Of a DNA stretch of 64,000 bases, positions 1-64,000 are shown piece after piece. Location of the stretch: NCBI RefSeq assembly GCF_000350525.1, contig NZ_AOCN01000019.1:62001-126000 (forward strand), read 5' to 3'. Each line of letters starts with the position of its first letter. Position 1 is the stretch's first letter. The notes beneath the pieces are model-generated. The model was not told the DNA's origin and ran no database searches. It saw only the letters and a program-made list of their open reading frames with translations. Position numbers and translations under genes: made by a program. This DNA comes from Leucobacter salsicius M1-8. Its GTDB lineage: Bacteria > Actinomycetota > Actinomycetes > Actinomycetales > Microbacteriaceae.

Positions 1-516
1 GCCCTCGTGCATCCAGCTGCCGATGATGGTGAAAGCTTCATCTCCTGTACGGACCAACAGTAGCTCCTCGCCGTTCTCGCTCGTAAGTATGAGCTCATCG
101 TCTGCGGTGATCTGGACGCGGGTGGCGTCCCACACAGCGAAAGGAATCGCGACGTTGTCGCATGCGATGAGCGTCATCGCACCGCCAACGCCGCCATCAA
201 AGGTGCCATCGTCCTCGACACTCCAATCACCCTGGGCACCATTGCAGCCATCAGAAGCGCTCCAAATCCCGTGGTCGCTGAATTCGACGAAGGCTTCTTG
301 ATTTGCGGGCTCGGGGGCTTGCCAGCGGCCGATGAGCAGCGATTCGTAGTCCTGGTCTCCCCCTGGCGCCAGATCTGTTGGCTCACCTTGTCCTGAACTT
401 GAGCCCGTTGGGATGCCGTGCAGCATCGGTGCGGTGATGGCCATTCCCGCGAAGTTCGCGCCAAACGCAAGCGCCCCCGCGATCACAACACCGACGGCAA
501 ATTTTAGATTAGACAT
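1..516 (-). CDS. Secreted META/HslJ-like protein (3' end outside window)
   Basis: An open frame runs from ATG at 514-516 to the left edge without a stop, giving 172 residues of an incomplete protein. The N-terminus is a hydrophobic signal or anchor segment (residues 5-28, rich in A, V, G). Residues 53-172 look like a META/HslJ-type beta domain, with GRW at about 60, an SDGCN turn, and a GG-MTLIAC strand containing a conserved-looking Cys. An AGGGAG Shine-Dalgarno sequence sits about 7 nt before the ATG. META domains occur in bacterial lipoproteins and heat-shock protein HslJ, and their biochemical role is poorly known. The protein is probably exported. The fold assignment is from motif resemblance only. 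Confidence 0.7.
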   Translation of the reverse strand, partial: MSNLKFAVGVVIAGALAFGANFAGMAITAPMLHGIPTGSSSGQGEPTDLAPGGDQDYESLLIGRWQAPEPANQEAFVEFSDHGIWSASDGCNGAQGDWSVEDDGTFDGGVGGAMTLIACDNVAIPFAVWDATRVQITADDELILTSENGEELLLVRTGDEAFTIIGSWMHEG

Positions 517-598
517 TGGGCGACTCCCTGAGCTCGAAGAAAGCGGTCGTATCGATGAGTGTACGGGTTTGAGTCTAAGTCGAACCGTGGTTGTTCTT

Positions 599-810
599 CT
601 ATTGAGTCGTGCTGGGCCCCTCGGAGGTGGGTGTAAGTCGTGTTTCGACAAGGTCTGTGAGTTCGGCAATCCGAAGGCTGTCCCTGCGCAATTCAAGTAC
701 GGCCGCTTCGAGCCTCGCTATTCGCTCACGATCGGAATTATGCTGATTCTTGCGTGGAATCAGAGCGCGAACGAGTCGGGACCTAAGGTTTTTCTGGTCG
801 GGTTCGGTCA

Positions 811-811
<1 letters not shown>
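599..811 (-). CDS. 70-residue charged coiled-coil protein, coupled to upstream gene
   Basis: The start ATG (809-811) overlaps the TAA stop of the LicD/methyltransferase gene by one base (TAATG), so translation is probably coupled. The protein is small and charged. Residues 1-22 are basic (RSRLVRALIPRK). Residues 25-55 have a heptad-like pattern (RIARLEAAVLELRRDSLRIAEL) typical of a short coiled coil. The tail is Thr/Ser/Pro-rich. There is no signal peptide or membrane segment. Coupling suggests it works with the upstream enzyme, perhaps as an oligomerisation or membrane-surface adaptor. Longer starts upstream would lie inside the neighbouring gene and are less likely. Confidence 0.65.
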
Positions 812-3609
<2,798 letters not shown>

Positions 3610-3622
3610 GCAGCACAGTTTC

Positions 3623-3658
3623 AGGCAATCCGGTAAATGCCTCAACTAGGTATTTTTT
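3623..3658 (+). terminator. Weak terminator after glf
   Basis: A 5-bp stem AGGCA/TGCCT with a 10-nt loop is followed 10 nt later by six T residues (3653-3658). This is weak but well placed between glf and the next gene. Confidence 0.35.
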
Positions 3659-3719
3659 ACTGAGCGTGTGCGTAGTCGAGGGAGTTTGTGCTTACCGCAT
3701 GCGTATTGCGGAGTTCGTG

Positions 3720-3748
3720 TTCAGAATTTTCTCAGCTTCGCTTACACT
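3720..3748 (+). promoter_or_regulatory. Sigma-70-type promoter of SLH metallopeptidase gene
   Basis: TTCAGA (3720-3725), a 17-nt spacer and TACACT (3743-3748) resemble -35 and -10 boxes. The predicted start near 3755 leaves a leader of about 30 nt that includes the GGAGG before the TTG start. Confidence 0.5.
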
Positions 3749-3786
3749 GATGTCTGATCATTGTCAGTCCCCGGCGGAGGTACTCG

Positions 3787-6198
3787 TTGCGTAATACATC
3801 CAAGACACTCGTGGGGGGTGTGCTCGCGGCCCTGCTCGTATTGAGCGCGTCGCCCGCTCAAGCATTTGGGCCTCAGGATCCCGTAGTCGGGACAGAACAG
3901 GAGACTCCGGTCACCGATCCGCCCGTCATCATCGAAGACGAGGACACGGAGGAGGGCAACCAGGCCCCCGCGGACGTACCCCAGGATGCACCTGAGTCAG
4001 ATGAGACCGGTGCAGCCGAAGAAGGTCCCGCTGAGGAAATTCCCGCTGAAGAGGCTCCCGCTGACGATGCAGTAGCTGTAAAGGCAGACGCATCGAAAAC
4101 GGTGACCGAGGTGCCCGATACGATCGGATTGTCCGGTCGCCTGGTGCTTCTGCCCAACGAACCCAACCCGACTGCGGCCGAGGGTGAAGTTGCGGCGGAC
4201 GCAGGGCTATTTTCAGGAGTGCTGCTCGCGACAGACAGCGGAGCGTTTGTGCCCGTCGACACGTCGGCCATCAGCGAGCCGATCTCGGGGGACAGCGAGT
4301 TCACCGGGTCCGCCGTTCTGCCAGAATCGGCCCGCGCGGCCGTGGCTGCTCAGCTCAAGGCCGAAGGCGCATTGACTGAGGTGCAGATGCTCGACACCGT
4401 CAACCAGGCTGTTATTGAACAGGAAGAAGAGCTTCAAGCCACTGGCACCGTCACGACGCCAGTTGAAGCGCTCTCTGGCTCCCCACTTGGGGCTGCCCCC
4501 TCCAAGAAGAAGCACACGGCCGACGTAGTCTATTTTGGTGGGTCCTCGAGCTCGCGTAACTTCAACGAGACCCAGATTAGAAGTCTCGTGGGTCAAACGA
4601 GTACTTACTGGAAATCACAGAGCAATGGTGCTGTCGATGGTCTTGCCGTGAGCAAGTACAAGGCGCTTCCCCGGACCACCGGTGCTTGCGTTCCCGCGAC
4701 TCTGTGGAGCGCCGCGGCTCAGTACTTCAAGGCGAAATCAAACACATACACGAATGGTCACCACCTCATTGTGGTCGCTGATTCGAAGTACCGCTGTGGC
4801 GGGGGTGCAGGTCTCGCAGGTATCGGCACCAATATTCACGCTGGCGGTGAAATCTGGGTAGACCTTGCAGGATGGAGCAACTCTTCAGACCCCGCATCGC
4901 AGGGCACGGTCAATAAGTCGTTGTCGACGCTCGCCCACGAGGTCGGGCACAACTTGAGCCTTGGCCACTCGCAGTCGCGCGTTTGCTCTGGCCGCACGAT
5001 TGACGCTCGTACTACGTGGAAGGATGACGACCAGAACCGAGGGATCCTCAAAGTCCTGAAGCCTTCTGGCTCGACTTGCCAAGACGTTGAGTATGGCAAC
5101 ACCTGGGACCTGATGGGTCACACCAACAGTGCTGGTCCTAAGCCGGTCGCCTTGGGCCTGGCTCAGCGTACCGCGCTGGGAGTAAACCCGTCTGGTAGCA
5201 TACGCACGGTCCAGGCCAGCGGTGGTCGGGTTCAGAACTTCACGCTCAACCCTATGGGTAACAACTCAGGGCTTCGCGGCTTGAAGGTCTCGAACCCTCG
5301 TGGTGAGTCGTTCTACGTCGAGTACCGCAATAACGTGGGACAGGACTCGTCCGGTCCCAATGCCAACTTAGTGTATTCTGCAGATCGCGTCACCGCTGTG
5401 ACCAACGGTGTCGTGGTTTCGAAGAGCTACCCGACCGCAAAATTCAATCGCGGTGGAACTTGGGTTCCCTACGCAGCTAAGCGCAGCACGGCCCTGACGT
5501 ATTACAAGACGTCAGGCTCGTACGCCAACATGAAGCACCTTGCGATGGCGAAGGGCGGCGTCTCCACCCCGATCTCGAGCGTCGCGCGGGTGCGTGTCAC
5601 AAACATTGCCGGTGGTAAGGCTAACGTGCGCGTTGAGTTCGCTCCTTTCACCGACGTCACGTACGACCAGCAATTCGCGAAGGAGATTGACTGGATGAGC
5701 TCATCCAAGATCTCGACAGGCTATAGCGCTGGCAGCGGTTTGCGAAAGTACGAGCCCAAGGCTCCCGTGACCCGTGCGGCCATGGCTGCATTTATCTACC
5801 GCATGGAGAAGGCGAACTACCCTCTTCCAAAGAAGTCACCGTTCGTCGATGTGAAGAAGAGCGATCCTTACTTTCGGGAGATTGCCTGGATGTACAAGGA
5901 AGGCATCTCCAAGGGCACGATTAGGAACGGTAAGCGTTATTACGATCCGAAGTCTGCGGTGTCGCGTCAAGCGATGTCTGCGTTCTTGTACCGAGTAGAT
6001 AAGGCGACCTACAAGGGGGCACCGAAGTCTCCTTTCGTCGACGTCCCCAAGAATCACATGTTCTACAAGCAGATCACCTGGATGGAGAGCAAGGGCATCA
6101 CGGAAGGCACCCGGAAAAACGGGAAGCTGTACTACAACCCGAAGTCTGCGGTGTCGCGTCAAGCAATGGCTGCGTTCTTGTACCGCCTGAAGCACTAG
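3787..6198 (+). CDS. Secreted SLH-domain reprolysin-like metallopeptidase
   Basis: 803 residues. The start is TTG at 3787, fixed by GGAGG six nt upstream. A signal peptide (1-26, ending SPAQA) is followed by an acidic Pro/Glu/Ala linker (about 30-100) and a probable propeptide. The catalytic domain (about 240-615) has the zinc site HEVGHNLSLGH at 384-394 and a probable Met-turn DLMG at Met443, so it is metzincin-like (M12-type). The usual Gly at the eighth site position is Ser. Three S-layer-homology modules (about 618-682, 683-746, 747-803) share the pattern FVDV...ITWM...GIT.GT...VSRQAMAAFLYR and should bind it to the cell wall. It is probably a wall-attached extracellular protease. The substrate is unknown. 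Confidence 0.85.
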   Translation: MRNTSKTLVGGVLAALLVLSASPAQAFGPQDPVVGTEQETPVTDPPVIIEDEDTEEGNQAPADVPQDAPESDETGAAEEGPAEEIPAEEAPADDAVAVKADASKTVTEVPDTIGLSGRLVLLPNEPNPTAAEGEVAADAGLFSGVLLATDSGAFVPVDTSAISEPISGDSEFTGSAVLPESARAAVAAQLKAEGALTEVQMLDTVNQAVIEQEEELQATGTVTTPVEALSGSPLGAAPSKKKHTADVVYFGGSSSSRNFNETQIRSLVGQTSTYWKSQSNGAVDGLAVSKYKALPRTTGACVPATLWSAAAQYFKAKSNTYTNGHHLIVVADSKYRCGGGAGLAGIGTNIHAGGEIWVDLAGWSNSSDPASQGTVNKSLSTLAHEVGHNLSLGHSQSRVCSGRTIDARTTWKDDDQNRGILKVLKPSGSTCQDVEYGNTWDLMGHTNSAGPKPVALGLAQRTALGVNPSGSIRTVQASGGRVQNFTLNPMGNNSGLRGLKVSNPRGESFYVEYRNNVGQDSSGPNANLVYSADRVTAVTNGVVVSKSYPTAKFNRGGTWVPYAAKRSTALTYYKTSGSYANMKHLAMAKGGVSTPISSVARVRVTNIAGGKANVRVEFAPFTDVTYDQQFAKEIDWMSSSKISTGYSAGSGLRKYEPKAPVTRAAMAAFIYRMEKANYPLPKKSPFVDVKKSDPYFREIAWMYKEGISKGTIRNGKRYYDPKSAVSRQAMSAFLYRVDKATYKGAPKSPFVDVPKNHMFYKQITWMESKGITEGTRKNGKLYYNPKSAVSRQAMAAFLYRLKH

Positions 6199-6216
6199 CA
6201 AGGCAATAGACAGTAC

Positions 6217-6255
6217 GAAAGAGGCGCCCCTTCCATTGGAAGGGGCGCCTCTTTC
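6217..6255. terminator. Bidirectional terminator
   Basis: A perfect 18-bp stem (GAAAGAGGCGCCCCTTCC and its complement) closes on a 3-nt loop. An A-tract on one side and a T-tract on the other let it serve both convergent genes, the SLH protease and the GlfT2-like gene. Confidence 0.9.
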
Positions 6256-6286
6256 GTGTATCTAGCGTGCTGTGAAGCGGCGGGGC

Positions 6287-8188
6287 CTAGCGGCCCTCGA
6301 ACGTCTTCTTCCACTCCTCCACCGAGGTGATCTGGGGGAGGGCTGTGCGGTACTCGGCCGCGAGGCGATCCCAGTTCTTCTCGATGCGACGGCTCAGCGC
6401 TCGCGATTCGCGCAGCAGACGACGGAACTTGGCGCGGTCGTGGCGGTACCACATCTTGCCGCTGCCGTCGGCGGCGCCCACGATCACGCTGGAGTGGTGG
6501 GGAATCTGCCACCACTTGGCGTCGCGCTTCGCGTACTCGAGCTCGGGCGCACGCAAGTCGTTCTCGGTGCTCGACCGGCGCCAGTGCTCGGGGATCATAC
6601 GCAGCGTAAACAGGGCCAGCTTGATGCCCCGCGGCGAAGTGGGGTCGTCGAGCAGCGGCAACGCTCGACCGCCCACTGCGACAGGTGTGTCGGTGTCGCC
6701 CGGCTTGTAGACGTGGGTCTCGGGGAACTGGGCGGCGCGCTTGCGGGCGGCCGGCATGTCCGTCGAAATCGTCTTGTGGAGGGACTGCGGGCCACGCAGC
6801 ACCGACTGCATGCCGTCGATCGCAAGCTGCACCGCGTAGTACTGCATGTTGAGCATCTTCTTGATGTCTTGGCGGTGCGCGTCCTGCAGCAGCTTCCCGC
6901 TGCCGGGACGGTCAGAGTGCAGCAGCCCGGCAACGATGCGGTTGCGCGTGTGGAAGAACGCCTGCCAGTCCTGCGAATCATCCTTGTCGAGCCACGACAC
7001 GTGCCACAGTGCGACACCGGGCATCGACACCGTGCGGTAGCCGGCGGCGCGGGCACGCAGGCCGTACTCGGCGTCATCCCACTTAATGAACACGGGCAAC
7101 GACAGCCCGATCTCGGCGATGATCTGCTTCGGGATCATGCACATCCACCAGCCGTTATAGTCGGCGTCGAGGCGGGCGTGCATCCACTTCGTCTGGCGCA
7201 GGTTCTGCTTGCGGAAGTCGTGGCGGTGCTGCTGCTCAAACGAGGGACCCCATATGAACTGGTCCGGGCGTACGACCTCGGCCCACGCGTGCACGACGGG
7301 CTTGTCGAGCAGGTCGAACATGTGGCCGCCCACGATGACGGGCTCGCTGTTGAACCGGCCAAACTGCAGCCCGCGCAGCGCGCTTTCGGTCTCGAACTCG
7401 ACGTCGTCATCGAGCAGCATCAAGAAATCGGAGTCTTCGCGCTCAAGCGTCTCGGCCATCGACCGTGAGAACCCGCCCGAACCGCCCAGGTTGCCCTGTT
7501 CGATCAGCTGCAGCTTCTCGCCGAGCAGCGCCGCGACCTCATCGAAGCCGGCCTGATCGCGCACCTTCTGCGTACCCTGGTCAACCAGGAAGATCCGGTC
7601 GATGCCCTCGAGCAGCGCGGGGTCGTCCGCCACGTTCTCGAGCGTCGTGACGCAGTAGTCAGGCTTGTTGTAGGTTGTCATGCCGAGGCTGAGCTTGCCC
7701 GTCTGCACGGGCTCCGCGTCGGTGCTCCAGGCGCCGGCCGCGAGGATGAGATCGTCGGTGCTGGCGATGAGATCAAACCAGTACCAGCCGCCGTCGCTAA
7801 ACATGGTGAGCGGCAGGTCGAAGGTGTTCTCCACGCTTCCCGACACCTCGCGGGAGTCCACGCGCTGCTGCACGCCGCCCGCGTTCGAGCGGTAGACGAT
7901 GACGGTGCCGGGGCCCTCGGTGCGCAGAGTGAGACGCACACTGCTCACGACCGTCCAACGCTGCCAGTAGGCGGCGGGAAACGCGTTGAAGTAGCTCGCG
8001 AACGAGACGCGCTTGCCCGCGTTCACGCGCATGCTCGAGCGTGAGATCACATTGTCGATGTGGGCGTTCTGGCTGAGCCGCACCTGCTTGCCGCCGACCT
8101 TTGACCAGATCTCGGCGTCCGCATATAGCGGCAGTACATCGGGATCCTTGGCGACGGGAAAAACAACATTCTGCAGGGTGGTCGGCAT
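6287..8188 (-). CDS. glfT2: GlfT2-like galactofuranosyltransferase
   Basis: 633 residues, close to the length of mycobacterial GlfT2. That enzyme polymerises galactofuranose from UDP-Galf onto a lipid-linked acceptor at the inner membrane face. Residues 1-165 form an N-terminal beta-sandwich. The GT-A domain begins near 166 (SLGMTTYNKPDYC). The metal-binding triad is DDD at 260-262, the probable catalytic acid is in WDDAE (370-374), and HVSW follows at 396-399. These positions nearly match the mycobacterial enzyme as I recall it. The C-terminal 230 residues are helical. It is the last gene of a minus-strand unit after the O-antigen ligase-like gene and a small hypothetical gene, and ends at a strong terminator. 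Confidence 0.9.
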   Translation of the reverse strand: MPTTLQNVVFPVAKDPDVLPLYADAEIWSKVGGKQVRLSQNAHIDNVISRSSMRVNAGKRVSFASYFNAFPAAYWQRWTVVSSVRLTLRTEGPGTVIVYRSNAGGVQQRVDSREVSGSVENTFDLPLTMFSDGGWYWFDLIASTDDLILAAGAWSTDAEPVQTGKLSLGMTTYNKPDYCVTTLENVADDPALLEGIDRIFLVDQGTQKVRDQAGFDEVAALLGEKLQLIEQGNLGGSGGFSRSMAETLEREDSDFLMLLDDDVEFETESALRGLQFGRFNSEPVIVGGHMFDLLDKPVVHAWAEVVRPDQFIWGPSFEQQHRHDFRKQNLRQTKWMHARLDADYNGWWMCMIPKQIIAEIGLSLPVFIKWDDAEYGLRARAAGYRTVSMPGVALWHVSWLDKDDSQDWQAFFHTRNRIVAGLLHSDRPGSGKLLQDAHRQDIKKMLNMQYYAVQLAIDGMQSVLRGPQSLHKTISTDMPAARKRAAQFPETHVYKPGDTDTPVAVGGRALPLLDDPTSPRGIKLALFTLRMIPEHWRRSSTENDLRAPELEYAKRDAKWWQIPHHSSVIVGAADGSGKMWYRHDRAKFRRLLRESRALSRRIEKNWDRLAAEYRTALPQITSVEEWKKTFEGR

Positions 8189-8306
8189 GTAGCGCGCGCC
8201 TCTCTAGCGGCAAACAGGGCAATAACTCTATGAGTCTACCGGCGGGCTGCCGAGTACGGCCTGATCCGGATCAGTTTCCCCGGGTCCCAGCGGCGAGCGG
8301 CGGCAG

Positions 8307-8663
8307 TTAGGCGAGGTCGAGCCGGTCGCCCGCGCGCCAGACTGCCACGGTGAGCTCGGGAAACTCGTCTGCAATATCGCGCAGGATCTCGAACTCGACC
8401 CGGTCGGCGTTGCGGGTGTGCTCGGCGGCGTCAGGCCCGCCCGCTCGCGCTGCGAGCCGGGCGAGCGCGTACTCGGCGAGCTGCCCGCGGTCCTCGAGGC
8501 GCTCCTCGCGCAGCGCAAACACGACCAGCTCGTCGATCCCGGGCACCTCTTCAGAGGCCGTCGCCGGGTCTTGCCCGCCGCGTACCCGAGACTCCATCGC
8601 AGTCTCGCGTTCGAGTCGGGCATCGGCGCGCAGCCGGTGCAGTCGCTCGCTCGGATCAGCCAT
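8307..8663 (-). CDS. Hypothetical 118-residue cytoplasmic protein
   Basis: I do not recognise this protein. It is charged, rich in Arg, Glu and Ala, and probably helical, without a signal peptide or membrane segment. It starts 6 nt after the O-antigen ligase-like gene, with an AGAGG ribosome binding site about 7 nt from the ATG, so the two are almost certainly co-transcribed. Codon use is strongly GC3-biased like its neighbours, which supports real coding. The 118-nt gap to the GlfT2-like gene holds no other frame but includes a copy of the GATCCGGATC palindrome (8263-8272). Confidence 0.7.
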   Translation of the reverse strand: MADPSERLHRLRADARLERETAMESRVRGGQDPATASEEVPGIDELVVFALREERLEDRGQLAEYALARLAARAGGPDAAEHTRNADRVEFEILRDIADEFPELTVAVWRAGDRLDLA

Positions 8664-8669
8664 GGTTGT

Positions 8670-10046
8670 TTACCTCTTGATGTCGATTGTGCCGGTGTCG
8701 CGGGGAATGGGAACCCGGCGCCAAGGCAGTTTGGTGGGCTCCGCGTCTTGCGACGGAACTTGAAAGTCGACGCGAGACTTCACGGCGAGCAGCACGAGCA
8801 GCACCCAGTTGCCCTCAATGAGTAGCCGGCTCTCAGTGAGTGACTGGACAACGAGCGCGATCATCACGAGGTACGGCCACAGCGCGCTCGTCGCGTAGGG
8901 GAGCGCCGGGCCAAAGCCTACGCGGGGCGCGTCAACCGCGCGAAACCAGACGCGCCAGATGGTGAGCGCCACGAGCGGCAGAAACGCGAGCACTCCCACG
9001 ATGCCGAGCTGCAACCACACGTCGAGCCACGCGTTGTGCGCGCTCATGACCTGCAGGCCGGCCTTCGTGTCGAGCGATTTGAAAGGCTCGGCCCAGGGGG
9101 CCCAGTAGCTCACCCAGCCCCAGCCAAACCACGGCCGCTGTTCGGCGAGCTCGATGACCTTGTTCCAGGTCTCGACGCGACCGGTCAGATCGCCACTCTT
9201 GCCGAGCAACCCAAACACGAAATCGCGCGCGAACAGCGTTGCGGCTGCCGCGGCGGTGATGAGGGTGATCGCCGTAATGTAGAGCGGTGCGCGCTTCTCG
9301 GGGCGCATGCGCCGCGCCCACAGGGCTAGGCCGAGCCCGGCCGCGACGGCCACGAGCGCGACCCACACCGTCGCACCTCGAGTGAGCAGCACCGTGACAA
9401 AAGCGATGCCGAGCCACAACCAGCCCGTGAATGGGCGCACGAGGCCCGCACGCAACTGCACGCCAAACACGATGAGACCGAGCAGTGCGATGAACCCGAG
9501 CAGCACGGAGCTCGCCACGAGCCCCTGAATCGGGCCGCCCTCGAAGAGTAGGTCGCGGCTCCAGTAGAGCAGCTTGGGGATCTTGCCCTCGGGGGGTTCC
9601 ATCCCTAGCGGCAACAGCGGCTGGCGAATCACCAGCGACACAAAGAGCTCGAACGCGAGAGAGAGCCCCAGCAGGTACCGCAGCGCGGTGCCGAGGGTGC
9701 GCAGCACCTCGTGCCAGGTCAGCACGAACGCGAGCACCACCGCGAGAATCGTCGTGGCAATCTGGGCGGTAACCCCCAGCACGCTCTCAACGCGGTACTG
9801 CGACCACGCGATCGACAGCACAGCGAGCCCCAAGAACCAATACAGCGGTGACGGCAGGCGATACCACCGAAAGCGTTCCGGCTTCTCGCGCACAAAGATG
9901 ATGACGCCCACGACAGTGAGCACCACGGCGAGCGCCAAAAAGATGGGCCAGCCGAGCAGATTACGTACGCCGTTGCTTCCAAGCGTGAATACGAAAACGC
10001 AGATCGCGTATGCGCTCACGCCAAGTCGGGTCTTGCTCTGGGCCAT
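8670..10046 (-). CDS. O-antigen ligase/polymerase-family membrane protein
   Basis: 458 residues with about ten to twelve hydrophobic segments. The hallmark of the Wzy/WaaL family lies after the middle: TGRVETWNKVIEL, then RPWFGWGWVSYW and SAHNAWLDVWLQLGIVG, the periplasmic loop and following helix seen in O-antigen ligases and polymerases. In Gram-positive bacteria such proteins polymerise or attach surface glycans, or ligate teichuronic-like polymers. The ATG (10044-10046) has no Shine-Dalgarno sequence but lies 7 nt after TACCAT, suggesting a leaderless mRNA. It heads the operon that ends with the GlfT2-like gene, so a role in assembling a galactofuranose-containing surface polymer is likely but inferred. 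Confidence 0.85.
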   Translation of the reverse strand: MAQSKTRLGVSAYAICVFVFTLGSNGVRNLLGWPIFLALAVVLTVVGVIIFVREKPERFRWYRLPSPLYWFLGLAVLSIAWSQYRVESVLGVTAQIATTILAVVLAFVLTWHEVLRTLGTALRYLLGLSLAFELFVSLVIRQPLLPLGMEPPEGKIPKLLYWSRDLLFEGGPIQGLVASSVLLGFIALLGLIVFGVQLRAGLVRPFTGWLWLGIAFVTVLLTRGATVWVALVAVAAGLGLALWARRMRPEKRAPLYITAITLITAAAAATLFARDFVFGLLGKSGDLTGRVETWNKVIELAEQRPWFGWGWVSYWAPWAEPFKSLDTKAGLQVMSAHNAWLDVWLQLGIVGVLAFLPLVALTIWRVWFRAVDAPRVGFGPALPYATSALWPYLVMIALVVQSLTESRLLIEGNWVLLVLLAVKSRVDFQVPSQDAEPTKLPWRRVPIPRDTGTIDIKR

Positions 10047-10053
10047 AGTCGGT

Positions 10054-10059
10054 ATGGTA
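10054..10059 (-). promoter_or_regulatory. -10 box TACCAT of O-antigen ligase-like gene (leaderless)
   Basis: On the minus strand TACCAT is followed by 7 nt and then ATG. The divergent manA gene starts 45 nt away on the other strand. Confidence 0.5.
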
Positions 10060-10103
10060 GAGCATGCTTCGTGCTGAGTCGTGATGCAGACCTAAGGAGT
10101 GGC

Positions 10104-11453
10104 GTGCTGATCTTCATTGAGAACACCCCGCGTGCCTACGCGTGGGGCTCCACCGATGCTCTGCCCGAAATGCTCGGCACGACGCCCACGGGCCTACCTC
10201 AGGCCGAGCTCTGGTTAGGGACGCACCCCGGGAGCCCGGCGCAGATCGCAAAGGCGACACCCGCCCCCCACTCGGTCATCGATCTGGTCGAGGCTGATCC
10301 GGATCGCTACGGTGTTGATGGCGGCCCGCTCCCATTTCTGCTGAAGGTGCTCGCGATCGGGGCGCCGCTGTCGCTGCAGGTGCATCCCAACCGCACTCAG
10401 GCCGCGGCGGGATTCGCGGCCGAGGAGGCCGCGGGCGTGCCGCGCGATGCGCGCGAACGCAATTACGGCGACGCGAACCACAAACCGGAGCTGCTCGTTG
10501 CGCTTAGTGAGGTGAGCGCGCTGTCTGGCTTTCGGCCGCTGGTGGCTGCCCGCGATGACCTCGAGCGGTACGCGCGAGCGGCGGCGGGGGTTCCGGATCC
10601 GGAGGGCGCCGCGGCACTCCAGGCCGTGGCCGAGAAGCTCTGCCCCGACGAAGTATCGACCACTGACGCCGAGCTGCGAAGCTTCTTTCTGAGCTGGGTG
10701 TTTAGCGGTGACCACCGGGTCGCGCGAGCACTCGAGGCGCTGACCGGGCTTGCCGCGGCGGTAGTTCCCGGGGACCCGGGCGTCTCGCCCTCGGGTGACC
10801 GTGACCTCGCGATGCGCGCACTGATCGACACGCACTCGGGCGACCCTGGTGTGCTCGTCTCACTACTGCTGCATCACGTCAGGCTGCAGCCGGGCGAGTC
10901 CATCTACCTAGGAGCGCGGCAACTGCACGCGTACCTGGGTGGGATCGCGGTTGAGGTGATGGCGGCCTCAGACAACGTGCTGCGCGCGGGCCTCACCGAG
11001 AAACACGTGGATATTGAGGAGCTCACCCGCGTGCTCGATCCCGAGGAGCTGGGTGACCCGCGTCTAGCCCCCGAACGGCTCGCACCCGGGCTCGACGCCT
11101 GGCAGCCAGACATTGACGACTTTCAGCTGCTGCGGGCGCGCGTGTGCGACCCCGACGATGACGCCGGAATGCCGGAGTGCCACGAACGCGCGTCGCGGCG
11201 GGTGGCGATCCGAGTGCCGAGGCCGGCCGTCATCGTCGTGACGCGGGGGCGCGTGCGTATCGAGCGGGTCGAGGGCGCCGGCGCTGACGCGTCGGACACG
11301 AGCGCGCCGGCGCCGCTGGCCGAGGTTGCCTCTGCGCGCCGAGGTCAGTCGCTCTACGTGTCTGCCGGTGAATCCATCGAGATCACCGGTCACGGTGAGA
11401 TGTTTCTCGCGACGGTGGGTGGCATCGACCTGCAGGTGCCGCGGGTAAGCTGA
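10104..11453 (+). CDS. manA: Mannose-6-phosphate isomerase
   Basis: 449 residues. It interconverts fructose-6-phosphate and mannose-6-phosphate, feeding GDP-mannose synthesis or mannose catabolism. This is a type I enzyme: ENTPRAYAWGS at the start, zinc ligands in LQVHPN (Gln92, His94) and HKPE (His126, Glu129), and a further His in QLHAYLGG. The C-terminal cupin part is longer and more variable. I chose GTG at 10104 because AAGGAG lies four nt upstream. The upstream ATG at 10071 has no such site and would lengthen the N-terminus beyond the family. Its stop overlaps the -10 box of the next gene. Confidence 0.93.
   Translation: MLIFIENTPRAYAWGSTDALPEMLGTTPTGLPQAELWLGTHPGSPAQIAKATPAPHSVIDLVEADPDRYGVDGGPLPFLLKVLAIGAPLSLQVHPNRTQAAAGFAAEEAAGVPRDARERNYGDANHKPELLVALSEVSALSGFRPLVAARDDLERYARAAAGVPDPEGAAALQAVAEKLCPDEVSTTDAELRSFFLSWVFSGDHRVARALEALTGLAAAVVPGDPGVSPSGDRDLAMRALIDTHSGDPGVLVSLLLHHVRLQPGESIYLGARQLHAYLGGIAVEVMAASDNVLRAGLTEKHVDIEELTRVLDPEELGDPRLAPERLAPGLDAWQPDIDDFQLLRARVCDPDDDAGMPECHERASRRVAIRVPRPAVIVVTRGRVRIERVEGAGADASDTSAPAPLAEVASARRGQSLYVSAGESIEITGHGEMFLATVGGIDLQVPRVS
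11446..11451 (+). promoter_or_regulatory. -10 box TAAGCT of 11459 membrane protein gene (leaderless)
   Basis: TAAGCT overlaps the end of manA and lies 7 nt before the GTG start of the next gene. Confidence 0.5.
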
Positions 11454-11458
11454 ACCTC

Positions 11459-11941
11459 GTGTCACACCTGAAACATCATCGCGCCGTACGCCCCATCGGT
11501 GAGTCAGCCCAGCCCGGTCGCCTCGGTGGGCTCGGTCGCGTGCTCATCGCGGTGTACATCGTGTTGGCCATGGCAGCAACGTTTCGGTCGATCTATCAGA
11601 TCATCACGAAGTTCGACGAGGCACCGCTTGCGTATGTGCTGTCGGCCGTTGCCGCGCTCGTGTACGTGCTCGCCACAATCGCGCTGATCAAGCGCCGCGG
11701 GGTCTGGCGCATCATCGCCTGGGCCGCGCTCACGTTTGAGCTGTGTGGCGTGCTCATCGTCGGCACGCTCAGTCTGATTGCGCCGCAGCTGTTTGCGCAC
11801 CCATCGGTGTGGTCAAACTTTGGGCAGGGATACGTGTTTATTCCACTCGTGCTGCCGGTGCTGGGGCTGCTGTGGCTGCGTGGCGAGGCCCGCGAACACT
11901 CTCTTCGTTCAACCCCGGAAGGTGACGATGCAGGTCTTTGA
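11459..11941 (+). CDS. Conserved-type integral membrane protein upstream of ribF
   Basis: 160 residues with four predicted membrane helices (about 27-47, 57-77, 85-108 and 120-140) and short charged ends. The start is GTG at 11459. The 3' end overlaps ribF by 14 nt, so the two are probably translated together. I recall similar small membrane proteins beside ribF in other actinobacteria, but no function is known to me. No catalytic motif is visible. Confidence 0.75.
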   Translation: MSHLKHHRAVRPIGESAQPGRLGGLGRVLIAVYIVLAMAATFRSIYQIITKFDEAPLAYVLSAVAALVYVLATIALIKRRGVWRIIAWAALTFELCGVLIVGTLSLIAPQLFAHPSVWSNFGQGYVFIPLVLPVLGLLWLRGEAREHSLRSTPEGDDAGL

Positions 11942-12884
11942 ATCGCTCAGCGAGCTCGATCCCGCCGACTTTGCGGCGGGCAGTTGCGTGGCCGTTGGCA
12001 AGTTTGATGGGCTGCACCGGGGGCACCAGGCGATCCTGAGCCAGCTGGACCGTGCTGCCGAGCAGTCGACGGGGGAGGGCGTGCGCAGTCGCACCGTCGT
12101 CTTCACCTTTGCCAACAACCCACTGAGCTACCTCAACCCGAATCACTGCCCGCACCCGCTCATGAGCCGTGCTCAGCGGCTGGAGGCATTCGAAGCGGCG
12201 GGCGTCGACGTCTGCGTGATGGTCGAGTTTGACGAGGCGTTCGCGCGCATTCCCGCCGAGGAGTTCGTGGCCGACGTGCTGGTCAACAAGCTGCGCGCGC
12301 GGCACGTGGTGATGGGCGCGGACTTCCGTTTTGGTTACCGCGGTTCGGGCGACGGCGCCCTGCTCGAGCGGCTCGGCGCAGAGTACGGCTTTGACGCTGA
12401 GCTCGTGGAGTGGGTCGAGGACAACGGCGGCGACCAAGTGTCGTCCTCGCGCGTGCGCGAAGCTCTCGGGCAGGGCGATGTTGAGGCCGCCCACCGCATG
12501 CTCGGCCGCCCACCAGTGGTGCGGGGTGAAGTGGTACACGGAGACGCGCGCGGCCGCGAACTCGGGTTTCCCACCGCCAACCTGGGCGGAGCGCTCGAGG
12601 GCTTCGTGCCGGCAGACGGCGTGTACTCGGGCTGGGTCGTGATCGATGGGGTGCGCCGCGAGGCCGCAATTTCGGTCGGGAACAACCCGACTTTCACGCC
12701 CAACGAGCAGTCACGCGTTGAAGCGTTCATTCTAGATTTTGAGGGCGATCTGTATGGCAAGGCGATGGAAGTGCAGTTCGCGCATCGCCTGCGCGGCACC
12801 GTCGCGTTCGAGTCGCTTGAAGCGCTGATCGAGCAGATGCACGACGATGTGGTGCGTGCGCGCGTGCTCCTCGCCGGGGAGTAA
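11928..12884 (+). CDS. ribF: Bifunctional riboflavin kinase/FAD synthetase
   Basis: 318 residues. It phosphorylates riboflavin to FMN and adenylates FMN to FAD. The N-terminal nucleotidyltransferase domain shows GKFDGLHRGHQ (about 24-34) and a later SSSRVREAL motif. The C-terminal kinase domain shows GDARGRELGFPTANL and the DGVYSGWV strand. The ATG at 11928 follows GGAAGG by five nt. GTG at 11922 is an alternative. It lies inside the end of the upstream membrane protein gene, which indicates an operon. No FMN riboswitch is visible upstream, so it appears to be constitutive. Confidence 0.96.
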   Translation: MQVFESLSELDPADFAAGSCVAVGKFDGLHRGHQAILSQLDRAAEQSTGEGVRSRTVVFTFANNPLSYLNPNHCPHPLMSRAQRLEAFEAAGVDVCVMVEFDEAFARIPAEEFVADVLVNKLRARHVVMGADFRFGYRGSGDGALLERLGAEYGFDAELVEWVEDNGGDQVSSSRVREALGQGDVEAAHRMLGRPPVVRGEVVHGDARGRELGFPTANLGGALEGFVPADGVYSGWVVIDGVRREAAISVGNNPTFTPNEQSRVEAFILDFEGDLYGKAMEVQFAHRLRGTVAFESLEALIEQMHDDVVRARVLLAGE

Positions 12885-12932
12885 CGCGAACAACCTGCCC
12901 TCGAGGGGTACTGCGCACCCAGGGGCCGGTGT

Positions 12933-12938
12933 TAGAAT
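12933..12938 (+). promoter_or_regulatory. Extended -10 box of SNF2 helicase gene
   Basis: TGTTAGAAT is an extended -10 (TG-n-TAGAAT) in the 194-nt gap between ribF and the helicase gene, leaving a leader of about 135 nt. No convincing -35 box is present. Confidence 0.4.
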
Positions 12939-13078
12939 GGGCACACGGTTGCAGGTGACGAGTGCGTCGTGAGCCCCGTGTGCCATGAAGTCTTGCACGC
13001 GATGTCTGCCCAGTGCTCGCCCAGCCGCCCGCGCCTCGGGCGCATTCCGAGACCGCATCACGCCGATCAGGAGTTCCA

Positions 13079-15235
13079 TTGGCAAGCAATACTGCCACGC
13101 GCAAGTCTGGTTCAAAGAGCAGCGCTAAGTCGCGCAGCAACGGACGTCGCAAGCACACCCACAACGAGGGCATCATTCCGCTCTTGGCCCGCGCGGTGCG
13201 CGAGGTTGAGGCGTCTGCCCAGCGCGGCAAGGCGACCCCCGCCAACCGCACCAAGTACCACGTCATCGCGCTGCTGATGCGCGAGGAGCGCGCCCGCGTC
13301 AAGACCGATGAGAATGTCAGTGACGCCGAGCGCACCGAGACGCTCAAGCGCCTCGATGGTGTGGCGGCGATCCTCGCGAAGACCGCGGCCCGCGACACGA
13401 GCCTCATCACGCTGCTCGAGCCCACCGCGCCCATCACCGAGGCGACACGTGCGCTGAAGCGCAAGATGATTGAGCAGGCCGGCATCGAACTGCCCGAGGC
13501 CGAGGCTGCTGAAAACGAAGCCGCCGATACGACGCAGAAGGCCGTCGTGCCGCCCGAGCTCGCCGAGCGCCAGGTGGTGCCCGCAGGCATCGTCGCGCGC
13601 AAGCTCGCGAATCCGTTCCTGGCGCCGAACCTCGCGCCGCCCACGCAGTCCACCCCCGTGGTGCGGCTCGCGAACTGGGAGCTGCTATCTCCGCTCCTGA
13701 AGTCGTTTGAGCAGGGCGGCAGCGGCTCAGCTTGCATGCCGCTTCCTGAGCCTCCGGTGCCGGATCGCTTCTCGCCGGCCGGGCGCGAGCTGATGCCGCA
13801 CCAGGCCAAGTTCTTGGCAAGCGTGCGTGAGGGGCACCGCAGCTACCTCCTCGCCGACGAACCGGGACTCGGCAAGACCGCGCAGTCGGTTATCGCCGCA
13901 TCGGTCGCCGGGGCATACCCGTTGCTCGTCGTGGTGCCCAACGTGGTGAAGATGAACTGGGCGCGCGAGGTTGAGCGTTGGACCCCGGGCCGTCGCGTCA
14001 CCGTCGTGCACGGCGACGGCGCAGACATCGACGCGTTTGCCGACGTCTTCGTGATCAACTACGAGATCCTCGATCGTCACCTGAGTTGGATTTCGGACTT
14101 CGGGTTCAAGGGCATGGTCGTCGACGAGGCGCACATGATCAAGAACACGAGCTCGCAGCGGTCGCGCAACGTGCTCGCGATCGCCGACCGCATTCGCGAG
14201 CGCACGCCCGGCACCTCGCCGCTGATGATCGCGCTGACGGGTACGCCCCTCATCAACGACATTGATGACTTCCGCGCCATCTGGCGCTTCCTCGGCTGGA
14301 CCGATGGCGAGAAGCCCGGGCCCGAGCTGATGGCTAAACTCGAGCACAACGGCTGGACCCCCGCCGACTCGGCGTTCTACCCCGAGGCGCGTCAGAGCGT
14401 CATCGAAATGGGCATCGTGCGCCGCCGCAAGCTCGACGTGGCGAAGGACCTGCCCGCCAAGCGGGTTGTCGACCTGCCCGTCGAGCTCGACGACGACCTC
14501 GGCCGCGGCATTCGCGATGCCGAGCGCAAGCTCGCGGACAAGCTGGTCGCTCGCTTCACCACGATCAAGAACGGCAAGCTGGGCGCGAAGCTGTCTGACG
14601 ATGCCATCATTCGCATGGTGTGCGCGCAGGAGCTCGAGGAGTCGAACGCCTCGGCAGACGGCCTCAACGTGTTTACGATGGTGCGCCAGATCGGTCAGGC
14701 CAAGGCGAGCCTCGCGGCGGACTACGCGGCACAGCTCGTGCGCTCGGTCGGCAAGGTCGTGTTCTTCGCCAAGCACGTCGACGTGATGGACACCGTTGAA
14801 AAGCAGCTCGCCGACGCCGGCCTGCGCACGGTGTCGATTCGGGGCGATCAGACCGCCGTCTTCCGTCAGGAACAGATCGACGCGTTCAACACCGACCCCG
14901 AGGTCTCGGTCGCGGTGTGCTCGCTCACCGCAGCGGGCGTGGGCGTGAACCTGCAGGCGGCATCGAACGTGGTGCTCGCCGAGCTGTCATGGACCGACGC
15001 CGAGCAGACGCAGGCCATTGACCGCGTGCACCGTATCGGCCAGGAGGAACCGGTCACCGCATGGCGCATCGTGGCTGCTCAGACTATCGACGCGAAGATC
15101 GCCGAGCTGATCGACAGCAAGGCCGGGCTAGCTGCGCGCGCACTCGATGGTGCGCCCGCGGTTGAAGAAAATGCTGATCCGGTGCAGTTGCTGGCTCTCA
15201 TGGAGGTGCTGCGCCGCGCACTCGCGGGCGCATAA
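13079..15235 (+). CDS. SNF2-family DEAD/DEAH helicase-like ATPase
   Basis: 718 residues. The start is TTG at 13079, set by AGGAG six nt upstream. Residues 1-40 are very basic (TRKSGSKSSAKSRSNGRRKH) and may contact nucleic acid. A helical region (about 40-230) precedes the SF2 core: motif I EPGLGKT with Lys266, motif II DEAH at 349-352, motif III ALTGTPLIND, and the C-terminal motifs VCSLTAAGVGVNLQAAS and AIDRVHRIGQ, which are typical of SNF2/RapA translocases. Such proteins remodel protein-DNA complexes or recycle RNA polymerase. No nuclease domain is seen. The partner is unknown. It stands alone between ribF and pfk. Confidence 0.88.
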   Translation: MASNTATRKSGSKSSAKSRSNGRRKHTHNEGIIPLLARAVREVEASAQRGKATPANRTKYHVIALLMREERARVKTDENVSDAERTETLKRLDGVAAILAKTAARDTSLITLLEPTAPITEATRALKRKMIEQAGIELPEAEAAENEAADTTQKAVVPPELAERQVVPAGIVARKLANPFLAPNLAPPTQSTPVVRLANWELLSPLLKSFEQGGSGSACMPLPEPPVPDRFSPAGRELMPHQAKFLASVREGHRSYLLADEPGLGKTAQSVIAASVAGAYPLLVVVPNVVKMNWAREVERWTPGRRVTVVHGDGADIDAFADVFVINYEILDRHLSWISDFGFKGMVVDEAHMIKNTSSQRSRNVLAIADRIRERTPGTSPLMIALTGTPLINDIDDFRAIWRFLGWTDGEKPGPELMAKLEHNGWTPADSAFYPEARQSVIEMGIVRRRKLDVAKDLPAKRVVDLPVELDDDLGRGIRDAERKLADKLVARFTTIKNGKLGAKLSDDAIIRMVCAQELEESNASADGLNVFTMVRQIGQAKASLAADYAAQLVRSVGKVVFFAKHVDVMDTVEKQLADAGLRTVSIRGDQTAVFRQEQIDAFNTDPEVSVAVCSLTAAGVGVNLQAASNVVLAELSWTDAEQTQAIDRVHRIGQEEPVTAWRIVAAQTIDAKIAELIDSKAGLAARALDGAPAVEENADPVQLLALMEVLRRALAGA

Positions 15236-15351
15236 GCACCGCTCCGCTCCAGTGTGAGGCACGACCCGTGCGAAGGTTGGCAGCTTTGGTCATCACAGTG
15301 GCCAGAGCTGCCACCGATAGCATGGGGCCAGGCACTCGATAGAGGAGAAAC

Positions 15352-16392
15352 ATGCGCATAGGTGTGCTGTGTTCTGGCGGCGACAGCCCCGGCATGAATG
15401 CTGCCATTCGCGGCGCAGTGCTGCGCGGCGTCGACGTACACGGATTCGAGATGATCGGGTTCATGGACGGCTGGCGCGGGTTTCACGAGGGTGACACCGT
15501 CCCCCTGGACCGCGCGGCCGTACGCGGGCTGTCGCCCCTCGGCGGCGTGGTGCTGGGCACCAGCCGGGTTCCGCCGTTTCCCGGCGGGTTGCTCGAGGGC
15601 CCCGAGGCTGACCTATCTGCGATCCGGTCCGGCATGGAAAAGTACCGGATCGATGCCTTCTTGCTCATCGGAGGCAACGGCACCCAGACCGTCGCACGCA
15701 TGCTCGCCAATGGCGGGATCCCGGTGATCGGCCTACCCAAGACCATCGACAATGACCTGGGGGGCACGGACTACACGTTTGGCTTCGATACGGCAGTATC
15801 GATTGCCGCCGAGGCGATCGACCGACTGCGTACGACGGGGGAGTCCCACCGCCGCTGCATGGTGCTCGAGGTGATGGGGCGCGACGCCGGCTGGATTGCG
15901 CTGCACGCGGGCATGGCTGGCGGTGCGCAGGTGACGCTAATTCCCGAGCGCCCCGAGTCCATTGAACAGGTCTGCGAGTGGGTGCTCAGCGTGCGTGATC
16001 GCGGGCGTTCGTCACTCGTCGTCGTCGCAGAGGGGTTCACGCTACAGGGCGGCGCGTCAGTCACCCGTGACGGTCTCGACGAGATGGGGCGCAAGCGCCT
16101 CGGCGGCATCGCCGAATCACTCGCGCCCCTCATCGAGGAGCGCACGGGCATCGAGACCCGCGCGACCGTGCTGGGGCACGTGCAGCGCGGCGGTTCGCCG
16201 ACCGCGTTTGACCGCGTGCTCGCGACCCGCACGGGCATGGCCGCGGCTGACGCCGCGCACACGGGGGACTGGGGCACGCTCGCCGCGCTGAAGGGCGACC
16301 GCATCGAAATGGTGCCGCTCGACGAAGCAGCGGGACGGCTCAAGACGGTGCCCGTCGCGCGCTACGACGAAGTTCGCCTCAACTTCGGATAG
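15352..16392 (+). CDS. pfkA: 6-phosphofructokinase
   Basis: 346 residues. It phosphorylates fructose-6-phosphate to fructose-1,6-bisphosphate in glycolysis. Visible motifs are CSGGDSPGMNAAIRG (phosphoryl donor loop), GGNGT (107-111), PKTIDNDL (129-136) with the catalytic Asp, YTFGFDTA, and MGRDAGW (175-181). The residue after GGN is Gly, as in ATP-dependent enzymes, while PKTIDND carries the Lys also found in PPi-using enzymes. This mixed pattern is known from actinobacterial group III enzymes, so ATP use is likely but not certain. AGGAG lies about 6 nt before the ATG. The gene appears to be monocistronic. Confidence 0.93.
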   Translation: MRIGVLCSGGDSPGMNAAIRGAVLRGVDVHGFEMIGFMDGWRGFHEGDTVPLDRAAVRGLSPLGGVVLGTSRVPPFPGGLLEGPEADLSAIRSGMEKYRIDAFLLIGGNGTQTVARMLANGGIPVIGLPKTIDNDLGGTDYTFGFDTAVSIAAEAIDRLRTTGESHRRCMVLEVMGRDAGWIALHAGMAGGAQVTLIPERPESIEQVCEWVLSVRDRGRSSLVVVAEGFTLQGGASVTRDGLDEMGRKRLGGIAESLAPLIEERTGIETRATVLGHVQRGGSPTAFDRVLATRTGMAAADAAHTGDWGTLAALKGDRIEMVPLDEAAGRLKTVPVARYDEVRLNFG

Positions 16393-16407
16393 GCGCCCAA
16401 GCCGGCA

Positions 16408-16677
16408 TTAGACCCCCAGCGCAGCCTTGACATCGTTGAGGCTCGGGTTCGTGGCCGTCGTGCCGTCGGGGTAGACCAAGGTCGGCACGACAGCGTTGCC
16501 GCCGTTGACGGCCTTGACGAGCTCTTCAGTGCCCGGTGTCTCCTCGATATCGACGATGGTGTACGGAATGCCGGTCTTGTCGAGCATGAGCTTGAGTCGC
16601 TTGCAGTAGCCGCACCAGACGGTCGAAAACATCGTGATTGACCCGGCCTCGGGGGTGAAATCAGCGAGAGTGCTCAA
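16408..16677 (-). CDS. mrx1: Mycoredoxin (glutaredoxin-like)
   Basis: 89 residues with a thioredoxin fold. The active site CGYC (22-25) after FSTVW and the cis-Pro in VVPTLVYPDG identify it as a glutaredoxin-family mycoredoxin, which reduces mycothiol-mixed disulfides on proteins. The start codon is TTG at 16677, supported by AAAGGAG six nt upstream. Together with mshD at 48 kb it shows that this organism makes and uses mycothiol. It converges with pfkA across a 15-nt gap and diverges from pit. Confidence 0.9.
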   Translation of the reverse strand: MSTLADFTPEAGSITMFSTVWCGYCKRLKLMLDKTGIPYTIVDIEETPGTEELVKAVNGGNAVVPTLVYPDGTTATNPSLNDVKAALGV

Positions 16678-16703
16678 TGGTTGCTCCTTTGTGTTGTGTG
16701 CCC

Positions 16704-16709
16704 ATTCTA
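16704..16709 (-). promoter_or_regulatory. -10 box TAGAAT of mycoredoxin gene
   Basis: TAGAAT on the minus strand lies 26 nt before the TTG start, leaving a short leader with AAAGGAG. No standard -35 is clear. Confidence 0.5.
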
Positions 16710-16759
16710 GAACTCACAGGTGCTGCAGTTCCCGAGTAACAGCGCATCGGACGGCCACA

Positions 16760-16788
16760 CGCGAACCACGGGTGAACGGCAGGTAAAC
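16760..16788. promoter_or_regulatory. PHO-box-like direct repeats upstream of pit
   Basis: Three heptamers, CGCGAAC (16760), GGTGAAC (16771) and GGTAAAC (16782), are spaced exactly 11 nt apart. This is the repeat spacing of actinobacterial PhoP boxes (GTTCACC in reverse). They lie between mycoredoxin and pit, 140 nt before the pit start, so either gene could be the target. Pit is the likelier one on function. Confidence 0.5.
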
Positions 16789-16860
16789 ACAAATTCTCTG
16801 GCTTGACCTGGCCTGCATCTGGTGGAACCATTGTTGAGGCGCACGCGGGTCGTAAGACTG

Positions 16861-16878
16861 CCTGAACAAACGGTGAAG
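16861..16878. promoter_or_regulatory. Second, weaker PHO-like repeat pair before pit
   Basis: CCTGAAC (16861-16867) and GGTGAAG (16872-16878) are again 11 nt apart and lie 50-67 nt before the pit start. Matches to GGTGAAC are imperfect. Confidence 0.3.
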
Positions 16879-16927
16879 TTGACATGACTTCGCGAGGTGT
16901 CCTCAGGAATCCGATCTCAAACGAAAG

Positions 16928-18289
16928 ATGCCGGTGGAACTTTCTCTCATCGTGCTGCTGGTCATCGTACTGGCCCTGTTCTTCGACTTCACTAACGGTT
17001 TCCACGACACCGCGAACGCGATGGCCACGCCCATCGCGACCGGTGCGCTGAAGCCCAAGACCGCCGTGATCCTTGCCGCGGTCTTGAACCTGGTGGGCGC
17101 TTTCCTCTCGACAGAGGTCGCTAAGACCATTGCGGGTGGAATCATCAATGAGGGTGAAGGCGGGGTGCTCATCTCACCAGAGATGATCTTCGCCGGCCTC
17201 ATTGGCGCCATCGTGTGGAACCTCGTCACCTGGCTCTACGGGCTGCCATCAAGCTCGTCGCACGCCCTATTCGGTGGCCTCATTGGTGCTGCCATCGTGG
17301 GTGCCGGGTTTGAAGCCATTAACGGTGCAGGGGTGCTCTCGAAGGTGCTCCTCCCAGCCCTCATCGCGCCGTTGACCGCAGGCATCGTGGCGTTCACCGC
17401 CACGAAGGTCGCCTACGCGATCACGCGTCGCAACGACGGCAAGAAGGATGGCCGCGGCCGCTTCCGCTATGCGCAGATCGCTTCTTCGTCGCTGATCGCG
17501 CTTGCGCACGGCACGAACGATGCGCAGAAGACGATGGGCGTCATCACGCTCACCCTCGTGGCGGCGAACCTGCAGGATCCTGACACCGGCCCGCACTTCT
17601 GGGTCATCGCGACCTGTGCATTTGCGATTGCCCTGGGTACGTACTCGGGCGGCTGGCGCATCATTCGCACCATGGGCGCGGGCCTCACGCAGGTCAAGCC
17701 GGCTCAGGGCTTTGCCGCTGAGACGAGCACGGCGGCCACCATCCTCGCATCGACCCACCTCGGCTTTGCGCTCTCAACGACCCAGGTCGCCTCGGGCTCG
17801 GTCATTGGCTCGGGCCTCGGTCGCCGTGGCTCGACCGTGCGCTGGCGTACGGTGGGCCGGATCGCCTCAGGCTGGCTGTTCACGCTGCCGGCTGCAGGTG
17901 CGGTCGGTGCGCTCGCTGCGCTCATTGCGCACATCGGCACGGTCGGCATCGTGATCGATGCGGTGCTCGGCCTCGGCGTGATCCTCTTCATCTTCTGGCG
18001 CTCCAGCCGCAACAAGGTCGGCCACGACAACGCGATTCCTTCACCCGACGTCGCCGAGTCAGGCTACGCCGTGCGCATTCGCAAGGCAGACAAAGCGAAG
18101 CGCCAGCAGAAGACGCCCACGGGCTCGTCGCCCACGCTGTCGCCTGTTGAACAATCAGCGGTGCGCGACGACCGTGCCGCGCGCGAGGCCCGTCTAGCGG
18201 CCGAGCGCGAAGCAAAGGCCGCTAAGAAGGCGGCCCGCGCTGCGAAGAAGAATCAACGCAACGGAAACGATGCTGGGGGCGCACGATGA
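16928..18289 (+). CDS. pit: PiT-family inorganic phosphate transporter
   Basis: 453 residues. It is a low-affinity phosphate (metal-phosphate) transporter in the cytoplasmic membrane. The N-terminal repeat begins FDFTNGFHDTANAMATPI, and the second repeat carries LAHGTNDAQKTMGVI, the duplicated GxNDA-type signatures of the family. About ten hydrophobic helices lie in residues 1-360. The C-terminal 90 residues are charged and helical (repeated A, K, E and R) and cytoplasmic, an extension not needed for transport. The stop overlaps the next gene (ATGA), so they form an operon. PHO-like repeats upstream suggest PhoP control. Confidence 0.93.
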   Translation: MPVELSLIVLLVIVLALFFDFTNGFHDTANAMATPIATGALKPKTAVILAAVLNLVGAFLSTEVAKTIAGGIINEGEGGVLISPEMIFAGLIGAIVWNLVTWLYGLPSSSSHALFGGLIGAAIVGAGFEAINGAGVLSKVLLPALIAPLTAGIVAFTATKVAYAITRRNDGKKDGRGRFRYAQIASSSLIALAHGTNDAQKTMGVITLTLVAANLQDPDTGPHFWVIATCAFAIALGTYSGGWRIIRTMGAGLTQVKPAQGFAAETSTAATILASTHLGFALSTTQVASGSVIGSGLGRRGSTVRWRTVGRIASGWLFTLPAAGAVGALAALIAHIGTVGIVIDAVLGLGVILFIFWRSSRNKVGHDNAIPSPDVAESGYAVRIRKADKAKRQQKTPTGSSPTLSPVEQSAVRDDRAAREARLAAEREAKAAKKAARAAKKNQRNGNDAGGAR

Positions 18290-18567
18290 TTGACTGGATG
18301 GCATTCGTTACGGTATTCGGTGCCGCGCTCGGCTCCTCGGTGTTCGTTGTCGCACTGTACTCGCTCGGTATTCGATTCCTCGCGACTCCCGTGGCAGACG
18401 GCTCGGGTGCCTCCAACGGCCCCGCGCGCGACGACGAAGAAGACGACATTGAGGAGGCCGAGCACCCTCGCTGGGCCACCAGCCTCGCCTACCTTTTCTT
18501 TGGCCTCGCAGGTCTTGCGGCGGTCGCGGGCGTGTTCCTGATCGTCCCGGCGCTCCACCCCTGGTAG
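18286..18567 (+). CDS. Small membrane protein downstream of pit
   Basis: 93 residues with two membrane helices (about 5-30 and 67-88) flanking an acidic loop (RDDEEDDIEEAEH). It overlaps the pit stop by four nt (ATGA), so translation is coupled and the two proteins may act together. I recall small two-helix proteins after pit in other actinobacteria, but their role is not known to me. It ends 14 nt before a strong terminator. Confidence 0.75.
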   Translation: MIDWMAFVTVFGAALGSSVFVVALYSLGIRFLATPVADGSGASNGPARDDEEDDIEEAEHPRWATSLAYLFFGLAGLAAVAGVFLIVPALHPW

Positions 18568-18581
18568 AGCTCAGACCGTAG

Positions 18582-18614
18582 AAAGGCGCCCAATCCTCGG
18601 ATTGGGCGCCTTTT
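18582..18614. terminator. Bidirectional terminator after pit operon
   Basis: AAAGGCGCCCAAT pairs perfectly with ATTGGGCGCCTTT around a 6-nt loop, with T residues on the right and A residues on the left. Confidence 0.88.
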
Positions 18615-18912
18615 ACTGTATGAGGCAGCGATCCGCGCGCTGTCGAACGGGAGTTCCTGAGTTCCCAATGGCAGCCGTGATCCGGATCTCCAGCAGTTCA
18701 TGCTCCGAGAACAGGTGCAGCCGTGCGCCCTCGATGGAGGTGCTGATGTGGCCCGCAGGCATTCGGCTGATGACTCCGCGGGCACGAGGTTCGTGGCCGT
18801 GATCTGACGCGGGGATCTTCAGCGCGTTGCGTCTCGTCGGCGCCGAGTCGCCAACACCGCCCAACTCACACCGACAAGTAAGCCACGCAAAGAAGCGGAG
18901 GACTGAGGTCAC
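18613..18912 (-). CDS. Possible small protein in the 18.6-18.9 kb gap
   Basis: I do not recognise this frame. It ends exactly at the bidirectional terminator, as a convergent gene would. Its last 50 residues (from MPAGHISTSIEGARLH) use GC3-rich codons typical of real genes here. The start is unclear: GTG at 18912 gives 99 residues and overlaps the aldehyde dehydrogenase promoter. The N-terminal half looks less coding-like, so a decayed gene is also possible. Nothing else is visible in this 313-nt gap apart from a GATCCGGATC palindrome at 18679 and the promoter at 18916. Confidence 0.35.
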   Translation of the reverse strand: MTSVLRFFAWLTCRCELGGVGDSAPTRRNALKIPASDHGHEPRARGVISRMPAGHISTSIEGARLHLFSEHELLEIRITAAIGNSGTPVRQRADRCLIQ

Positions 18913-18915
18913 GAG

Positions 18916-18921
18916 TAGGGT
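18916..18921 (+). promoter_or_regulatory. -10 box TAGGGT of aldehyde dehydrogenase gene (leaderless)
   Basis: TAGGGT is followed by 6 nt and ATG, with no Shine-Dalgarno sequence. Confidence 0.5.
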
Positions 18922-18927
18922 GGGGCT

Positions 18928-20331
18928 ATGAACGCCACCGCAGCGAATCAGGTATCTGAAATTGTGGCCGGGCTGCGCCACAACTTTGACCTGGGCATCA
19001 CACGCCCCGAGGCTTGGCGGCGTGCGCAGCTCGAACGCATGCGCACACTACTGGTGGAGCGCAGCAGCGACTTCGAACGCGCGTTGCGTGTTGACCTGGG
19101 CAAGTCGGCCACCGAAGCGCAGATCACCGAGATCGGGTTCTTGGTCGCCGAAATTGATCACGCGCTCGCACAGCTTCGGCGATGGATGCGGCCCCGCCGC
19201 GTGCGGGTACCAGTGGGTCTGCAGCCCGCTGCAGCACGAATCGTGCCTGAACCGCTGGGGGTCGCGCTCGTCATCGCCCCATGGAACTACCCGCTGATGC
19301 TGGCCCTGTCGCCCGTCGTGGGTGCGCTTGCCGCAGGTAACGCTGTCATTATCAAGCCGAGCGAGCTCGCCCCCGCAACCTCCGCACTCCTGGCGCAGCT
19401 GCTCCCCGACGCCATCGACCGGCGCGCAGTCGCTGTGGTCGAGGGCGGGGTGACCGAGACGACCGCGCTGCTACAGGAGAAGTTCGACCACATCTTCTAC
19501 ACCGGCAACGGTCGCGTGGGGCGCATCGTTGCGCGCGCGGCGGCCGAGCAACTGACCCCGATTACCCTGGAGCTCGGTGGCAAATCACCCGTATACGTCG
19601 ACGACACGGTGCCGCTGGCAGACTCCGCGAAGCGTATCGTCTGGGGCAAGTTCATGAACGCGGGGCAGACCTGCGTGGCCCCCGACTATGTGCTGGGCCA
19701 ACCTGAAACGCTGAGCAGGCTTGCACCGCATCTCGAGCGCGCAATCCATGACCTCTACGGCAGCGCTGCGGCCGACAACCCCGACTACGGCCGCATCGTC
19801 AACGATGCCCACTTCGACCGGCTCGTGGGGTACCTGGGCGATGGCGAGATCGTGGCCGGGGGTGGACATGATCCGAGTCTCAGGCACATCGATCCCACCG
19901 TGCTCGCTGGCGTTGCTCACGACTCGGCTGTTATGAAAGACGAGATCTTCGGTCCGATCCTGCCCCTGGTTGAGGTCGAGTCGCTCGATGCCGCGCTCGC
20001 GTTCGTCACCGCCCGCGATAAGCCTCTCGCCGCCTACGTCTTCAGCGACGATGCGGCGGTGCGCGATCGGTGGGAGCGCGAGACGAGCTCGGGAGCGCTG
20101 GGATTTGGCGTGCCGGTGTTGCACCTCGCGACCCCCGAGCTACCGTTCGGTGGGGTGGGGGAGAGCGGCACAGGCGCCTACCACGGTGAGCGCTCATTCC
20201 TCATCTTTAGCCAAGAGAAGGCGGTGCTGTCGAAGCCGCTTCGCCCCGACACGCTTGCTGCAACGATCATGCCGCCCTATACCGCGGCGAAGCAGACTCT
20301 CGCGCGCAGATTGCTGCCCAAACTGATGTAA
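18928..20331 (+). CDS. Class 3-type NAD(P)-dependent aldehyde dehydrogenase
   Basis: 467 residues, the short form typical of ALDH class 3 and coniferyl/fatty aldehyde dehydrogenases. It oxidises aldehydes to acids. Landmarks are PWNYPLMLAL and KPSELAP in the cofactor domain, a general base Glu215 in TLELGGKSP, a nucleophile Cys249 in NAGQTCVAPDY, and EIFGPILPL further on. The C-terminus (KLM after RRLLP) could be an amphipathic membrane-proximal tail, as in some class 3 enzymes. The natural substrate cannot be read from the sequence. It lies between pit and uraA and appears independent of both. Confidence 0.9.
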   Translation: MNATAANQVSEIVAGLRHNFDLGITRPEAWRRAQLERMRTLLVERSSDFERALRVDLGKSATEAQITEIGFLVAEIDHALAQLRRWMRPRRVRVPVGLQPAAARIVPEPLGVALVIAPWNYPLMLALSPVVGALAAGNAVIIKPSELAPATSALLAQLLPDAIDRRAVAVVEGGVTETTALLQEKFDHIFYTGNGRVGRIVARAAAEQLTPITLELGGKSPVYVDDTVPLADSAKRIVWGKFMNAGQTCVAPDYVLGQPETLSRLAPHLERAIHDLYGSAAADNPDYGRIVNDAHFDRLVGYLGDGEIVAGGGHDPSLRHIDPTVLAGVAHDSAVMKDEIFGPILPLVEVESLDAALAFVTARDKPLAAYVFSDDAAVRDRWERETSSGALGFGVPVLHLATPELPFGGVGESGTGAYHGERSFLIFSQEKAVLSKPLRPDTLAATIMPPYTAAKQTLARRLLPKLM

Positions 20332-20371
20332 TTCGCGCGGGTATGTCGCGCACATGGGCGCAATGGCGCGC

Positions 20372-20404
20372 TAGGATATTCGATTGGCGTGGGGCGCCCC
20401 ACGC
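20372..20404 (+). promoter_or_regulatory. uraA promoter with perfect palindrome in the leader
   Basis: A -10-like TAGGAT (20372-20377) is followed by the perfect 18-bp palindrome GCGTGGGGCGCCCCACGC (20387-20404), just downstream of the predicted transcription start. It could be an operator, an RNA hairpin in the uraA leader, or a terminator stem for the upstream gene. There is no T-tract, so a terminator is less likely. Confidence 0.5.
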
Positions 20405-20434
20405 ACATTTGAATAGCGCACCAAAGGAGCCCCT

Positions 20435-21766
20435 ATGACGCTGCCCTGGACCCCTCACGGCGATGGTCGAACCGTCGAACCCGACGCGATCGTATTGCCG
20501 GAGGAACGCCTCAGCTGGCCGCGCACCATCGGCTTCGGCATGCAGCACGTTGTGGCGATGTTTGGCGCAACTTTCCTGGTGCCGCTCATTACGGGCTTCA
20601 GCCCCACCGCGACGCTGTTCTTCTCGGGCCTGGGCACATTGCTGTTCCTGCTCATCACGGGCAACCGTCTGCCGAGCTATCTCGGCTCGTCGTTCGCGTT
20701 TATCGCCCCGATCATGGCGGCGCTCGCCGGCGGTGACGATCTCGGACGCGCCTCGTTCGGCATCCTCGCCATCGGCGTGCTGATGACGATCGTCGGCATC
20801 GTGGTGCACCGCTTCGGCTCGGGCTGGATCAACGCCCTCATGCCGCCCGTCGTCATGGGCGCGATCGTGGCACTGATCGGCTTCAACCTCGCACCCACCG
20901 TGAAGAACAACTGGGATGCCACCGAGCTCTCCGGCTGGGTCGCGCTCATCACGATCTCGGCTGTGCTGCTCATCACGGTGCTGTTCCGCGGACTCATCGG
21001 GCGGCTCTCGATCGTGCTCGGCATGGTCGTCGGTTACATTGCCGCCGCGTTCATGGGTGAGATTGACTTCACCGCGGTGAACGATGCCGCCTGGATCGGT
21101 CTGCCCACATTCCACGCGGTCGGCAACCCGTTCAGCGACCCGACCCTGTGGGCGCTGCTGCCCGCGTTCCTGCCCGTTGTGCTCGTGCTGGTCGCCGAGA
21201 ACGTTGGCCACGTCAAGAGCGTCGGCCTCATGATCGACCGCGACATCGACAACCTCACCGGCCGTGCACTGCTCGCCGACGGCGTCTCGACCATGCTCGC
21301 CGGCTTCGGCGGCGGCTCGGGCACCACGACCTACGGCGAGAACATCGGCGTGATGGCCGCCACTCGCGTCTACTCGACCGCGGCCTACTGGGTCGCGGGT
21401 GGCATGGCCCTCTTGCTCAGCTTCTCGCCCAAGGTGGGCGCCCTGATCTTCACCGTGCCCGCGGGCGTGCTCGCCGGTGTGACGGTCGCGCTGTACGGCC
21501 TCATCGGCCTCATCGGCGTGAAGATCTGGATGGACAACAAGATCGACTTCTCGAAGCCCATCAACCAGTTCGCGGCAGCCGTTCCGCTGATCGTGGGCAT
21601 CGCCGATTTCACCCTGCAGGTGGGCACGGTCGTCTTCAACGGCATCGCGCTCGGCACCATTGCGGCGGTAGCCGTGTACCACGTGATGCGCGGCCTTCAG
21701 AAGCTGCGCGGCGGCGAACCCCAGGTCGCCGATCCGGTGGTCACCGCCAAAACCGACGCTAGTTAG
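20435..21766 (+). CDS. uraA: Uracil/xanthine permease (NCS2 family)
   Basis: 443 residues and about fourteen membrane segments. It is a nucleobase:cation symporter of the UraA/PyrP type. RTIGFGMQHVVAMFGATFLVP is the typical first helix. NRLPSYLGSSFAFIAP and the segment around LVAENVGHVKSVG and GGGSGTTTYGENIG correspond to substrate-binding helices 8 and 10 of UraA. The ATG is preceded by AAAGGAG. The perfect palindrome in the leader suggests regulation, for example by pyrimidine level, but no PyrR-type loop is recognisable. Confidence 0.92.
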   Translation: MTLPWTPHGDGRTVEPDAIVLPEERLSWPRTIGFGMQHVVAMFGATFLVPLITGFSPTATLFFSGLGTLLFLLITGNRLPSYLGSSFAFIAPIMAALAGGDDLGRASFGILAIGVLMTIVGIVVHRFGSGWINALMPPVVMGAIVALIGFNLAPTVKNNWDATELSGWVALITISAVLLITVLFRGLIGRLSIVLGMVVGYIAAAFMGEIDFTAVNDAAWIGLPTFHAVGNPFSDPTLWALLPAFLPVVLVLVAENVGHVKSVGLMIDRDIDNLTGRALLADGVSTMLAGFGGGSGTTTYGENIGVMAATRVYSTAAYWVAGGMALLLSFSPKVGALIFTVPAGVLAGVTVALYGLIGLIGVKIWMDNKIDFSKPINQFAAAVPLIVGIADFTLQVGTVVFNGIALGTIAAVAVYHVMRGLQKLRGGEPQVADPVVTAKTDAS

Positions 21767-21830
21767 TCAATATCACGCACCGTCACCACGAAACTCCGCG
21801 CGCGTTGCGCCGATTATCGGCTGCGGCGTT

Positions 21831-21836
21831 TAGGGT
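21831..21836 (+). promoter_or_regulatory. -10 box TAGGGT of SF1-like gene (leaderless)
   Basis: TAGGGT is followed by 6 nt and the GTG start at 21843. Confidence 0.5.
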
Positions 21837-21842
21837 GGCGGT

Positions 21843-24800
21843 GTGTGGAGTGTAGATCGGCGTCGGCGACCAGAACCGGGTCGCGAAGATCGTGGCGCCT
21901 CGAGCGCAACGAGTGAGCAGCCCACGGAGCAGCTTATTCCCGCGAACGAGGGCTCGCTTGCTCGCGCGCCACAACCTCAGGAGCCGGATCTGGCCGCCGA
22001 TTTGTCGGGCCCGCCCGTGTCGCTCGTGGACGCGTACGCAGACGAGCACGCGCAGTGGCGCGCCGAGCTCGTGCGCATTGGTGGGCGCAACCCGCTGCTG
22101 CACTTCGACGATCGCCCTGCCAACCGGATCGAGCTTTCTTCGACCCACCCCGGTGGCCTGCCCCAGTTCATTACGGGCAACAAGATTCTGCTGTCGGCGC
22201 TGATTCGCGACGACCTCGCACTGCGCCACGCCAAGTATGCAGCTGGTCGGGTCACCGACAAGGCCATCGAAATGCGCACGGTGCGCGGTCTCGAGACCGT
22301 TCACCTCGGCGTCGGTATTGCCAAGTGGACGTTTGAGGGCGAAGAGTTCTGTGCCCCGGTGCTGCTGCGTCCCGTCGCAATTCGCCGCTACGGGCGCGAC
22401 TACGAACTCAAGCTCAAGCAGTTCCCCGTCGTCAACTCCGAGCTGATTCGCGTGATGCGCGAGCAGTTTGGCATCGCTGTCGACGCCCGTGTGCTCATCG
22501 AGCTGTCACAGTCCGAGGGTGTGTTCAAGCCACAGCCCGTGATTGATCGATTGCGGCAGATGGCCGCCGGCGTTCCCGAGTTTGTGGTGCAGCCGCGGCT
22601 CGTGGTCTCGTCGTTCCATAACGTCTCGCAGCTGATGGTCTCCGACGCCAAGGGGCTCGACTCGCAGCTGCTCTCGGCGATCTGTGGCAGCGAGCCCGCG
22701 CGTAAGGGGCTGGCCGAGGGCTTTCGCCCGGTCACGCCGACGCCGTCAGACGAGCGCTCGCCCGACACCGATCGCTACCTCTACGACGCCGATGCTGAGC
22801 AGGACGACGTGCTCGCGCAGATTGCTGCGGGGCACCCGCTCGTCGTACACACGCTTCCCGGCACGGGCGGCACCCAGACGGTCGTCAATGCGATCGGGAG
22901 CCTGGCCCGCGAGGGCAAGCGCGTGCTCGTTGTGTCGCCGCGCCGAGCCACCCTTGACGGCATCACACACCGGCTCACTCGCGCCGGCCTTCCCGGCCTG
23001 TCAGTCGGCCCCCGCCGGCTGCGCCGCGGCCTGGTCGAGTCGATCAGTCGCAACGAGAACGCCCGCGGCGAGCAGCTGCGCGACGTCGACGCCGCCCTCA
23101 CCCGGTTGCGTGGCGCGCTCGTGGATTACCGTGCCGCGCTTAAGGATCCGGATGCCCGGTATGGTGTCTCGCCCATTGAGGCGCTTCGCGAGCTGACCCA
23201 GCTGTCGCAGATGGAGCAGCCGCCGACGACCACGGTACGGCTTGACGATCACGCCCTCGCGCAGCTCACGATCGATCGCTCGGCGATGGCCGAGGCGCTC
23301 ACCGAGGTCGCACGACTCGGGCAGTTCCAGTACGGTCCCGAGGATTCCCCCTGGTACGGAGTCAGCTTCAGCACGACCGAAGAGGCGCGCAAGGCGTACT
23401 CGCTCGCGGTCAACCTCGCCGAGTCGCAGCTGCCCCGCCTGATTTCCATGGCCAACGAGGTCGTCGGACAGACCTCCATGCGCCCGTACGAGACGATCGC
23501 CGAGCTGGGCGTCTACCTGCGGCTGCTCATGGGGCTGCGCGACACCCTCGACCGGTTCACGCCCGATGTCTACGACCGTTCGTTGACCGAGGTCATTGCG
23601 GCCCACGCCCCGCGCGGGGCCGAGGAGATGACGTCGTCGAACAAGCGGCGCCTGCGCAAGCTGGCCCGCGAGTACGTGCGCCCCGGCGTGCACATCTCTG
23701 ACATGTATGCGCGACTCGTGCAGATTCAGCAGCAGCGCGTGCTGTGGCAGCGCTACAGCACGATTGAGGGCACACGCCCCGAGGTGCCGCTGGGGATTGC
23801 CGACGTCGTGGCGGCCTACCAGTCGGCCTACCAAGACCTCGACGCGCTCGATGCCGTGCTCGAGATCAATGCTGACCGTGACCGGCTCAAGAACCTGACG
23901 CTGGGCGGCCTCGCCGAGCGCGTCTCTGATCTCGCACGGGAGTCGGAGGTGCTGCAGAACATTCAGGAGCGCACGACCATCGTCGAGCGCATGCGCCAGG
24001 CGCACCTCGAGCCGCTGCTCGACGACCTGTCGGCCCGCCATGTGCCGTCCGACGGGGTCGCCGCTGAGCTCGAGCTTGCATGGTGGCAGTCGGCGCTCGA
24101 ACGCATGCTTCAGACCAACGAGGCGCTGCTGAGCGCAAACACCTCGGTGATCGATCGACTCGAAGCCGACTTCAGGTTGGTCGACGACGCACACTGCGGA
24201 GCGAACGGCACGCTGCTCGCGGCCTCGCTCGCCGACGCCTGGCGGGTGGCGGTGCTCGACCACAAGCACGAGGCGCTCGCGATGCGTGAGGCGCTGCGCA
24301 GCCGCTACGTGACGGCAGGGCTGCTCGCGCAGCACGCGCCGACCCTGCTTTCGACGCTGGCCCCGGTGTGGGCGATGTCGCCGTACGAGGTGGCGCAGCT
24401 GCCCGACTCCATGCGGTTTGACACAGTGCTGCTCGTCGACGCCGGTGCGACGACGCTCGTCGAGAACCTGGGCGCGATTCGCCGCGCAGACCAGGTCGTT
24501 GCATTCGGCGACACGATGACGCAGAGCCCGTCGCGGTTCGAGATCGCCGTGGGCCCCGTCGACGAGTCCGAAGATCAGGCTGCGGGCCTCGTCGAGCTGA
24601 CGCACGAGCACTCGGCGTTCGCGCAGCTGGGGGAGGTGCTCCCGACGCTCACGCTCACGCGCAGCTACCGCGCGGGCGGCGAAGATCTCACACACCTCGT
24701 GAACTCCCGGTTCTACGACGGCGCGATCCAGACGATGCCGTGGGCTGGTTCCTTCCTCGGCCGTTCGAGCCTCACCTACGACTTCGTCGCGGGCGGGCAG

Positions 24801-25664
24801 GGGCTTCCCGACCAGAACACGGGCGCGGTTGAGAGCACCGATGCTGAGGTTGAGCGGGTGGTGCAGCTCGTGCTCGAGCACGCGAGCGACCGCGCCAGCG
24901 AGTCACTCATGGTCATCACGGCGAGTTCGCGCCACGCGGTGCGGGTCTACCAGGCCGTGTTGCAGGCATTCTCGAAGTTTCCGCAGTACCGCGAGTTCTT
25001 GCTCGGCGAGCGCGCCGAGCCGTTTGCGGTGCTCACCCTCGAGCAGGCGACCGCGCAGAGCCGCGACCGTGTGATCTTCTCCATCGGTTACGGCCGCACG
25101 CCGCACGGCCGGGTGCTGTCGAACTTCGGTGGTCTCGGCAAGCCCGGTGGCGAGCGGTTGCTCGCGGTCGCGATGACCCGCGCCCGCCGGGCCATGACGA
25201 TCGTCAGCTGCTTCAAGCCGAAGGACCTCGACAAGGCGCGCATCAAGCACGGCGTGGTCGACCTCGCCGAGCTGCTCGCGCACGAGCACCCCGAACCGGC
25301 AGAGCCGGCGCTTCCCGCGCAGCGCGACCCCATGCTGGGGGAGCTTGCCGACCGGCTCGAGGAGCGCGGGATCCGCGTTGTGCTCGACTACCTCGGCGTC
25401 ATTCCGATCGCGGCCTCGTTTGGTGAACGCGCGATTGCCATCGACATTGATCTCGGCGACGGCTCGGACAGCCTGCGCGACACGCTGCGGCTGCGGCCGG
25501 CGGTGCTGCGCCGACTCGGCTGGCACTACCACCGCGTGCAGAGCTTCGACCTGTTCACCGACCCCGACGAGGTGGCACGCCGCATCGCGCGCATGGTCGG
25601 CTTTGAGGACGGTGCGAGTGCAGACGGCTCGAACGCGAGCGACGTGAGCCCCAAAGCCCAGTGA
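21843..25664 (+). CDS. Large SF1-helicase-like protein with degenerate Walker motifs
   Basis: 1273 residues. The layout matches the DUF4011-type superfamily 1 helicases: an N-terminal beta domain (about 60-260), a first RecA-like half starting near 325, a long helical insertion (about 420-830), a second half with motifs near LTRSYRAGGEDL and AVAMTRARRAM, and a C-terminal endonuclease-like fold (about 1160-1250). Key residues are altered. The Walker A-like loop reads PGTGGTQT (339-346), with Gly343 in place of the invariant Lys. The Walker B-like strand reads LLVDAGATT, with Ala867 in place of Glu. ATP hydrolysis is therefore doubtful and the protein may be a pseudo-helicase scaffold. It overlaps the next small gene by four nt. 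Confidence 0.75.
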   Translation: MWSVDRRRRPEPGREDRGASSATSEQPTEQLIPANEGSLARAPQPQEPDLAADLSGPPVSLVDAYADEHAQWRAELVRIGGRNPLLHFDDRPANRIELSSTHPGGLPQFITGNKILLSALIRDDLALRHAKYAAGRVTDKAIEMRTVRGLETVHLGVGIAKWTFEGEEFCAPVLLRPVAIRRYGRDYELKLKQFPVVNSELIRVMREQFGIAVDARVLIELSQSEGVFKPQPVIDRLRQMAAGVPEFVVQPRLVVSSFHNVSQLMVSDAKGLDSQLLSAICGSEPARKGLAEGFRPVTPTPSDERSPDTDRYLYDADAEQDDVLAQIAAGHPLVVHTLPGTGGTQTVVNAIGSLAREGKRVLVVSPRRATLDGITHRLTRAGLPGLSVGPRRLRRGLVESISRNENARGEQLRDVDAALTRLRGALVDYRAALKDPDARYGVSPIEALRELTQLSQMEQPPTTTVRLDDHALAQLTIDRSAMAEALTEVARLGQFQYGPEDSPWYGVSFSTTEEARKAYSLAVNLAESQLPRLISMANEVVGQTSMRPYETIAELGVYLRLLMGLRDTLDRFTPDVYDRSLTEVIAAHAPRGAEEMTSSNKRRLRKLAREYVRPGVHISDMYARLVQIQQQRVLWQRYSTIEGTRPEVPLGIADVVAAYQSAYQDLDALDAVLEINADRDRLKNLTLGGLAERVSDLARESEVLQNIQERTTIVERMRQAHLEPLLDDLSARHVPSDGVAAELELAWWQSALERMLQTNEALLSANTSVIDRLEADFRLVDDAHCGANGTLLAASLADAWRVAVLDHKHEALAMREALRSRYVTAGLLAQHAPTLLSTLAPVWAMSPYEVAQLPDSMRFDTVLLVDAGATTLVENLGAIRRADQVVAFGDTMTQSPSRFEIAVGPVDESEDQAAGLVELTHEHSAFAQLGEVLPTLTLTRSYRAGGEDLTHLVNSRFYDGAIQTMPWAGSFLGRSSLTYDFVAGGQGLPDQNTGAVESTDAEVERVVQLVLEHASDRASESLMVITASSRHAVRVYQAVLQAFSKFPQYREFLLGERAEPFAVLTLEQATAQSRDRVIFSIGYGRTPHGRVLSNFGGLGKPGGERLLAVAMTRARRAMTIVSCFKPKDLDKARIKHGVVDLAELLAHEHPEPAEPALPAQRDPMLGELADRLEERGIRVVLDYLGVIPIAASFGERAIAIDIDLGDGSDSLRDTLRLRPAVLRRLGWHYHRVQSFDLFTDPDEVARRIARMVGFEDGASADGSNASDVSPKAQ

Positions 25665-25897
25665 CCGCAGAAATCGGCAACGCGTCAGACGGCGCTGGTC
25701 GGGGCGGTGCGCGGCGACCTAGTCGCCGCGCGTCTCGCCCGGCTCCCGCCGGTGTCGACCCGAGACCGTCGGAGCACCTGTTGAACGCGAAGGCATCAGA
25801 GGATCGGCCCGAGGGATGGGGCGACGCGTCGGCGCGCAAGCAGGTGAGCGCCCACGACGAGGCGCTGCGGCGCGACCGCCCACCGCACTGGGGCTAG
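25661..25897 (+). CDS. 78-residue hydrophilic protein coupled to the SF1-like gene
   Basis: The GTG start overlaps the TGA stop of the upstream gene (GTGA), so translation is probably coupled. The protein is rich in Arg, Pro, Ala and Gly and probably disordered. It ends with the motif ALRRDRPPHWG, which I recall from small proteins in related actinobacteria. No enzyme motif is present. It may assist the large helicase-like protein, but this rests only on coupling. Confidence 0.6.
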   Translation: MTAEIGNASDGAGRGGARRPSRRASRPAPAGVDPRPSEHLLNAKASEDRPEGWGDASARKQVSAHDEALRRDRPPHWG

Positions 25898-25927
25898 CGT
25901 CCTGCGCGCAGCGGGTGAAACGAACGC

Positions 25928-26218
25928 TTAGCTGGCCGAGGCTGCTGATCCGGAGCTCGAAGCACCGGAAGAACCTGATCCCGAAGAGCTTGAAGAGCTT
26001 GAAGAGCTTGAAGAGCTCGAGGACTTGGCCGACGAGCTCTCCGCGCGCGAATCGGTGCGGTAGAAGCCAGAACCGTTGAAGGTTACGCCGAGCGATCCAA
26101 ACACCTTGCGCAGGGTGCCATCGCACTCGGGGCACGTGGTCAGCGCGTCGTCAGAGAACGACTGGTAGATGTCAAAGGCGTGACCGCAGTCAGCGCAGCG
26201 ATAAGCGTATGTAGGCAC
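25928..26218 (-). CDS. FmdB-family zinc-ribbon protein with polyserine tail
   Basis: 96 residues. The N-terminal MPTYAYRCADCGHAFDI and a second CPEC pair form the zinc ribbon of the FmdB putative regulatory family. Residues 51-96 are almost pure Ser with Gly and Ala, about 40 residues of disordered tail encoded partly by a 9-bp tandem repeat. The family-like start is GTG at 26218. ATG at 26227 would add three residues. It follows the 5-formyl-THF cyclo-ligase gene closely (2-11 nt), so they are co-transcribed. The function of FmdB proteins is not settled. Confidence 0.85.
   Translation of the reverse strand: MPTYAYRCADCGHAFDIYQSFSDDALTTCPECDGTLRKVFGSLGVTFNGSGFYRTDSRAESSSAKSSSSSSSSSSSSSSGSGSSGASSSGSAASAS
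25983..26018. repeat. 9-bp tandem repeat inside the polyserine tail
   Basis: Four copies of GAAGAGCTT (the last ends in C) lie head to tail and encode Ser-Ser-Ser on the minus strand. Copy number could vary by slippage without breaking the frame. Confidence 0.9.
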
Positions 26219-26229
26219 AGGGGTCAATG

Positions 26230-26829
26230 CTAGTCGGTGACGCTGAGAACCCGGGTCACTGAGCCGGGGGACACTGCGCCCGTGATCGCGACATCGTGCG
26301 GGTCATGGGGGAGTGTCGCGAAGCGATCGTCGTCGAACACGACCGCGTACACGGGGATGCTCGCGGGCAGCTGCGCGAGGCAGCGATCGTAGTAGCCCAT
26401 GCCCCAGCCCAGCCGTGTGCCCGCTTCGTCGACGGCGCACGCGGGTACCAGCATCAGGTCGACGCCCGCGGCAGCATCGCCGCCGAGTCGTGGGCCCACC
26501 GGTTCGGTGATGCCGTGTCGCCCCGCCGCCAGGCTGTCGACTCCCGTGTAGCGCACCCAATCGAGCCGTGAATCCGCGAGTGACATCGGCAGGATGACGT
26601 CGATGCCCTGGGTGAGCGCCCACTCCAGAAACGGGCCGGTGTCTGGCTCGGAGGGTACGGCGCTGTAAGCCGCCACCGAACGCGCGCCGAGCGCCTCAGT
26701 GAGCGCGATCAGGCGCGCGGTGAGCTGCGCAGTAGCGTCCTCGCGAACCGCCTGCGGCATCGCCCCGCGGCGGGCGCGCACGCTGCGCCGGATCGCGGCC
26801 TTGCTCTTAAGATCCGGGTCCTCACGCAT
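26230..26829 (-). CDS. 5-formyltetrahydrofolate cyclo-ligase
   Basis: 199 residues. It converts 5-formyl-THF to 5,10-methenyl-THF with ATP, salvaging a storage folate. The family signature is the C-terminal RLGWGMGYYDRCLA loop. The N-terminal basic helix (KAAIRRSVRARR) and the central EP-GP strand region are also typical, as is the length. The ATG at 26829 has no Shine-Dalgarno sequence but lies 6 nt after TATGCT, so it is probably leaderless. It diverges from galU. Confidence 0.9.
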   Translation of the reverse strand: MREDPDLKSKAAIRRSVRARRGAMPQAVREDATAQLTARLIALTEALGARSVAAYSAVPSEPDTGPFLEWALTQGIDVILPMSLADSRLDWVRYTGVDSLAAGRHGITEPVGPRLGGDAAAGVDLMLVPACAVDEAGTRLGWGMGYYDRCLAQLPASIPVYAVVFDDDRFATLPHDPHDVAITGAVSPGSVTRVLSVTD

Positions 26830-26835
26830 GCCCCC

Positions 26836-26841
26836 AGCATA
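26836..26841 (-). promoter_or_regulatory. -10 box TATGCT of cyclo-ligase gene (leaderless)
   Basis: On the minus strand TATGCT is followed by GGGGGC and ATG. Confidence 0.5.
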
Positions 26842-26904
26842 CGAGCGCCGCGGTCAGGGCGCGAGAACGCGGAGGGGATCGGCGCTTTTGTGCGGATCCC
26901 ACGC

Positions 26905-26910
26905 TAAGCT
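26905..26910 (+). promoter_or_regulatory. -10 box TAAGCT of galU (leaderless)
   Basis: TAAGCT is followed by 7 nt and ATG. No Shine-Dalgarno sequence is present. Confidence 0.55.
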
Positions 26911-26917
26911 GGCCGGT

Positions 26918-27844
26918 ATGACTGAAGCACACAAGCCTCGCCAGACGGTTACCAAGGCGGTCATTCCGGCCGCGGGTCTCGGGACCCGGTTCCTGCCAGC
27001 GACCAAGGCCATGCCGAAGGAAATGCTGCCGATCGTGGACAAACCCGCGATTCAGTACGTTGTGGAGGAGGCCGCACAGGCCGGCCTCGGCGACGTCCTC
27101 ATCATTACGGGCCGCAACAAGGACAACCTCCTCAACCACTTCGACAGCGTCCCCGAGCTCGAGTACACGCTCGAGCGCAAGGGCGACGAGGGCAAGCTCG
27201 ACAAGGTGCACCAGTCGAGCGAGCTCGCCGAGGTCCACTTCCTACGCCAGGGCCAGCCCAACGGGCTCGGCCACGCAGTGGGCCGGGCCCGCTGCCACGT
27301 GGGCAACGAGTCGTTCGCGGTGCTGCTGGGGGACGACCTGATCGATGCCCGCGACCCGCTGCTGGACCGCATGATTGCTGAGCACGACGCCCGCGGCGCC
27401 ACCGTCATCGCGCTGATGGAGGTTCCCGAGGAATCGATCCACCTGTACGGCTGCGCCGCGGTCGAGGCGACCGACGACCCCGACGTGGTGCGCATTACCG
27501 GGCTCGTGGAAAAGCCGTCTCGCGAGGAGGCACCGTCGAACCTCGCCGTGATCGGTCGCTACGTGCTGCGCCCCGAGATCTTTGACCTGCTCGACGAGCT
27601 GCCGCCCGGTCGCGGTGGCGAGATCCAGCTCACCGACGCGCTTCACGTGCTTGCTGAAGGTAAGGGCGAGGCTCCGGTGTTTGGTGTCGTGTTCCGCGGC
27701 CGCCGGTACGACACGGGCGACCGCGCCGACTGGATCAAGGCAAACGTACTGCTGGGGGTGGACCACCACGAGCTGGGCGCCGAGATCCAGGATTGGGTGA
27801 TCGAGTTCGCCGACCAGCTCCGCGCCAAGCGCTCGGAAGGCTAA
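26918..27844 (+). CDS. galU: UTP-glucose-1-phosphate uridylyltransferase
   Basis: 308 residues. It makes UDP-glucose, the precursor of UDP-galactose, and so of the UDP-galactofuranose made by Glf, and of other glycans. The N-terminal GLGTRFLPATKAMPKE binds the nucleotide. VDKPAIQYVVEEA and LGDDLIDA (metal-binding Asp) follow, then GLVEKPSREEAPSNLAVIGRYVL and RYDTGDRADWIKAN, all in GalU order. The start at 26918 is preferred over the longer frame because it fits the family and the leaderless -10 box. The RimJ-like gene follows 6 nt after its stop. Confidence 0.96.
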   Translation: MTEAHKPRQTVTKAVIPAAGLGTRFLPATKAMPKEMLPIVDKPAIQYVVEEAAQAGLGDVLIITGRNKDNLLNHFDSVPELEYTLERKGDEGKLDKVHQSSELAEVHFLRQGQPNGLGHAVGRARCHVGNESFAVLLGDDLIDARDPLLDRMIAEHDARGATVIALMEVPEESIHLYGCAAVEATDDPDVVRITGLVEKPSREEAPSNLAVIGRYVLRPEIFDLLDELPPGRGGEIQLTDALHVLAEGKGEAPVFGVVFRGRRYDTGDRADWIKANVLLGVDHHELGAEIQDWVIEFADQLRAKRSEG

Positions 27845-27850
27845 CCGCGA

Positions 27851-28480
27851 GTGCCGCTCGGGCGCGAGATTGACAAGCCCGCTCCGCGCCTCGCGGGACG
27901 GGTGGGGATCCGGCTCATTCGGCCGCGCGATGCGGCACCACTCGCCCAACTGCTCACGCACAATCGTTCGTGGCTGACGAGGTGGGAAGCGACGCATCCG
28001 TCGGGCCGCGGCCCGGTGCCCGGATCCGGATCGATGCGGCCCGTGATTTCGATCATGCGCAAGCAATTGCGCGCCGGAACGGGTGTGCCGTTCGTTATTA
28101 CCTATGACGGCGAGCTGGTGGGCCAGCTGAGTATCGCCGAGCTGAGCGGTGGGGCGCTGCAGTCATCGCAGATCGGGTACTGGGTTTCTCAGCACGCGGC
28201 GGGGCGCGGGATCGCGCCCACCGCGGTCGCGCTCGCGATTGACTACATCTTTAACGAGCTGGGTTTGCACCGGATCGAGATCTGCATTAGGCCCGAAAAC
28301 TACGCCTCGCTGCGGGTCGTCGAGAAGTTGGGCTTGGAGTACGAGGGACGCCGTGCCGCCTACATTCATATCGATGGTGGCTGGCGCGACCACGACTGCT
28401 TCGTGGTCGTGCGCGGAAACCTACCACCGCAGCTCACGGAGTTTCTGCGCCAGGCGATTGCGGGTGAGCAGAAGATCTAG
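27851..28480 (+). CDS. GNAT acetyltransferase, RimJ-like
   Basis: 209 residues starting at GTG 27851, six nt after galU. It has a GNAT fold: LIRPRDAAPLAQLL at the start, the beta-4 strand GELVGQLSI, the acetyl-CoA loop QHAAGRGIAPTAV (an R/Q-x-x-G-x-G/A variant), and the IRPENYASLRVVEKLGLEYEG segment typical of the RimJ/RimL branch that acetylates N-termini of ribosomal proteins. The true substrate cannot be told from sequence. Co-transcription with galU is likely. Confidence 0.85.
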   Translation: MPLGREIDKPAPRLAGRVGIRLIRPRDAAPLAQLLTHNRSWLTRWEATHPSGRGPVPGSGSMRPVISIMRKQLRAGTGVPFVITYDGELVGQLSIAELSGGALQSSQIGYWVSQHAAGRGIAPTAVALAIDYIFNELGLHRIEICIRPENYASLRVVEKLGLEYEGRRAAYIHIDGGWRDHDCFVVVRGNLPPQLTEFLRQAIAGEQKI

Positions 28481-28557
28481 TGCCGGATCTCGGATTGCTT
28501 CTCGCGATCGCAGAAAATTCGGCGGCGCGCCGGGAAGCGCCTTTGGGGCGAACGACG

Positions 28558-28563
28558 TACAGT
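28558..28563 (+). promoter_or_regulatory. -10 box TACAGT of 28571 gene (leaderless)
   Basis: TACAGT is followed by 7 nt and ATG at 28571. Confidence 0.5.
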
Positions 28564-28570
28564 GAGACTC

Positions 28571-29602
28571 ATGACTGGCGGCGTGTTCGGAGGCGGAGTG
28601 ATCTTTGTGGTCGCTGCGCTTCTGTGGGGCGCCGTGCTCGTGCCCGCGTGGATGCGCCGGCGGGAGTTTCGTGCGGCCGAACGCAACGCCCTGCGGCTGC
28701 AGCGCACGCTGCGGGTACTCGCTGAAACGACCGAGATGCCCAATGAAATGCGCATCGAGGCCACCGCGAAAGAGGCCCTCGCGCACGAGAAGATTCTGCG
28801 GAGCGCGCGGAAACAGCTCGATGCCGAACGCGCGGCCGACCTCGCCGATGCGAAGGCCGAACAGGTGCGCGCCGAGATTCGCGCGCAGCAGATGAAACGA
28901 AAGGAGCGCGCTGCGGTGCGCTCTTCGCGGTTGCGGCGCCCTATTGCACGGCGTGTCCGTGCGACGGCGGCGCTGGGAGCCTTTATCGGTCTCATCGGGA
29001 TGCTCGTGGGAATCGGCGTGGCAATCGCCGGTGTTGGGTCCGCCACGCTCGTGTGGTCGGTGCTCGTCACCGCCACCTCACTGGGTGCGCTCGTGCTGCT
29101 GGCTCCGGGGCGTGGTGGGGCGAAGGTGCTGCCCGTCGAGATCGAGGTCTGTGACGAGGCTGCGCAGCTGCCCGCCCAGATCGCCGAGGTTGAAGAGGTG
29201 GACACTGTGGCCCAGGCCGAGGCCCACCAGCGCGCACAGCGAACAGCTGCGGCGCGCATCGAACGGGCCCGCGCGCTCGCCCGTGCTCGTGCAGAGAAGC
29301 CGGCCCCGCGCGAGAACCAGGCAGACTCAATGCTGTTGCGCGAGGCTGGCGCTGCTGAGGCTGCGGTCCCTGCCGCGCAAACTCCTGCCGCACAGGCCCC
29401 CGCCGCGGAGGAGCGTGCTGGCCAGGCGCACGTTGCTTCGCCGCACGCGTCCGAGCATCCGCGCCCGCGCTCGGCCCCGCCGCGCAACACGCCTCAACAG
29501 GAGGCTGCACGTGAGCGCTTGCGCCAGATGGGCGTTGTGGGCGACACGAGCGATGGCGCGCTCAACCTTGATGACGTGCTGCGTCGCCGCCGTAGCGGCT
29601 AA
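28571..29602 (+). CDS. Hypothetical membrane protein with coiled-coil and Ala-rich linkers
   Basis: 343 residues of unknown function. A first membrane helix (about 3-24) is followed by a basic stretch and a long charged helix (about 30-115, rich in A, E, R and K) likely to be a coiled coil. Two adjacent membrane helices lie at about 130-180. The C-terminal 160 residues are Ala/Glu/Pro-rich and probably disordered, ending in RRRRSG. The predicted hairpin topology leaves the coiled coil and tail in the cytoplasm. The leaderless start at 28571 is chosen over the ATG at 28562. I recall similar proteins beside RimJ in Microbacteriaceae. Confidence 0.75.
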   Translation: MTGGVFGGGVIFVVAALLWGAVLVPAWMRRREFRAAERNALRLQRTLRVLAETTEMPNEMRIEATAKEALAHEKILRSARKQLDAERAADLADAKAEQVRAEIRAQQMKRKERAAVRSSRLRRPIARRVRATAALGAFIGLIGMLVGIGVAIAGVGSATLVWSVLVTATSLGALVLLAPGRGGAKVLPVEIEVCDEAAQLPAQIAEVEEVDTVAQAEAHQRAQRTAAARIERARALARARAEKPAPRENQADSMLLREAGAAEAAVPAAQTPAAQAPAAEERAGQAHVASPHASEHPRPRSAPPRNTPQQEAARERLRQMGVVGDTSDGALNLDDVLRRRRSG

Positions 29603-29676
29603 CGTTTGAGGTCTGGTCGTTTGGTAGGCTGGCCGATCGCGAGACGCGAGAATTTTTGATTTTCAGCGTGTCCGAT

Positions 29677-29706
29677 TTCGACTCGCGCTTTATTGCCTGC
29701 TAGAGT
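29677..29706 (+). promoter_or_regulatory. Promoter of tRNA-Ala
   Basis: TTCGAC (29677-29682), an 18-nt spacer and TAGAGT (29701-29706) precede the mature tRNA 5' end by 12 nt. Confidence 0.55.
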
Positions 29707-29718
29707 TTTCACCTGTCA

Positions 29719-29794
29719 GGGTCCTTAACTCAGTTGGTAGAGTGCCTGCTTTGCAAGCAGGATGTCGGGAGTTCGATTCTCCCAGGATCCACCA
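29719..29794 (+). tRNA. tRNA-Ala (anticodon TGC)
   Basis: 76 nt with an encoded CCA. The acceptor GGGTCCT pairs with AGGATCC and contains the G3-T70 (G-U) pair that identifies alanine tRNA. The D-arm, the anticodon stem CCTGC/GCAGG around TTTGCAA, and the T-arm CGGGA-GTTCGAT-TCTCCC region are all intact. Confidence 0.97.
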
Positions 29795-29804
29795 GAATTA
29801 CATG

Positions 29805-29838
29805 AAACTCAGCGGCCTCACGGCCCCTGAGTTTTTTT
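29805..29838 (+). terminator. Terminator after tRNA-Ala
   Basis: AAACTCAG pairs with CTGAGTTT, with extra GC pairing inside, followed by a run of T residues. Confidence 0.85.
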
Positions 29839-29894
29839 GTACGTGCTTCCCGCGGTCCCTTTGACATACCCAGCTAACCCCGCGATGTCCCGCC

Positions 29895-29900
29895 TACACT
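29895..29900 (+). promoter_or_regulatory. -10 box TACACT of LysE gene (leaderless)
   Basis: TACACT is followed by 6 nt and the GTG start at 29907. Confidence 0.5.
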
Positions 29901-29906
29901 GTCGTA

Positions 29907-30668
29907 GTGGTACTCGCACTTTGGATCTCTCTCGTCGGCGTTAGCCTGGTCGTCAGCCTCACCCCCGGGGCCGGCGCAATCAACACGATGTCGAACGCGC
30001 TCGCGGTCGGATGGCGACGCGCTTTCTGGGGTGTCGCCGGGCAACAGTTCGGCATCTTGGCCCACATCGCGGTCGCCGCAGCCGGGATCGGCGTGCTCAT
30101 CACCAGCAGCCCCGTCGCGTTTGCCGCCGTGCGCTATGTGGGAGCCGGCTATCTCATCTTTATTGGGCTGAAGCAATTCTTTGCGCGGCCGAGCGTTGTC
30201 GAGGTTGCCGTGCAGGCCGAACCGGCCGTGGCCCTGTCTGCCGACTATGCTGCAGGCTCCGTCAGCGCCATGTCGACGGGCTCGCTGCAGGTGCTGACGC
30301 ACGCACCCGCACGCACGACAGAGGTGCCGATTCAGCTTAGCGCGCCCGTCCCGGTCGAGGCGGGCCCGAGCGCAAGCAAGCTCATGCGCCGCGGCTTCTG
30401 GGTCAATATCCTGAACCCCAAGGCAGTTGTCTTCTTCCTCGCGATCATGCCGCAGTTCATCTCGGCCGACCTGCCGGCCATGCCGCAGTACCTGATCATC
30501 GCGATCACGATGACCGTGATCGACATGACCATCATGACCTTCGTGTTTGCGGCCGCTGCCGAGCAGTTCCGTCGCTTCACCGGTTCCCCCCGGGGTCAGG
30601 TCATTGCGAACCGGATCTTTGGCACGCTGTTCGTGCTGATTGCCGCGGTCATGCTGGTGCTCAATTGA
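29907..30668 (+). CDS. LysE/RhtB-family exporter with central insertion
   Basis: 253 residues. The family exports amino acids or related compounds and has six helices. LTPGAGAINTMSNALAVGWRRA (first loop) and RGFWVNILNPKAVVFFLAIMPQF are the two diagnostic segments. Typical members have about 205-215 residues. Here the loop between helices 3 and 4 (about 94-160) is roughly 45 residues longer, Ala/Val/Ser/Pro-rich and of low complexity. The frame through the insertion is open and GC3-rich, so it is not a sequencing artefact on its face. The substrate is unknown. Confidence 0.88.
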   Translation: MVLALWISLVGVSLVVSLTPGAGAINTMSNALAVGWRRAFWGVAGQQFGILAHIAVAAAGIGVLITSSPVAFAAVRYVGAGYLIFIGLKQFFARPSVVEVAVQAEPAVALSADYAAGSVSAMSTGSLQVLTHAPARTTEVPIQLSAPVPVEAGPSASKLMRRGFWVNILNPKAVVFFLAIMPQFISADLPAMPQYLIIAITMTVIDMTIMTFVFAAAAEQFRRFTGSPRGQVIANRIFGTLFVLIAAVMLVLN

Positions 30669-30718
30669 TCCGGATCATTCGTTCGTGTCGCGAGTCGCCT
30701 GAGTGCCCGGGGATCCGC

Positions 30719-30724
30719 TAGGCT
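30719..30724 (+). promoter_or_regulatory. -10 box TAGGCT of tRNA-Lys
   Basis: TAGGCT lies 10 nt before the mature tRNA 5' end. Confidence 0.5.
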
Positions 30725-30734
30725 AACTTCTTGG

Positions 30735-30806
30735 GCCCCTATAGCTCAGCGGTAGAGCTACGGACTTTTAATCCGCAGGTCGCAGGTTCGATCCCTGCTG
30801 GGGGCA
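30735..30806 (+). tRNA. tRNA-Lys (anticodon TTT)
   Basis: 72 nt up to the discriminator A. CCA is not encoded. The acceptor GCCCCTA pairs with TGGGGGC (one G-U). The D-stem GCTC/GAGC, an anticodon loop CTTTTAA with TTT, and the T-stem GCAGG/CCTGC are visible. The first anticodon-stem pair (A-C) is mismatched. Confidence 0.95.
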
Positions 30807-30815
30807 CTGTCGTAG

Positions 30816-30986
30816 TCACCAGAAACCCTCGCTTCGGCGGGGGTTTTTGCGTTGAGCGGCGACGTCCTCGATCTTGTTGCCAAACGTTGCGGCAGCTAGG
30901 TCAAGGCGGGATTCGAGGTCAATTGCTTCGGCGACGACTGTAAATAACTCGGTGGAACCGAAGAAGTATCGCCCGCCATTAGGCAA
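30816..30986 (-). CDS. Doubtful 56-residue frame beside tRNA-Lys
   Basis: A minus-strand frame from TTG 30986 encodes a plausible-looking sequence (GRYFFGSTELFTVVAEAID at 5-23) and runs through the tRNA-Lys terminator to a stop at 30816. It has no ribosome binding site or promoter and I do not recognise it. It may be a small gene, the remnant of one, or chance. The rest of the 30849-31011 gap shows nothing else. Confidence 0.2.
   Translation of the reverse strand: MPNGGRYFFGSTELFTVVAEAIDLESRLDLAAATFGNKIEDVAAQRKNPRRSEGFW
30823..30848 (+). terminator. Terminator after tRNA-Lys
   Basis: AAACCCTCGC pairs with GCGGGGGTTT around a TTCG tetraloop, followed by T residues. Confidence 0.85.
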
Positions 30987-31011
30987 TCAGCTCTTGATCT
31001 CGTGATCTGAA

Positions 31012-31017
31012 TAGAAT
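31012..31017 (+). promoter_or_regulatory. -10 box TAGAAT of lipoprotein gene (leaderless)
   Basis: TAGAAT is followed by 7 nt and ATG at 31025. Confidence 0.5.
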
Positions 31018-31024
31018 CGAAATC

Positions 31025-32191
31025 ATGCTTTCCGACAAAGTTGTCTGGCGTTCCAGAACAGCTGCACTCCTGCTCACGACAGGAGTCCTAGTATCGCCGT
31101 TCATGCTCGCGGGCTGTAGTGGTGCGTCCCAATCTCCAGCGGTACACAGCAAGGGGCCGCTCGACGAGTACATGTCAGAGTTGCGCATGAGCGAGGAAGC
31201 CGCAGAGGAGGCCGCCAGAATTGAGCACGATCGGGCGCAGCAACTCACCGCAGTTTGCATGAACAAAGAGGGCTTTGACTACAAGCCTTGGCCCTTTGCT
31301 GGCGGGACTATTTCTGGAGGCCTCACCGGGGGAGGCGTGAGTAGCGAGACCGATGCAGAAGCCGAGAGCTTTGCCAACGCCTACGGGTACGGGATTGTCG
31401 AAGACCCGCGTTTCGACGCGGCGCCTAAAGGCTCAGAAGAACAGATCCTAGAATTTGTGGACGTCAATGGCGACTACGTCAACTCGCTGACTGAATCTGA
31501 GCAGGAGGCCTACCGCGAGGTGTTGAATGGCCCCCCTATGAGCGAAGAAGAGATACGAGCGGAACTCGAAGAAGGACCTCAAACGTTCCTGAAGGGGACC
31601 GGGTGCGCTGGCGAATCCCTGGACAAGGCCAGAAGTGAGCAAAAAACTGCGTTGCACGCTCGCGAGGACCCAGCGTTTCAAGACCTTTTCGAAGCGGAAA
31701 ACCAACTGTATGAGCCGCTCAACGCCGAGGCCCCCACCAACGAAGACGTGATCGCCCTCAATGCTCTGTGGAATCAATGCATGACGAAGCTCGGACACTC
31801 CGTCTATGCGTCCCCGCTCAACGCTCACAACACGCTTGGCCTGGAGTACGAGCAGATGGAGACCGAAGCTAGCAATCTCAATCAAGCCGTGAGCAAGGCT
31901 GAAATGGATAGATTCCAGGCACTCGAAGTTGATGTGGCATCAGCTGATCTATCGTGTAGCAAATCCGTCAACTACGAGGCGGAGCTTGAACGAATTACGC
32001 ACGAACTCGAGCAAGTATTTGTTGACGAGCACAGGGCTGAGCTTGAGGCACTCGTCGTTCTGTACGGAACGCCCCAGAAAAAGTGGTGCGGATCTGTCAA
32101 CTCGTCAGCCTGCCTCAATCGAATCTTTCGAAACGCTGTCCAAGTATCGGTACCGGAATTTTCGGGATTGGGTTACATTCATAGCGTCTGA
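31025..32191 (+). CDS. Unrecognised lipoprotein, 388 residues
   Basis: The N-terminus is a lipoprotein signal: basic start, hydrophobic segment and lipobox LAGC with Cys31. The mature part is acidic and mostly helical (repeated EE and AEE), with a pattern of isolated Cys residues (for example in AVCMNKEGFDYKPWPF, GTGCAGES, LWNQCMTK and LSCSKSV) that could form disulfides outside the cell. The CMNKEGF and CMTKLGH segments look like two related modules. Codon use is less GC3-biased than neighbours, which hints at faster evolution or later acquisition. A second lipoprotein gene follows after 28 nt. No function can be assigned. Confidence 0.75.
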   Translation: MLSDKVVWRSRTAALLLTTGVLVSPFMLAGCSGASQSPAVHSKGPLDEYMSELRMSEEAAEEAARIEHDRAQQLTAVCMNKEGFDYKPWPFAGGTISGGLTGGGVSSETDAEAESFANAYGYGIVEDPRFDAAPKGSEEQILEFVDVNGDYVNSLTESEQEAYREVLNGPPMSEEEIRAELEEGPQTFLKGTGCAGESLDKARSEQKTALHAREDPAFQDLFEAENQLYEPLNAEAPTNEDVIALNALWNQCMTKLGHSVYASPLNAHNTLGLEYEQMETEASNLNQAVSKAEMDRFQALEVDVASADLSCSKSVNYEAELERITHELEQVFVDEHRAELEALVVLYGTPQKKWCGSVNSSACLNRIFRNAVQVSVPEFSGLGYIHSV

Positions 32192-32219
32192 AAGAAGTCA
32201 ATGCGAGTGAGGGGTGAGT

Positions 32220-32882
32220 ATGAAGAGGACAATTGCCGCCGGTTTGATGGCAGCTGTGCTCATCGTTCAGACTGCGGGTTGTGCTGGTCCGTCGAAAGAC
32301 AATGAACTGCCTGCGCCGGATCCATCCCCCGCTGTTTCTGCACCGCGGCAGGTGAACCCGAACGGGGTTGAAAGCAGCGAGGAATGTATCGTTCGCGACG
32401 ACCTCGGTGAGCCGATTTGGACGGGGCAAGCTTCAGGTGAGTTGACTGCAGTCGGGGACGCACTCCAGAGCATCGTCGATTCCCATCCCGATCTGGCAAC
32501 GGGAGTCGCCTACTGTTCAGCCTTCGAGGGTGTGGTCATCTTTGTGGCGGCGCAGGAGACCGTACTGCTGGAGAGCATCGAGCGCGTTCGCCAGGAATCC
32601 CCTGAAGTGCGTGTGATCGTCGATGAAGTCCCTGCCCCGCTTTCGCTCCTGATCGACATATCAACTGATCTCATGAGCCAGCTCGGCCCTGAAGTAGGCA
32701 TTACAGCCCTCGGCCCTGATGTCCATTCCGGTGGGCTCTACGTCGGGCTGTCCTCTGAGGATTCGAGATCAACCGCCGAACGATTTATCGAGTCACACCT
32801 CATAAAAGACCGTGGGCTCGACCTGCCGGTGAGATACGGTGTCGAGGGGGCAGGCGAAAATTCACTAGATACAAGTTTGTAG
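32220..32882 (+). CDS. Unrecognised lipoprotein with possible protease-prodomain-like fold
   Basis: 220 residues from ATG 32220, with GAGGGG five nt upstream. GTG 32214 is an alternative. The lipobox TAGC has Cys21. A Pro/Ser-rich linker reaches about residue 55. The rest has alternating strands and helices, with LGPDVHSGGLYVGLSS near the C-terminus, which resembles the GVDVxxNxVVVG strand of alpha-lytic-protease prodomains. No protease domain follows, so if the likeness is real it would be a stand-alone inhibitor-like module. This is weak inference. Probably co-transcribed with the upstream lipoprotein gene. Confidence 0.65.
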   Translation: MKRTIAAGLMAAVLIVQTAGCAGPSKDNELPAPDPSPAVSAPRQVNPNGVESSEECIVRDDLGEPIWTGQASGELTAVGDALQSIVDSHPDLATGVAYCSAFEGVVIFVAAQETVLLESIERVRQESPEVRVIVDEVPAPLSLLIDISTDLMSQLGPEVGITALGPDVHSGGLYVGLSSEDSRSTAERFIESHLIKDRGLDLPVRYGVEGAGENSLDTSL

Positions 32883-33035
32883 TGCTTTTCGGGTGCCAAA
32901 TCTGAAGGGGCGACTTGCTAGAAAGCTTGTTAACCGCTGGTTTCTGAGTCCACTAGCGCCGGGCATAGTGGTGATGGCAGCTGTAGCCGAAGCCGCGTCA
33001 GTAGGGGCTCAGCGAGTCTGAGAAAGAATAGGACT

Positions 33036-33827
33036 ATGTCAGTCCCACGTATCCCCGAAATGCCAGAACCGCAGTACATCATGTCGGATGAAGGGTTTCG
33101 GCTCGCAACCTACATGTGGGGTGAAGAGGATGCGCCCACGGTCATTGCGGTGCATGGCTTCGCGTCGAGTTGCCGGGATACCTGGTTGGAAACAGGCTGG
33201 ATCGGGAGCCTGCTTCAGGCTGGCTTCAGGGTGCTCGGGGTCGATCAACGCGGTCATGGTAAGAGCGAGAAGCCTGCTCGCGCTGAGGAGTACACGATTC
33301 CGAAGCTCGTGGGCGACATCGAAACGATCCTCGATACCTGGATGGTGGACCCCGTGCTCTATCTCGGCTATTCGCTCGGCGCCCGCGTCGGCTGGCACGT
33401 GTGTTCGCAGTTTGAGGGCCGTGTCGAACGCGCAGTGCTTGGCGGCATCCCCGATGGGCGCCCGCTCGGTCGGCTCGATCTGGCACAGGCCAACGCCTTT
33501 ATTGAACGGGGCGTGCCCGTGACTGACGCGGCAACTCAGAACTACGTGCGTCTCGCCGAACGAGTGCCCGAGAATGACCTTCGCGCACTCGTCGCGCTCG
33601 CGGGCGGCATGAGGCTGGGTGAAGAAAACACGGATCTTGGAGATCCGCCCTCGCAGCCGGTGCTCGTAGCGACGGGCAGCCTAGATGGGGTGCTCGAGGA
33701 GTCTCGGAAGGTCGCCTCTCTGCTGCCGAATGGAACCTTCGTCGAGATCGACAAGCGGCACCACTTCAACACCCCCGGCGCCCGACAATTTCGACAGCTG
33801 GGGATCGAATTCTTGCAGACTCGCTAG
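33036..33827 (+). CDS. Alpha/beta hydrolase
   Basis: 263 residues. VIAVHGFASS is the oxyanion-hole strand, GVDQRGHGKSEKP is typical of lipase/epoxide-hydrolase-like members, GYSLGAR carries the nucleophilic Ser, ATGSLDGV the probable acid, and KRHHFNTPGAR the catalytic His. It is cytoplasmic, with no signal peptide. The substrate cannot be predicted from sequence. The 153-nt gap before it has no other gene. Confidence 0.88.
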   Translation: MSVPRIPEMPEPQYIMSDEGFRLATYMWGEEDAPTVIAVHGFASSCRDTWLETGWIGSLLQAGFRVLGVDQRGHGKSEKPARAEEYTIPKLVGDIETILDTWMVDPVLYLGYSLGARVGWHVCSQFEGRVERAVLGGIPDGRPLGRLDLAQANAFIERGVPVTDAATQNYVRLAERVPENDLRALVALAGGMRLGEENTDLGDPPSQPVLVATGSLDGVLEESRKVASLLPNGTFVEIDKRHHFNTPGARQFRQLGIEFLQTR

Positions 33828-34025
33828 CTCAGTCTGAAGCGTCTCAACGAACACCCAGAGGAGCGCAACGGAGGCGCCACGAGCGCGAGTCAAATATTGC
33901 GTGGTGTATTCCCTAAGCGTACTCATTTCAGCTGGGCACGATTCGAGGCTTCGCGGCGTAGACTCGCGAGGTCGACCGGTCGCCCCTCGGTCGCGGTTGG
34001 AGTGAATACTTTGTCTCGTGAACAC

Positions 34026-34640
34026 ATGCGCCCCGTGCTGCAGCCCAGCACACGCTTCGACTGGCTTGTCGGATCCGACGAGCCCGGTGCAGCCTCGCGC
34101 CTCGCGCAAGAGACCTCGTGGGCGCTGCTCGATCGTGTGCGGGGCGTTGCGGATCCCGAGATCGTTGACCGAGTGGTGAGCCTCGCGGCAGGCGAGGGCA
34201 TCGACGACATCGCCGAGCTCTGGTCTACCGAAGGAGAACACTCGCTTGCGGGCGTGCTGTGGCGGCTGTACCTGCTGCGTCGAGCCGTCGCCGCGGACGA
34301 CGCCGGAGCCGCAGACCTGTTTCGCCGCGGCCTTGCCGCCGCGGTGACGATCGACCCCGTCGTGGCCGGCGTCGCCGAGCCCGTCACCCCCGAATCCATC
34401 GCCACGCTGTGCGACACCATCCTGCGCGGCGCATTCCTGGGCGAGCTCGACATCGCCCTCGAGCGGGCGGCGAGCTATTGCCGCGTCATGGCACTGGGCT
34501 CCGCCGATCTCGCCGATGCCCGCGATGCCCACGACGAGGCGCACGCGGCCCACCTCACCTCACGGGCGCTACGGTACTCGACGATGGCGCACGAGCTGCA
34601 CGGTGGAGCTCGGCGCTGGCGCGACGGAACTCTCAGCTAG
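34026..34640 (+). CDS. Conserved-type hypothetical protein, about 204 residues
   Basis: A helical, Ala-rich cytoplasmic protein: RFDWLVGSDEPGAASRLA near the start, IAELWSTEGEHSLAGVLWRLYLLR in the middle, and a repeated Asp/Ala/His pattern near the end. I recall related proteins in Microbacteriaceae that are sometimes labelled RNA polymerase subunit beta without good reason. No polymerase motif is present. ATG 34026 has no ribosome binding site. TTG 34011 in the same frame has GGAG eight nt upstream and is a serious alternative start. The 183-nt gap upstream contains a TAGACT box (33959) that could be its promoter. Confidence 0.7.
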   Translation: MRPVLQPSTRFDWLVGSDEPGAASRLAQETSWALLDRVRGVADPEIVDRVVSLAAGEGIDDIAELWSTEGEHSLAGVLWRLYLLRRAVAADDAGAADLFRRGLAAAVTIDPVVAGVAEPVTPESIATLCDTILRGAFLGELDIALERAASYCRVMALGSADLADARDAHDEAHAAHLTSRALRYSTMAHELHGGARRWRDGTLS

Positions 34641-34706
34641 ACGACCCCGATCGCGCCTCGGGCGCTCCCGGGCAACCTGGTCCGTGCGATCCGGATCAGC
34701 CTCGAC

Positions 34707-34808
34707 TACACTGGAGATCGCTGGGCCGCAGTAACCCCGGGCTCCAATTTTTGCCGCTTCGAGCGGCCTTCCGCCGAGAGGCGTTTCTGCGGTTCGGCTC
34801 TTTCTTTG
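34707..34808 (+). ncRNA. Candidate small RNA in the 34.6-34.8 kb gap
   Basis: A -10-like TACACT (34707-34712) is followed by three successive hairpins: CTGGAG...CTCCA, GCCGCT-TCG-AGCGGC, and GCCGA...TCGGC ending in TCTTTCTTTGG. The structured stretch of about 90 nt has no open frame and sits between converging genes. It does not match SRP RNA, 6S RNA or a riboswitch that I know. It may equally be terminator debris. Confidence 0.3.
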
Positions 34809-34824
34809 GTTGGCGCCCGGGCGA

Positions 34825-36813
34825 CTATCCCACGTGCACCCAAGGGCGCAGCTGCACGCTGGGCTCGGCCTCGCGCAGCACCTCGCGGGTCATGGGCGCG
34901 ATCTCACCCTCACCAAACAGCAAGAACTTCAAGAGGTTCACGACGGGGCTTCCCTCGGTCCACCTGAAGTAGAGATGCGGAGTGACATCGAACGATGCCC
35001 GCAGGTGTATCGCGACCGCGGCCAGCGCATTGGACACACTCGAGCTCCGTACCGTCAACACCGAGTAACCGTACCGTTGCACCCCGCAGACGACTAGCTC
35101 ATCGGCAAAGTCCGAGCTGTCCACAATCTCGATTTCGATGAAGAACACGTTGGCGTCGGGGAGCCCGTGGGCGGCGCGGGCGTGACGCAGCTTGGCCGCG
35201 TAACGATCAGCGCTGACGTCAGTGGGTTCGTGCGCGATGAGCCGCAGCGGTGCACCACCCCCGCCCAACGTCTCCACCATCGCGTACGCGGTGGGATCGA
35301 GCGTCACAGAAGTGGCGCGCAACTCGGTGGACCGGGCAATACGCGATACAAAGCTCACGACGAGGATGCCAAGGATAAAGAGCCCCGCGATTCGAATACC
35401 GTCGGGCCGCTCGAAGACGTTCGCGACCGTCGTGTAGATGAAGACGACCGAAATGATGCCAAAGCCGATGGTGGCACCGCGCTTGTGCTGTCTGCGCACG
35501 TGCAGCGTGACTGCGACGGCCGCCGATGTGATGAGCACGAGCACTCCGGTAGCGTACGCGGCACCCTGGGCGTCGACGCTGGCCTGAAACACTATGGTGA
35601 CGAGAAAAGCGATCGCGGTGAACACCAGCACAAGCGGCCGGGTCGCGCGCGCCCATTCAGGGGCCATGCCGAAACGCGGCAGGTATCGCGGCACGAGGTT
35701 CAGCAAGCCCGCCATTGCAGATGCGCCCGCGAACCACAGGATCGCAATAGTGATGAGGTCGTAGCCAGTGCCAAACCCCTCACCGAGATACTTGTGTGCA
35801 AGGTAGGCGAGCGCGCGCCCGTTTGCGGCGCCACCCTCTTGAAACTCGGCCGCCGGAATCAGCGCGACTGTCGTGATGGATGAGGTGACGAGAAAGGCAC
35901 TCATGATGAGGGCTGAGGTGGTGAGCAGTCGCTTCGCTCCGCGAATGCGCCCTGTCGGGCGTTCTTCGGTGTCGGTCGCGTCACCACGAATCTGGGGCAT
36001 CACTGCGACGCCCGTCTCGAAGCCCGACAGGCCCAGAGCGAGCTTTGGAAATACAACCAGGGCGATCGCAATCACAAACAAGGGGTTGCCGTGCTGAGTG
36101 GTGAGTACGCTCCACCAGTCGCCTAGCACCACCGGGCGCCGCACGAGCTCTACGATCGAGACCGAGATCACCACGAGGTTGGCCGCGAGAAAGACCCCCA
36201 CGAGCACGGTGGCGATGCTGATGGCCTCGCGGAATCCGCGCAAAAATACGACGCCCAGCCCCGCGACGAGCGCGAGCGTGATCACGACCTCCTGCCCCTT
36301 CAGTGCGGTCGGGGCAAACGGGTTCTCGACGAGGTGCGCGGTCGCGTCGGCGGCCGACAGCGTGATGGTGATCATGAAGTCGGTGGCGGCGAAACCGAGC
36401 AGGGCGAGCACGACGAGTTTGCCGCCCCAGCGCGGCAGCAAATTCGCGAGCATTGCGATGGAACCAGTGCCGTGGGGGCTCACTTCTGCAACCTTGCGGT
36501 AGACGGGCAGCGCCCCGGCGAGCGTCACCGCCACGAGCACGATGGTCGCGATCGGGGCGACCGCGCCCGCTGCGAGCGCCGCGATCGCGGGCTGATATCC
36601 CAGGGTCGAAAAGTAGTCGAGGCCCGTGAGGCACATGACCCGAAACCAGTGCGCGCGGCGCTCGGGCTTGGGGCGGCCGTGCGGGCCGGAATGCTGGCCC
36701 GGGGACTCGGCGGTTTCGGCCACGAGCCAAGCTCTCAGAGCGGCGCTGCCTGAGCGGCGCTTCGGCTCACTCGGTTCCATTTCAAGCGACGAATGCGCCG
36801 CGTTTTGGTTCAC
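34825..36813 (-). CDS. APC-superfamily permease with cytosolic C-terminal domain
   Basis: 662 residues from GTG 36813, which lies 6 nt after TACTGT (leaderless). ATG 36780 is an alternative. The first helix motif [20 protein letters not shown] and [16 protein letters not shown] belong to a large APC branch labelled amino-acid or cation permease. About twelve helices span residues 60-500. The last 160 residues are cytosolic, with a mixed alpha/beta pattern, ending [24 protein letters not shown]...RPWVHVG. The tail might sense a ligand, as in KimA-type potassium transporters, but no nucleotide motif is visible. The substrate is unknown. Confidence 0.82.
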
Positions 36814-36819
36814 GGCGCA

Positions 36820-36825
36820 ACAGTA
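36820..36825 (-). promoter_or_regulatory. -10 box TACTGT of APC permease gene (leaderless)
   Basis: On the minus strand TACTGT is followed by TGCGCC and GTG. Confidence 0.5.
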
Positions 36826-36848
36826 CTCCACAGTGCGCGGGCGCGCCA

Positions 36849-36864
36849 GTCCCAGTACTGGGAC
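36849..36864. promoter_or_regulatory. Perfect 16-bp palindrome, probable operator of APC gene
   Basis: GTCCCAGTACTGGGAC is a perfect inverted repeat located just upstream of where the -35 of the APC promoter would lie. It has no T-tract and looks like a dimeric regulator site. Confidence 0.55.
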
Positions 36865-36890
36865 GCCCGACCGCTCACCCAGAAACGACG

Positions 36891-36922
36891 TTGGCCCCCT
36901 GCTCCGAAGAGCAGGGGGCCAA
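36891..36922 (-). terminator. Terminator of the pst operon
   Basis: A 14-bp perfect stem (TTGGCCCCCTGCTC and its complement) with loop CGAA lies 53 nt after the pstB stop. Confidence 0.8.
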
Positions 36923-36975
36923 GCGGTATGAGTGGGGTCTGGAACTGGGTTCCGGATCGCCCGCCGCCAGAGGGG

Positions 36976-37755
36976 TTAGCCGAAGCGGCCGCTGACGTAG
37001 TCTTCGGTGGCCTGCACCGACGGGGTCGAGAACATCGTCGAGGTGTCGTCGTACTCGATGAGCTTGCCGGGCTTGCCGGTGCCCGCAATGTTGAAGAATG
37101 CAGTGCGGTCGGAGACGCGTGAGGCCTGCTGCATGTTGTGGGTCACGATCACAATCGTGTACTGCAACTTGAGCTCCGCAATCAGATCCTCGATGGCGAG
37201 CGTCGAGATCGGGTCGAGGGCCGAGCAGGGCTCATCCATCAGCAGCACCTCGGGGGAGACCGCAATGGCGCGGGCGATGCACAGACGCTGCTGCTGGCCG
37301 CCCGAGAGGCCCGATCCGGGCTTGTCGAGGCGGTCCTTGACCTCGTTCCACAGGTTGGCGCCGGTGAGTGAGCGCTCGACGAGGTCGTCGGCATCGCCCT
37401 TCGACATGCGGCGGCTGTTGAGGCGCACCCCGGCGAGCACGTTCTCCCGGATCGACATCGTGGGGAACGGGTTGGGGCGCTGGAACACCATACCCACCTG
37501 GCGGCGCACGAGCACGGGGTCGACGCCGGCGCCGTAGAGATCTTCGCCGTCGAGCAGCACCTCGCCCTCGACACGTGCGCCGGGGATCGCCTCGTGCATG
37601 CGGTTGAGCGTGCGCAGGAAGGTCGACTTGCCGCAACCCGAGGGACCAATGAAAGCGGTCACGGTGCGCGGCTCGATGTTCATCGTGACGCCCTCCACCG
37701 CGAGGAACTTGGAGTAGTAGACGTTGAGGTCAGAGACTTCGATGCGCTTCGACAT
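36976..37755 (-). CDS. pstB: Phosphate ABC transporter ATP-binding protein
   Basis: 259 residues. It is the ATPase of the high-affinity PstSCAB phosphate importer. Walker A is GPSGCGKST, the ABC signature LSGGQQQR, and Walker [13 protein letters not shown] with the switch His in [15 protein letters not shown]. The [16 protein letters not shown] segment is characteristic of PstB. It is the last gene of pstS-pstC-pstA-pstB, 42 nt after pstA with a GGAAGGAAG ribosome binding site. No phoU follows here. Confidence 0.97.
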
Positions 37756-37797
37756 GCTGGGTGCTTTCTTTCGGAAGGAAGTTGTGGGGAGCGCGGC

Positions 37798-38919
37798 TTA
37801 GCGGCCGAACTTGGGCGAGAACCACTTGGCGACGAGACGCGCCAGCAGGTTCAGGGCCATGACGATCAGGATCAGCAGCAGTGCGGCGGCCCAGGAGCGC
37901 TCGATGAACGCGAACGCGGGGTTACCCTGGTTGGCGAATTGCGTGTACACGTACACGGGCAGCGACTGCATGCGGTCCGAGAACAGGTTGTAGTTCATCG
38001 AGGCGGTGAAGCCCGCCGTGATGAGCAGCGGTGCGGTCTCGCCGATGACGCGCGCGATCGCGAGCATGATGCCGGTGGTGATGCCGGCGATCGAGGTGGG
38101 CAAGACCACCTTCAAGATCGTGCGCCACTTGGGAACGCCGAGGGCATAGGCCGCCTCGCGCAGTTCGTTGGGCACGAGCCGCAGCATCTCCTCGCTCGAC
38201 CGCACGACTACCGGGATCATGAGCACGGCGAGCGAGACCGCGCCGACGATGCCCATGCGCACGCCCGGGCCGAGGAACACGGCGAACACCGCGAAGGCAA
38301 ACAGGCCCGCGACGATCGACGGGATGCCGGTCATCACATCGATGAGGAACGTAATGGTCTTCGCGAGGCGGCCGCGGCCGTACTCGACGAGGTAGATTGA
38401 GGTGAGGAGACCCATGGGCACTGCGATGATGGTCGCGGCGAGCGTGATGAGCAGCGTGCCGATCATGGCGTGCAGCGCGCCGCCGCCCTCGCCCGTGACG
38501 TTGCGCATCGAGGAGTTGAAGAACTCGGCGTCGAAGCGAGCCATGCCGTTCGACACCACCGTGATGCCCACCGAGATGAGCGGCACCATCGCGAGCGCGA
38601 AGGCGCAGGTCACGAGGCCGGTGATGAGCCGGTCGACGGCCTGGCGGCGGCCCTCGATGAGGCCCGCCATGATCGTAATGATCGCGAGGTAGCCGAGGGT
38701 GCCCACCAGCACGGCACCAACGAGCGAGAACTCGCTGTCTTGGGCCGCCGCGAGGAGTGCGAACAGTGCGAAGGAGGCTGCGAGGCTCGAGCCCAGCAGG
38801 ATCCAGGGGGTACGGCGCGAGAGCCGGTTACCGGCCAGGCTCGACCCGGCCTGAACGGGGCGCACAGTGATCGGGGCACGGGTGGCCCGATCCGGAGCGA
38901 TATGGGTGTTCTGACTCAT
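37798..38919 (-). CDS. pstA: Phosphate ABC transporter permease PstA
   Basis: 373 residues, longer than typical PstA because of an N-terminal cytosolic stretch (1-45) and extra helices. The ABC-permease coupling loop is EAAYALGVPKWRTILKVVLP near residue 260. SIYLVEYGRGRLAK is also PstA-like. The ATG overlaps the pstC stop (ATGA), so the two permease halves are translated together. Six core membrane helices are visible. Confidence 0.95.
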   Translation of the reverse strand: MSQNTHIAPDRATRAPITVRPVQAGSSLAGNRLSRRTPWILLGSSLAASFALFALLAAAQDSEFSLVGAVLVGTLGYLAIITIMAGLIEGRRQAVDRLITGLVTCAFALAMVPLISVGITVVSNGMARFDAEFFNSSMRNVTGEGGGALHAMIGTLLITLAATIIAVPMGLLTSIYLVEYGRGRLAKTITFLIDVMTGIPSIVAGLFAFAVFAVFLGPGVRMGIVGAVSLAVLMIPVVVRSSEEMLRLVPNELREAAYALGVPKWRTILKVVLPTSIAGITTGIMLAIARVIGETAPLLITAGFTASMNYNLFSDRMQSLPVYVYTQFANQGNPAFAFIERSWAAALLLILIVMALNLLARLVAKWFSPKFGR

Positions 38920-39905
38920 CAGTTTGACTCCCGGAATTCAGCGCGGCGGCTTACGATCCAGCGTGCGAGGGCGTTCACGAGGAACGTCACGATGAAGAGG
39001 ATGAGGCCGGTTGCGATGAGAATGTTGATGTTCTCGCCGTAGGCCTCGGGGAACGAGAGCGCAATGTTTGCGGCGATCGTCGAGGGGTTTTCGGAGGTGA
39101 GCAGCTTGAAGCTCATCAGGCCGGTGGCCGACAGCACCATGGCGACGGCCATGGTTTCGCCGAGTGCACGGCCGAGGCCGAGCATGGCGGCCGAGACGAT
39201 GCCGGGGCGGCCGAAGGGCAGCACTGCCATCTTGATCATTTCCCAACGCGTCGCACCAAGTGCAAGCGCGGCCTCCTCCTGGAGCTTGGGCGCCTGGAGA
39301 AACACCTCGCGGCAGATGGCGGTCATGATCGGCAGGATCATCACCGCGAGCACAATGGCCGCGGTGAGGATCGTGCGGCCGGTCCCCGAGGTGACTCCAC
39401 CGAAGAACGGGATCCAGCCGAGGTTTTCGTTGAGCCACACGTAGATCGGGCGCACCGCGGGGGCGAGCACACCGATGCCCCAGAGGCCGAAGACGACGCT
39501 GGGCACAGCCGCGAGCAGGTCGACGACGTAGCCGAGCGCCTGCGCGAGGCGGCGGGGGGCGTAGTGCGAGATGAAGAGCGCGATGCCGATCGAGAGCGGC
39601 AGCGCAAAAGCCAGCGCAAGCGCCGCGGCCCAGACCGTGCCGAAGACGAGCGGGCCAACGTACTGCCAGAAGTTGCCGGTGAGCAGGGACGCGGACTCGC
39701 TGGTCGCGCTAAACGCCGGGATGCTGCGCACGATCAGGAAGACTGCCACTGCTCCGAGCGTGACAAGAATCATGCTGCCGGCGAACACTGCGGCGCGTGA
39801 GAACACGCGGTCGCCAATGCTGAGCACCGGCTTCGAACGCTTGGCCGCGGGAAGCGGGGCGTTCGGGGGCGTAGCGCCTGTGGGCGCAGCGGGGGAGTAG
39901 GTCAC
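38919..39905 (-). CDS. pstC: Phosphate ABC transporter permease PstC
   Basis: 328 residues. After a Pro/Ala-rich cytosolic N-terminus, six helices surround the coupling loop EEAALALGATRWEMIKMAVLP. GTVWAAALALAFALPLSIG and PSVVFGLWGIGVLAP are typical PstC segments. It pairs with PstA in the membrane pore. It starts 86 nt after pstS and overlaps pstA. Confidence 0.95.
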   Translation of the reverse strand: MTYSPAAPTGATPPNAPLPAAKRSKPVLSIGDRVFSRAAVFAGSMILVTLGAVAVFLIVRSIPAFSATSESASLLTGNFWQYVGPLVFGTVWAAALALAFALPLSIGIALFISHYAPRRLAQALGYVVDLLAAVPSVVFGLWGIGVLAPAVRPIYVWLNENLGWIPFFGGVTSGTGRTILTAAIVLAVMILPIMTAICREVFLQAPKLQEEAALALGATRWEMIKMAVLPFGRPGIVSAAMLGLGRALGETMAVAMVLSATGLMSFKLLTSENPSTIAANIALSFPEAYGENINILIATGLILFIVTFLVNALARWIVSRRAEFRESN

Positions 39906-39991
39906 TCGGGGCTCCTGTGTGGGAACTGGCTCAACGGCAAGTGCGGGCCGCAGGGACTACTCAAACGGTAATCCCTGCGACCCGCCACTGG

Positions 39992-41095
39992 CTAGCTGAT
40001 TGCGTCGATCGCGGGGGTGATCTTCTCGCGCAGCGAGGCCGAGATGGGGGCGCTGCCTGCAGCCTCAGCTGCGGCCTGCTGGCCCTCTTCGCTGGCGATG
40101 TAGCCGAAGTACGCCTTGACGAGCTCGGCGTTGGCCGGGTCAGCGTACGCCTCGCAGCCGATGAGGTAACTGACGAGCACGATCGGGTAGACACCCTTTT
40201 CGGTCGAGCTGCGGTCAAGGGTGATCGCGAGGTCATTTGCACCGCGGCCTTCCTCGATGGGCGAGGCGTCGACGATTGCCGCTGCGGCCTCGGGCGAGTA
40301 CGCGACGTATTCGTCGCCCACCTTGATCTCGACGGTGCCGAGCTCGCCGGCCTGTGACGCGTCGGCGTAGCCGATAGTGCCGACACCCGAGGTGACTGCT
40401 GCAACGACACCCGAGGTGCCCTGTGCGCCCTCGCCGCCGAACTCTGCGGGCCACGACTCGATCGAACCAGCGGTCCAGTCAGCGGGGGCAGCCGCTGCGA
40501 GGTAGTCGGTGAAGTTGCCGGTGGTGCCCGACTCATCCGAGCGGTGCACTGCGGTGATCGCGAGGTCGGGGAGGTTGGCGCCCTCATTCTGTGCGGCGAT
40601 CGCGGGGTCATTCCACTTGGCGATCTTGCCCTCGAAGATCTGAGCGACGGTGGGGGCGTCAAGCTTGAGGTTATCCACTCCCTCAACGTTGAAGATCAAC
40701 GCGATGGGTGAAATGTAGGCGGGGAACTCGACAATGCCGCTGTCTGCAGCGCAGGCCTCAAAGGGGCCGGCCGAGATCTCATCGAGCTTGAATGCGCGGT
40801 CCGAGCCAGCGAACGCGCTTGCGCCCTGCTGGAAGGTCTCGCGGCCTGCGCCCGAACCGGTCGGGTCGTAGTTCACGGTGACGCCCGAGTTGATGGTCTG
40901 GAAGCCAGCCACCCAGGCGTTCTGTGCGGCGTCCTGCGACGAGGCACCCGCGCCGATGAGCTCGCCCGAGAGCGATGAAGTGGCGCCCTCGCTGCCTCCG
41001 GTAGCGGGGGCAGCTTCATTGGCTGCACAGGAAGTCAGGGTGAGTGCTGCGAGGCCACCAATGGCCGCGGCCTTGGTCAGAACTGAGAGCTTCAC
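39992..41095 (-). CDS. pstS: Phosphate-binding lipoprotein PstS
   Basis: 367 residues from GTG 41095. TTG 41110 would add five residues that do not fit a signal peptide. The lipobox LTSC has Cys23. Phosphate-binding features are LIGAGASSQDAAQNAW, VNYDPTGSGAGRETF and VHRSDESGTTGNFTDYL, each typical of PstS. It captures phosphate outside the membrane and hands it to PstCA. PHO-box repeats lie upstream, predicting induction by phosphate starvation. Confidence 0.96.
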   Translation of the reverse strand: MKLSVLTKAAAIGGLAALTLTSCAANEAAPATGGSEGATSSLSGELIGAGASSQDAAQNAWVAGFQTINSGVTVNYDPTGSGAGRETFQQGASAFAGSDRAFKLDEISAGPFEACAADSGIVEFPAYISPIALIFNVEGVDNLKLDAPTVAQIFEGKIAKWNDPAIAAQNEGANLPDLAITAVHRSDESGTTGNFTDYLAAAAPADWTAGSIESWPAEFGGEGAQGTSGVVAAVTSGVGTIGYADASQAGELGTVEIKVGDEYVAYSPEAAAAIVDASPIEEGRGANDLAITLDRSSTEKGVYPIVLVSYLIGCEAYADPANAELVKAYFGYIASEEGQQAAAEAAGSAPISASLREKITPAIDAIS

Positions 41096-41149
41096 TTCGG
41101 GGTGATCCAATCTTGAGAGCGGATGATCGTGGCCGGTGCCACAGCAATA

Positions 41150-41155
41150 ACACTA
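41150..41155 (-). promoter_or_regulatory. Putative -10 box TAGTGT of pstS
   Basis: TAGTGT on the minus strand lies about 55 nt before the pstS start, with the PHO repeats 32-58 nt further upstream, where an activator would sit. Confidence 0.4.
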
Positions 41156-41186
41156 GAAAGCTTGGGTGTCCGAGGCCTCGCCAGAG

Positions 41187-41213
41187 GGTGAACAGCGGGT
41201 GAACTTGGTGAAC
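41187..41213 (-). promoter_or_regulatory. PHO box upstream of pstS
   Basis: Three GGTGAAC heptamers (41187, 41198 and 41207), reading GTTCACC in the pstS direction. The first two are 11 nt apart, the third 9. GTTCACC direct repeats with 11-nt pitch are the known PhoP-binding units in actinobacteria. Confidence 0.7.
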
Positions 41214-41249
41214 GGGGGTACTGATAACAGGGCCGTTACTTTCGACGAC

Positions 41250-41255
41250 TAGCAT
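41250..41255 (+). promoter_or_regulatory. -10 box TAGCAT of CapA gene (leaderless)
   Basis: TAGCAT is followed by 7 nt and the ATG at 41263. This favours the second ATG over the one at 41254, which overlaps the box. Confidence 0.45.
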
Positions 41256-41262
41256 GGATCAG

Positions 41263-42498
41263 ATGAACAGGATCAAGAAGTATGCGCTGGCTACGGCGGC
41301 AACGCTGCTCGTATTGGGTTCTGTGGGCTGTGCTCCCGAACCCGAGGCCGCTCCGAAGGAGAAGGCGCCGGCGAGCGAGCCCGCCAAGGCTCCTGAGCCT
41401 GCACCCGAGCCCGAGCCGCAGCCGGGAGCTGGGCCCGCGTGCCCGACCGATCACTGTGTGAGCGTCGCCATGAGTGGCGACCTGCTGTTCCACGAGGGGC
41501 TATGGAGTCCGTTCGCGATTCCGACGAATGACGCCGGCCAGAACTTTGATTTCCTGCCACTGCTTGAGGGGCAGAAGGCGTACCTCGATCAGACCGACCT
41601 CGCGATCTGTCAGATGGAGACGCCCCTCGCCCCGGCGGGTGGGCCGTATGCGGGCTACCCCGCGTTCAGCACGCCGCCCGAGGTCGCGGCAGCCGCCAAG
41701 GCGGTGGGTTACGACGTCTGCACGACCGCATCGAACCATACGGTCGACCAGGGCACTGAGGGGCTGCTGCGCACGCTCGACGGACTCGACGCCGCAGGCA
41801 TCGCGCATACCGGTTCGTACCGCGCCGAGGGCGACCGTGACGTGCCCCTCATTGTTGAGGCCAACGGTGCCAAGGTCGCGGTCATGACCTCGACGTTCTC
41901 GCTGAACGGGCTGAACGCCGAGCACGACTGGCAGGTCGACTTTCGTATGGAGGAGCCCCGCGTCGACCCGGAGCGCATGATCGCAAAGGCGAAGAAGGCA
42001 CGCGAGATGGGCGCCGATCTCGTCATCGGCGTGCAGCACATTGGCGAAGAGTACTGGTCTGAGCCGACGCCGGGCCAGCGCGAGCTCGCGATGCAACTGC
42101 ACGACAGCGGAGAATTCGACTTCGTCTACCAGCACCACGCTCATGCAGTGCAGCCGCTCGAGAACTACAACGGCAAGTGGATCCTCTACGGCACCGGCAA
42201 CACGATCAGCGAGTCGGCGCCGCCGGCGCAGCAGGTAAACAACGAGTTCCTCATGACCCGCGTGCAGTTCGCGAAACAGCCCGACGGCAGCTGGGTGACG
42301 AACGATGTCGCATGGAACGCCGCGACGAACACGCAGGCGGGCGGCTACAAGTGGTGCTCGGTGATGCCGGATCAGCCTCAGGGCGTGTGTCAGTCACCCG
42401 AGTTTGACGCAGGCGTGCTCGAACGCACGCGCGCGACGGTCGACGCGATGGGTGCCGCAGAGGCTGGCGCCCACCAGTGGCTGCTGGCCGACGGCTAA
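41263..42498 (+). CDS. CapA-like (PGA_cap) metallophosphatase-fold lipoprotein
   Basis: 411 residues. Signal with probable lipobox VGC (Cys23), then a Pro/Glu/Ala-rich linker (about 25-60). The CapA-type domain follows: VAMSGDLLFHEG (metal-binding Asp), CQMETPLAP, and TTASNHTVDQGTEGLLRTL (Asn-His motif), with IGVQHIGEEYW and YQHHAHAVQPLE carrying further metal ligands. CapA proteins take part in poly-gamma-glutamate capsule export, and many homologues act on other wall substrates. No capBC genes are nearby, so capsule synthesis is not implied. It diverges from pstS and shares a 167-nt control region with the PHO box. Confidence 0.87.
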   Translation: MNRIKKYALATAATLLVLGSVGCAPEPEAAPKEKAPASEPAKAPEPAPEPEPQPGAGPACPTDHCVSVAMSGDLLFHEGLWSPFAIPTNDAGQNFDFLPLLEGQKAYLDQTDLAICQMETPLAPAGGPYAGYPAFSTPPEVAAAAKAVGYDVCTTASNHTVDQGTEGLLRTLDGLDAAGIAHTGSYRAEGDRDVPLIVEANGAKVAVMTSTFSLNGLNAEHDWQVDFRMEEPRVDPERMIAKAKKAREMGADLVIGVQHIGEEYWSEPTPGQRELAMQLHDSGEFDFVYQHHAHAVQPLENYNGKWILYGTGNTISESAPPAQQVNNEFLMTRVQFAKQPDGSWVTNDVAWNAATNTQAGGYKWCSVMPDQPQGVCQSPEFDAGVLERTRATVDAMGAAEAGAHQWLLADG

Positions 42499-43193
42499 CC
42501 AGCCTGACCGTGCACCGGTCTGGCGTTCGCTGGGGGTTCGCCGACCTCTTGCACGGTGTGGCCGCTGCAGGCCGTCGTCGTTACGGTCGCCTGCTCGATG
42601 CGTGACGCGATAAACCATCGTATTGCGTCACGCATCTGGCACCACCCAATGAAATACCAGATGCCGTTGTTCGAAGCGAAGAGTACGGGTTCGACGCTGC
42701 GGGTGGTCGTCGCCCCGGTTTTTGAGGTGTAGCGAATGCGCACCACACGCTGCTCGGCCATCGCCTCTTCGAGCGCCGATCGAATGGCGCGAGACGACGA
42801 CTGGGCTTTGTTTACCCAGATGCGGTGAGCGAGCTCGTCGGCTCGCGCCCGGGTTCTTGGGTCGAGAACGTCGAGAATCTTCTTGACCCCGGCAGTCGCC
42901 AAGTCAGCGTAGGGCGCATCGGGAGCTGCGGACACCGCGGCCATGAGCGCCACCGCCTGCGCCGGAGACAGGCTGATGGGCGGCAAGGATGCGCCGGAGA
43001 GCAGGCCGTAGCCACCGCCCGGCCCCGGGCGCGACCAGAGCGGCGCACCGCTGTTCTCGAGGGCATCGAGATCCCGCTTGATGGTGCGCACCGATACCTC
43101 GAACTCGCCCGCCAGTCGTTCGGCCGAAACACCCCGTGCGCCGCTGCGGCGCAACACCTCGGACAGTGCATGGAGCCGTTCCGCTCGTTTCAC
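42495..43193 (-). CDS. HTH-WYL transcriptional regulator
   Basis: 232 residues from GTG 43193, with GGGGG six nt upstream. The longer frame to 43268 overlaps the divergent hydrolase gene. An N-terminal HTH_11 winged helix (VKRAERLHALSEVLRRSG...VSVRTIKRDLDAL) is followed by a GGGYGL wing and a WYL domain (about 120-220) with the core WYFIGWC, here WYF rather than WYL. WYL domains bind small ligands or nucleic acid. It diverges from the alpha/beta hydrolase gene and probably controls it. Its stop overlaps that of capA by four nt. Confidence 0.88.
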   Translation of the reverse strand: MKRAERLHALSEVLRRSGARGVSAERLAGEFEVSVRTIKRDLDALENSGAPLWSRPGPGGGYGLLSGASLPPISLSPAQAVALMAAVSAAPDAPYADLATAGVKKILDVLDPRTRARADELAHRIWVNKAQSSSRAIRSALEEAMAEQRVVRIRYTSKTGATTTRSVEPVLFASNNGIWYFIGWCQMRDAIRWFIASRIEQATVTTTACSGHTVQEVGEPPANARPVHGQAG

Positions 43194-43215
43194 CGCGTAC
43201 CCCCAACCCAATTCA

Positions 43216-43234
43216 TGACATAAATAGTGACATA
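43216..43234. promoter_or_regulatory. TGACATA direct repeats, probable operator
   Basis: Two exact TGACATA copies (43216 and 43228), 12 nt apart, lie in the 73-nt gap between the divergent WYL regulator and hydrolase genes. This AT-rich island in high-GC DNA fits an operator and promoter. Confidence 0.5.
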
Positions 43235-43266
43235 CCGTTGTCCGGGGAGCCTGCGAGACTGGGGAC

Positions 43267-44007
43267 ATGACGAATCAAACGGGCAATCCGACCATCATGC
43301 TCATCGCGGGCCACTGGCTGGGGGCCTGGGCCTGGGACGAAGTTCTCGAACACTTGAACGTCGGCCCCGATCGTGCCGTCGCGATGACGCTCCCCGGGCT
43401 TGAGGCGCAGGACGCCGAGCGTACGACACGGACCCTGGACGACCAGGCGGAAGCGATCCTGAGCGTCATCGCCGAGCACGGCAACGAGCCCGCGGTGCTC
43501 GTCGCTCACAGCGGGGCCAACGCGCCCGTTAGCCTCGTGATCGACCGGCACCCCGAGCTGGTTCTCCGGGTCGTGTGGGTCGACTCCGGCCCGGTGGCGG
43601 CGGGAACCGTCTTCGCGCCGGATCTTCCGAGGGACGTACACGAGCTTCCTCTGCCGCCGTTTGAATTCCTCGCACAGCAGGCGAGCCTCGAGGGCCTGAG
43701 CGCAGAGACCCTCGAGCGGTTTCGAACGAGGGCGGTGTCGCAACCCGCCCCCGTGCTGCGTCAGCCCGTCGAGCTCAGCAATGATGCCCGCCGCAACGTG
43801 CCGACCACCCTGGTCTGCTGCTCAATTCCCGGCGCGCAGGTGCGGGAGCTCGCCCAAGCCGGCCACCCCATGTTCGCCGAGGTCGCGCACCTCGAACACC
43901 TCGACATCGTCGACCTGCCGACAGGTCACTGGCCCATGTGGAGCACGCCTCGCGAGCTCGCCGCCGTCATCCATGACGAAGCCGCGCGCCCTACCCGAGC
44001 AGGGTGA
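43267..44007 (+). CDS. Alpha/beta hydrolase, esterase-like
   Basis: 246 residues. IMLIAGHWLGAWAWDEV holds the oxyanion-hole region, LVAHSGANA the nucleophilic Ser, and DLPTGHWPMWSTP the catalytic His. HWLGAWAW and the short length resemble the EstC/salicylate-esterase-like branch. It is divergent from the WYL regulator, which probably senses its substrate or product. A GAGACT box six nt before the ATG is close to the leaderless pattern. The 3' end overlaps the converging dgk gene by 17 nt. Confidence 0.85.
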   Translation: MTNQTGNPTIMLIAGHWLGAWAWDEVLEHLNVGPDRAVAMTLPGLEAQDAERTTRTLDDQAEAILSVIAEHGNEPAVLVAHSGANAPVSLVIDRHPELVLRVVWVDSGPVAAGTVFAPDLPRDVHELPLPPFEFLAQQASLEGLSAETLERFRTRAVSQPAPVLRQPVELSNDARRNVPTTLVCCSIPGAQVRELAQAGHPMFAEVAHLEHLDIVDLPTGHWPMWSTPRELAAVIHDEAARPTRAG

Positions 44008-44911
44008 GCGCACCAGGTGCGACGCGCACCTCAAACGGGCCCGCGCCCACTTCGTCTCCGTCGGCAAACGCGATCTCGGTGCCCGCCTCGATCGACACGG
44101 ACTGCACCGACGTGATGGTCACCTCGGGCAGTGCTTCGTGTCGTCCACGCGCGAGTAACCCCAGCACGCTCAGGAGCCTGAACTTGCCCACGTGAGCCAC
44201 CTCGACCAGTTCGAGGAGCCCATCGTCGGGGCGTGATCGCGGTGAGATCGGAATGCCGCCGCCGAGCGTGCGAATGTTCATCACGGTCGCCAGCAGCCCC
44301 GTGTAGTGATGGTGGCTGGTCTCGCCTGCCCGCGACACCGAGAACTCCCGCATCTGCAGGGCCATGATTTCAGCGAACAGCCCCGCGACATAGCGCAGCG
44401 GGCCGATGGGCAGACGCAGCGCGTTCGCGCGGCGGTTGATGGCCGCATCGAAGCCGAGCGAGAGGCCGCCGGCGAACCATTTTTCACGTGGGTCGCCGCT
44501 GGGGCCTCGGTAGTGCACGACCCCCAGGTCGACGCGGCGCGGCGCGGCATGCAACAGTGCATGCACCGCCCGCCCCGGGTTGCGGGGGAGGTCAAACTGG
44601 CGGGCGAAGTCGTTGCCGCTGCCCGCGGGGACGAGCGCCATTGGAAGCCCGCGCGCAGCACTGACCTGCAGCACGGTGCTGATCAGGCCGTCGCCGCCTA
44701 CCAGAATGAGCCCACGCACGCCTTCGGCGGCGGCCTGCGCGACTTCGACCTGGCAGCGGGCAACTGAGGGAGAAGAGATGATCACCGACGCGACGCCGGC
44801 CTTGCGCAGCGCGCGCTTCACACGCACTGCGACTCTGGCGCCGCGGCCGAGGGCAGAGCTGGGATTCACCACAAGCGCGAAGGGGCGTGTGGTGGCTTGC
44901 TTGGCGCTCAA
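43991..44911 (-). CDS. Diacylglycerol/lipid kinase (DagK family)
   Basis: 306 residues. It phosphorylates diacylglycerol or a related lipid at the membrane, using ATP. FALVVNPSSALG (N-terminal strand), LILVGGDGLISTVLQ (nucleotide loop) and LVPAGSGNDFARQF are the DagK signatures. FADGDEVGAGPFEV near the end is also typical. The start is TTG 44911, which overlaps the mutT1 stop as TTGA. The longer frame would run inside mutT1. It is the last gene of the glnR-mshD-ppk-mutT1-dgk unit. Confidence 0.88.
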   Translation of the reverse strand: MSAKQATTRPFALVVNPSSALGRGARVAVRVKRALRKAGVASVIISSPSVARCQVEVAQAAAEGVRGLILVGGDGLISTVLQVSAARGLPMALVPAGSGNDFARQFDLPRNPGRAVHALLHAAPRRVDLGVVHYRGPSGDPREKWFAGGLSLGFDAAINRRANALRLPIGPLRYVAGLFAEIMALQMREFSVSRAGETSHHHYTGLLATVMNIRTLGGGIPISPRSRPDDGLLELVEVAHVGKFRLLSVLGLLARGRHEALPEVTITSVQSVSIEAGTEIAFADGDEVGAGPFEVRVAPGALTLLG

Positions 44912-45860
44912 TGCTTGATCGGGTAGGTCTCGACGCCGAGGATCCCGGCGCCGGGCCGCGAACGCGACAGGTGAAACACTGAAAACCCTGCGGGCGGCAG
45001 CGAGGTCGCCTCCTCGAGGTACGGGCCGGGTACGCTGCCGGTGGCGAGTACCAGCTCGCGGGCGAGATCGGGGAGCACCGGTCGATGGCTGCACAGAATG
45101 GTGCTCTTGCCCCGCTTGACGACCTTGCCGATGAGCCTGCGCATATCGGCGAGATCGCCTTCGTCCCAATGATCCTGGCTCAGCGCGGTGTGCTCGCGCA
45201 CGCGGCGCCCCAGATGCTCCGCGAGCGGGGTGATGGTTTCCACGCAGCGCAGCGCGGTCGAGGTATGCAGTCGACGCGGGCCGAATGCGGCAAGCGTTGG
45301 CACCAACATTTCGGCCTGCTCGTCACCGAGGGTGGTGAGCGGCCGCAAGTGGTCGGCGGGCGAGAGGGGACTGCGCGGCTCGGCCTTTGCGTGGCGTAGC
45401 AGGGTTACCGAAAAAGTGTCGAGGAGGTCGTGGCTGGCGAGGCGCAGGAAGACGTCAAACAGCTTGCGGTCGGCTTTGTAGCTCAGCCGGGCGCGGGCCT
45501 CGTTGGCCGCCACCCACTCGAGTGCCTGTACCTCGCCGTTGGGGGTAAACGTTGACGCGAGCGCACGCTCGGGGGTTACCTCAGCGGCCCAGTACTGCAC
45601 CGTTTTTGTCGCGGTGTCGCCAATGCTGTACTGGATCGTGCCGAGGTTCACGCCGAGCGAGACCTTGAGTCCGGTTTCCTCCCGAGTCTCGCGTACCGCC
45701 GCCTGCGGCATGCTCTCGCCGGGGTCGAGTTTTCCCTTGGGAAAGGACACGTCGCCCTGCTTGGTGCGATGGATGAGCAGCACCATGAGTTGATTCGTGT
45801 CGCTGCCTGCATCTGACACGCGCCGCCAGCACACGGTGCCGGCGGCGAGGATCTCACGCG

Positions 45861-45864
<4 letters not shown>
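44908..45864 (-). CDS. mutT1: MutT1-type Nudix hydrolase fused to histidine phosphatase
   Basis: 318 residues. Residues 1-150 are a Nudix domain, with the box core GESMPQAAVRETREETG. Residues 155-318 are a SixA-like histidine phosphatase starting VTLLRHAKA (His nucleophile). The fusion matches mycobacterial MutT1, which degrades oxidised nucleotides such as 8-oxo-GTP and diadenosine polyphosphates. The ATG overlaps the ppk stop by four nt. The ppk-mutT1 pairing is well known in actinobacteria. Confidence 0.93.
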
Positions 45865-47986
<2,122 letters not shown>

Positions 47987-47990
<4 letters not shown>

Positions 47991-48931
47991 GTGTCCATTC
48001 TGGCATTAGGGCTGCTCGAATCGGGCCTGAGCCACTGCTTGCTGCGTGAATCAATCGTGAACCCTGCGCTCTCGTAGAGCCCCACGGCGGCCGTGTTGTC
48101 GCCGTCGACATACAGCGTGACCGACGCGGGCGCGTGCTCGGCCATGCGTGCAAGCGTGGCTTGCAGCAGCAGCCGACCGAGCCCCTTGCCCGCGTACGTC
48201 GGTCGCACCCCAACGGCGTACAGCTCGCAGGCCACGGTTCCCGCCTCGCGCAGCGTCTTCACCCAGGTGGATCCGGCGAGCTCGTGACCGGCGTCAAGCA
48301 GGATCAGGTCCTCGCGGTCAAACCAGGGCTCCTCGCGCATGGTCGCGAAATCGGCGACCGTGATGCGTCCCTGCTCGGGGTGCGTCGCGAAGGCCGCGGC
48401 GTTCGCTGCCACCCACGCCTCGTCATCGCCGGGGGCGGTGCCAAATGCGCGGAGCGTGAGGCCCACGGGAGTGGGGAGGTCGAGCGCGCGAACCCCATCG
48501 GTCGGGAGGAGATCCGGATCAAGCGCCATGCGATAGAGCGACCGTGCGGGCGCAAAACCCTCGGCCGCGAGCGCGGACTCCGTGCTGGGTCGCTCGCCGT
48601 GCACCCAGGAACGCAGTTCGCCGGGGGCCTGTTCGAGGAGCAGCCGCAGGGTGGCCGCCTCGAATTCTGGCGTTCGGAACGCGGGCAAGATCGCAAGGTC
48701 GACCTCGCCCTCGCCGACCACGCTGACGCCGGCGAGCTCGTCGCCGAGCTCGCCGGAGTCGCCACCAAGCGTCACCAGAAAGAGGGCGCGAGCGCCCTGG
48801 GCGACCGCGAGCATCGCCTGATCCGAGACCGGGGATGCGCCGTCGGCCCGCTCAATCTCGGCCAGCACCGCCCGTGCCTGGTCGAGCAGCTCGGCCGAGG
48901 GGGCTGAAGTGACGAGGTGCGGCATGTGCAT
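47987..48931 (-). CDS. mshD: Mycothiol synthase
   Basis: 314 residues with two tandem GNAT domains. It acetylates cysteinyl-glucosaminyl-inositol to complete mycothiol. GELRSWVHGERP and LTLRAFGTAPGDDEAWVAANAAAFATHPEQG are typical of MshD. The C-terminal domain has the acetyl-CoA loop VRPTYAGKGLGRLLL and LYVDGDNTAAVGLYESAGF. The ATG follows AAGGAG by six nt. It starts 9 nt after glnR and overlaps ppk1 by four nt. Confidence 0.94.
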
Positions 48932-48940
48932 GATGGCTCC

Positions 48941-49642
48941 TTACGAGAGGGTGGAAGCGTCGAATTCGCAGGGGCCCGCATCGCGGCCGCGAGCAAACCC
49001 GTAGCCCACCCCGCGCACCGTGCTAATAAGGCCGTCGTGTTCACCGAGCTTCGCGCGCAGTCGGCGAACGTGCACGTCGACGGTGCGGGTGCCGCCAAAA
49101 TAGTCGGTACCCCAGACTTCAGAAAGCAGCTGTTCACGGGTGAATACTCGACCGGGGTGACCCACGAGGAAGTAGAGCAGTTCGAACTCCTTATAGGTGA
49201 GTCCGAGTGGGCGGCCGTGAAGCCGGGCGGTGAAGTTCGCCTCGTCGATCACGACACCTGCGGAGTTGACCTCGGTGGTGGCACCGCCCCCCGCTGAGCC
49301 GTCGGCCGCACCGCGCAACAGCCGCAGCCTGAATTCAATCTCGGCGGGGCCTGCACCGGGGAGCAGCACGTCGCTGAGGCCCCAGTCGGCCTGGACAACA
49401 CCAAGCGCCGACTCAGGTAGTACCGCGATGCGGGGGGCGCACTCCGACTGGGTGAGGTCCTGGCACACCTCGCGGGCGAGCCGAACGTTGTGCGAACCGT
49501 CAACGAGAATGCAGTCGTACTGGGTGCGCATCGCCGGGGGAAGCCGTACCCCGAGGGGCGACACCCTGATCTCGTGTGCCAGTAGATCGATTGACGGGAG
49601 CGCATCGGCCGGGGCGCGGTCGGTAAGACAGAGTAGCTGCAC
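48941..49642 (-). CDS. glnR: GlnR-type atypical OmpR-family regulator
   Basis: 233 residues from GTG 49642, with AAGGGA eight nt upstream. The longer frame is spurious. The receiver-like domain (1-115) lacks the usual acidic pair after the first strand but keeps ILVDG and ADWGLSDVLLPGAGPAEIEFRL, as in GlnR of Streptomyces and mycobacteria. The winged helix is LTYKEFELLYFLVGHPGRVF...VWGTDYFGGTRTVDVHVRRLRAKLG. GlnR regulates nitrogen assimilation genes without phosphorylation by a partner kinase, and none is encoded here. Its position next to mshD agrees with other actinobacteria. Confidence 0.9.
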   Translation of the reverse strand: MQLLCLTDRAPADALPSIDLLAHEIRVSPLGVRLPPAMRTQYDCILVDGSHNVRLAREVCQDLTQSECAPRIAVLPESALGVVQADWGLSDVLLPGAGPAEIEFRLRLLRGAADGSAGGGATTEVNSAGVVIDEANFTARLHGRPLGLTYKEFELLYFLVGHPGRVFTREQLLSEVWGTDYFGGTRTVDVHVRRLRAKLGEHDGLISTVRGVGYGFARGRDAGPCEFDASTLS

Positions 49643-49678
49643 GAGCGCGTCCCTTCTTTGGCCGGTGGGTCGCCCCCT

Positions 49679-49684
49679 ATAGTA
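49679..49684 (-). promoter_or_regulatory. -10 box TACTAT of glnR
   Basis: TACTAT on the minus strand is a near-consensus -10 box about 36 nt before the glnR start, consistent with a short leader carrying AAGGGA. Confidence 0.45.
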
Positions 49685-49736
49685 CTGGGCCGGATCGATC
49701 TGGGATGTTGAGCGGCGGCTGTGGGACAATGGCGGG

Positions 49737-50057
49737 GTGAACGAGACAACCGAGCCAGCCGCGCAAGAGATGCCAGAAATGCCAACTGTGCAGGCCTGGC
49801 ATATTCCCCGGCTCATTGCGGCATGGGCAGCCGCTCTCGTCATGGGTGTTCTGGTGACGGTGTTGGTGAGTGGGCCAGAACGCTTCTCGTGGCTCGTGCT
49901 CGCCGTAGGTGTCTCTACCCTGATCACCTTTGCGCTGCAGCTTGGCACCGCAGAACGCGTTGGTTTCATTACCCGCGTCGCATTTAGCGTTGCAGGTTCT
50001 GTCGTGATCATTGCGCTCGTTGATGTCGTGGGGCTGATCGTAGGCGCGCTTTCGTAG
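49737..50057 (+). CDS. Small conserved-type membrane protein
   Basis: 106 residues. An acidic N-terminus (NETTEPAAQEMPEM) is followed by three to four hydrophobic helices (about 25-45, 50-68, 76-104). The start is GTG 49737, six nt after GACAAT, so it is possibly leaderless. No motif suggests a function. It diverges from glnR and precedes the 36-residue membrane peptide gene. Confidence 0.75.
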   Translation: MNETTEPAAQEMPEMPTVQAWHIPRLIAAWAAALVMGVLVTVLVSGPERFSWLVLAVGVSTLITFALQLGTAERVGFITRVAFSVAGSVVIIALVDVVGLIVGALS

Positions 50058-50074
50058 CTGACGCCGTGTGTTGG

Positions 50075-50080
50075 TAGACT
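50075..50080 (+). promoter_or_regulatory. -10 box TAGACT of 36-residue peptide gene (leaderless)
   Basis: TAGACT is followed by GACGAC and ATG, supporting expression of the short frame. Confidence 0.55.
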
Positions 50081-50086
50081 GACGAC

Positions 50087-50197
50087 ATGCTGCTTGCACT
50101 CGAACTCTTCTTCCTCGGCCTGCTGGGTCTCGCATCGCTCGCGATTGCCTGGGTGTCGGGCACCGTTATCTACAAGCTCTTCAAGGGCCAGCGCTAA
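50087..50197 (+). CDS. 36-residue membrane peptide
   Basis: ATG 50087 to TAA 50195-50197. The product begins MLLALELFFLGLLGLASLAI and ends TVIYKLFKGQR: one membrane helix with a basic end, predicted with the C-terminus in the cytoplasm by the positive-inside rule. It has a dedicated leaderless -10 box and GC3-rich codons. The ygfZ gene begins 32 nt later, so co-transcription is likely. I recall similar tiny proteins in Micrococcales but no known role. A regulator or subunit of a membrane complex is possible. Confidence 0.75.
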   Translation: MLLALELFFLGLLGLASLAIAWVSGTVIYKLFKGQR

Positions 50198-50229
50198 CAG
50201 CGCTGGGGATCCAGGAACGGCCTGAGGCG

Positions 50230-51360
50230 ATGAGCGCATTTCTGTCTGTGGCCGGCGCCATCGCTGACGAATCAACCGGGGTAGCCGCCCACTACGCTGA
50301 GCCGCTGCGAGAGCAGCGCGCACTCGAGAGTGGCACCGCGGTCGTTGACCTGTCCCATCGCGGCATCGTCGTTGTCGCTGGAGCCGATCGGCTCTCCTGG
50401 CTCAACTCGATGACCAGTCAGCAACTCACCGGGTTGCCAGCTGGCGAGAGCACCGAGACTCTGCTGCTCGACCCCAACGGGCGCATCGAGTACGCAATGC
50501 GCGTGGTGGATGACGGCACCGAGTGCTGGCTCCTCGTGGATGAGGGGCTCGCAGCGGGGCTGACTGCTTATCTCAACCGCATGCGCTTCGCGCTGCGGGT
50601 CGAGGTGTTTGATCGCAGCGAGGAGTACGCGGCAGTCTGCGCGTTCGGCGACGGCACCGCGCTGCGGTTGCTGCGCGAACTGGGGCCGACCGTTGAATGG
50701 GTTGACCCGTGGGCTGGGGTGCAGCGCGGTGGAGTGCAGTACGCCCGGGGTGATCACGCAGGTGGTCACTGGCACGCGGTCCAGTGTGTCTTCCCTCGCG
50801 AACGGCTCGCAGAGATCGTAGCGGGAATGGGCGACGACGTGCGCGCGGCAGGGCTCATGGCGCTTGACGCGCTCGAGGTGCGCGCGTGGCGTCCGGCCCA
50901 GCACAGCGACGTTGACGATCGCTCGATCGCCCACGAGTTTGATTGGTTGCGCACGGCGGTGCACTTTACAAAGGGCTGCTACCGCGGGCAAGAGACCATC
51001 GCGAAGGTGCACAACCTGGGCCACCCGCCTCGGCGGCTGACCATGTTGCACCTCGACGGCTTCGGAGGTGAACTGCCGGTAGCGGGTGCGCTGGTGTACC
51101 TCGCCGACCAGTCACAGAACCCCGATGCCCGCCCGGTAGGTCGTGTCACCCGAGCTGCGCTGCACTACGAATGGGGTGGCATTGCGCTGGCGCTGCTCAA
51201 GCGATCGGTGCCCGAGGATGCCGAGCTGGAACTGCGTGGTGGCGACGCGGGAGCCGATCCCAAGTCGACCGCTGGCGAGGTTATCGCTGCATCACAGGAG
51301 ATCATTGTGCCCGCCGACGCCGGTGCGGCACGCGACATCCCTCGTTTGAAGCGGCTCTAG
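50230..51360 (+). CDS. ygfZ: YgfZ/GcvT-family folate-binding protein
   Basis: 376 residues. The family assists iron-sulfur cluster enzyme maintenance and uses tetrahydrofolate. The diagnostic motif is KGCYRGQETIAKVHNLG with its conserved Cys. DLSHRGIVVVAGADRLSWLNSM and LLLDPNGRIEYAM in the N-terminal half are GcvT-like. The length is usual for actinobacterial members. It is probably co-transcribed with the 36-residue peptide gene and is followed by gpmA with its own promoter. Confidence 0.9.
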   Translation: MSAFLSVAGAIADESTGVAAHYAEPLREQRALESGTAVVDLSHRGIVVVAGADRLSWLNSMTSQQLTGLPAGESTETLLLDPNGRIEYAMRVVDDGTECWLLVDEGLAAGLTAYLNRMRFALRVEVFDRSEEYAAVCAFGDGTALRLLRELGPTVEWVDPWAGVQRGGVQYARGDHAGGHWHAVQCVFPRERLAEIVAGMGDDVRAAGLMALDALEVRAWRPAQHSDVDDRSIAHEFDWLRTAVHFTKGCYRGQETIAKVHNLGHPPRRLTMLHLDGFGGELPVAGALVYLADQSQNPDARPVGRVTRAALHYEWGGIALALLKRSVPEDAELELRGGDAGADPKSTAGEVIAASQEIIVPADAGAARDIPRLKRL

Positions 51361-51404
51361 CGCCACCGCGCCGACCGGGTTCGCTCTTCGGGCAGTGCGC
51401 AAAC

Positions 51405-51410
51405 TAAGCT
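51405..51410 (+). promoter_or_regulatory. -10 box TAAGCT of gpmA (leaderless)
   Basis: TAAGCT is followed by 6 nt and ATG at 51417. Confidence 0.55.
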
Positions 51411-51416
51411 GGAACT

Positions 51417-52157
51417 ATGACGAACAAGCTGATCCTGCTGCGCCATGGCCAGAGCGAATGGAACAAGAAGAACCTGTTCACGGGATGGGTCGACGTGCGA
51501 CTCACCGAGCAGGGTCGCGGCGAAGCCGCGCGTGCGGGCGAACTGCTCGCTCAGTCGGGCGTGCTGCCCGACGTGCTGCACACCTCGGTGCTGAGCCGCG
51601 CTATTCAGACGGCCAACCTCGCACTCGAGGCAGCGGATCGCATGTGGATCCCGGTCGAGCGCTCCTGGCGTCTGAATGAGCGCCACTACGGCGCGCTGCA
51701 GGGTCTCGACAAGGCTGAGACGCTGCAGAAGTACGGCGAAGAGCAGTTCATGGAATGGCGTCGTTCGTACGATACGCCCCCGCCCGCGCTTGATGACGCG
51801 AGCGAGTGGTCGCAGGCGGGCGATGCCCGCTACGCCGGTATCGATGGCGAGCAGCCGCAGACCGAGTGCCTGCAAGACGTGGTTACGCGACTCATCCCGT
51901 ACTGGGAGAACGAGATTCTGCCCGACCTGCGCGCGGGTAAGACAGTGCTGATCACCGCCCACGGCAACTCGCTGCGTGCGCTTGTGAAGCACATCGAGGG
52001 CATCTCGGACGCTGATATCGCGGGACTGAACATTCCCACCGGTATGCCGCTTGTCTACGAGCTTGACGCCGACGGCCAGCCCGCGGGCAAGGGTGCATAT
52101 CTAGATCCCGAGGCCGCTGCCGCCGGCGCCGCCGCGGTCGCTGCCCAGGGCAAGTAG
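51417..52157 (+). CDS. gpmA: 2,3-bisphosphoglycerate-dependent phosphoglycerate mutase
   Basis: 246 residues. It interconverts 3- and 2-phosphoglycerate in glycolysis. [19 protein letters not shown] contains the phosphorylated His11. [29 protein letters not shown] and [18 protein letters not shown] (second His) complete the active site. The C-terminus is Ala-rich. The leaderless start is supported by the TAAGCT box. It ends at a strong terminator shared with the converging DUF3073 gene. Confidence 0.96.
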
Positions 52158-52176
52158 CCACAGGGTACATAGGCAA

Positions 52177-52214
52177 CAAGTAAAGGGCCCCTCGCAAGAG
52201 GGGCCCTTTACTTG
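52177..52214. terminator. Bidirectional terminator
   Basis: A perfect 17-bp stem (CAAGTAAAGGGCCCCTC and its complement) is capped by a GCAA tetraloop, between converging gpmA and DUF3073 genes. Confidence 0.9.
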
Positions 52215-52256
52215 TGTGTTGAGATACCTGGTGAACCAGGAGTCCGAGGGTCGGAG

Positions 52257-52445
52257 CTAGTGCTCGTCTTCGTCCTCGACGTTGTACTTGTCTGAGTACT
52301 CCGCCCAGGGGTCCTCGTTGCTTTGAGCCTCGGCTTTTTTAGCCGCGAGTTCACGTTCAAGCGCATTGTAGTTCGTATCGGGACTGAAATACTTCAGCTC
52401 CCTGGCGACCTTTGTGTGCTTTGCTTTCTGACGGCCGCGCCCCAT
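52257..52445 (-). CDS. DUF3073 protein
   Basis: 62 residues from ATG 52445, with AAGGGGG upstream. The start MGRGRQKAKHTKVARELKY is the hallmark of DUF3073, a small basic-then-acidic protein found across actinobacteria. Then come SPDTNYNALERELA and an acidic end (EDEDEH). Cytoplasmic, of unknown function. The longer frame upstream is not expected to be translated. Confidence 0.92.
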   Translation of the reverse strand: MGRGRQKAKHTKVARELKYFSPDTNYNALERELAAKKAEAQSNEDPWAEYSDKYNVEDEDEH

Positions 52446-52522
52446 GCGTGACCCCCTTACACATTCGGGCCCCGCGAAATGGTCGCGAAGCAGGTACCAA
52501 TTAAAATAGACGTATGGGTGCG

Positions 52523-52528
52523 ATTCTA
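52523..52528 (-). promoter_or_regulatory. -10 box TAGAAT of DUF3073 gene
   Basis: TAGAAT on the minus strand lies 78 nt before the start and gives an AT-rich leader of about 70 nt. Confidence 0.4.
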
Positions 52529-52567
52529 GCATGAGCGACCATGCGGCTCGTGCGCGGGGATGCCAGA

Positions 52568-52573
52568 TACGAT
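52568..52573 (+). promoter_or_regulatory. -10 box TACGAT of 52580 gene (leaderless)
   Basis: TACGAT is followed by 6 nt and ATG at 52580. This argues for that start over the in-frame ATG at 52541. Confidence 0.5.
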
Positions 52574-52579
52574 GAATAC

Positions 52580-53218
52580 ATGACCAGTTCACGCACGAGG
52601 CGCACCCGAATTATTCTGATCGCGTTGCTCGCGGTCGCGGTCCTCGTGCTCGGGGCGGTCATCGCTGTGCTCATTCCTATCCTGACGCACCAAAGCGCGG
52701 GCGGTTCGGGGCAGGAGTTGCCCGACGCGTACGTGAGCGAGGTGTCCGCGACAGGAGCGGATGGGCGTACCCGGACGCTGTCTGCTGTCGAAACTGACGG
52801 AAAAGCATTTGACCCCGCGAGCGTGCGTCCGGGCGAGTCGCTGACGGTGAGCGGTGCCGGCTTTGATGCCTCAATCGGCATATATGTGGCGGTGTGTGCC
52901 ATTCCCAGCGATCCGACCGTTAAGCCTGGCCCGTGCCTCGGGGGCATTCCCGAGGGGGCCCGCGAGGGCACCGCCGATACTGATCAACTTACGAGCGCCT
53001 GGATTACGGATGCCTGGGCGTGGAGGGCCTTTGCGACGCAGGGCTACAACGGTGCCGAGCAGGGTAGCTTCACCACGAAGCTGACGATCCCTGACCCGGT
53101 CATGGAAGGCCTCGACTGCACCGTCACGCGCTGTGCGATCACGACCCGGGCTGACCACACTGCGCTGAACGACCGGGTGCAGGACCTCTTCATCCCGATC
53201 GCGTTCGCTGAGGGTTAA
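52580..53218 (+). CDS. Membrane-anchored protein with neocarzinostatin/HtaA-like Ig domain
   Basis: 212 residues. A basic start (TSSRTRRTR) and one membrane helix (about 11-33) anchor it outside. The extracellular part has ESLTVSGAGFDASIGIYVAVC, a Pro/Gly/Cys loop (KPGPCLGG), and a C-terminal GLDCTVTRCAITTRADHTALNDR segment with a probable Cys-Cys pair. This layout resembles the Ig-like folds of neocarzinostatin-type and HtaA-associated domains. No heme motif is seen, so no ligand is claimed. Its TAA stop overlaps the stop of the converging DUF445 gene (TTAA). Confidence 0.72.
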   Translation: MTSSRTRRTRIILIALLAVAVLVLGAVIAVLIPILTHQSAGGSGQELPDAYVSEVSATGADGRTRTLSAVETDGKAFDPASVRPGESLTVSGAGFDASIGIYVAVCAIPSDPTVKPGPCLGGIPEGAREGTADTDQLTSAWITDAWAWRAFATQGYNGAEQGSFTTKLTIPDPVMEGLDCTVTRCAITTRADHTALNDRVQDLFIPIAFAEG

Positions 53219-54522
53219 CCCGCGGCGAGCGGGCTGAGCGCGAGGGTCGCGATCGTGTAAATCGCGAGCCCCGCGAGTGAGCCTACGACCGTGCCGTTGA
53301 TGCGAATGAACTGCAGGTCTCGCCCGACCTGCAGCTCGATCTTCTCGGCAGCCTCGCGAGCGTCCCAACGCTGCACAGTCTCGATCACGACTTTCGCGAG
53401 GTCGTGGCGGTACTCGCGCACCAGGTGCTCCACGACGCCCATGACCCACACATCGATTTTGTACTGCAGCGTGGCGTCGTCGAGCAGCTTGTGGCCGAAG
53501 TCCTCGGCGGCAGCGGTCATGCGGGTACGCAGCTCGCTCTCGGGATCCTGCAGCATGCCCACGATGGATTCGCGTGCCGCGTCCCAGGTGCTCGCCGCGA
53601 GCGCCCGGATCCGGGGGCTATCAAAGACCTCGTGCTTGAACGACTCGAGTTGCCTTTGCAATTGCTCCTGCTGCTGCAGATCGCGGGCCAGGTCGCGCAA
53701 GAAGCGACGCAGCGCGAGTCTGAACGGATGATCCGGATCCTGGGCCACGCGGCGCGCGAAACGCGCCGCCTCAGTATGCAGTCTCTGGTCGACGAAACGA
53801 TCGAGCACGCTCGGCATCCATGAGGGCAGCTGCGACGAGGCGACGCGGTCGAATGCTCCGGGGTGCGCATCCAGCCAGTCGCCAAGCCGATCGGCCGCGA
53901 TATCGATCAGCGCCTCTTCGTGTTCGCCCGTAATAAATGAGTCGACCGCTCGCCCCAGCAGCGGCCCCCATTGGGGGTCGACGATGTGGCGCCGCACGAG
54001 GGATTCGACGAACGCGCGAACGTCGTTGTCGTCGAGCACATCGAGCGCGCCCAGGGCAGCAGCGGCCGCGAGGTCGCTCGTGCGCCGTGCGCCACCGGGT
54101 CCGATAAGCCATGCCCCGGCAGCCCGCGCGCCGCTGATCTCGGAGAGCTTGTCGTGCACGACGTCCTCGGCGAGAAAGTTGTCTTCGATGAAGGAGCCGA
54201 GCCCCTCGCCGATCTCGTCCTTCTTGCGTGAGATGAGGTTCGTGTGCGGAATCTTGAGACCGAGCGGGTGGCGAAAGAGCGCGGTGACCGCGAACCAGTC
54301 GGCAAGCGCGCCCACCATGCCGCCCTCGCTCGCGGCCCGCACGTACCCCCATGCCGGGTGGGTGCCCTGCAGCAAAAATGAGACCACGAACACAACCGCC
54401 ATGAGCCCGAGCAGCGCGAGCGCGAAGCCCTGCATGCGTCTGAGCCCCGAAAGGCGAGCAAAATCCTCGGGGGAGCGGGCCCCGAGCGTGGAGCGGGAGC
54501 GGGTGAAGGGCATACCTGACAT
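53215..54522 (-). CDS. DUF445 family membrane protein
   Basis: 435 residues from ATG 54522, where GGGAG lies four nt upstream. ATG 54513 is an alternative. Membrane helix near residues 32-52, then AASEGGMVGALADWFAVTALFRHPLGLKIPHT, the conserved start of DUF445 proteins, and SRKKDEIGEGLGSFIEDNFL. A long helical body (about 90-400) is followed by a final membrane helix with GTVVGSLAGLAIYTIATL. The family is probably membrane-tethered with a periplasmic or cytosolic helical rod. Function unknown. Confidence 0.87.
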   Translation of the reverse strand: MSGMPFTRSRSTLGARSPEDFARLSGLRRMQGFALALLGLMAVVFVVSFLLQGTHPAWGYVRAASEGGMVGALADWFAVTALFRHPLGLKIPHTNLISRKKDEIGEGLGSFIEDNFLAEDVVHDKLSEISGARAAGAWLIGPGGARRTSDLAAAAALGALDVLDDNDVRAFVESLVRRHIVDPQWGPLLGRAVDSFITGEHEEALIDIAADRLGDWLDAHPGAFDRVASSQLPSWMPSVLDRFVDQRLHTEAARFARRVAQDPDHPFRLALRRFLRDLARDLQQQEQLQRQLESFKHEVFDSPRIRALAASTWDAARESIVGMLQDPESELRTRMTAAAEDFGHKLLDDATLQYKIDVWVMGVVEHLVREYRHDLAKVVIETVQRWDAREAAEKIELQVGRDLQFIRINGTVVGSLAGLAIYTIATLALSPLAAG

Positions 54523-54567
54523 TATGCTCCCGGCACTCGTGCGGGCGGGCATGGAATAATCAAAGCC

Positions 54568-57500
54568 ATGCATTTGCTCACGGCGTTCAGCCTCAAGAAT
54601 CGCGCATTGATCGCGCTGGTCACAATAGTGGCTGCGGTGTTTGGTGTGATTGGTGCCGGATCGCTGAAGCAAGAGCTGATGCCCTCGGTCCAGTTCCCCG
54701 CGATCGCGGTGGTGACCACGTATCCAGGTGCGTCACCCGAAGTCGTCAACGCCGACGTTTCGGGTCCGATTGAGACCGCAATGCGTGGCGTGCCGCAGCT
54801 CGAGAGCACCACTGCGACCTCAAGCACAGGGGCGTCGATGATCGTGGCGCAGTTCACGTACGGCGTCGATCTGGCGGTGACCGAGCAAAAGGTTGAGCGG
54901 GCGATCAGCCGAATTTCGGCTGTGCTGCCGGCCGCCGCGGACACCCAGGTTGTGTCGGGGAGCATCGACGACTTCCCGGTCATTCAAGTGGGGGTGACGC
55001 CGGCCGACGGGCAGACAGCAGAAGAAGCCGCGTCGCTTGTCTCGCGGCTCGTAACCCCGAAGCTCAGCGACCTCGACGGCGTGCGCGACGCGCAGCTCTC
55101 GGGTGATCGCACCGAGCGGGTCATGATCAAGCCAAACCTGGAAACCTTGGCGCGTGACGGGCTGTCCACACAGACGCTCACCGACACGCTGCAACAGAGC
55201 GGGGTGTTGATCGCGGCTGGCACCGTGAGTGACGGGGATCGCACGCTTGCCGTGCAGGCCGGCTCCTCCGTGGATTCGGCCGAGGCGATTGCCGCGCTGC
55301 CGATTCCGGGTACGCCCGCGCAGGTCGTCCCCGAGGTCCTGCCGCAGGATCTGCCGGGCGGTTTTCCCGGCGCTGAACTACTTGAACCGCCAGCGCCCGC
55401 GGCTCCGGCAGCCCCGCTGACCATTGGTGCATACGCTGACGTGGTCGTTGAGGGGGCACCCGAGACGAGCATCTCCCGCGTAGACGGCAAACCTGCACTC
55501 ACCATCGCGGTGACCAAGATGTCGTCCGCCAACACGGTCGAGGTATCGCACGCGGTGCAGACCGAGCTCGACCGATTGAGCTCTCAGCTCGACGGGGCCA
55601 AGCTGACGGTGATCTTCGACCAGGCGCCATACATCGAACAGTCGGTGGAGACCCTCACCACCGAGGGCTTGCTGGGACTGCTGTTTGCCGTATTGGTGAT
55701 CCTCGTCTTCCTGCTCTCGGTGCGAGCCACGCTGGTGACGGCGATCTCGATTCCAGTGTCGGTGCTGTTCACCTTCATCGGGCTGAACTTTGCCGACTAC
55801 ACGTTGAACATGCTGACGCTGGGCGCACTCACCATCTCGATTGGTCGCGTCGTGGACGACTCGATCGTGGTCATCGAGAACATTAAGCGCCACTTCGGTG
55901 AATTTGGGGCCGACGTCGGCGCGCACCGCACCGAGATCATCGTGCGGGCCGTGCGTGAGGTTGCCGGCGCGATCACGGCATCGACCGTTACGACGGTGGC
56001 GGTGTTCCTGCCCATGGCATTTGTGAGCGGCATGGTGGGCGAGCTCTTTAGGCCCTTTGCGTTTACCGTGACCATTTCGCTCGCTGCCTCGCTCTTGGTG
56101 TCCCTCACCATCGTGCCCGTGCTTGCGTACTGGTTCTTGCGTGCTGAGCCGAACGGTGAGGCGGATGACGTCCCGCCAGGCACCAAGCGCCGCACTGGGT
56201 TCGCCGCCATGATCCGGCGCACCCGAGCGGCCGAAGCGGCTGGTGTGCCGACAGCGTTGCAGCGCGGGTACCGGCCGATCATCGAGTGGACGCTGGCTCG
56301 CCCCGCGATCACGCTTATCGTGGCGGTCGTGATTTTCGGCGGAACCATCGCCGCAACACCGCTCATGAAGACGAACTTTATGGGCGCCGATGAGCAAAAC
56401 TCGGTGGGGCTCGTGCAGACCCTCGAGCCCGGAACGAGTCTCGAGGCTCAGCTCGCCCAAGCCGAACGCGTCGAAGAGGTGCTCGACACCGTCGCCGCGG
56501 TGGAGTCCGTGCAGCTCACGATCGGCAGCAGTGGCGGCGGCATGAGCGCCATGTTTGGTGGCGGTGGTGACGGTGCCGTCAACTACTCGATTACGACCGA
56601 CCCTGACGCCGACCAGGCAAAGGTCCAAGACGAAATTCGTAGCGCGGTCGCGACCCTCGACAAGGCCGGTGAGTTCTCGATCAGCCAGTCTGGCGGGAGC
56701 CCCGGCATGTCGAGTTCGATCGAGGTCAGCGTCGCGGCCCCCGATCAGGCCACGCTTGCAGACGCGAGCGACGCGGTGCTCGAGGCGCTCAAGCAAGAGT
56801 CGGGGCTGAAGCAGGTCGAGAGCGACCTCGGCCAGTCGCGCCCCTACCTCAGCGTGACCGTCAACCGCGAGGCCGCTGCGCAGTCGGGCCTCAGCGAGGC
56901 CGCCGTGGCCGGGCAGCTGTCTCAGCAGATGCAGCCGCAACAGATCGGACAGATCACTCGTGACGCGCACGTCACGAGCGTCTACCTTTCGGCCGGAAAC
57001 GTGCCCGCTGATCCGGCGGGAGTGAGCGCCCTCATGATTCAGACGGCGACCGGCCCGCAGCGTCTCGATGCGCTTGCGACCGTCGGGGTCGCCGACGGGC
57101 CGGTAGCGATTCATACGGCAGACGGGGCCCGCACGGTCACCGTGTCGGCGCTGCCCGCCGGCGACGACCTGAGCGCGGCGAGCGTCTCGGTCAACTCGGC
57201 CCTCGAGACAGTGAAGCTGCCGGCAGGCGCGACGGCGACCATTGGTGGCGTCATGTCACAGCAGACCGAGGCCTTCCAGCAGCTTGGTATCGCGCTGCTG
57301 GCGGCGATTCTGATCGTGTACGTCGTGATGGTGGCGACGTTCCGTAGCCTGCTGCAGCCGCTGCTGCTGCTCGCCTCGGTGCCGTTCGCGGCGACCGGCG
57401 CACTGTTGTTGCTCATCGTCACGGGGATTCCGCTCGGCGTCGCCTCCCTGATCGGCGTGCTGATGCTGATCGGTATTGTCGTGACGAACGCGATCGTGCT

Positions 57501-58932
57501 CGTCGATCTCGTGAATCAGTACCGCGAGCGCGGTGACGCGCTCCGCGAAGCGGTGCTGCACGGCACCCTCCAGCGACTGCGGCCCATCGTGATGACGGCA
57601 CTCGCGACCATTCTTGCGCTCACCCCCATGGGGCTCGGCGTGACTGGTCAGGGTGGTTTTATCTCGCAGCCGCTCGCGGTCGTGGTGATCGGTGGTCTGC
57701 TGTCGTCGACCGTGCTCACCCTCGTCGTCTTGCCCACCCTCTACTACGTGGTCGAGCGCCGCCGCGAGCGCGGCTCGGGTCCGCTTCGCTCAGGTTCGCC
57801 AAAGCCGCCTCGTGAACCACGCGAGCCGCGTGGTCCCCGTGAGCCCCGCGGTCCCCGCAGAACTCGCACGAACCGTGGTGGTGCCGAGGCTGTGCCGGCC
57901 ACGGGCCTCTCGTGGCTGGAGAACACCGCGAACGACGCGTCTGGTCCCGCGGCCGGGGTCGCCTCGGAAGCTACGCGCGGCGGGGCGAAAGCCTGGATGC
58001 GTTCGGCACTCGGTGGCGTAGGGCTCGGCGGTGCCGGACTCGGTGCTGCTGGGCTCGCTGCTGGGGCGAGCGTTTCCGGATCCCCGGGCCCGCGCCGAAC
58101 CGGATCGATTCCGGTCGCCGGGGAGTCTTTGATCGCGGAATCCACCCTCGACGCACCCCTGGGGGCGATGTTCACCGAGCCTGCTCGCCCGCCTCGCAGA
58201 CGTCGTGGCTCCGACAGCGTGGATCACGACTTGCCAGAGGCAGATGGACCGCCCGTTGCAGGGTCTCCGGTCGCGGTCGAGTCGGTCGTCATCGAGCCCG
58301 TCGTTGTTGATCCCATCGAGGTTGACCACGTCGTGGCTGAGCCAGTTGCAGCCGTCCCTGTGATCGCCGAACCGTTCTACGCTCGGGCCGAACTTAAGGA
58401 CGAGGTACCGACGGCTACCGCAGAGATGTCCCTCGCACTCGAAGACCTCGGGTTTGTTGCCGAGGAGGTGCTCGAACCCACCGTGGAGCCCGACCCTTCC
58501 ATGCAATCAACGGGTCCAACGCAACCCGAACCCATTGCAGAGGACCTGGCTTCAGACACCTGGAACGCGACCGACGAGATCGCGCCGCTCGTGCTGCCCG
58601 GGCCACTGGGCGCGGATCCGGTGTTTGAGGAGTCCGAGCCACAGTCCGAGCCGCAGTCTGAGCCCGCGCCTGAGCCTGAGCCTGAGCCCGCGCCCGCAGC
58701 TCCGGTAGCTTCGGAGCCCGCGCCCGCGCCCGCGCCGCCAGTATCCGCAGCTCCGGTGGCCGCACCGCCGGTGACCGGCGAGCTCAATTGGGAACAGCTG
58801 ATGTGGGAGGCGACGCAGGAGGCGGCGCAGGATCCAGCAGTGCCCAGCACCAGTGACACCACCAAGATTCACCCGGCGGATGCATCCGACCAGGCAGACC
58901 ACACCGGCCCCGTGCCGAGCGAGGAGCAGTAA
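54568..58932 (+). CDS. RND (AcrB/HAE1-type) efflux transporter with 390-residue C-terminal extension
   Basis: 1454 residues. Residues 1-1065 have the RND plan: helix 1 at 10-30, a first extracellular loop, helices 2-6, a second loop, helices 8-12. GRVVDDSIVVIENIKRH in helix 4 carries the Asp pair of the proton relay. The core ends at VVLPTLYYVVERRRE. The remaining 390 residues are cytosolic and low-complexity: Pro/Arg and Gly/Ala stretches, then acidic EPEP-type repeats and a short predicted helix (LNWEQLMWEATQEAAQD). No adaptor or outer-membrane gene is nearby. The DEAD-box gene follows after 3 nt. Confidence 0.88.
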   Translation: MHLLTAFSLKNRALIALVTIVAAVFGVIGAGSLKQELMPSVQFPAIAVVTTYPGASPEVVNADVSGPIETAMRGVPQLESTTATSSTGASMIVAQFTYGVDLAVTEQKVERAISRISAVLPAAADTQVVSGSIDDFPVIQVGVTPADGQTAEEAASLVSRLVTPKLSDLDGVRDAQLSGDRTERVMIKPNLETLARDGLSTQTLTDTLQQSGVLIAAGTVSDGDRTLAVQAGSSVDSAEAIAALPIPGTPAQVVPEVLPQDLPGGFPGAELLEPPAPAAPAAPLTIGAYADVVVEGAPETSISRVDGKPALTIAVTKMSSANTVEVSHAVQTELDRLSSQLDGAKLTVIFDQAPYIEQSVETLTTEGLLGLLFAVLVILVFLLSVRATLVTAISIPVSVLFTFIGLNFADYTLNMLTLGALTISIGRVVDDSIVVIENIKRHFGEFGADVGAHRTEIIVRAVREVAGAITASTVTTVAVFLPMAFVSGMVGELFRPFAFTVTISLAASLLVSLTIVPVLAYWFLRAEPNGEADDVPPGTKRRTGFAAMIRRTRAAEAAGVPTALQRGYRPIIEWTLARPAITLIVAVVIFGGTIAATPLMKTNFMGADEQNSVGLVQTLEPGTSLEAQLAQAERVEEVLDTVAAVESVQLTIGSSGGGMSAMFGGGGDGAVNYSITTDPDADQAKVQDEIRSAVATLDKAGEFSISQSGGSPGMSSSIEVSVAAPDQATLADASDAVLEALKQESGLKQVESDLGQSRPYLSVTVNREAAAQSGLSEAAVAGQLSQQMQPQQIGQITRDAHVTSVYLSAGNVPADPAGVSALMIQTATGPQRLDALATVGVADGPVAIHTADGARTVTVSALPAGDDLSAASVSVNSALETVKLPAGATATIGGVMSQQTEAFQQLGIALLAAILIVYVVMVATFRSLLQPLLLLASVPFAATGALLLLIVTGIPLGVASLIGVLMLIGIVVTNAIVLVDLVNQYRERGDALREAVLHGTLQRLRPIVMTALATILALTPMGLGVTGQGGFISQPLAVVVIGGLLSSTVLTLVVLPTLYYVVERRRERGSGPLRSGSPKPPREPREPRGPREPRGPRRTRTNRGGAEAVPATGLSWLENTANDASGPAAGVASEATRGGAKAWMRSALGGVGLGGAGLGAAGLAAGASVSGSPGPRRTGSIPVAGESLIAESTLDAPLGAMFTEPARPPRRRRGSDSVDHDLPEADGPPVAGSPVAVESVVIEPVVVDPIEVDHVVAEPVAAVPVIAEPFYARAELKDEVPTATAEMSLALEDLGFVAEEVLEPTVEPDPSMQSTGPTQPEPIAEDLASDTWNATDEIAPLVLPGPLGADPVFEESEPQSEPQSEPAPEPEPEPAPAAPVASEPAPAPAPPVSAAPVAAPPVTGELNWEQLMWEATQEAAQDPAVPSTSDTTKIHPADASDQADHTGPVPSEEQ

Positions 58933-58935
58933 CTG

Positions 58936-60468
58936 ATGGCCAAGGGCCGCCGCGGAGGGTTCAAGCCCCCCGCTAATTACGAGCCGGGGCGCAATCCCCG
59001 CAAGAAGAACACCCGATTCGGGGAGGCCTCGAATAAGTCGGAGGCGTCTTCAAGCAAGGCTCGCAATCCGCGCGAGAACCGCGACCTTCGGGAGAACCGG
59101 GATTCTCGCGAGAACCGGGATGCTCGGGAGAACCGGGCCCCTCGGGAAACGCGGGAGTCGCGCCAGCCCCAGCGTTCAGCGGTAGACCGCCAGCGCGCGG
59201 TCATCGAGCGGCAGCGGGCCGAACACCGCGCCCCGCTGCCCGCTGCGAAACTCACGACCGTGGCAGCTGCCGCCGGCGTGAGCTTTGCCGACCTCGGCCT
59301 CGGAGGCAACCTCGTGCGCGTGCTGGGGGAGCTGGGTGCTGAGACGCCGTTCCCCATCCAGGTTGCTACGGTGCCCGACACGATTGCCGGGCTAAACGTC
59401 CTGGGCAAGGCGAACACGGGCTCGGGCAAGACCATTGCGTTTGGCGCCGCACTCGTGGAGCGCATGCTCAAGCTGAAGGCCGAGGGGCAGATTCCCCGTG
59501 CGCCGAAGCCTGCCGCTGCAAAGCGTGGCGTACGCGGCGGCACCCACGCGGTGCGAAACCCGCGCGCACTTATCTTGGCGCCGACTCGCGAGCTTGCGCT
59601 GCAGATCGACCGCACGATTCAGCCGCTCGCTCGCTCGGTGGGTTTCTACACGGCACAGCTCGTGGGAGGCACCCCGATCGATGCGCAGATCCACGCGCTT
59701 GAGCGCGGCGTCGACATCGTGATCGGTACGCCAGGGCGTATCCAAGACCTCGTGGACCGCCGCCGACTCGACCTGCGCGAGGTGCTCGTGAGCGTCATCG
59801 ACGAGGCCGACCACATGTGCGAGCTCGGATTTCTCGAACCCGTGCAGAAGGTGCTGCGGCAGACCGTGCCCGGCGGCCAGCGGCTGTTGTTCTCGGCGAC
59901 GCTTGACGGCGACGTCGCAGATCTCGTGGCCGAGTTCTTGCCCGAGCCCGCGGTGCACGAGGCCGAGGAAAAGGCCCCGGGACGCGTCGATCACAGCGTG
60001 CTCCTGGTGAGAGGAACCGATCGCGACGCGGTCATCACCCAGCTGGCGAAGCGGCGCGGTCGCACGATGATCTTCTGCCGCACCCGCGCAAACGCTGAGC
60101 GCATCACCCTGATGCTCGAGGACGAGGGGGTGCGCGCGGTCGAGCTGCACGGCAACCTGAGCCAGGCCCGACGCGAGCTGAACCTCGAACGGTTCAGCGA
60201 CGGCAAAGCCGCGGTGCTCGTGGCTACTGACGTTGCCGCGCGCGGCATCCACGTCGACGGCGTCGACCTGGTCGTGCAGGCGGACCCGCCGAACGACTAC
60301 AAGACCTACCTGCACCGCACGGGCCGCACGGGTCGCGCCGGGAACGACGGTCGCGCCGTTCTGCTCATCTCGCGAGCGCGCCAAGAGCGCACGGACGAGA
60401 TGCTCGCTGAGGCGGGTATCAAGCCCCGGTTCTTTGCGGACTTCGCGCCCGGCGACAAGCTGCGATAG
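58936..60468 (+). CDS. DEAD-box RNA helicase with N-terminal XRENRD repeats
   Basis: 510 residues. Residues 1-100 are basic and disordered, including five hexapeptide copies (PRENRD, LRENRD, SRENRD, ARENRA, PRETRE). The helicase core begins near 112. Motifs: FADLGLGGNLVRVL with FPIQ (Q motif), ANTGSGKT (I), APTREL (Ia), DEAD (II), SAT (III), ATDVAARGI (V) and HRTGRTGR (VI). RhlE-like, probably an RNA-unwinding enzyme in ribosome or mRNA metabolism. It starts 3 nt after the RND gene stop, so they share a transcript, which is unusual. Confidence 0.93.
   Translation: MAKGRRGGFKPPANYEPGRNPRKKNTRFGEASNKSEASSSKARNPRENRDLRENRDSRENRDARENRAPRETRESRQPQRSAVDRQRAVIERQRAEHRAPLPAAKLTTVAAAAGVSFADLGLGGNLVRVLGELGAETPFPIQVATVPDTIAGLNVLGKANTGSGKTIAFGAALVERMLKLKAEGQIPRAPKPAAAKRGVRGGTHAVRNPRALILAPTRELALQIDRTIQPLARSVGFYTAQLVGGTPIDAQIHALERGVDIVIGTPGRIQDLVDRRRLDLREVLVSVIDEADHMCELGFLEPVQKVLRQTVPGGQRLLFSATLDGDVADLVAEFLPEPAVHEAEEKAPGRVDHSVLLVRGTDRDAVITQLAKRRGRTMIFCRTRANAERITLMLEDEGVRAVELHGNLSQARRELNLERFSDGKAAVLVATDVAARGIHVDGVDLVVQADPPNDYKTYLHRTGRTGRAGNDGRAVLLISRARQERTDEMLAEAGIKPRFFADFAPGDKLR
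59068..59157 (+). repeat. 18-bp tandem repeat coding for XRENRD
   Basis: Five degenerate 18-bp units in frame encode a hexapeptide repeat in the helicase N-terminus. The unit is about CGGGAGAACCGGGAT plus one codon. Confidence 0.85.
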
Positions 60469-60546
60469 CCGGATCGACCCGCGCCGACAGTGAGGAAGTA
60501 TACAGTCTGAGCGGGTGGGGGTTGTAGGTAGTCGCCAATGATGGCG

Positions 60547-60584
60547 CGAGGGGGCTGGGCCGCAATTGTGGCCCAGCCCCCTCG
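60547..60584 (+). terminator. Hairpin after the DEAD-box gene
   Basis: A perfect 15-bp GC-rich stem (CGAGGGGGCTGGGCC and its complement) with an 8-nt loop lies 78 nt after the stop. There is no T-tract, so it may be a terminator or an mRNA 3' end stabiliser. The rest of the 200-nt gap shows nothing else but the AAAGGAG before the next gene. Confidence 0.6.
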
Positions 60585-60668
60585 TGCTTGAACGGCATTC
60601 GTTCGCTCCCTAGGCTGAGGGCACAGTCGGGCACTGCCCGGCGCGCACATGCTGTCAAAGGAGCAACG

Positions 60669-62753
60669 ATGAGCGACACCAGCCCCCAGGCAACGCCCCG
60701 CATTGATGTCACCGAGGTGGGCGACGCGCTTCTCGGGCGATGGAAGGCCGAGCGACTTGAGTCGCGCGCCCTCGCCGCGGACCCGCGGTTGCACACGATC
60801 CCCGGCCAGTCGATGGCCGAGCATCGCGAACGGGTCATGGAGCAGCTCGGCATTCTGGTCGAGAACGGCGCGATTCAGCGGGCGTTCCCCGCGAGCGTCG
60901 GCGGCGCCGACAACCACGGCGGCAACGTCGCCGCGTTTCAGGAGCTCGTGCTCGCTGACCCCTCCCTGCAGATCAAGGGCGGCGTGCAGTGGGGCCTCTT
61001 CGGCTCCGCGATTCTGCACCTGGGTAACCCAGAGCACCACGCGAAGTGGCTGCCCGACATCATCAGCCTGAAGCTGCCCGGTGCCTTCGCGATGACTGAG
61101 ATCGGTCACGGGTCGGATGTGGCCTCGATCGGCACGACGGCGACCTACGATCCGGAGACGGAAGAGTTTGAGATCCATACGCCGTTCGCTGGCGCGTGGA
61201 AGGAGTTTTTGGGCAACGCGGCGCTGCACGGCCAGGCAGCCGTTGTGTTTGCGCAACTGATCACCGGGGGCGTGAACCACGGCGTGCACGCGTTCTTCGT
61301 GCCGATTCGCACGCCCGCCGGCGACATGCTGCCCGGCGTTGGCAGCATGGACGATGGCGTGAAGGGTGGGCTGAACGGTATTGATAATGGCCGCCTGCAC
61401 TTCACGCACGTGCGGGTACCGCGCACGAACCTGCTCAACCGCTACGGCGATGTGGCCCCCGACGGCACCTACACCTCGCCCATTGAGAGCCCAGGTCGGC
61501 GCTTCTTCACCATGATCGGCACGCTCGTGCAGGGACGCGTTTCGCTCGATGGCGCGGCCGTGCGCGCGATGCAAGCGGCGCTCGCGATCGCCATCAAATA
61601 CGGCAGCGAGCGACGACAGTTTCCCGGCGCTTCGGGCCGCGAGACGGTGCTGCTTGACTACGGCCAGCACCAGCGGCGCCTGATGCCACGGCTTGCCCAA
61701 AGCTACGCGATGGCTTTTGCGGACGAGCGGCTGCTCACCGTGTTCGACGAGGTCTTCTCGGGAGCGCGCGACACGGAGGAGAACCGCGAGGATCTCGAGA
61801 CCCTCGCCGCCTCGTTCAAACCGCTCTCGACCTGGGCTGCGCTCGATACCCTGCAGGAGGCCCGCGAGGCCTGCGGTGGCGCAGGCTTCATTGCGAAGAA
61901 CCGGTTCACCGGGCTGCGCGCCGACCTCGATATTTACGTCACGTTCGAGGGTGACAACAACGTGCTGCTGCAGCTCGTGGGCAAGCGGCTGCTCAAGGAC
62001 TACGCGGCGCAGTTTGCTGGCGGTGACAAGGCGGCCCTCGCGAAGGCTGCCGCGACACAGTTGGGCGACCGGGTCAGCCGGTTTGGGCTGCGCCAGCTGG
62101 GACAGAGCATCGCCGACCTCGGAAGCGTTGCGCGCTCGGTCGACAGTCTGCGTGCCCCCGAGGCGCAGCGTGCGCTGCTGGCCGACCGGGTCGAGACGAT
62201 GGTCGCCGAGGTCGCCGCCGCCCTGCGCGATGCCGGGCGCGGAATCGCGCGCGAAGACAAGCGGGCCCGCGCACTGGCGCAGGAGGACGCGTTCAATGCG
62301 CAGCAGCACAAGCTAATCGCCGCTGCGCGCGCGCACGCCGAGCTGCTGCAGTGGGAGGCATTTACCGAGGCGCTTGAGGGAATCAAGGATCCGGGATCGA
62401 AGCAGGTGCTCACATGGCTGCGCGACCTATTCGGCCTCGGGCTGATCGAAGAGAACGCCTCGTGGTACCTGATCGCGGGCCGCATCTCAGGACAGCGGGC
62501 CGAGGCGGTCACCGCCTATGTCGACCGACTGATCGGTCGCCTGCGCGGGCACGCGCTTGATCTCGTCGAGGCGTTTGGGTTCACCCCCGAGCTACTGCGG
62601 GCCGAGATTTCGACGGGCATCGAGGCCGAGCGGCAAGCTGAGGCGCAGGCCTATGTTGAGGCCGAGCAAGAGGCAGGCCGGTGGCCCATCCACGAGAAGG
62701 TGCTCCGGCAGCAGGGCAAGGCGGCCCCCAGCACTGAGCGGGTGGCTGGCTAA
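60669..62753 (+). CDS. Acyl-CoA oxidase/dehydrogenase
   Basis: 694 residues from ATG 60669, with AAAGGAG upstream. The frame extends further 5' but without a ribosome binding site. It has the peroxisomal-type acyl-CoA oxidase plan: N-terminal helical domain, AFAMTEIGHGSDVASIGTTATYD (flavin/substrate domain), GRVSLDGAAVRAMQAALAIAIKYG (helical domain) and the active-site segment DLDIYVTFEGDNNVLLQ with its Glu. It catalyses the first step of fatty-acid beta-oxidation, passing electrons to oxygen or ETF. No other beta-oxidation gene is adjacent. Confidence 0.93.
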   Translation: MSDTSPQATPRIDVTEVGDALLGRWKAERLESRALAADPRLHTIPGQSMAEHRERVMEQLGILVENGAIQRAFPASVGGADNHGGNVAAFQELVLADPSLQIKGGVQWGLFGSAILHLGNPEHHAKWLPDIISLKLPGAFAMTEIGHGSDVASIGTTATYDPETEEFEIHTPFAGAWKEFLGNAALHGQAAVVFAQLITGGVNHGVHAFFVPIRTPAGDMLPGVGSMDDGVKGGLNGIDNGRLHFTHVRVPRTNLLNRYGDVAPDGTYTSPIESPGRRFFTMIGTLVQGRVSLDGAAVRAMQAALAIAIKYGSERRQFPGASGRETVLLDYGQHQRRLMPRLAQSYAMAFADERLLTVFDEVFSGARDTEENREDLETLAASFKPLSTWAALDTLQEAREACGGAGFIAKNRFTGLRADLDIYVTFEGDNNVLLQLVGKRLLKDYAAQFAGGDKAALAKAAATQLGDRVSRFGLRQLGQSIADLGSVARSVDSLRAPEAQRALLADRVETMVAEVAAALRDAGRGIAREDKRARALAQEDAFNAQQHKLIAAARAHAELLQWEAFTEALEGIKDPGSKQVLTWLRDLFGLGLIEENASWYLIAGRISGQRAEAVTAYVDRLIGRLRGHALDLVEAFGFTPELLRAEISTGIEAERQAEAQAYVEAEQEAGRWPIHEKVLRQQGKAAPSTERVAG

Positions 62754-62769
62754 AATCGATCCGGATCGA

Positions 62770-62801
62770 TGGGCCCCGCGGCTAGTAAGCCGCGGGGCCC
62801 A
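62770..62801. terminator. Hairpin between acyl-CoA oxidase and pip genes
   Basis: TGGGCCCCGCGGCT pairs perfectly with AGCCGCGGGGCCCA around AGTA. It lies just before the pip promoter and just after the GATCCGGATC palindrome at 62758. Confidence 0.65.
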
Positions 62802-62806
62802 GTCAG

Positions 62807-62812
62807 TACAGT
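62807..62812 (+). promoter_or_regulatory. -10 box TACAGT of pip (leaderless)
   Basis: TACAGT is followed by 6 nt and ATG at 62819. Confidence 0.5.
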
Positions 62813-62818
62813 GGGATC

Positions 62819-63805
62819 ATGACCGAGCTGCGCAGCCTGTACCCGCCCATTGAGCCCTACGCGCACGGCCTGCTGGCTGTGGGGGACGGGCACGAGGTCT
62901 ACTGGGAAGTGTGTGGCAACCCAGACGGCAAGCCCGTCGTGTTCGTGCACGGCGGCCCCGGCGGCGGGTGTAGCCCCGACCAGCGGCGATTCTTCGACCC
63001 GGCTCGCTACCGGATCGTGCTCTTCGATCAGCGCGGCTGCGGCCGCAGCCTGCCGCACGCGAGCGATCCCGCCGCAGACCTGTCGTCGAATACCACGTGG
63101 CACCTCGTCGCCGACATGGAGGCGCTGCGAGAGCACCTTGAAATCGATGCGTGGCAGGTGTTCGGGGGGTCGTGGGGGTCGACACTGTCGCTTGCGTACG
63201 CGCAGACGCACCCGGCGCGGGTGACGGAGCTCGTCTTGCGCGGCATCTTTACGCTGCGCAAGACCGAGATCGACTGGTTCTACCAGGATGGCGCGTCGCA
63301 CATGTTTCCCGACGTCTGGGAGGAGTACCTCGCGCAGATTCCCGAGGCGGAGCGGGGCGACTTCGTGGCTGCGTATCACCGACGCCTCTTCGATGCAGAC
63401 CCGAGCGTGCACGTGCCCGCGGCGGTCGCATGGACCGTGTGGGAGCGCTCCACGTTGCGGCTGTTGGCCGACGAGGCGGGCATCGCTGCGGCACGGGCGG
63501 ACGTGCCGGCGGCGGTCGCGTTCGCCCGAATCGAGAATCACTACTTTACGCACGGCGGATTCATGGAGGACGGGCAGCTCATTCGCGATGCGGGGAGCAC
63601 GCTCCGAGACATTCCCGGCGTCATCGTGCAAGGCCGTTACGACGTTTGCACCCCGGCACGCACAGCCTGGGATCTACACCGGTCGTGGCCCCAGGCCGAC
63701 CTTGAGATGATCCCTGACGCGGGCCACTCGTCCGATGAGCCGGGCATCATCGACGCGCTCGTGCGCGCCACCGATCGTTTTGGGAGCGATTCGTATGACA
63801 TTTAA
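62819..63805 (+). CDS. pip: Proline iminopeptidase
   Basis: 328 residues. Alpha/beta hydrolase that removes N-terminal proline from peptides. FVHGGPGGGC (oxyanion hole), FDQRGCGRS, the nucleophile Ser118 in GGSWGS, the acid Asp in GRYDVCTP and the His in DAGHS match the S33 family. Length is typical. Cytoplasmic. Its 3' end overlaps the next gene by 11 nt, so they are probably co-transcribed. Confidence 0.95.
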   Translation: MTELRSLYPPIEPYAHGLLAVGDGHEVYWEVCGNPDGKPVVFVHGGPGGGCSPDQRRFFDPARYRIVLFDQRGCGRSLPHASDPAADLSSNTTWHLVADMEALREHLEIDAWQVFGGSWGSTLSLAYAQTHPARVTELVLRGIFTLRKTEIDWFYQDGASHMFPDVWEEYLAQIPEAERGDFVAAYHRRLFDADPSVHVPAAVAWTVWERSTLRLLADEAGIAAARADVPAAVAFARIENHYFTHGGFMEDGQLIRDAGSTLRDIPGVIVQGRYDVCTPARTAWDLHRSWPQADLEMIPDAGHSSDEPGIIDALVRATDRFGSDSYDI

Positions 63806-64000
63806 CGACAATGCGCGCATTAATTCTGGCCGCGTCTCCAAGCGATCGGGCGCACGAAAGGGTGGCATGATTGCCGGTGGCGGCGTGGGAATCGCCCTGC
63901 TGCTCTTCATCGGCTCCCAGCTCCTGGGCGTCGACCTCACGCCGCTGCAGCCCGTCGCCCAGCAGTTCCTGGGCGGCCAGCAGGTGTCGCCCGAAGAGGT
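63795..64000 (+). CDS. Neutral zinc metallopeptidase, N-terminus only (3' end outside window)
   Basis: ATG 63795 begins MTFNDNARINSGRVSKRSG, followed by a membrane helix (about 25-45, GGGVGIALLLFIGSQLLGVD) and an extracellular start (QQFLGGQQVSPEE). This N-terminus matches the YpfJ/neutral zinc metallopeptidase family, whose HExxH site would lie beyond the window. The frame overlaps the end of pip by 11 nt. Confidence 0.8.
   Translation, partial: MTFNDNARINSGRVSKRSGARKGGMIAGGGVGIALLLFIGSQLLGVDLTPLQPVAQQFLGGQQVSPEE

Follow-up and report, generated by a model that had tools for sequence, protein, structure and literature searches.

A near-universal, probably motor-deficient relative of SF1B helicase-nucleases in Microbacteriaceae and the small protein encoded next to it

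A stretch of 64,000 nucleotides from Leucobacter salsicius M1-8 (contig NZ_AOCN01000019.1; hereafter the window) contains a gene for a large helicase-like protein in which glycine replaces the Walker A lysine, whose loss is fixed among the orthologues of the family Microbacteriaceae. The proposal, made in a preliminary description of this DNA, that such a pseudo-helicase is kept by selection is strongly supported by the comparison of homologous sequences: the loss is fixed, the gene is near-universal, its dN/dS is low and several catalytic motifs are gone together. The nucleic-acid sensor and the nuclease regulator put forward there as further roles are candidates. The large protein is very probably ATPase-dead; a vertically inherited SF1B helicase-nuclease, in which ATP hydrolysis was lost and the loss fixed and which would now serve as an ATP-independent scaffold, is the explanation that we consider probable. 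The relevant features of the window are the following.

21843..25664 (stop included), forward strand: pseudo-helicase gene, 1273 aa, with DUF4011, Upf1-like SF1 core and Vsr-like REase
22077..22418, forward strand: DUF4011 match, residues 79-192, in the N-terminal region, which aligns where the Upf1 helicase core begins
22854..22880, forward strand: Walker A region LPGTGGTQT, lysine replaced by Gly343 (codon 22869-22871)
24420..24452, forward strand: Walker B region DTVLLVDAGAT, with V865-D866 (24435-24440) where relatives have D-E
24612..25208, forward strand: second RecA-like domain, recognised by a weak match of residues 924-1122 to AAA_12 that stays under the cut-off
25425..25592, forward strand: REase_MTES_1575/Vsr-like domain match (residues 1195-1250), below cut-off
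25661..25664, forward strand: GTGA stop/start overlap of the large gene with the 78-aa ORF
25661..25897 (stop included), forward strand: small gene, 78 aa, low-complexity, with a conserved Arg-rich centre, ED....WGD and C-terminal PPHWG
25880..25897, forward strand: end of the small gene, coding for the C-terminal PPHWG and including the stop; PPH does not vary in the 52/52 aligned rows
25928..26227, reverse strand: fmdB-type zinc-ribbon gene, conserved neighbour
26230..26829, reverse strand: 5-formyltetrahydrofolate cyclo-ligase, conserved neighbour
26918..27844, forward strand: gene which, from its sequence, we take to be galU-like, conserved neighbour; start chosen at 26918

The 3.8-kb frame, described earlier as intact, is indeed open from a GTG start to a TGA stop. 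Codon 343 is GGC, and the large ORF reads LPGTG-G-TQT against the PPGTG-K-SQT of its relatives. In a first family alignment, whose 136 rows include the gene of the window itself and some genomes retrieved more than once, lysine occurs at this position in no row (132 Gly, 4 Ala); duplicates were removed before all counts of distinct rows (112 orthologues, 157 loci), and the partial rows L188, L251, L258 and L261 were left out of the motif counts and trees. Among the 112 distinct Microbacteriaceae orthologues the residue is Gly in 108, encoded by all four Gly codons, Ala in four and Lys in none; the alignment of homologues that the preliminary description had called for thus upholds both the replacement of the lysine and its fixation across the family.

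The Walker B claim is confirmed in its substance and corrected in its position. Residues 860-890 are 31 long in 101/101 aligned rows, and the alignment is therefore gapless there; in this register the Asp and Glu of the relatives' FDEAS pair with Val865 and Asp866, and the Ala of DEAS with Ala867, which is thus not the changed residue, the earlier register having been off by one. The D-E pair itself, absent from the window protein in either register, is found in 0/82 lysine-less core rows vs 19/19 lysine-bearing rows. In the 24 Microbacteriaceae rows examined for the remaining motifs, the Gln of motif III (T893 in the window protein) and the QG..E of motif V are lost throughout, and Arg943 of motif IV and Arg1113 of motif VI are always retained. 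Given the conservation of these arginines and of the P-loop residues G340, G342, T344, Q345 and T346 (invariant in 112/112 distinct Microbacteriaceae rows), binding of a nucleotide without the lysine may be possible.

The predicted structure, also called for in the preliminary description, covers protein residues 62-1154 (model residues 1-1093) with a mean pLDDT of 73.8, parts of the second RecA-like domain falling below 50, and shows a two-RecA fold of the Upf1/IGHMBP2/Dna2/Sen1 kind (Z 16.9-20.6). The matches to Upf1 (2xzp: Z 20.6, 451 aligned, rmsd 7.8), IGHMBP2 (4b3g: Z 20.6, 421 aligned, rmsd 5.5) and Dna2 (5eax: Z 20.1) agree with the sequence profiles, by which the same three proteins are nearest among solved structures, Sen1 being weaker. 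The DUF4011 match (PF13195) scores 24.4 bits, above the Pfam gathering cut-off of 22.2.

As to the C-terminal endonuclease proposed earlier, the restriction-endonuclease-like fold is supported, and its site is probably inactive in Microbacteriaceae. REase_MTES_1575 (PF18741) gives 27.6 bits in the window protein, below the gathering cut-off of 38.2, vs 71.2 bits in the lysine-bearing orthologue L179; the C-terminal model matches 3hrl (Z 9.7, 86 aligned, rmsd 2.6), Hjc (4tkd, Z 8.0), Vsr (1cw0, Z 7.1) and Upx (9wuf, Z 5.9; no paper on its structure appears by title among the literature matches listed), and Foldseek applied to this part by itself gives weak matches (best E 0.0097). Judged by the motifs of lysine-bearing relatives, the window protein has I-P-I for R-I-D, a place upstream of the REase match, and D-I-D-L for E-x-D-G; the Asp of R-I-D is absent in all 24 Microbacteriaceae rows shown, and Glu or Asp at 1201 and D1203 are retained in 24/24. 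The loss is not uniform: in rows of family f6 an Asp still stands where R-I-D has it, and their ends are of the ESDG type.

In other families orthologues with the lysine persist within the same gene neighbourhood, the neighbours being common to both forms, and vertical inheritance is the best reading of the gene's history. In the tree, a single branch sets apart 12 of the 14 listed core families; rows of f3 and f14 are intermingled, and L136, which had been classed as a paralogue, clusters with the core row L195. A single loss of the lysine is rejected with 1123 columns and 24 rows, 14 of them without lysine (AU p = 1.3e-7), and is borderline (p 0.051) with 420 columns and the 38 rows of which those 24 are a subset; the tests do not reject a tree in which f38 and f25 share the main loss (p 0.29 and 0.35). 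The tree tests establish that the lysine was lost twice, the second loss being represented in them by one f18 row, L282, and a third loss is suggested by the best tree only. In f18 lysine-bearing and lysine-less orthologues coexist; L284 and four further lysine-less rows of this family were read by motif only.

Genomes with a match to the large protein number 53/54 in the genus, 297/299 in the family and 292/297 in the order, counting any match at E <= 0.001 in the sampled genomes, with orthology examined on the fetched rows only. Within the genus, ten pairs give dN/dS values of 0.018-0.151, a sign of strong purifying selection, with a lower figure for the P-loop domain than for the entire protein in 8 of the 10, and the gene is kept in small genomes, one of 0.9 Mb in a single contig (1175-aa frame) and one of 0.8 Mb (1205 aa). 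Literature on transposon and essential-gene work in Microbacteriaceae contains nothing on the large gene in the title or the beginning of the abstract, among the matches listed.

The small gene, whose coupling to the large one through GTGA is verified at 25661-25664, overlaps it by four nucleotides in 27 of the 39 distinct genus rows listed. It had been described as a disordered protein of 78 residues; such a protein is present and low-complexity, and it is more than that, a conserved gene whose family ends in a near-fixed PPH[WY](G). It lies downstream of the large gene in 129/157 distinct loci, against 0/157 upstream, 4/157 in downstream antisense and 1/2782 in random stretches; its dN/dS does not reach 1 in any of the 420 pairs retained (median 0.36), and it is sometimes fused to the large protein, natural fusions occurring with and without the lysine. 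The pairing is frequent and not strict: no small gene was seen close to the large one in 29 of the 191 loci scanned, nor in L301 (the 0.9-Mb genome) and in L296 and L297 (f4), and it also occurs where the large protein was not found. The tally of the small protein across the class was made at E <= 0.01, the weaker matches in it being candidates. A second PPHW-protein copy in the strain's own genome was rejected, one match being clear and the other (E 0.1) having no PPHW end among the listed ORFs; the window's small protein has no match at E 1 among Pfam and NCBIfam models, and a literature search on RPPHW returned nothing relevant.

Taken as a mechanism, an ancestral helicase-nuclease of SF1B (Upf1/IGHMBP2/Dna2-like) would have lost ATP hydrolysis and, in Microbacteriaceae, probably DNA cleavage as well, and the large protein, keeping its fold, would serve as a platform that binds DNA or RNA without the need for ATP. 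On a scaffold that has the tail protein as its partner our opinion is evenly divided; the Arg-rich centre of the small protein may serve nucleic-acid or protein contact, the free C-terminal PPHW(G) peptide is a candidate docking ligand, and the two proteins might recruit or hold another machine in housekeeping, be it DNA repair, replication restart or RNA polymerase handling. A wider picture, which we offer as tentative, is that of an order-wide actinomycete housekeeping complex that pairs a helicase-nuclease deprived of its motor with a very small disordered PPH[WY](G) protein. The docking peptide would be older than the dead helicase; a ProA/Hhe-related helicase-nuclease would have settled as a core gene among mscL, fmdB and 5-FCL and lost its motor in two or more independent events, and the platform so formed would then have been difficult to dispense with, even for genomes of 0.8-0.9 Mb.

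Among the other explanations, a sequencing error or a decaying allele is ruled out, its probability being negligible: no point in its favour was found, none of the 112 distinct orthologues has the lysine, their codons differ at synonymous sites, dN/dS is low, and close homologues with GKT were not found within the family, lysine-bearing orthologues being known from other families. An unusual ATPase, still active, in which another basic residue (for instance near motif Ia, or the Arg of motif IV or VI) replaces the Walker A lysine, has a precedent for such a replacement of a catalytic lysine in WNK kinases, and the invariant P-loop residues and the two conserved arginines are in its favour; it is nevertheless unlikely, since the losses extend to the Walker B Asp-Glu, the Gln of motif III and motif V, and seven other families of the order (f3, f4, f9, f10, f12, f14 and f20) erode the whole P-loop yet retain a long ORF. 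Only slightly less probable is a HelD-like transcription-associated factor, which would hold RNA polymerase or let it go and would not unwind; Foldseek does list M. smegmatis HelD-RNAP complexes (8q3i, E 1.2e-4; 8qn8, E 2.5e-4), but Upf1-like proteins rank higher and HelD is absent from the best 50 VIA-align matches.

The library searches themselves raise the question of defence, the best matches of the window protein being PADLOC PDC-S37 (350.7 bits), ProA (337.9) and Hhe (164.1). A working anti-phage protein of this kind is nonetheless improbable: the scores lie far under the curated cut-offs (1500 for ProA, NF058533, reached by the long paralogue L140 with 1740.1 bits, and 2000 for Hhe, NF042953), and the catalytic motifs are lost, whereas second copies found in the same genus retain them. 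Because the gene is near-universal and vertical, a defence-island gene was rejected as the main reading, and a mobile defence gene is unlikely. An inactive copy with a regulating or dampening effect on its own active, ProA-like paralogues, or on a phage counterpart, is a shade more improbable still; the lysine-bearing paralogues do share the domain set of the window protein, but a second, lysine-bearing copy is listed in only 7 of the 54 genomes of the genus, against a core match in 53. The ATP-independent scaffold is preferred. Its interest is threefold: a gene related by library searches to anti-phage helicase-nucleases appears, by sequence, to have its motor off in most families of the order; its orthologues form a natural series (intact, lysine-less, P-loop erased) in which one can ask what a helicase does without its motor; and a small protein that occurs across the class, its C-terminal peptide hardly varying, is brought to light.

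With respect to known systems, the SF1B proteins Upf1, IGHMBP2, Dna2 and Sen1 have intact motifs I and II; the window protein has their predicted fold but neither motif intact. PriA is an SF2 protein without a nuclease domain, whereas the window protein belongs to SF1B. The putative scaffold role may be likened to that of the Deinococcus radiodurans pseudohelicase PriA, described as devoid of ATP hydrolysis and unwinding and as retaining DNA binding and the contact with DnaB (PMC4504706); as in the window protein, its helicase motifs are reported there to be poorly conserved across the lineage and the protein retained, but the activity of PriA has been measured, and that of the window protein is predicted to be lost.

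ProA, PDC-S37 and Hhe are clearly related in sequence to the window protein and have, in the same order, DUF4011, an SF1 AAA_11/AAA_12 core and REase_MTES_1575; their models are longer (ProA 1903, PDC-S37 1550 and Hhe 1797 positions, 1911 in PADLOC's Hhe, vs 1273 aa), and their strong matchers have intact motifs, whereas the window protein has lost its catalytic motifs and is near-universal in its family. Literature searches found nothing on PDC-S37, nor anything joining antiphage, ProA, DUF4011, Vsr and DUF3320. According to the account in PMC3710099, MTES_1575 of Microbacterium testaceum combines an SF1 helicase and a Vsr-type REase domain, the latter of the same family as in the window protein, with a HEPN domain (called active) and transglutaminase and wHTH domains in more than 2100 residues; by this account it resembles long paralogues such as L140 (HEPN_Swt1) and not the window gene. 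Finally, in Pseudomonas aeruginosa a DUF4011 core gene is reported to flank the defence hotspot cDHS1 (PMC10250203); its large product, said to be present in every isolate of the species, recalls the near-universality of the window gene, although in a different phylum.

The large gene and its companion occupy the following positions.

21843-25664, plus strand: large protein, a predicted SF1B (Upf1-like) pseudo-helicase
25661-25897, plus strand: small PPHW protein of 78 residues, ending in PPHWG, directly downstream

The larger frame is unbroken over 1273 residues, in agreement with the intact 3.8-kb frame of the preliminary description. In Pfam, DUF4011 is matched above its cut-off (24.4 bits), AAA_11 and AAA_12 weakly, and REase_MTES_1575 under its cut-off (27.6 vs 38.2 bits); NCBIfam and PADLOC relate the protein to anti-phage ProA, Hhe, and PDC-S37, its scores lying far under the curated cut-offs for ProA (337.9 vs 1500 bits) and Hhe (164.1 vs 2000 bits).

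The replacement of the Walker A lysine by Gly343, originally noticed in the window protein, holds across the family; indeed, among 112 distinct Microbacteriaceae orthologues (136 rows in the same alignment with repeats) position 343 is occupied by Gly in 108 and by Ala in 4, all four Gly codons being in use; no variation occurs at L338, P339, G340, G342, T344, Q345 or T346, and T341 is once replaced by Ala. The change proposed for Walker B stands only in part: no D-E pair occurs in either register, but Ala867 is not the altered residue, since segment 860-890 is of equal length in 101/101 aligned rows, rendering the register gapless, and the D-E of the relatives aligns with V865-D866. The Gln of motif III and the QG..E of motif V are absent from 24/24 Microbacteriaceae rows, all of which retain the arginines of motifs IV and VI. 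Lys is present in 19 of the 101 rows (11 filed as paralogues, 8 core), every one of them with D-E, and absent from 82, none of which has it; in further rows of family f18, the six with Lys have D-E and the five without Lys have none. Judged by its motifs, the motor of the large protein is predicted to be dead, and the dead state to be fixed.

The gene is near-universal and under selection. Matches occur in 53/54 genomes of the genus, in 297/299 sampled genomes of the family (85/85 genera) and in 292/297 of the order (94/95 genera), the frequency being lower in the class (90/296 sampled genomes). The selection claimed in the preliminary description is borne out by a dN/dS of 0.018-0.151 in ten pairs within the genus, the P-loop domain lying below the whole-protein value in eight of them; frames of 1175 and 1205 residues are retained in a single-contig genome of 0.9 Mb and in a genome of 0.8 Mb, respectively. 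A second copy with Lys is listed in 7/54 genus genomes, six being of 1802-2182 residues and one of 1416. One second copy from the genus (locus L140, 1847-8350, minus strand; 2168 residues) scores 1740 bits for ProA, above the cut-off, contains a HEPN_Swt1 domain and retains Lys, D-E and all remaining listed helicase motifs.

The residue found at position 343 differs from family to family.

Residue at position 343 by family (f38 and f25 lie outside the order)
f1: mostly Gly
f6: Gln
f7: Ala or Asn
f2, f8, f15, f19: Ala
f16: Leu or Ala
f3, f4, f9, f10, f12, f14, f20: no P-loop recognisable
f38, f25: Arg or Thr

Lys-bearing orthologues occur in f5 (one row read), in 11 of the 17 readable rows of f18 (Lys being absent from six) and, outside the order, at L195 and L197. 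In trees from which the columns of motifs I and II were excluded, a branch has 12 of the 14 listed core families together on one of its sides; f3 and f14 come out mixed, and L136, a row assigned to the paralogues, clusters with L195. Three changes of state are needed. Trees constrained to a single loss of Lys, with all Lys-less rows together, are rejected on 1123 columns and 24 rows (AU p 1.3e-7); on 420 columns and 38 rows the result for this constraint is borderline (p 0.051). A grouping of f38/f25 with the main Lys-less group is not rejected (p 0.29 and 0.35). These topology tests argue firmly that the putative switch-off occurred more than once, with two losses; on the best trees there would be three, and f18 hints at still more.

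The large gene is flanked, with varying completeness, by the small gene, mscL, a SAF-domain gene, an fmdB zinc ribbon, 5-FCL and galU; in the window the small gene is directly followed by fmdB, then by 5-FCL and by a gene which, from its sequence, we take to be galU. Both mscL (Lys-bearing L176, L177, L179; Lys-less L100, L114, L199) and fmdB (L176, L179; L114, L199) are found near copies of either kind and, on the basis of this shared context and of the tree, Lys-bearing and Lys-less copies are orthologues rather than imports.

Elsewhere in the window, the tRNA-Ile called by ARAGORN at 5079-5158 is absent from Rfam at gathering score and may be either spurious or an unusual tRNA. The G+C content is 0.58-0.59 at 30001-34000 and 1-6000 vs about 0.64-0.69 across most of the rest; the low stretch starting at 30001, with a tRNA-Lys at 30735-30807, looks as in an inserted segment.

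An AlphaFold2 model (residues 62-1256, 62 alignment rows; mean pLDDT 73.8) is good in the N-terminal and first RecA-like domains and partly poor in the second; among solved folds it comes closest to those of Upf1, IGHMBP2 and Dna2 (Z about 20), which are nearest by sequence profile too. The endonuclease-like C-terminus of the preliminary description was recovered when that stretch was modelled alone (mean pLDDT 75.2), 3hrl being the best match (Z 9.7), followed by Hjc and Vsr; Foldseek alone was weak (best E 0.0097). At the place of the R-I-D nuclease motif of Lys-bearing relatives the window protein has I-P-I, and Asp replaces the E of E-x-D-G, so that its nuclease is probably off. Asp is retained at the R-I-D place in the six f6 rows read (Lys-less L173, L174, L167, L170, L267, L268) and in Lys-less L286 and L287 of f18; motor loss can therefore, as far as the motifs indicate, come without nuclease loss or precede it.

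The coupled 78-residue frame proved to be a genuine gene that often accompanies the large one. A scan of 191 loci, with some duplicates among them, placed an ORF with a PPH[WY] ending downstream of the large gene in 149 and the ending inside the C-terminus of the large ORF itself in 8; no such ORF was found near the large gene in 29, and flanks were too short in 5. Of the 157 distinct loci for which both flanks were available, 129 have it downstream and none upstream (antisense: 4 and 0), vs 1/2782 random stretches; in L296, L297 and L301 no such ORF was detected in the vicinity of the large gene. The chosen start overlaps the large-gene stop codon by four bases in 27/39 distinct genus rows, and dN/dS is below 1 in all 420 filter-kept pairs (median 0.36; 31 genus rows). 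The 52 aligned copies share an invariant P-P-H and an Arg-rich centre, part of them also an ED....WGD stretch, and fusions to the large protein exist both with and without Lys.

By profile search, the own genome has one clear copy of the small protein, and 86/197 genomes of the class have a match at E <= 0.01; five (G634, G635, G638, G639, G642) lack a large-protein match. In L225-L227, from other orders of the class and from genomes without a large-protein match, the small gene adjoins mscL (with fmdB near in L225 and L227), so that, to judge from gene content, the PPHW protein must have a different partner there. In four f35 loci (L221, L222, L229, L236) it adjoins a gene for a protein of 700-780 residues, possibly a replacement partner; the one tested, that of L221, is a TPR-containing NTPase of the STAND type. 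In f38 (L231-L234, L199) the large and PPHW genes are separated by a gene for a CBS-domain protein of 152-170 residues (Pfam run on L234 only).

Loss of the catalytic motifs, selection, neighbourhood and companion gene are established at the level of sequence; the large-protein fold would still bind nucleic acid, ATP not being needed, and the small protein may supply a C-terminal peptide with Trp/Tyr read by another protein. Pseudohelicases and DUF4011 proteins are already known kinds, as is the REase family (MTES_1575: PMC3710099); a search of a limited literature collection found no published description of the Lys-less family or of the PPHW protein, and the latter may be new. As a working model for the large protein, PriA of Deinococcus radiodurans comes closest; it is reported to show neither ATP hydrolysis nor unwinding and to keep DNA binding and contact with DnaB (PMC4504706).
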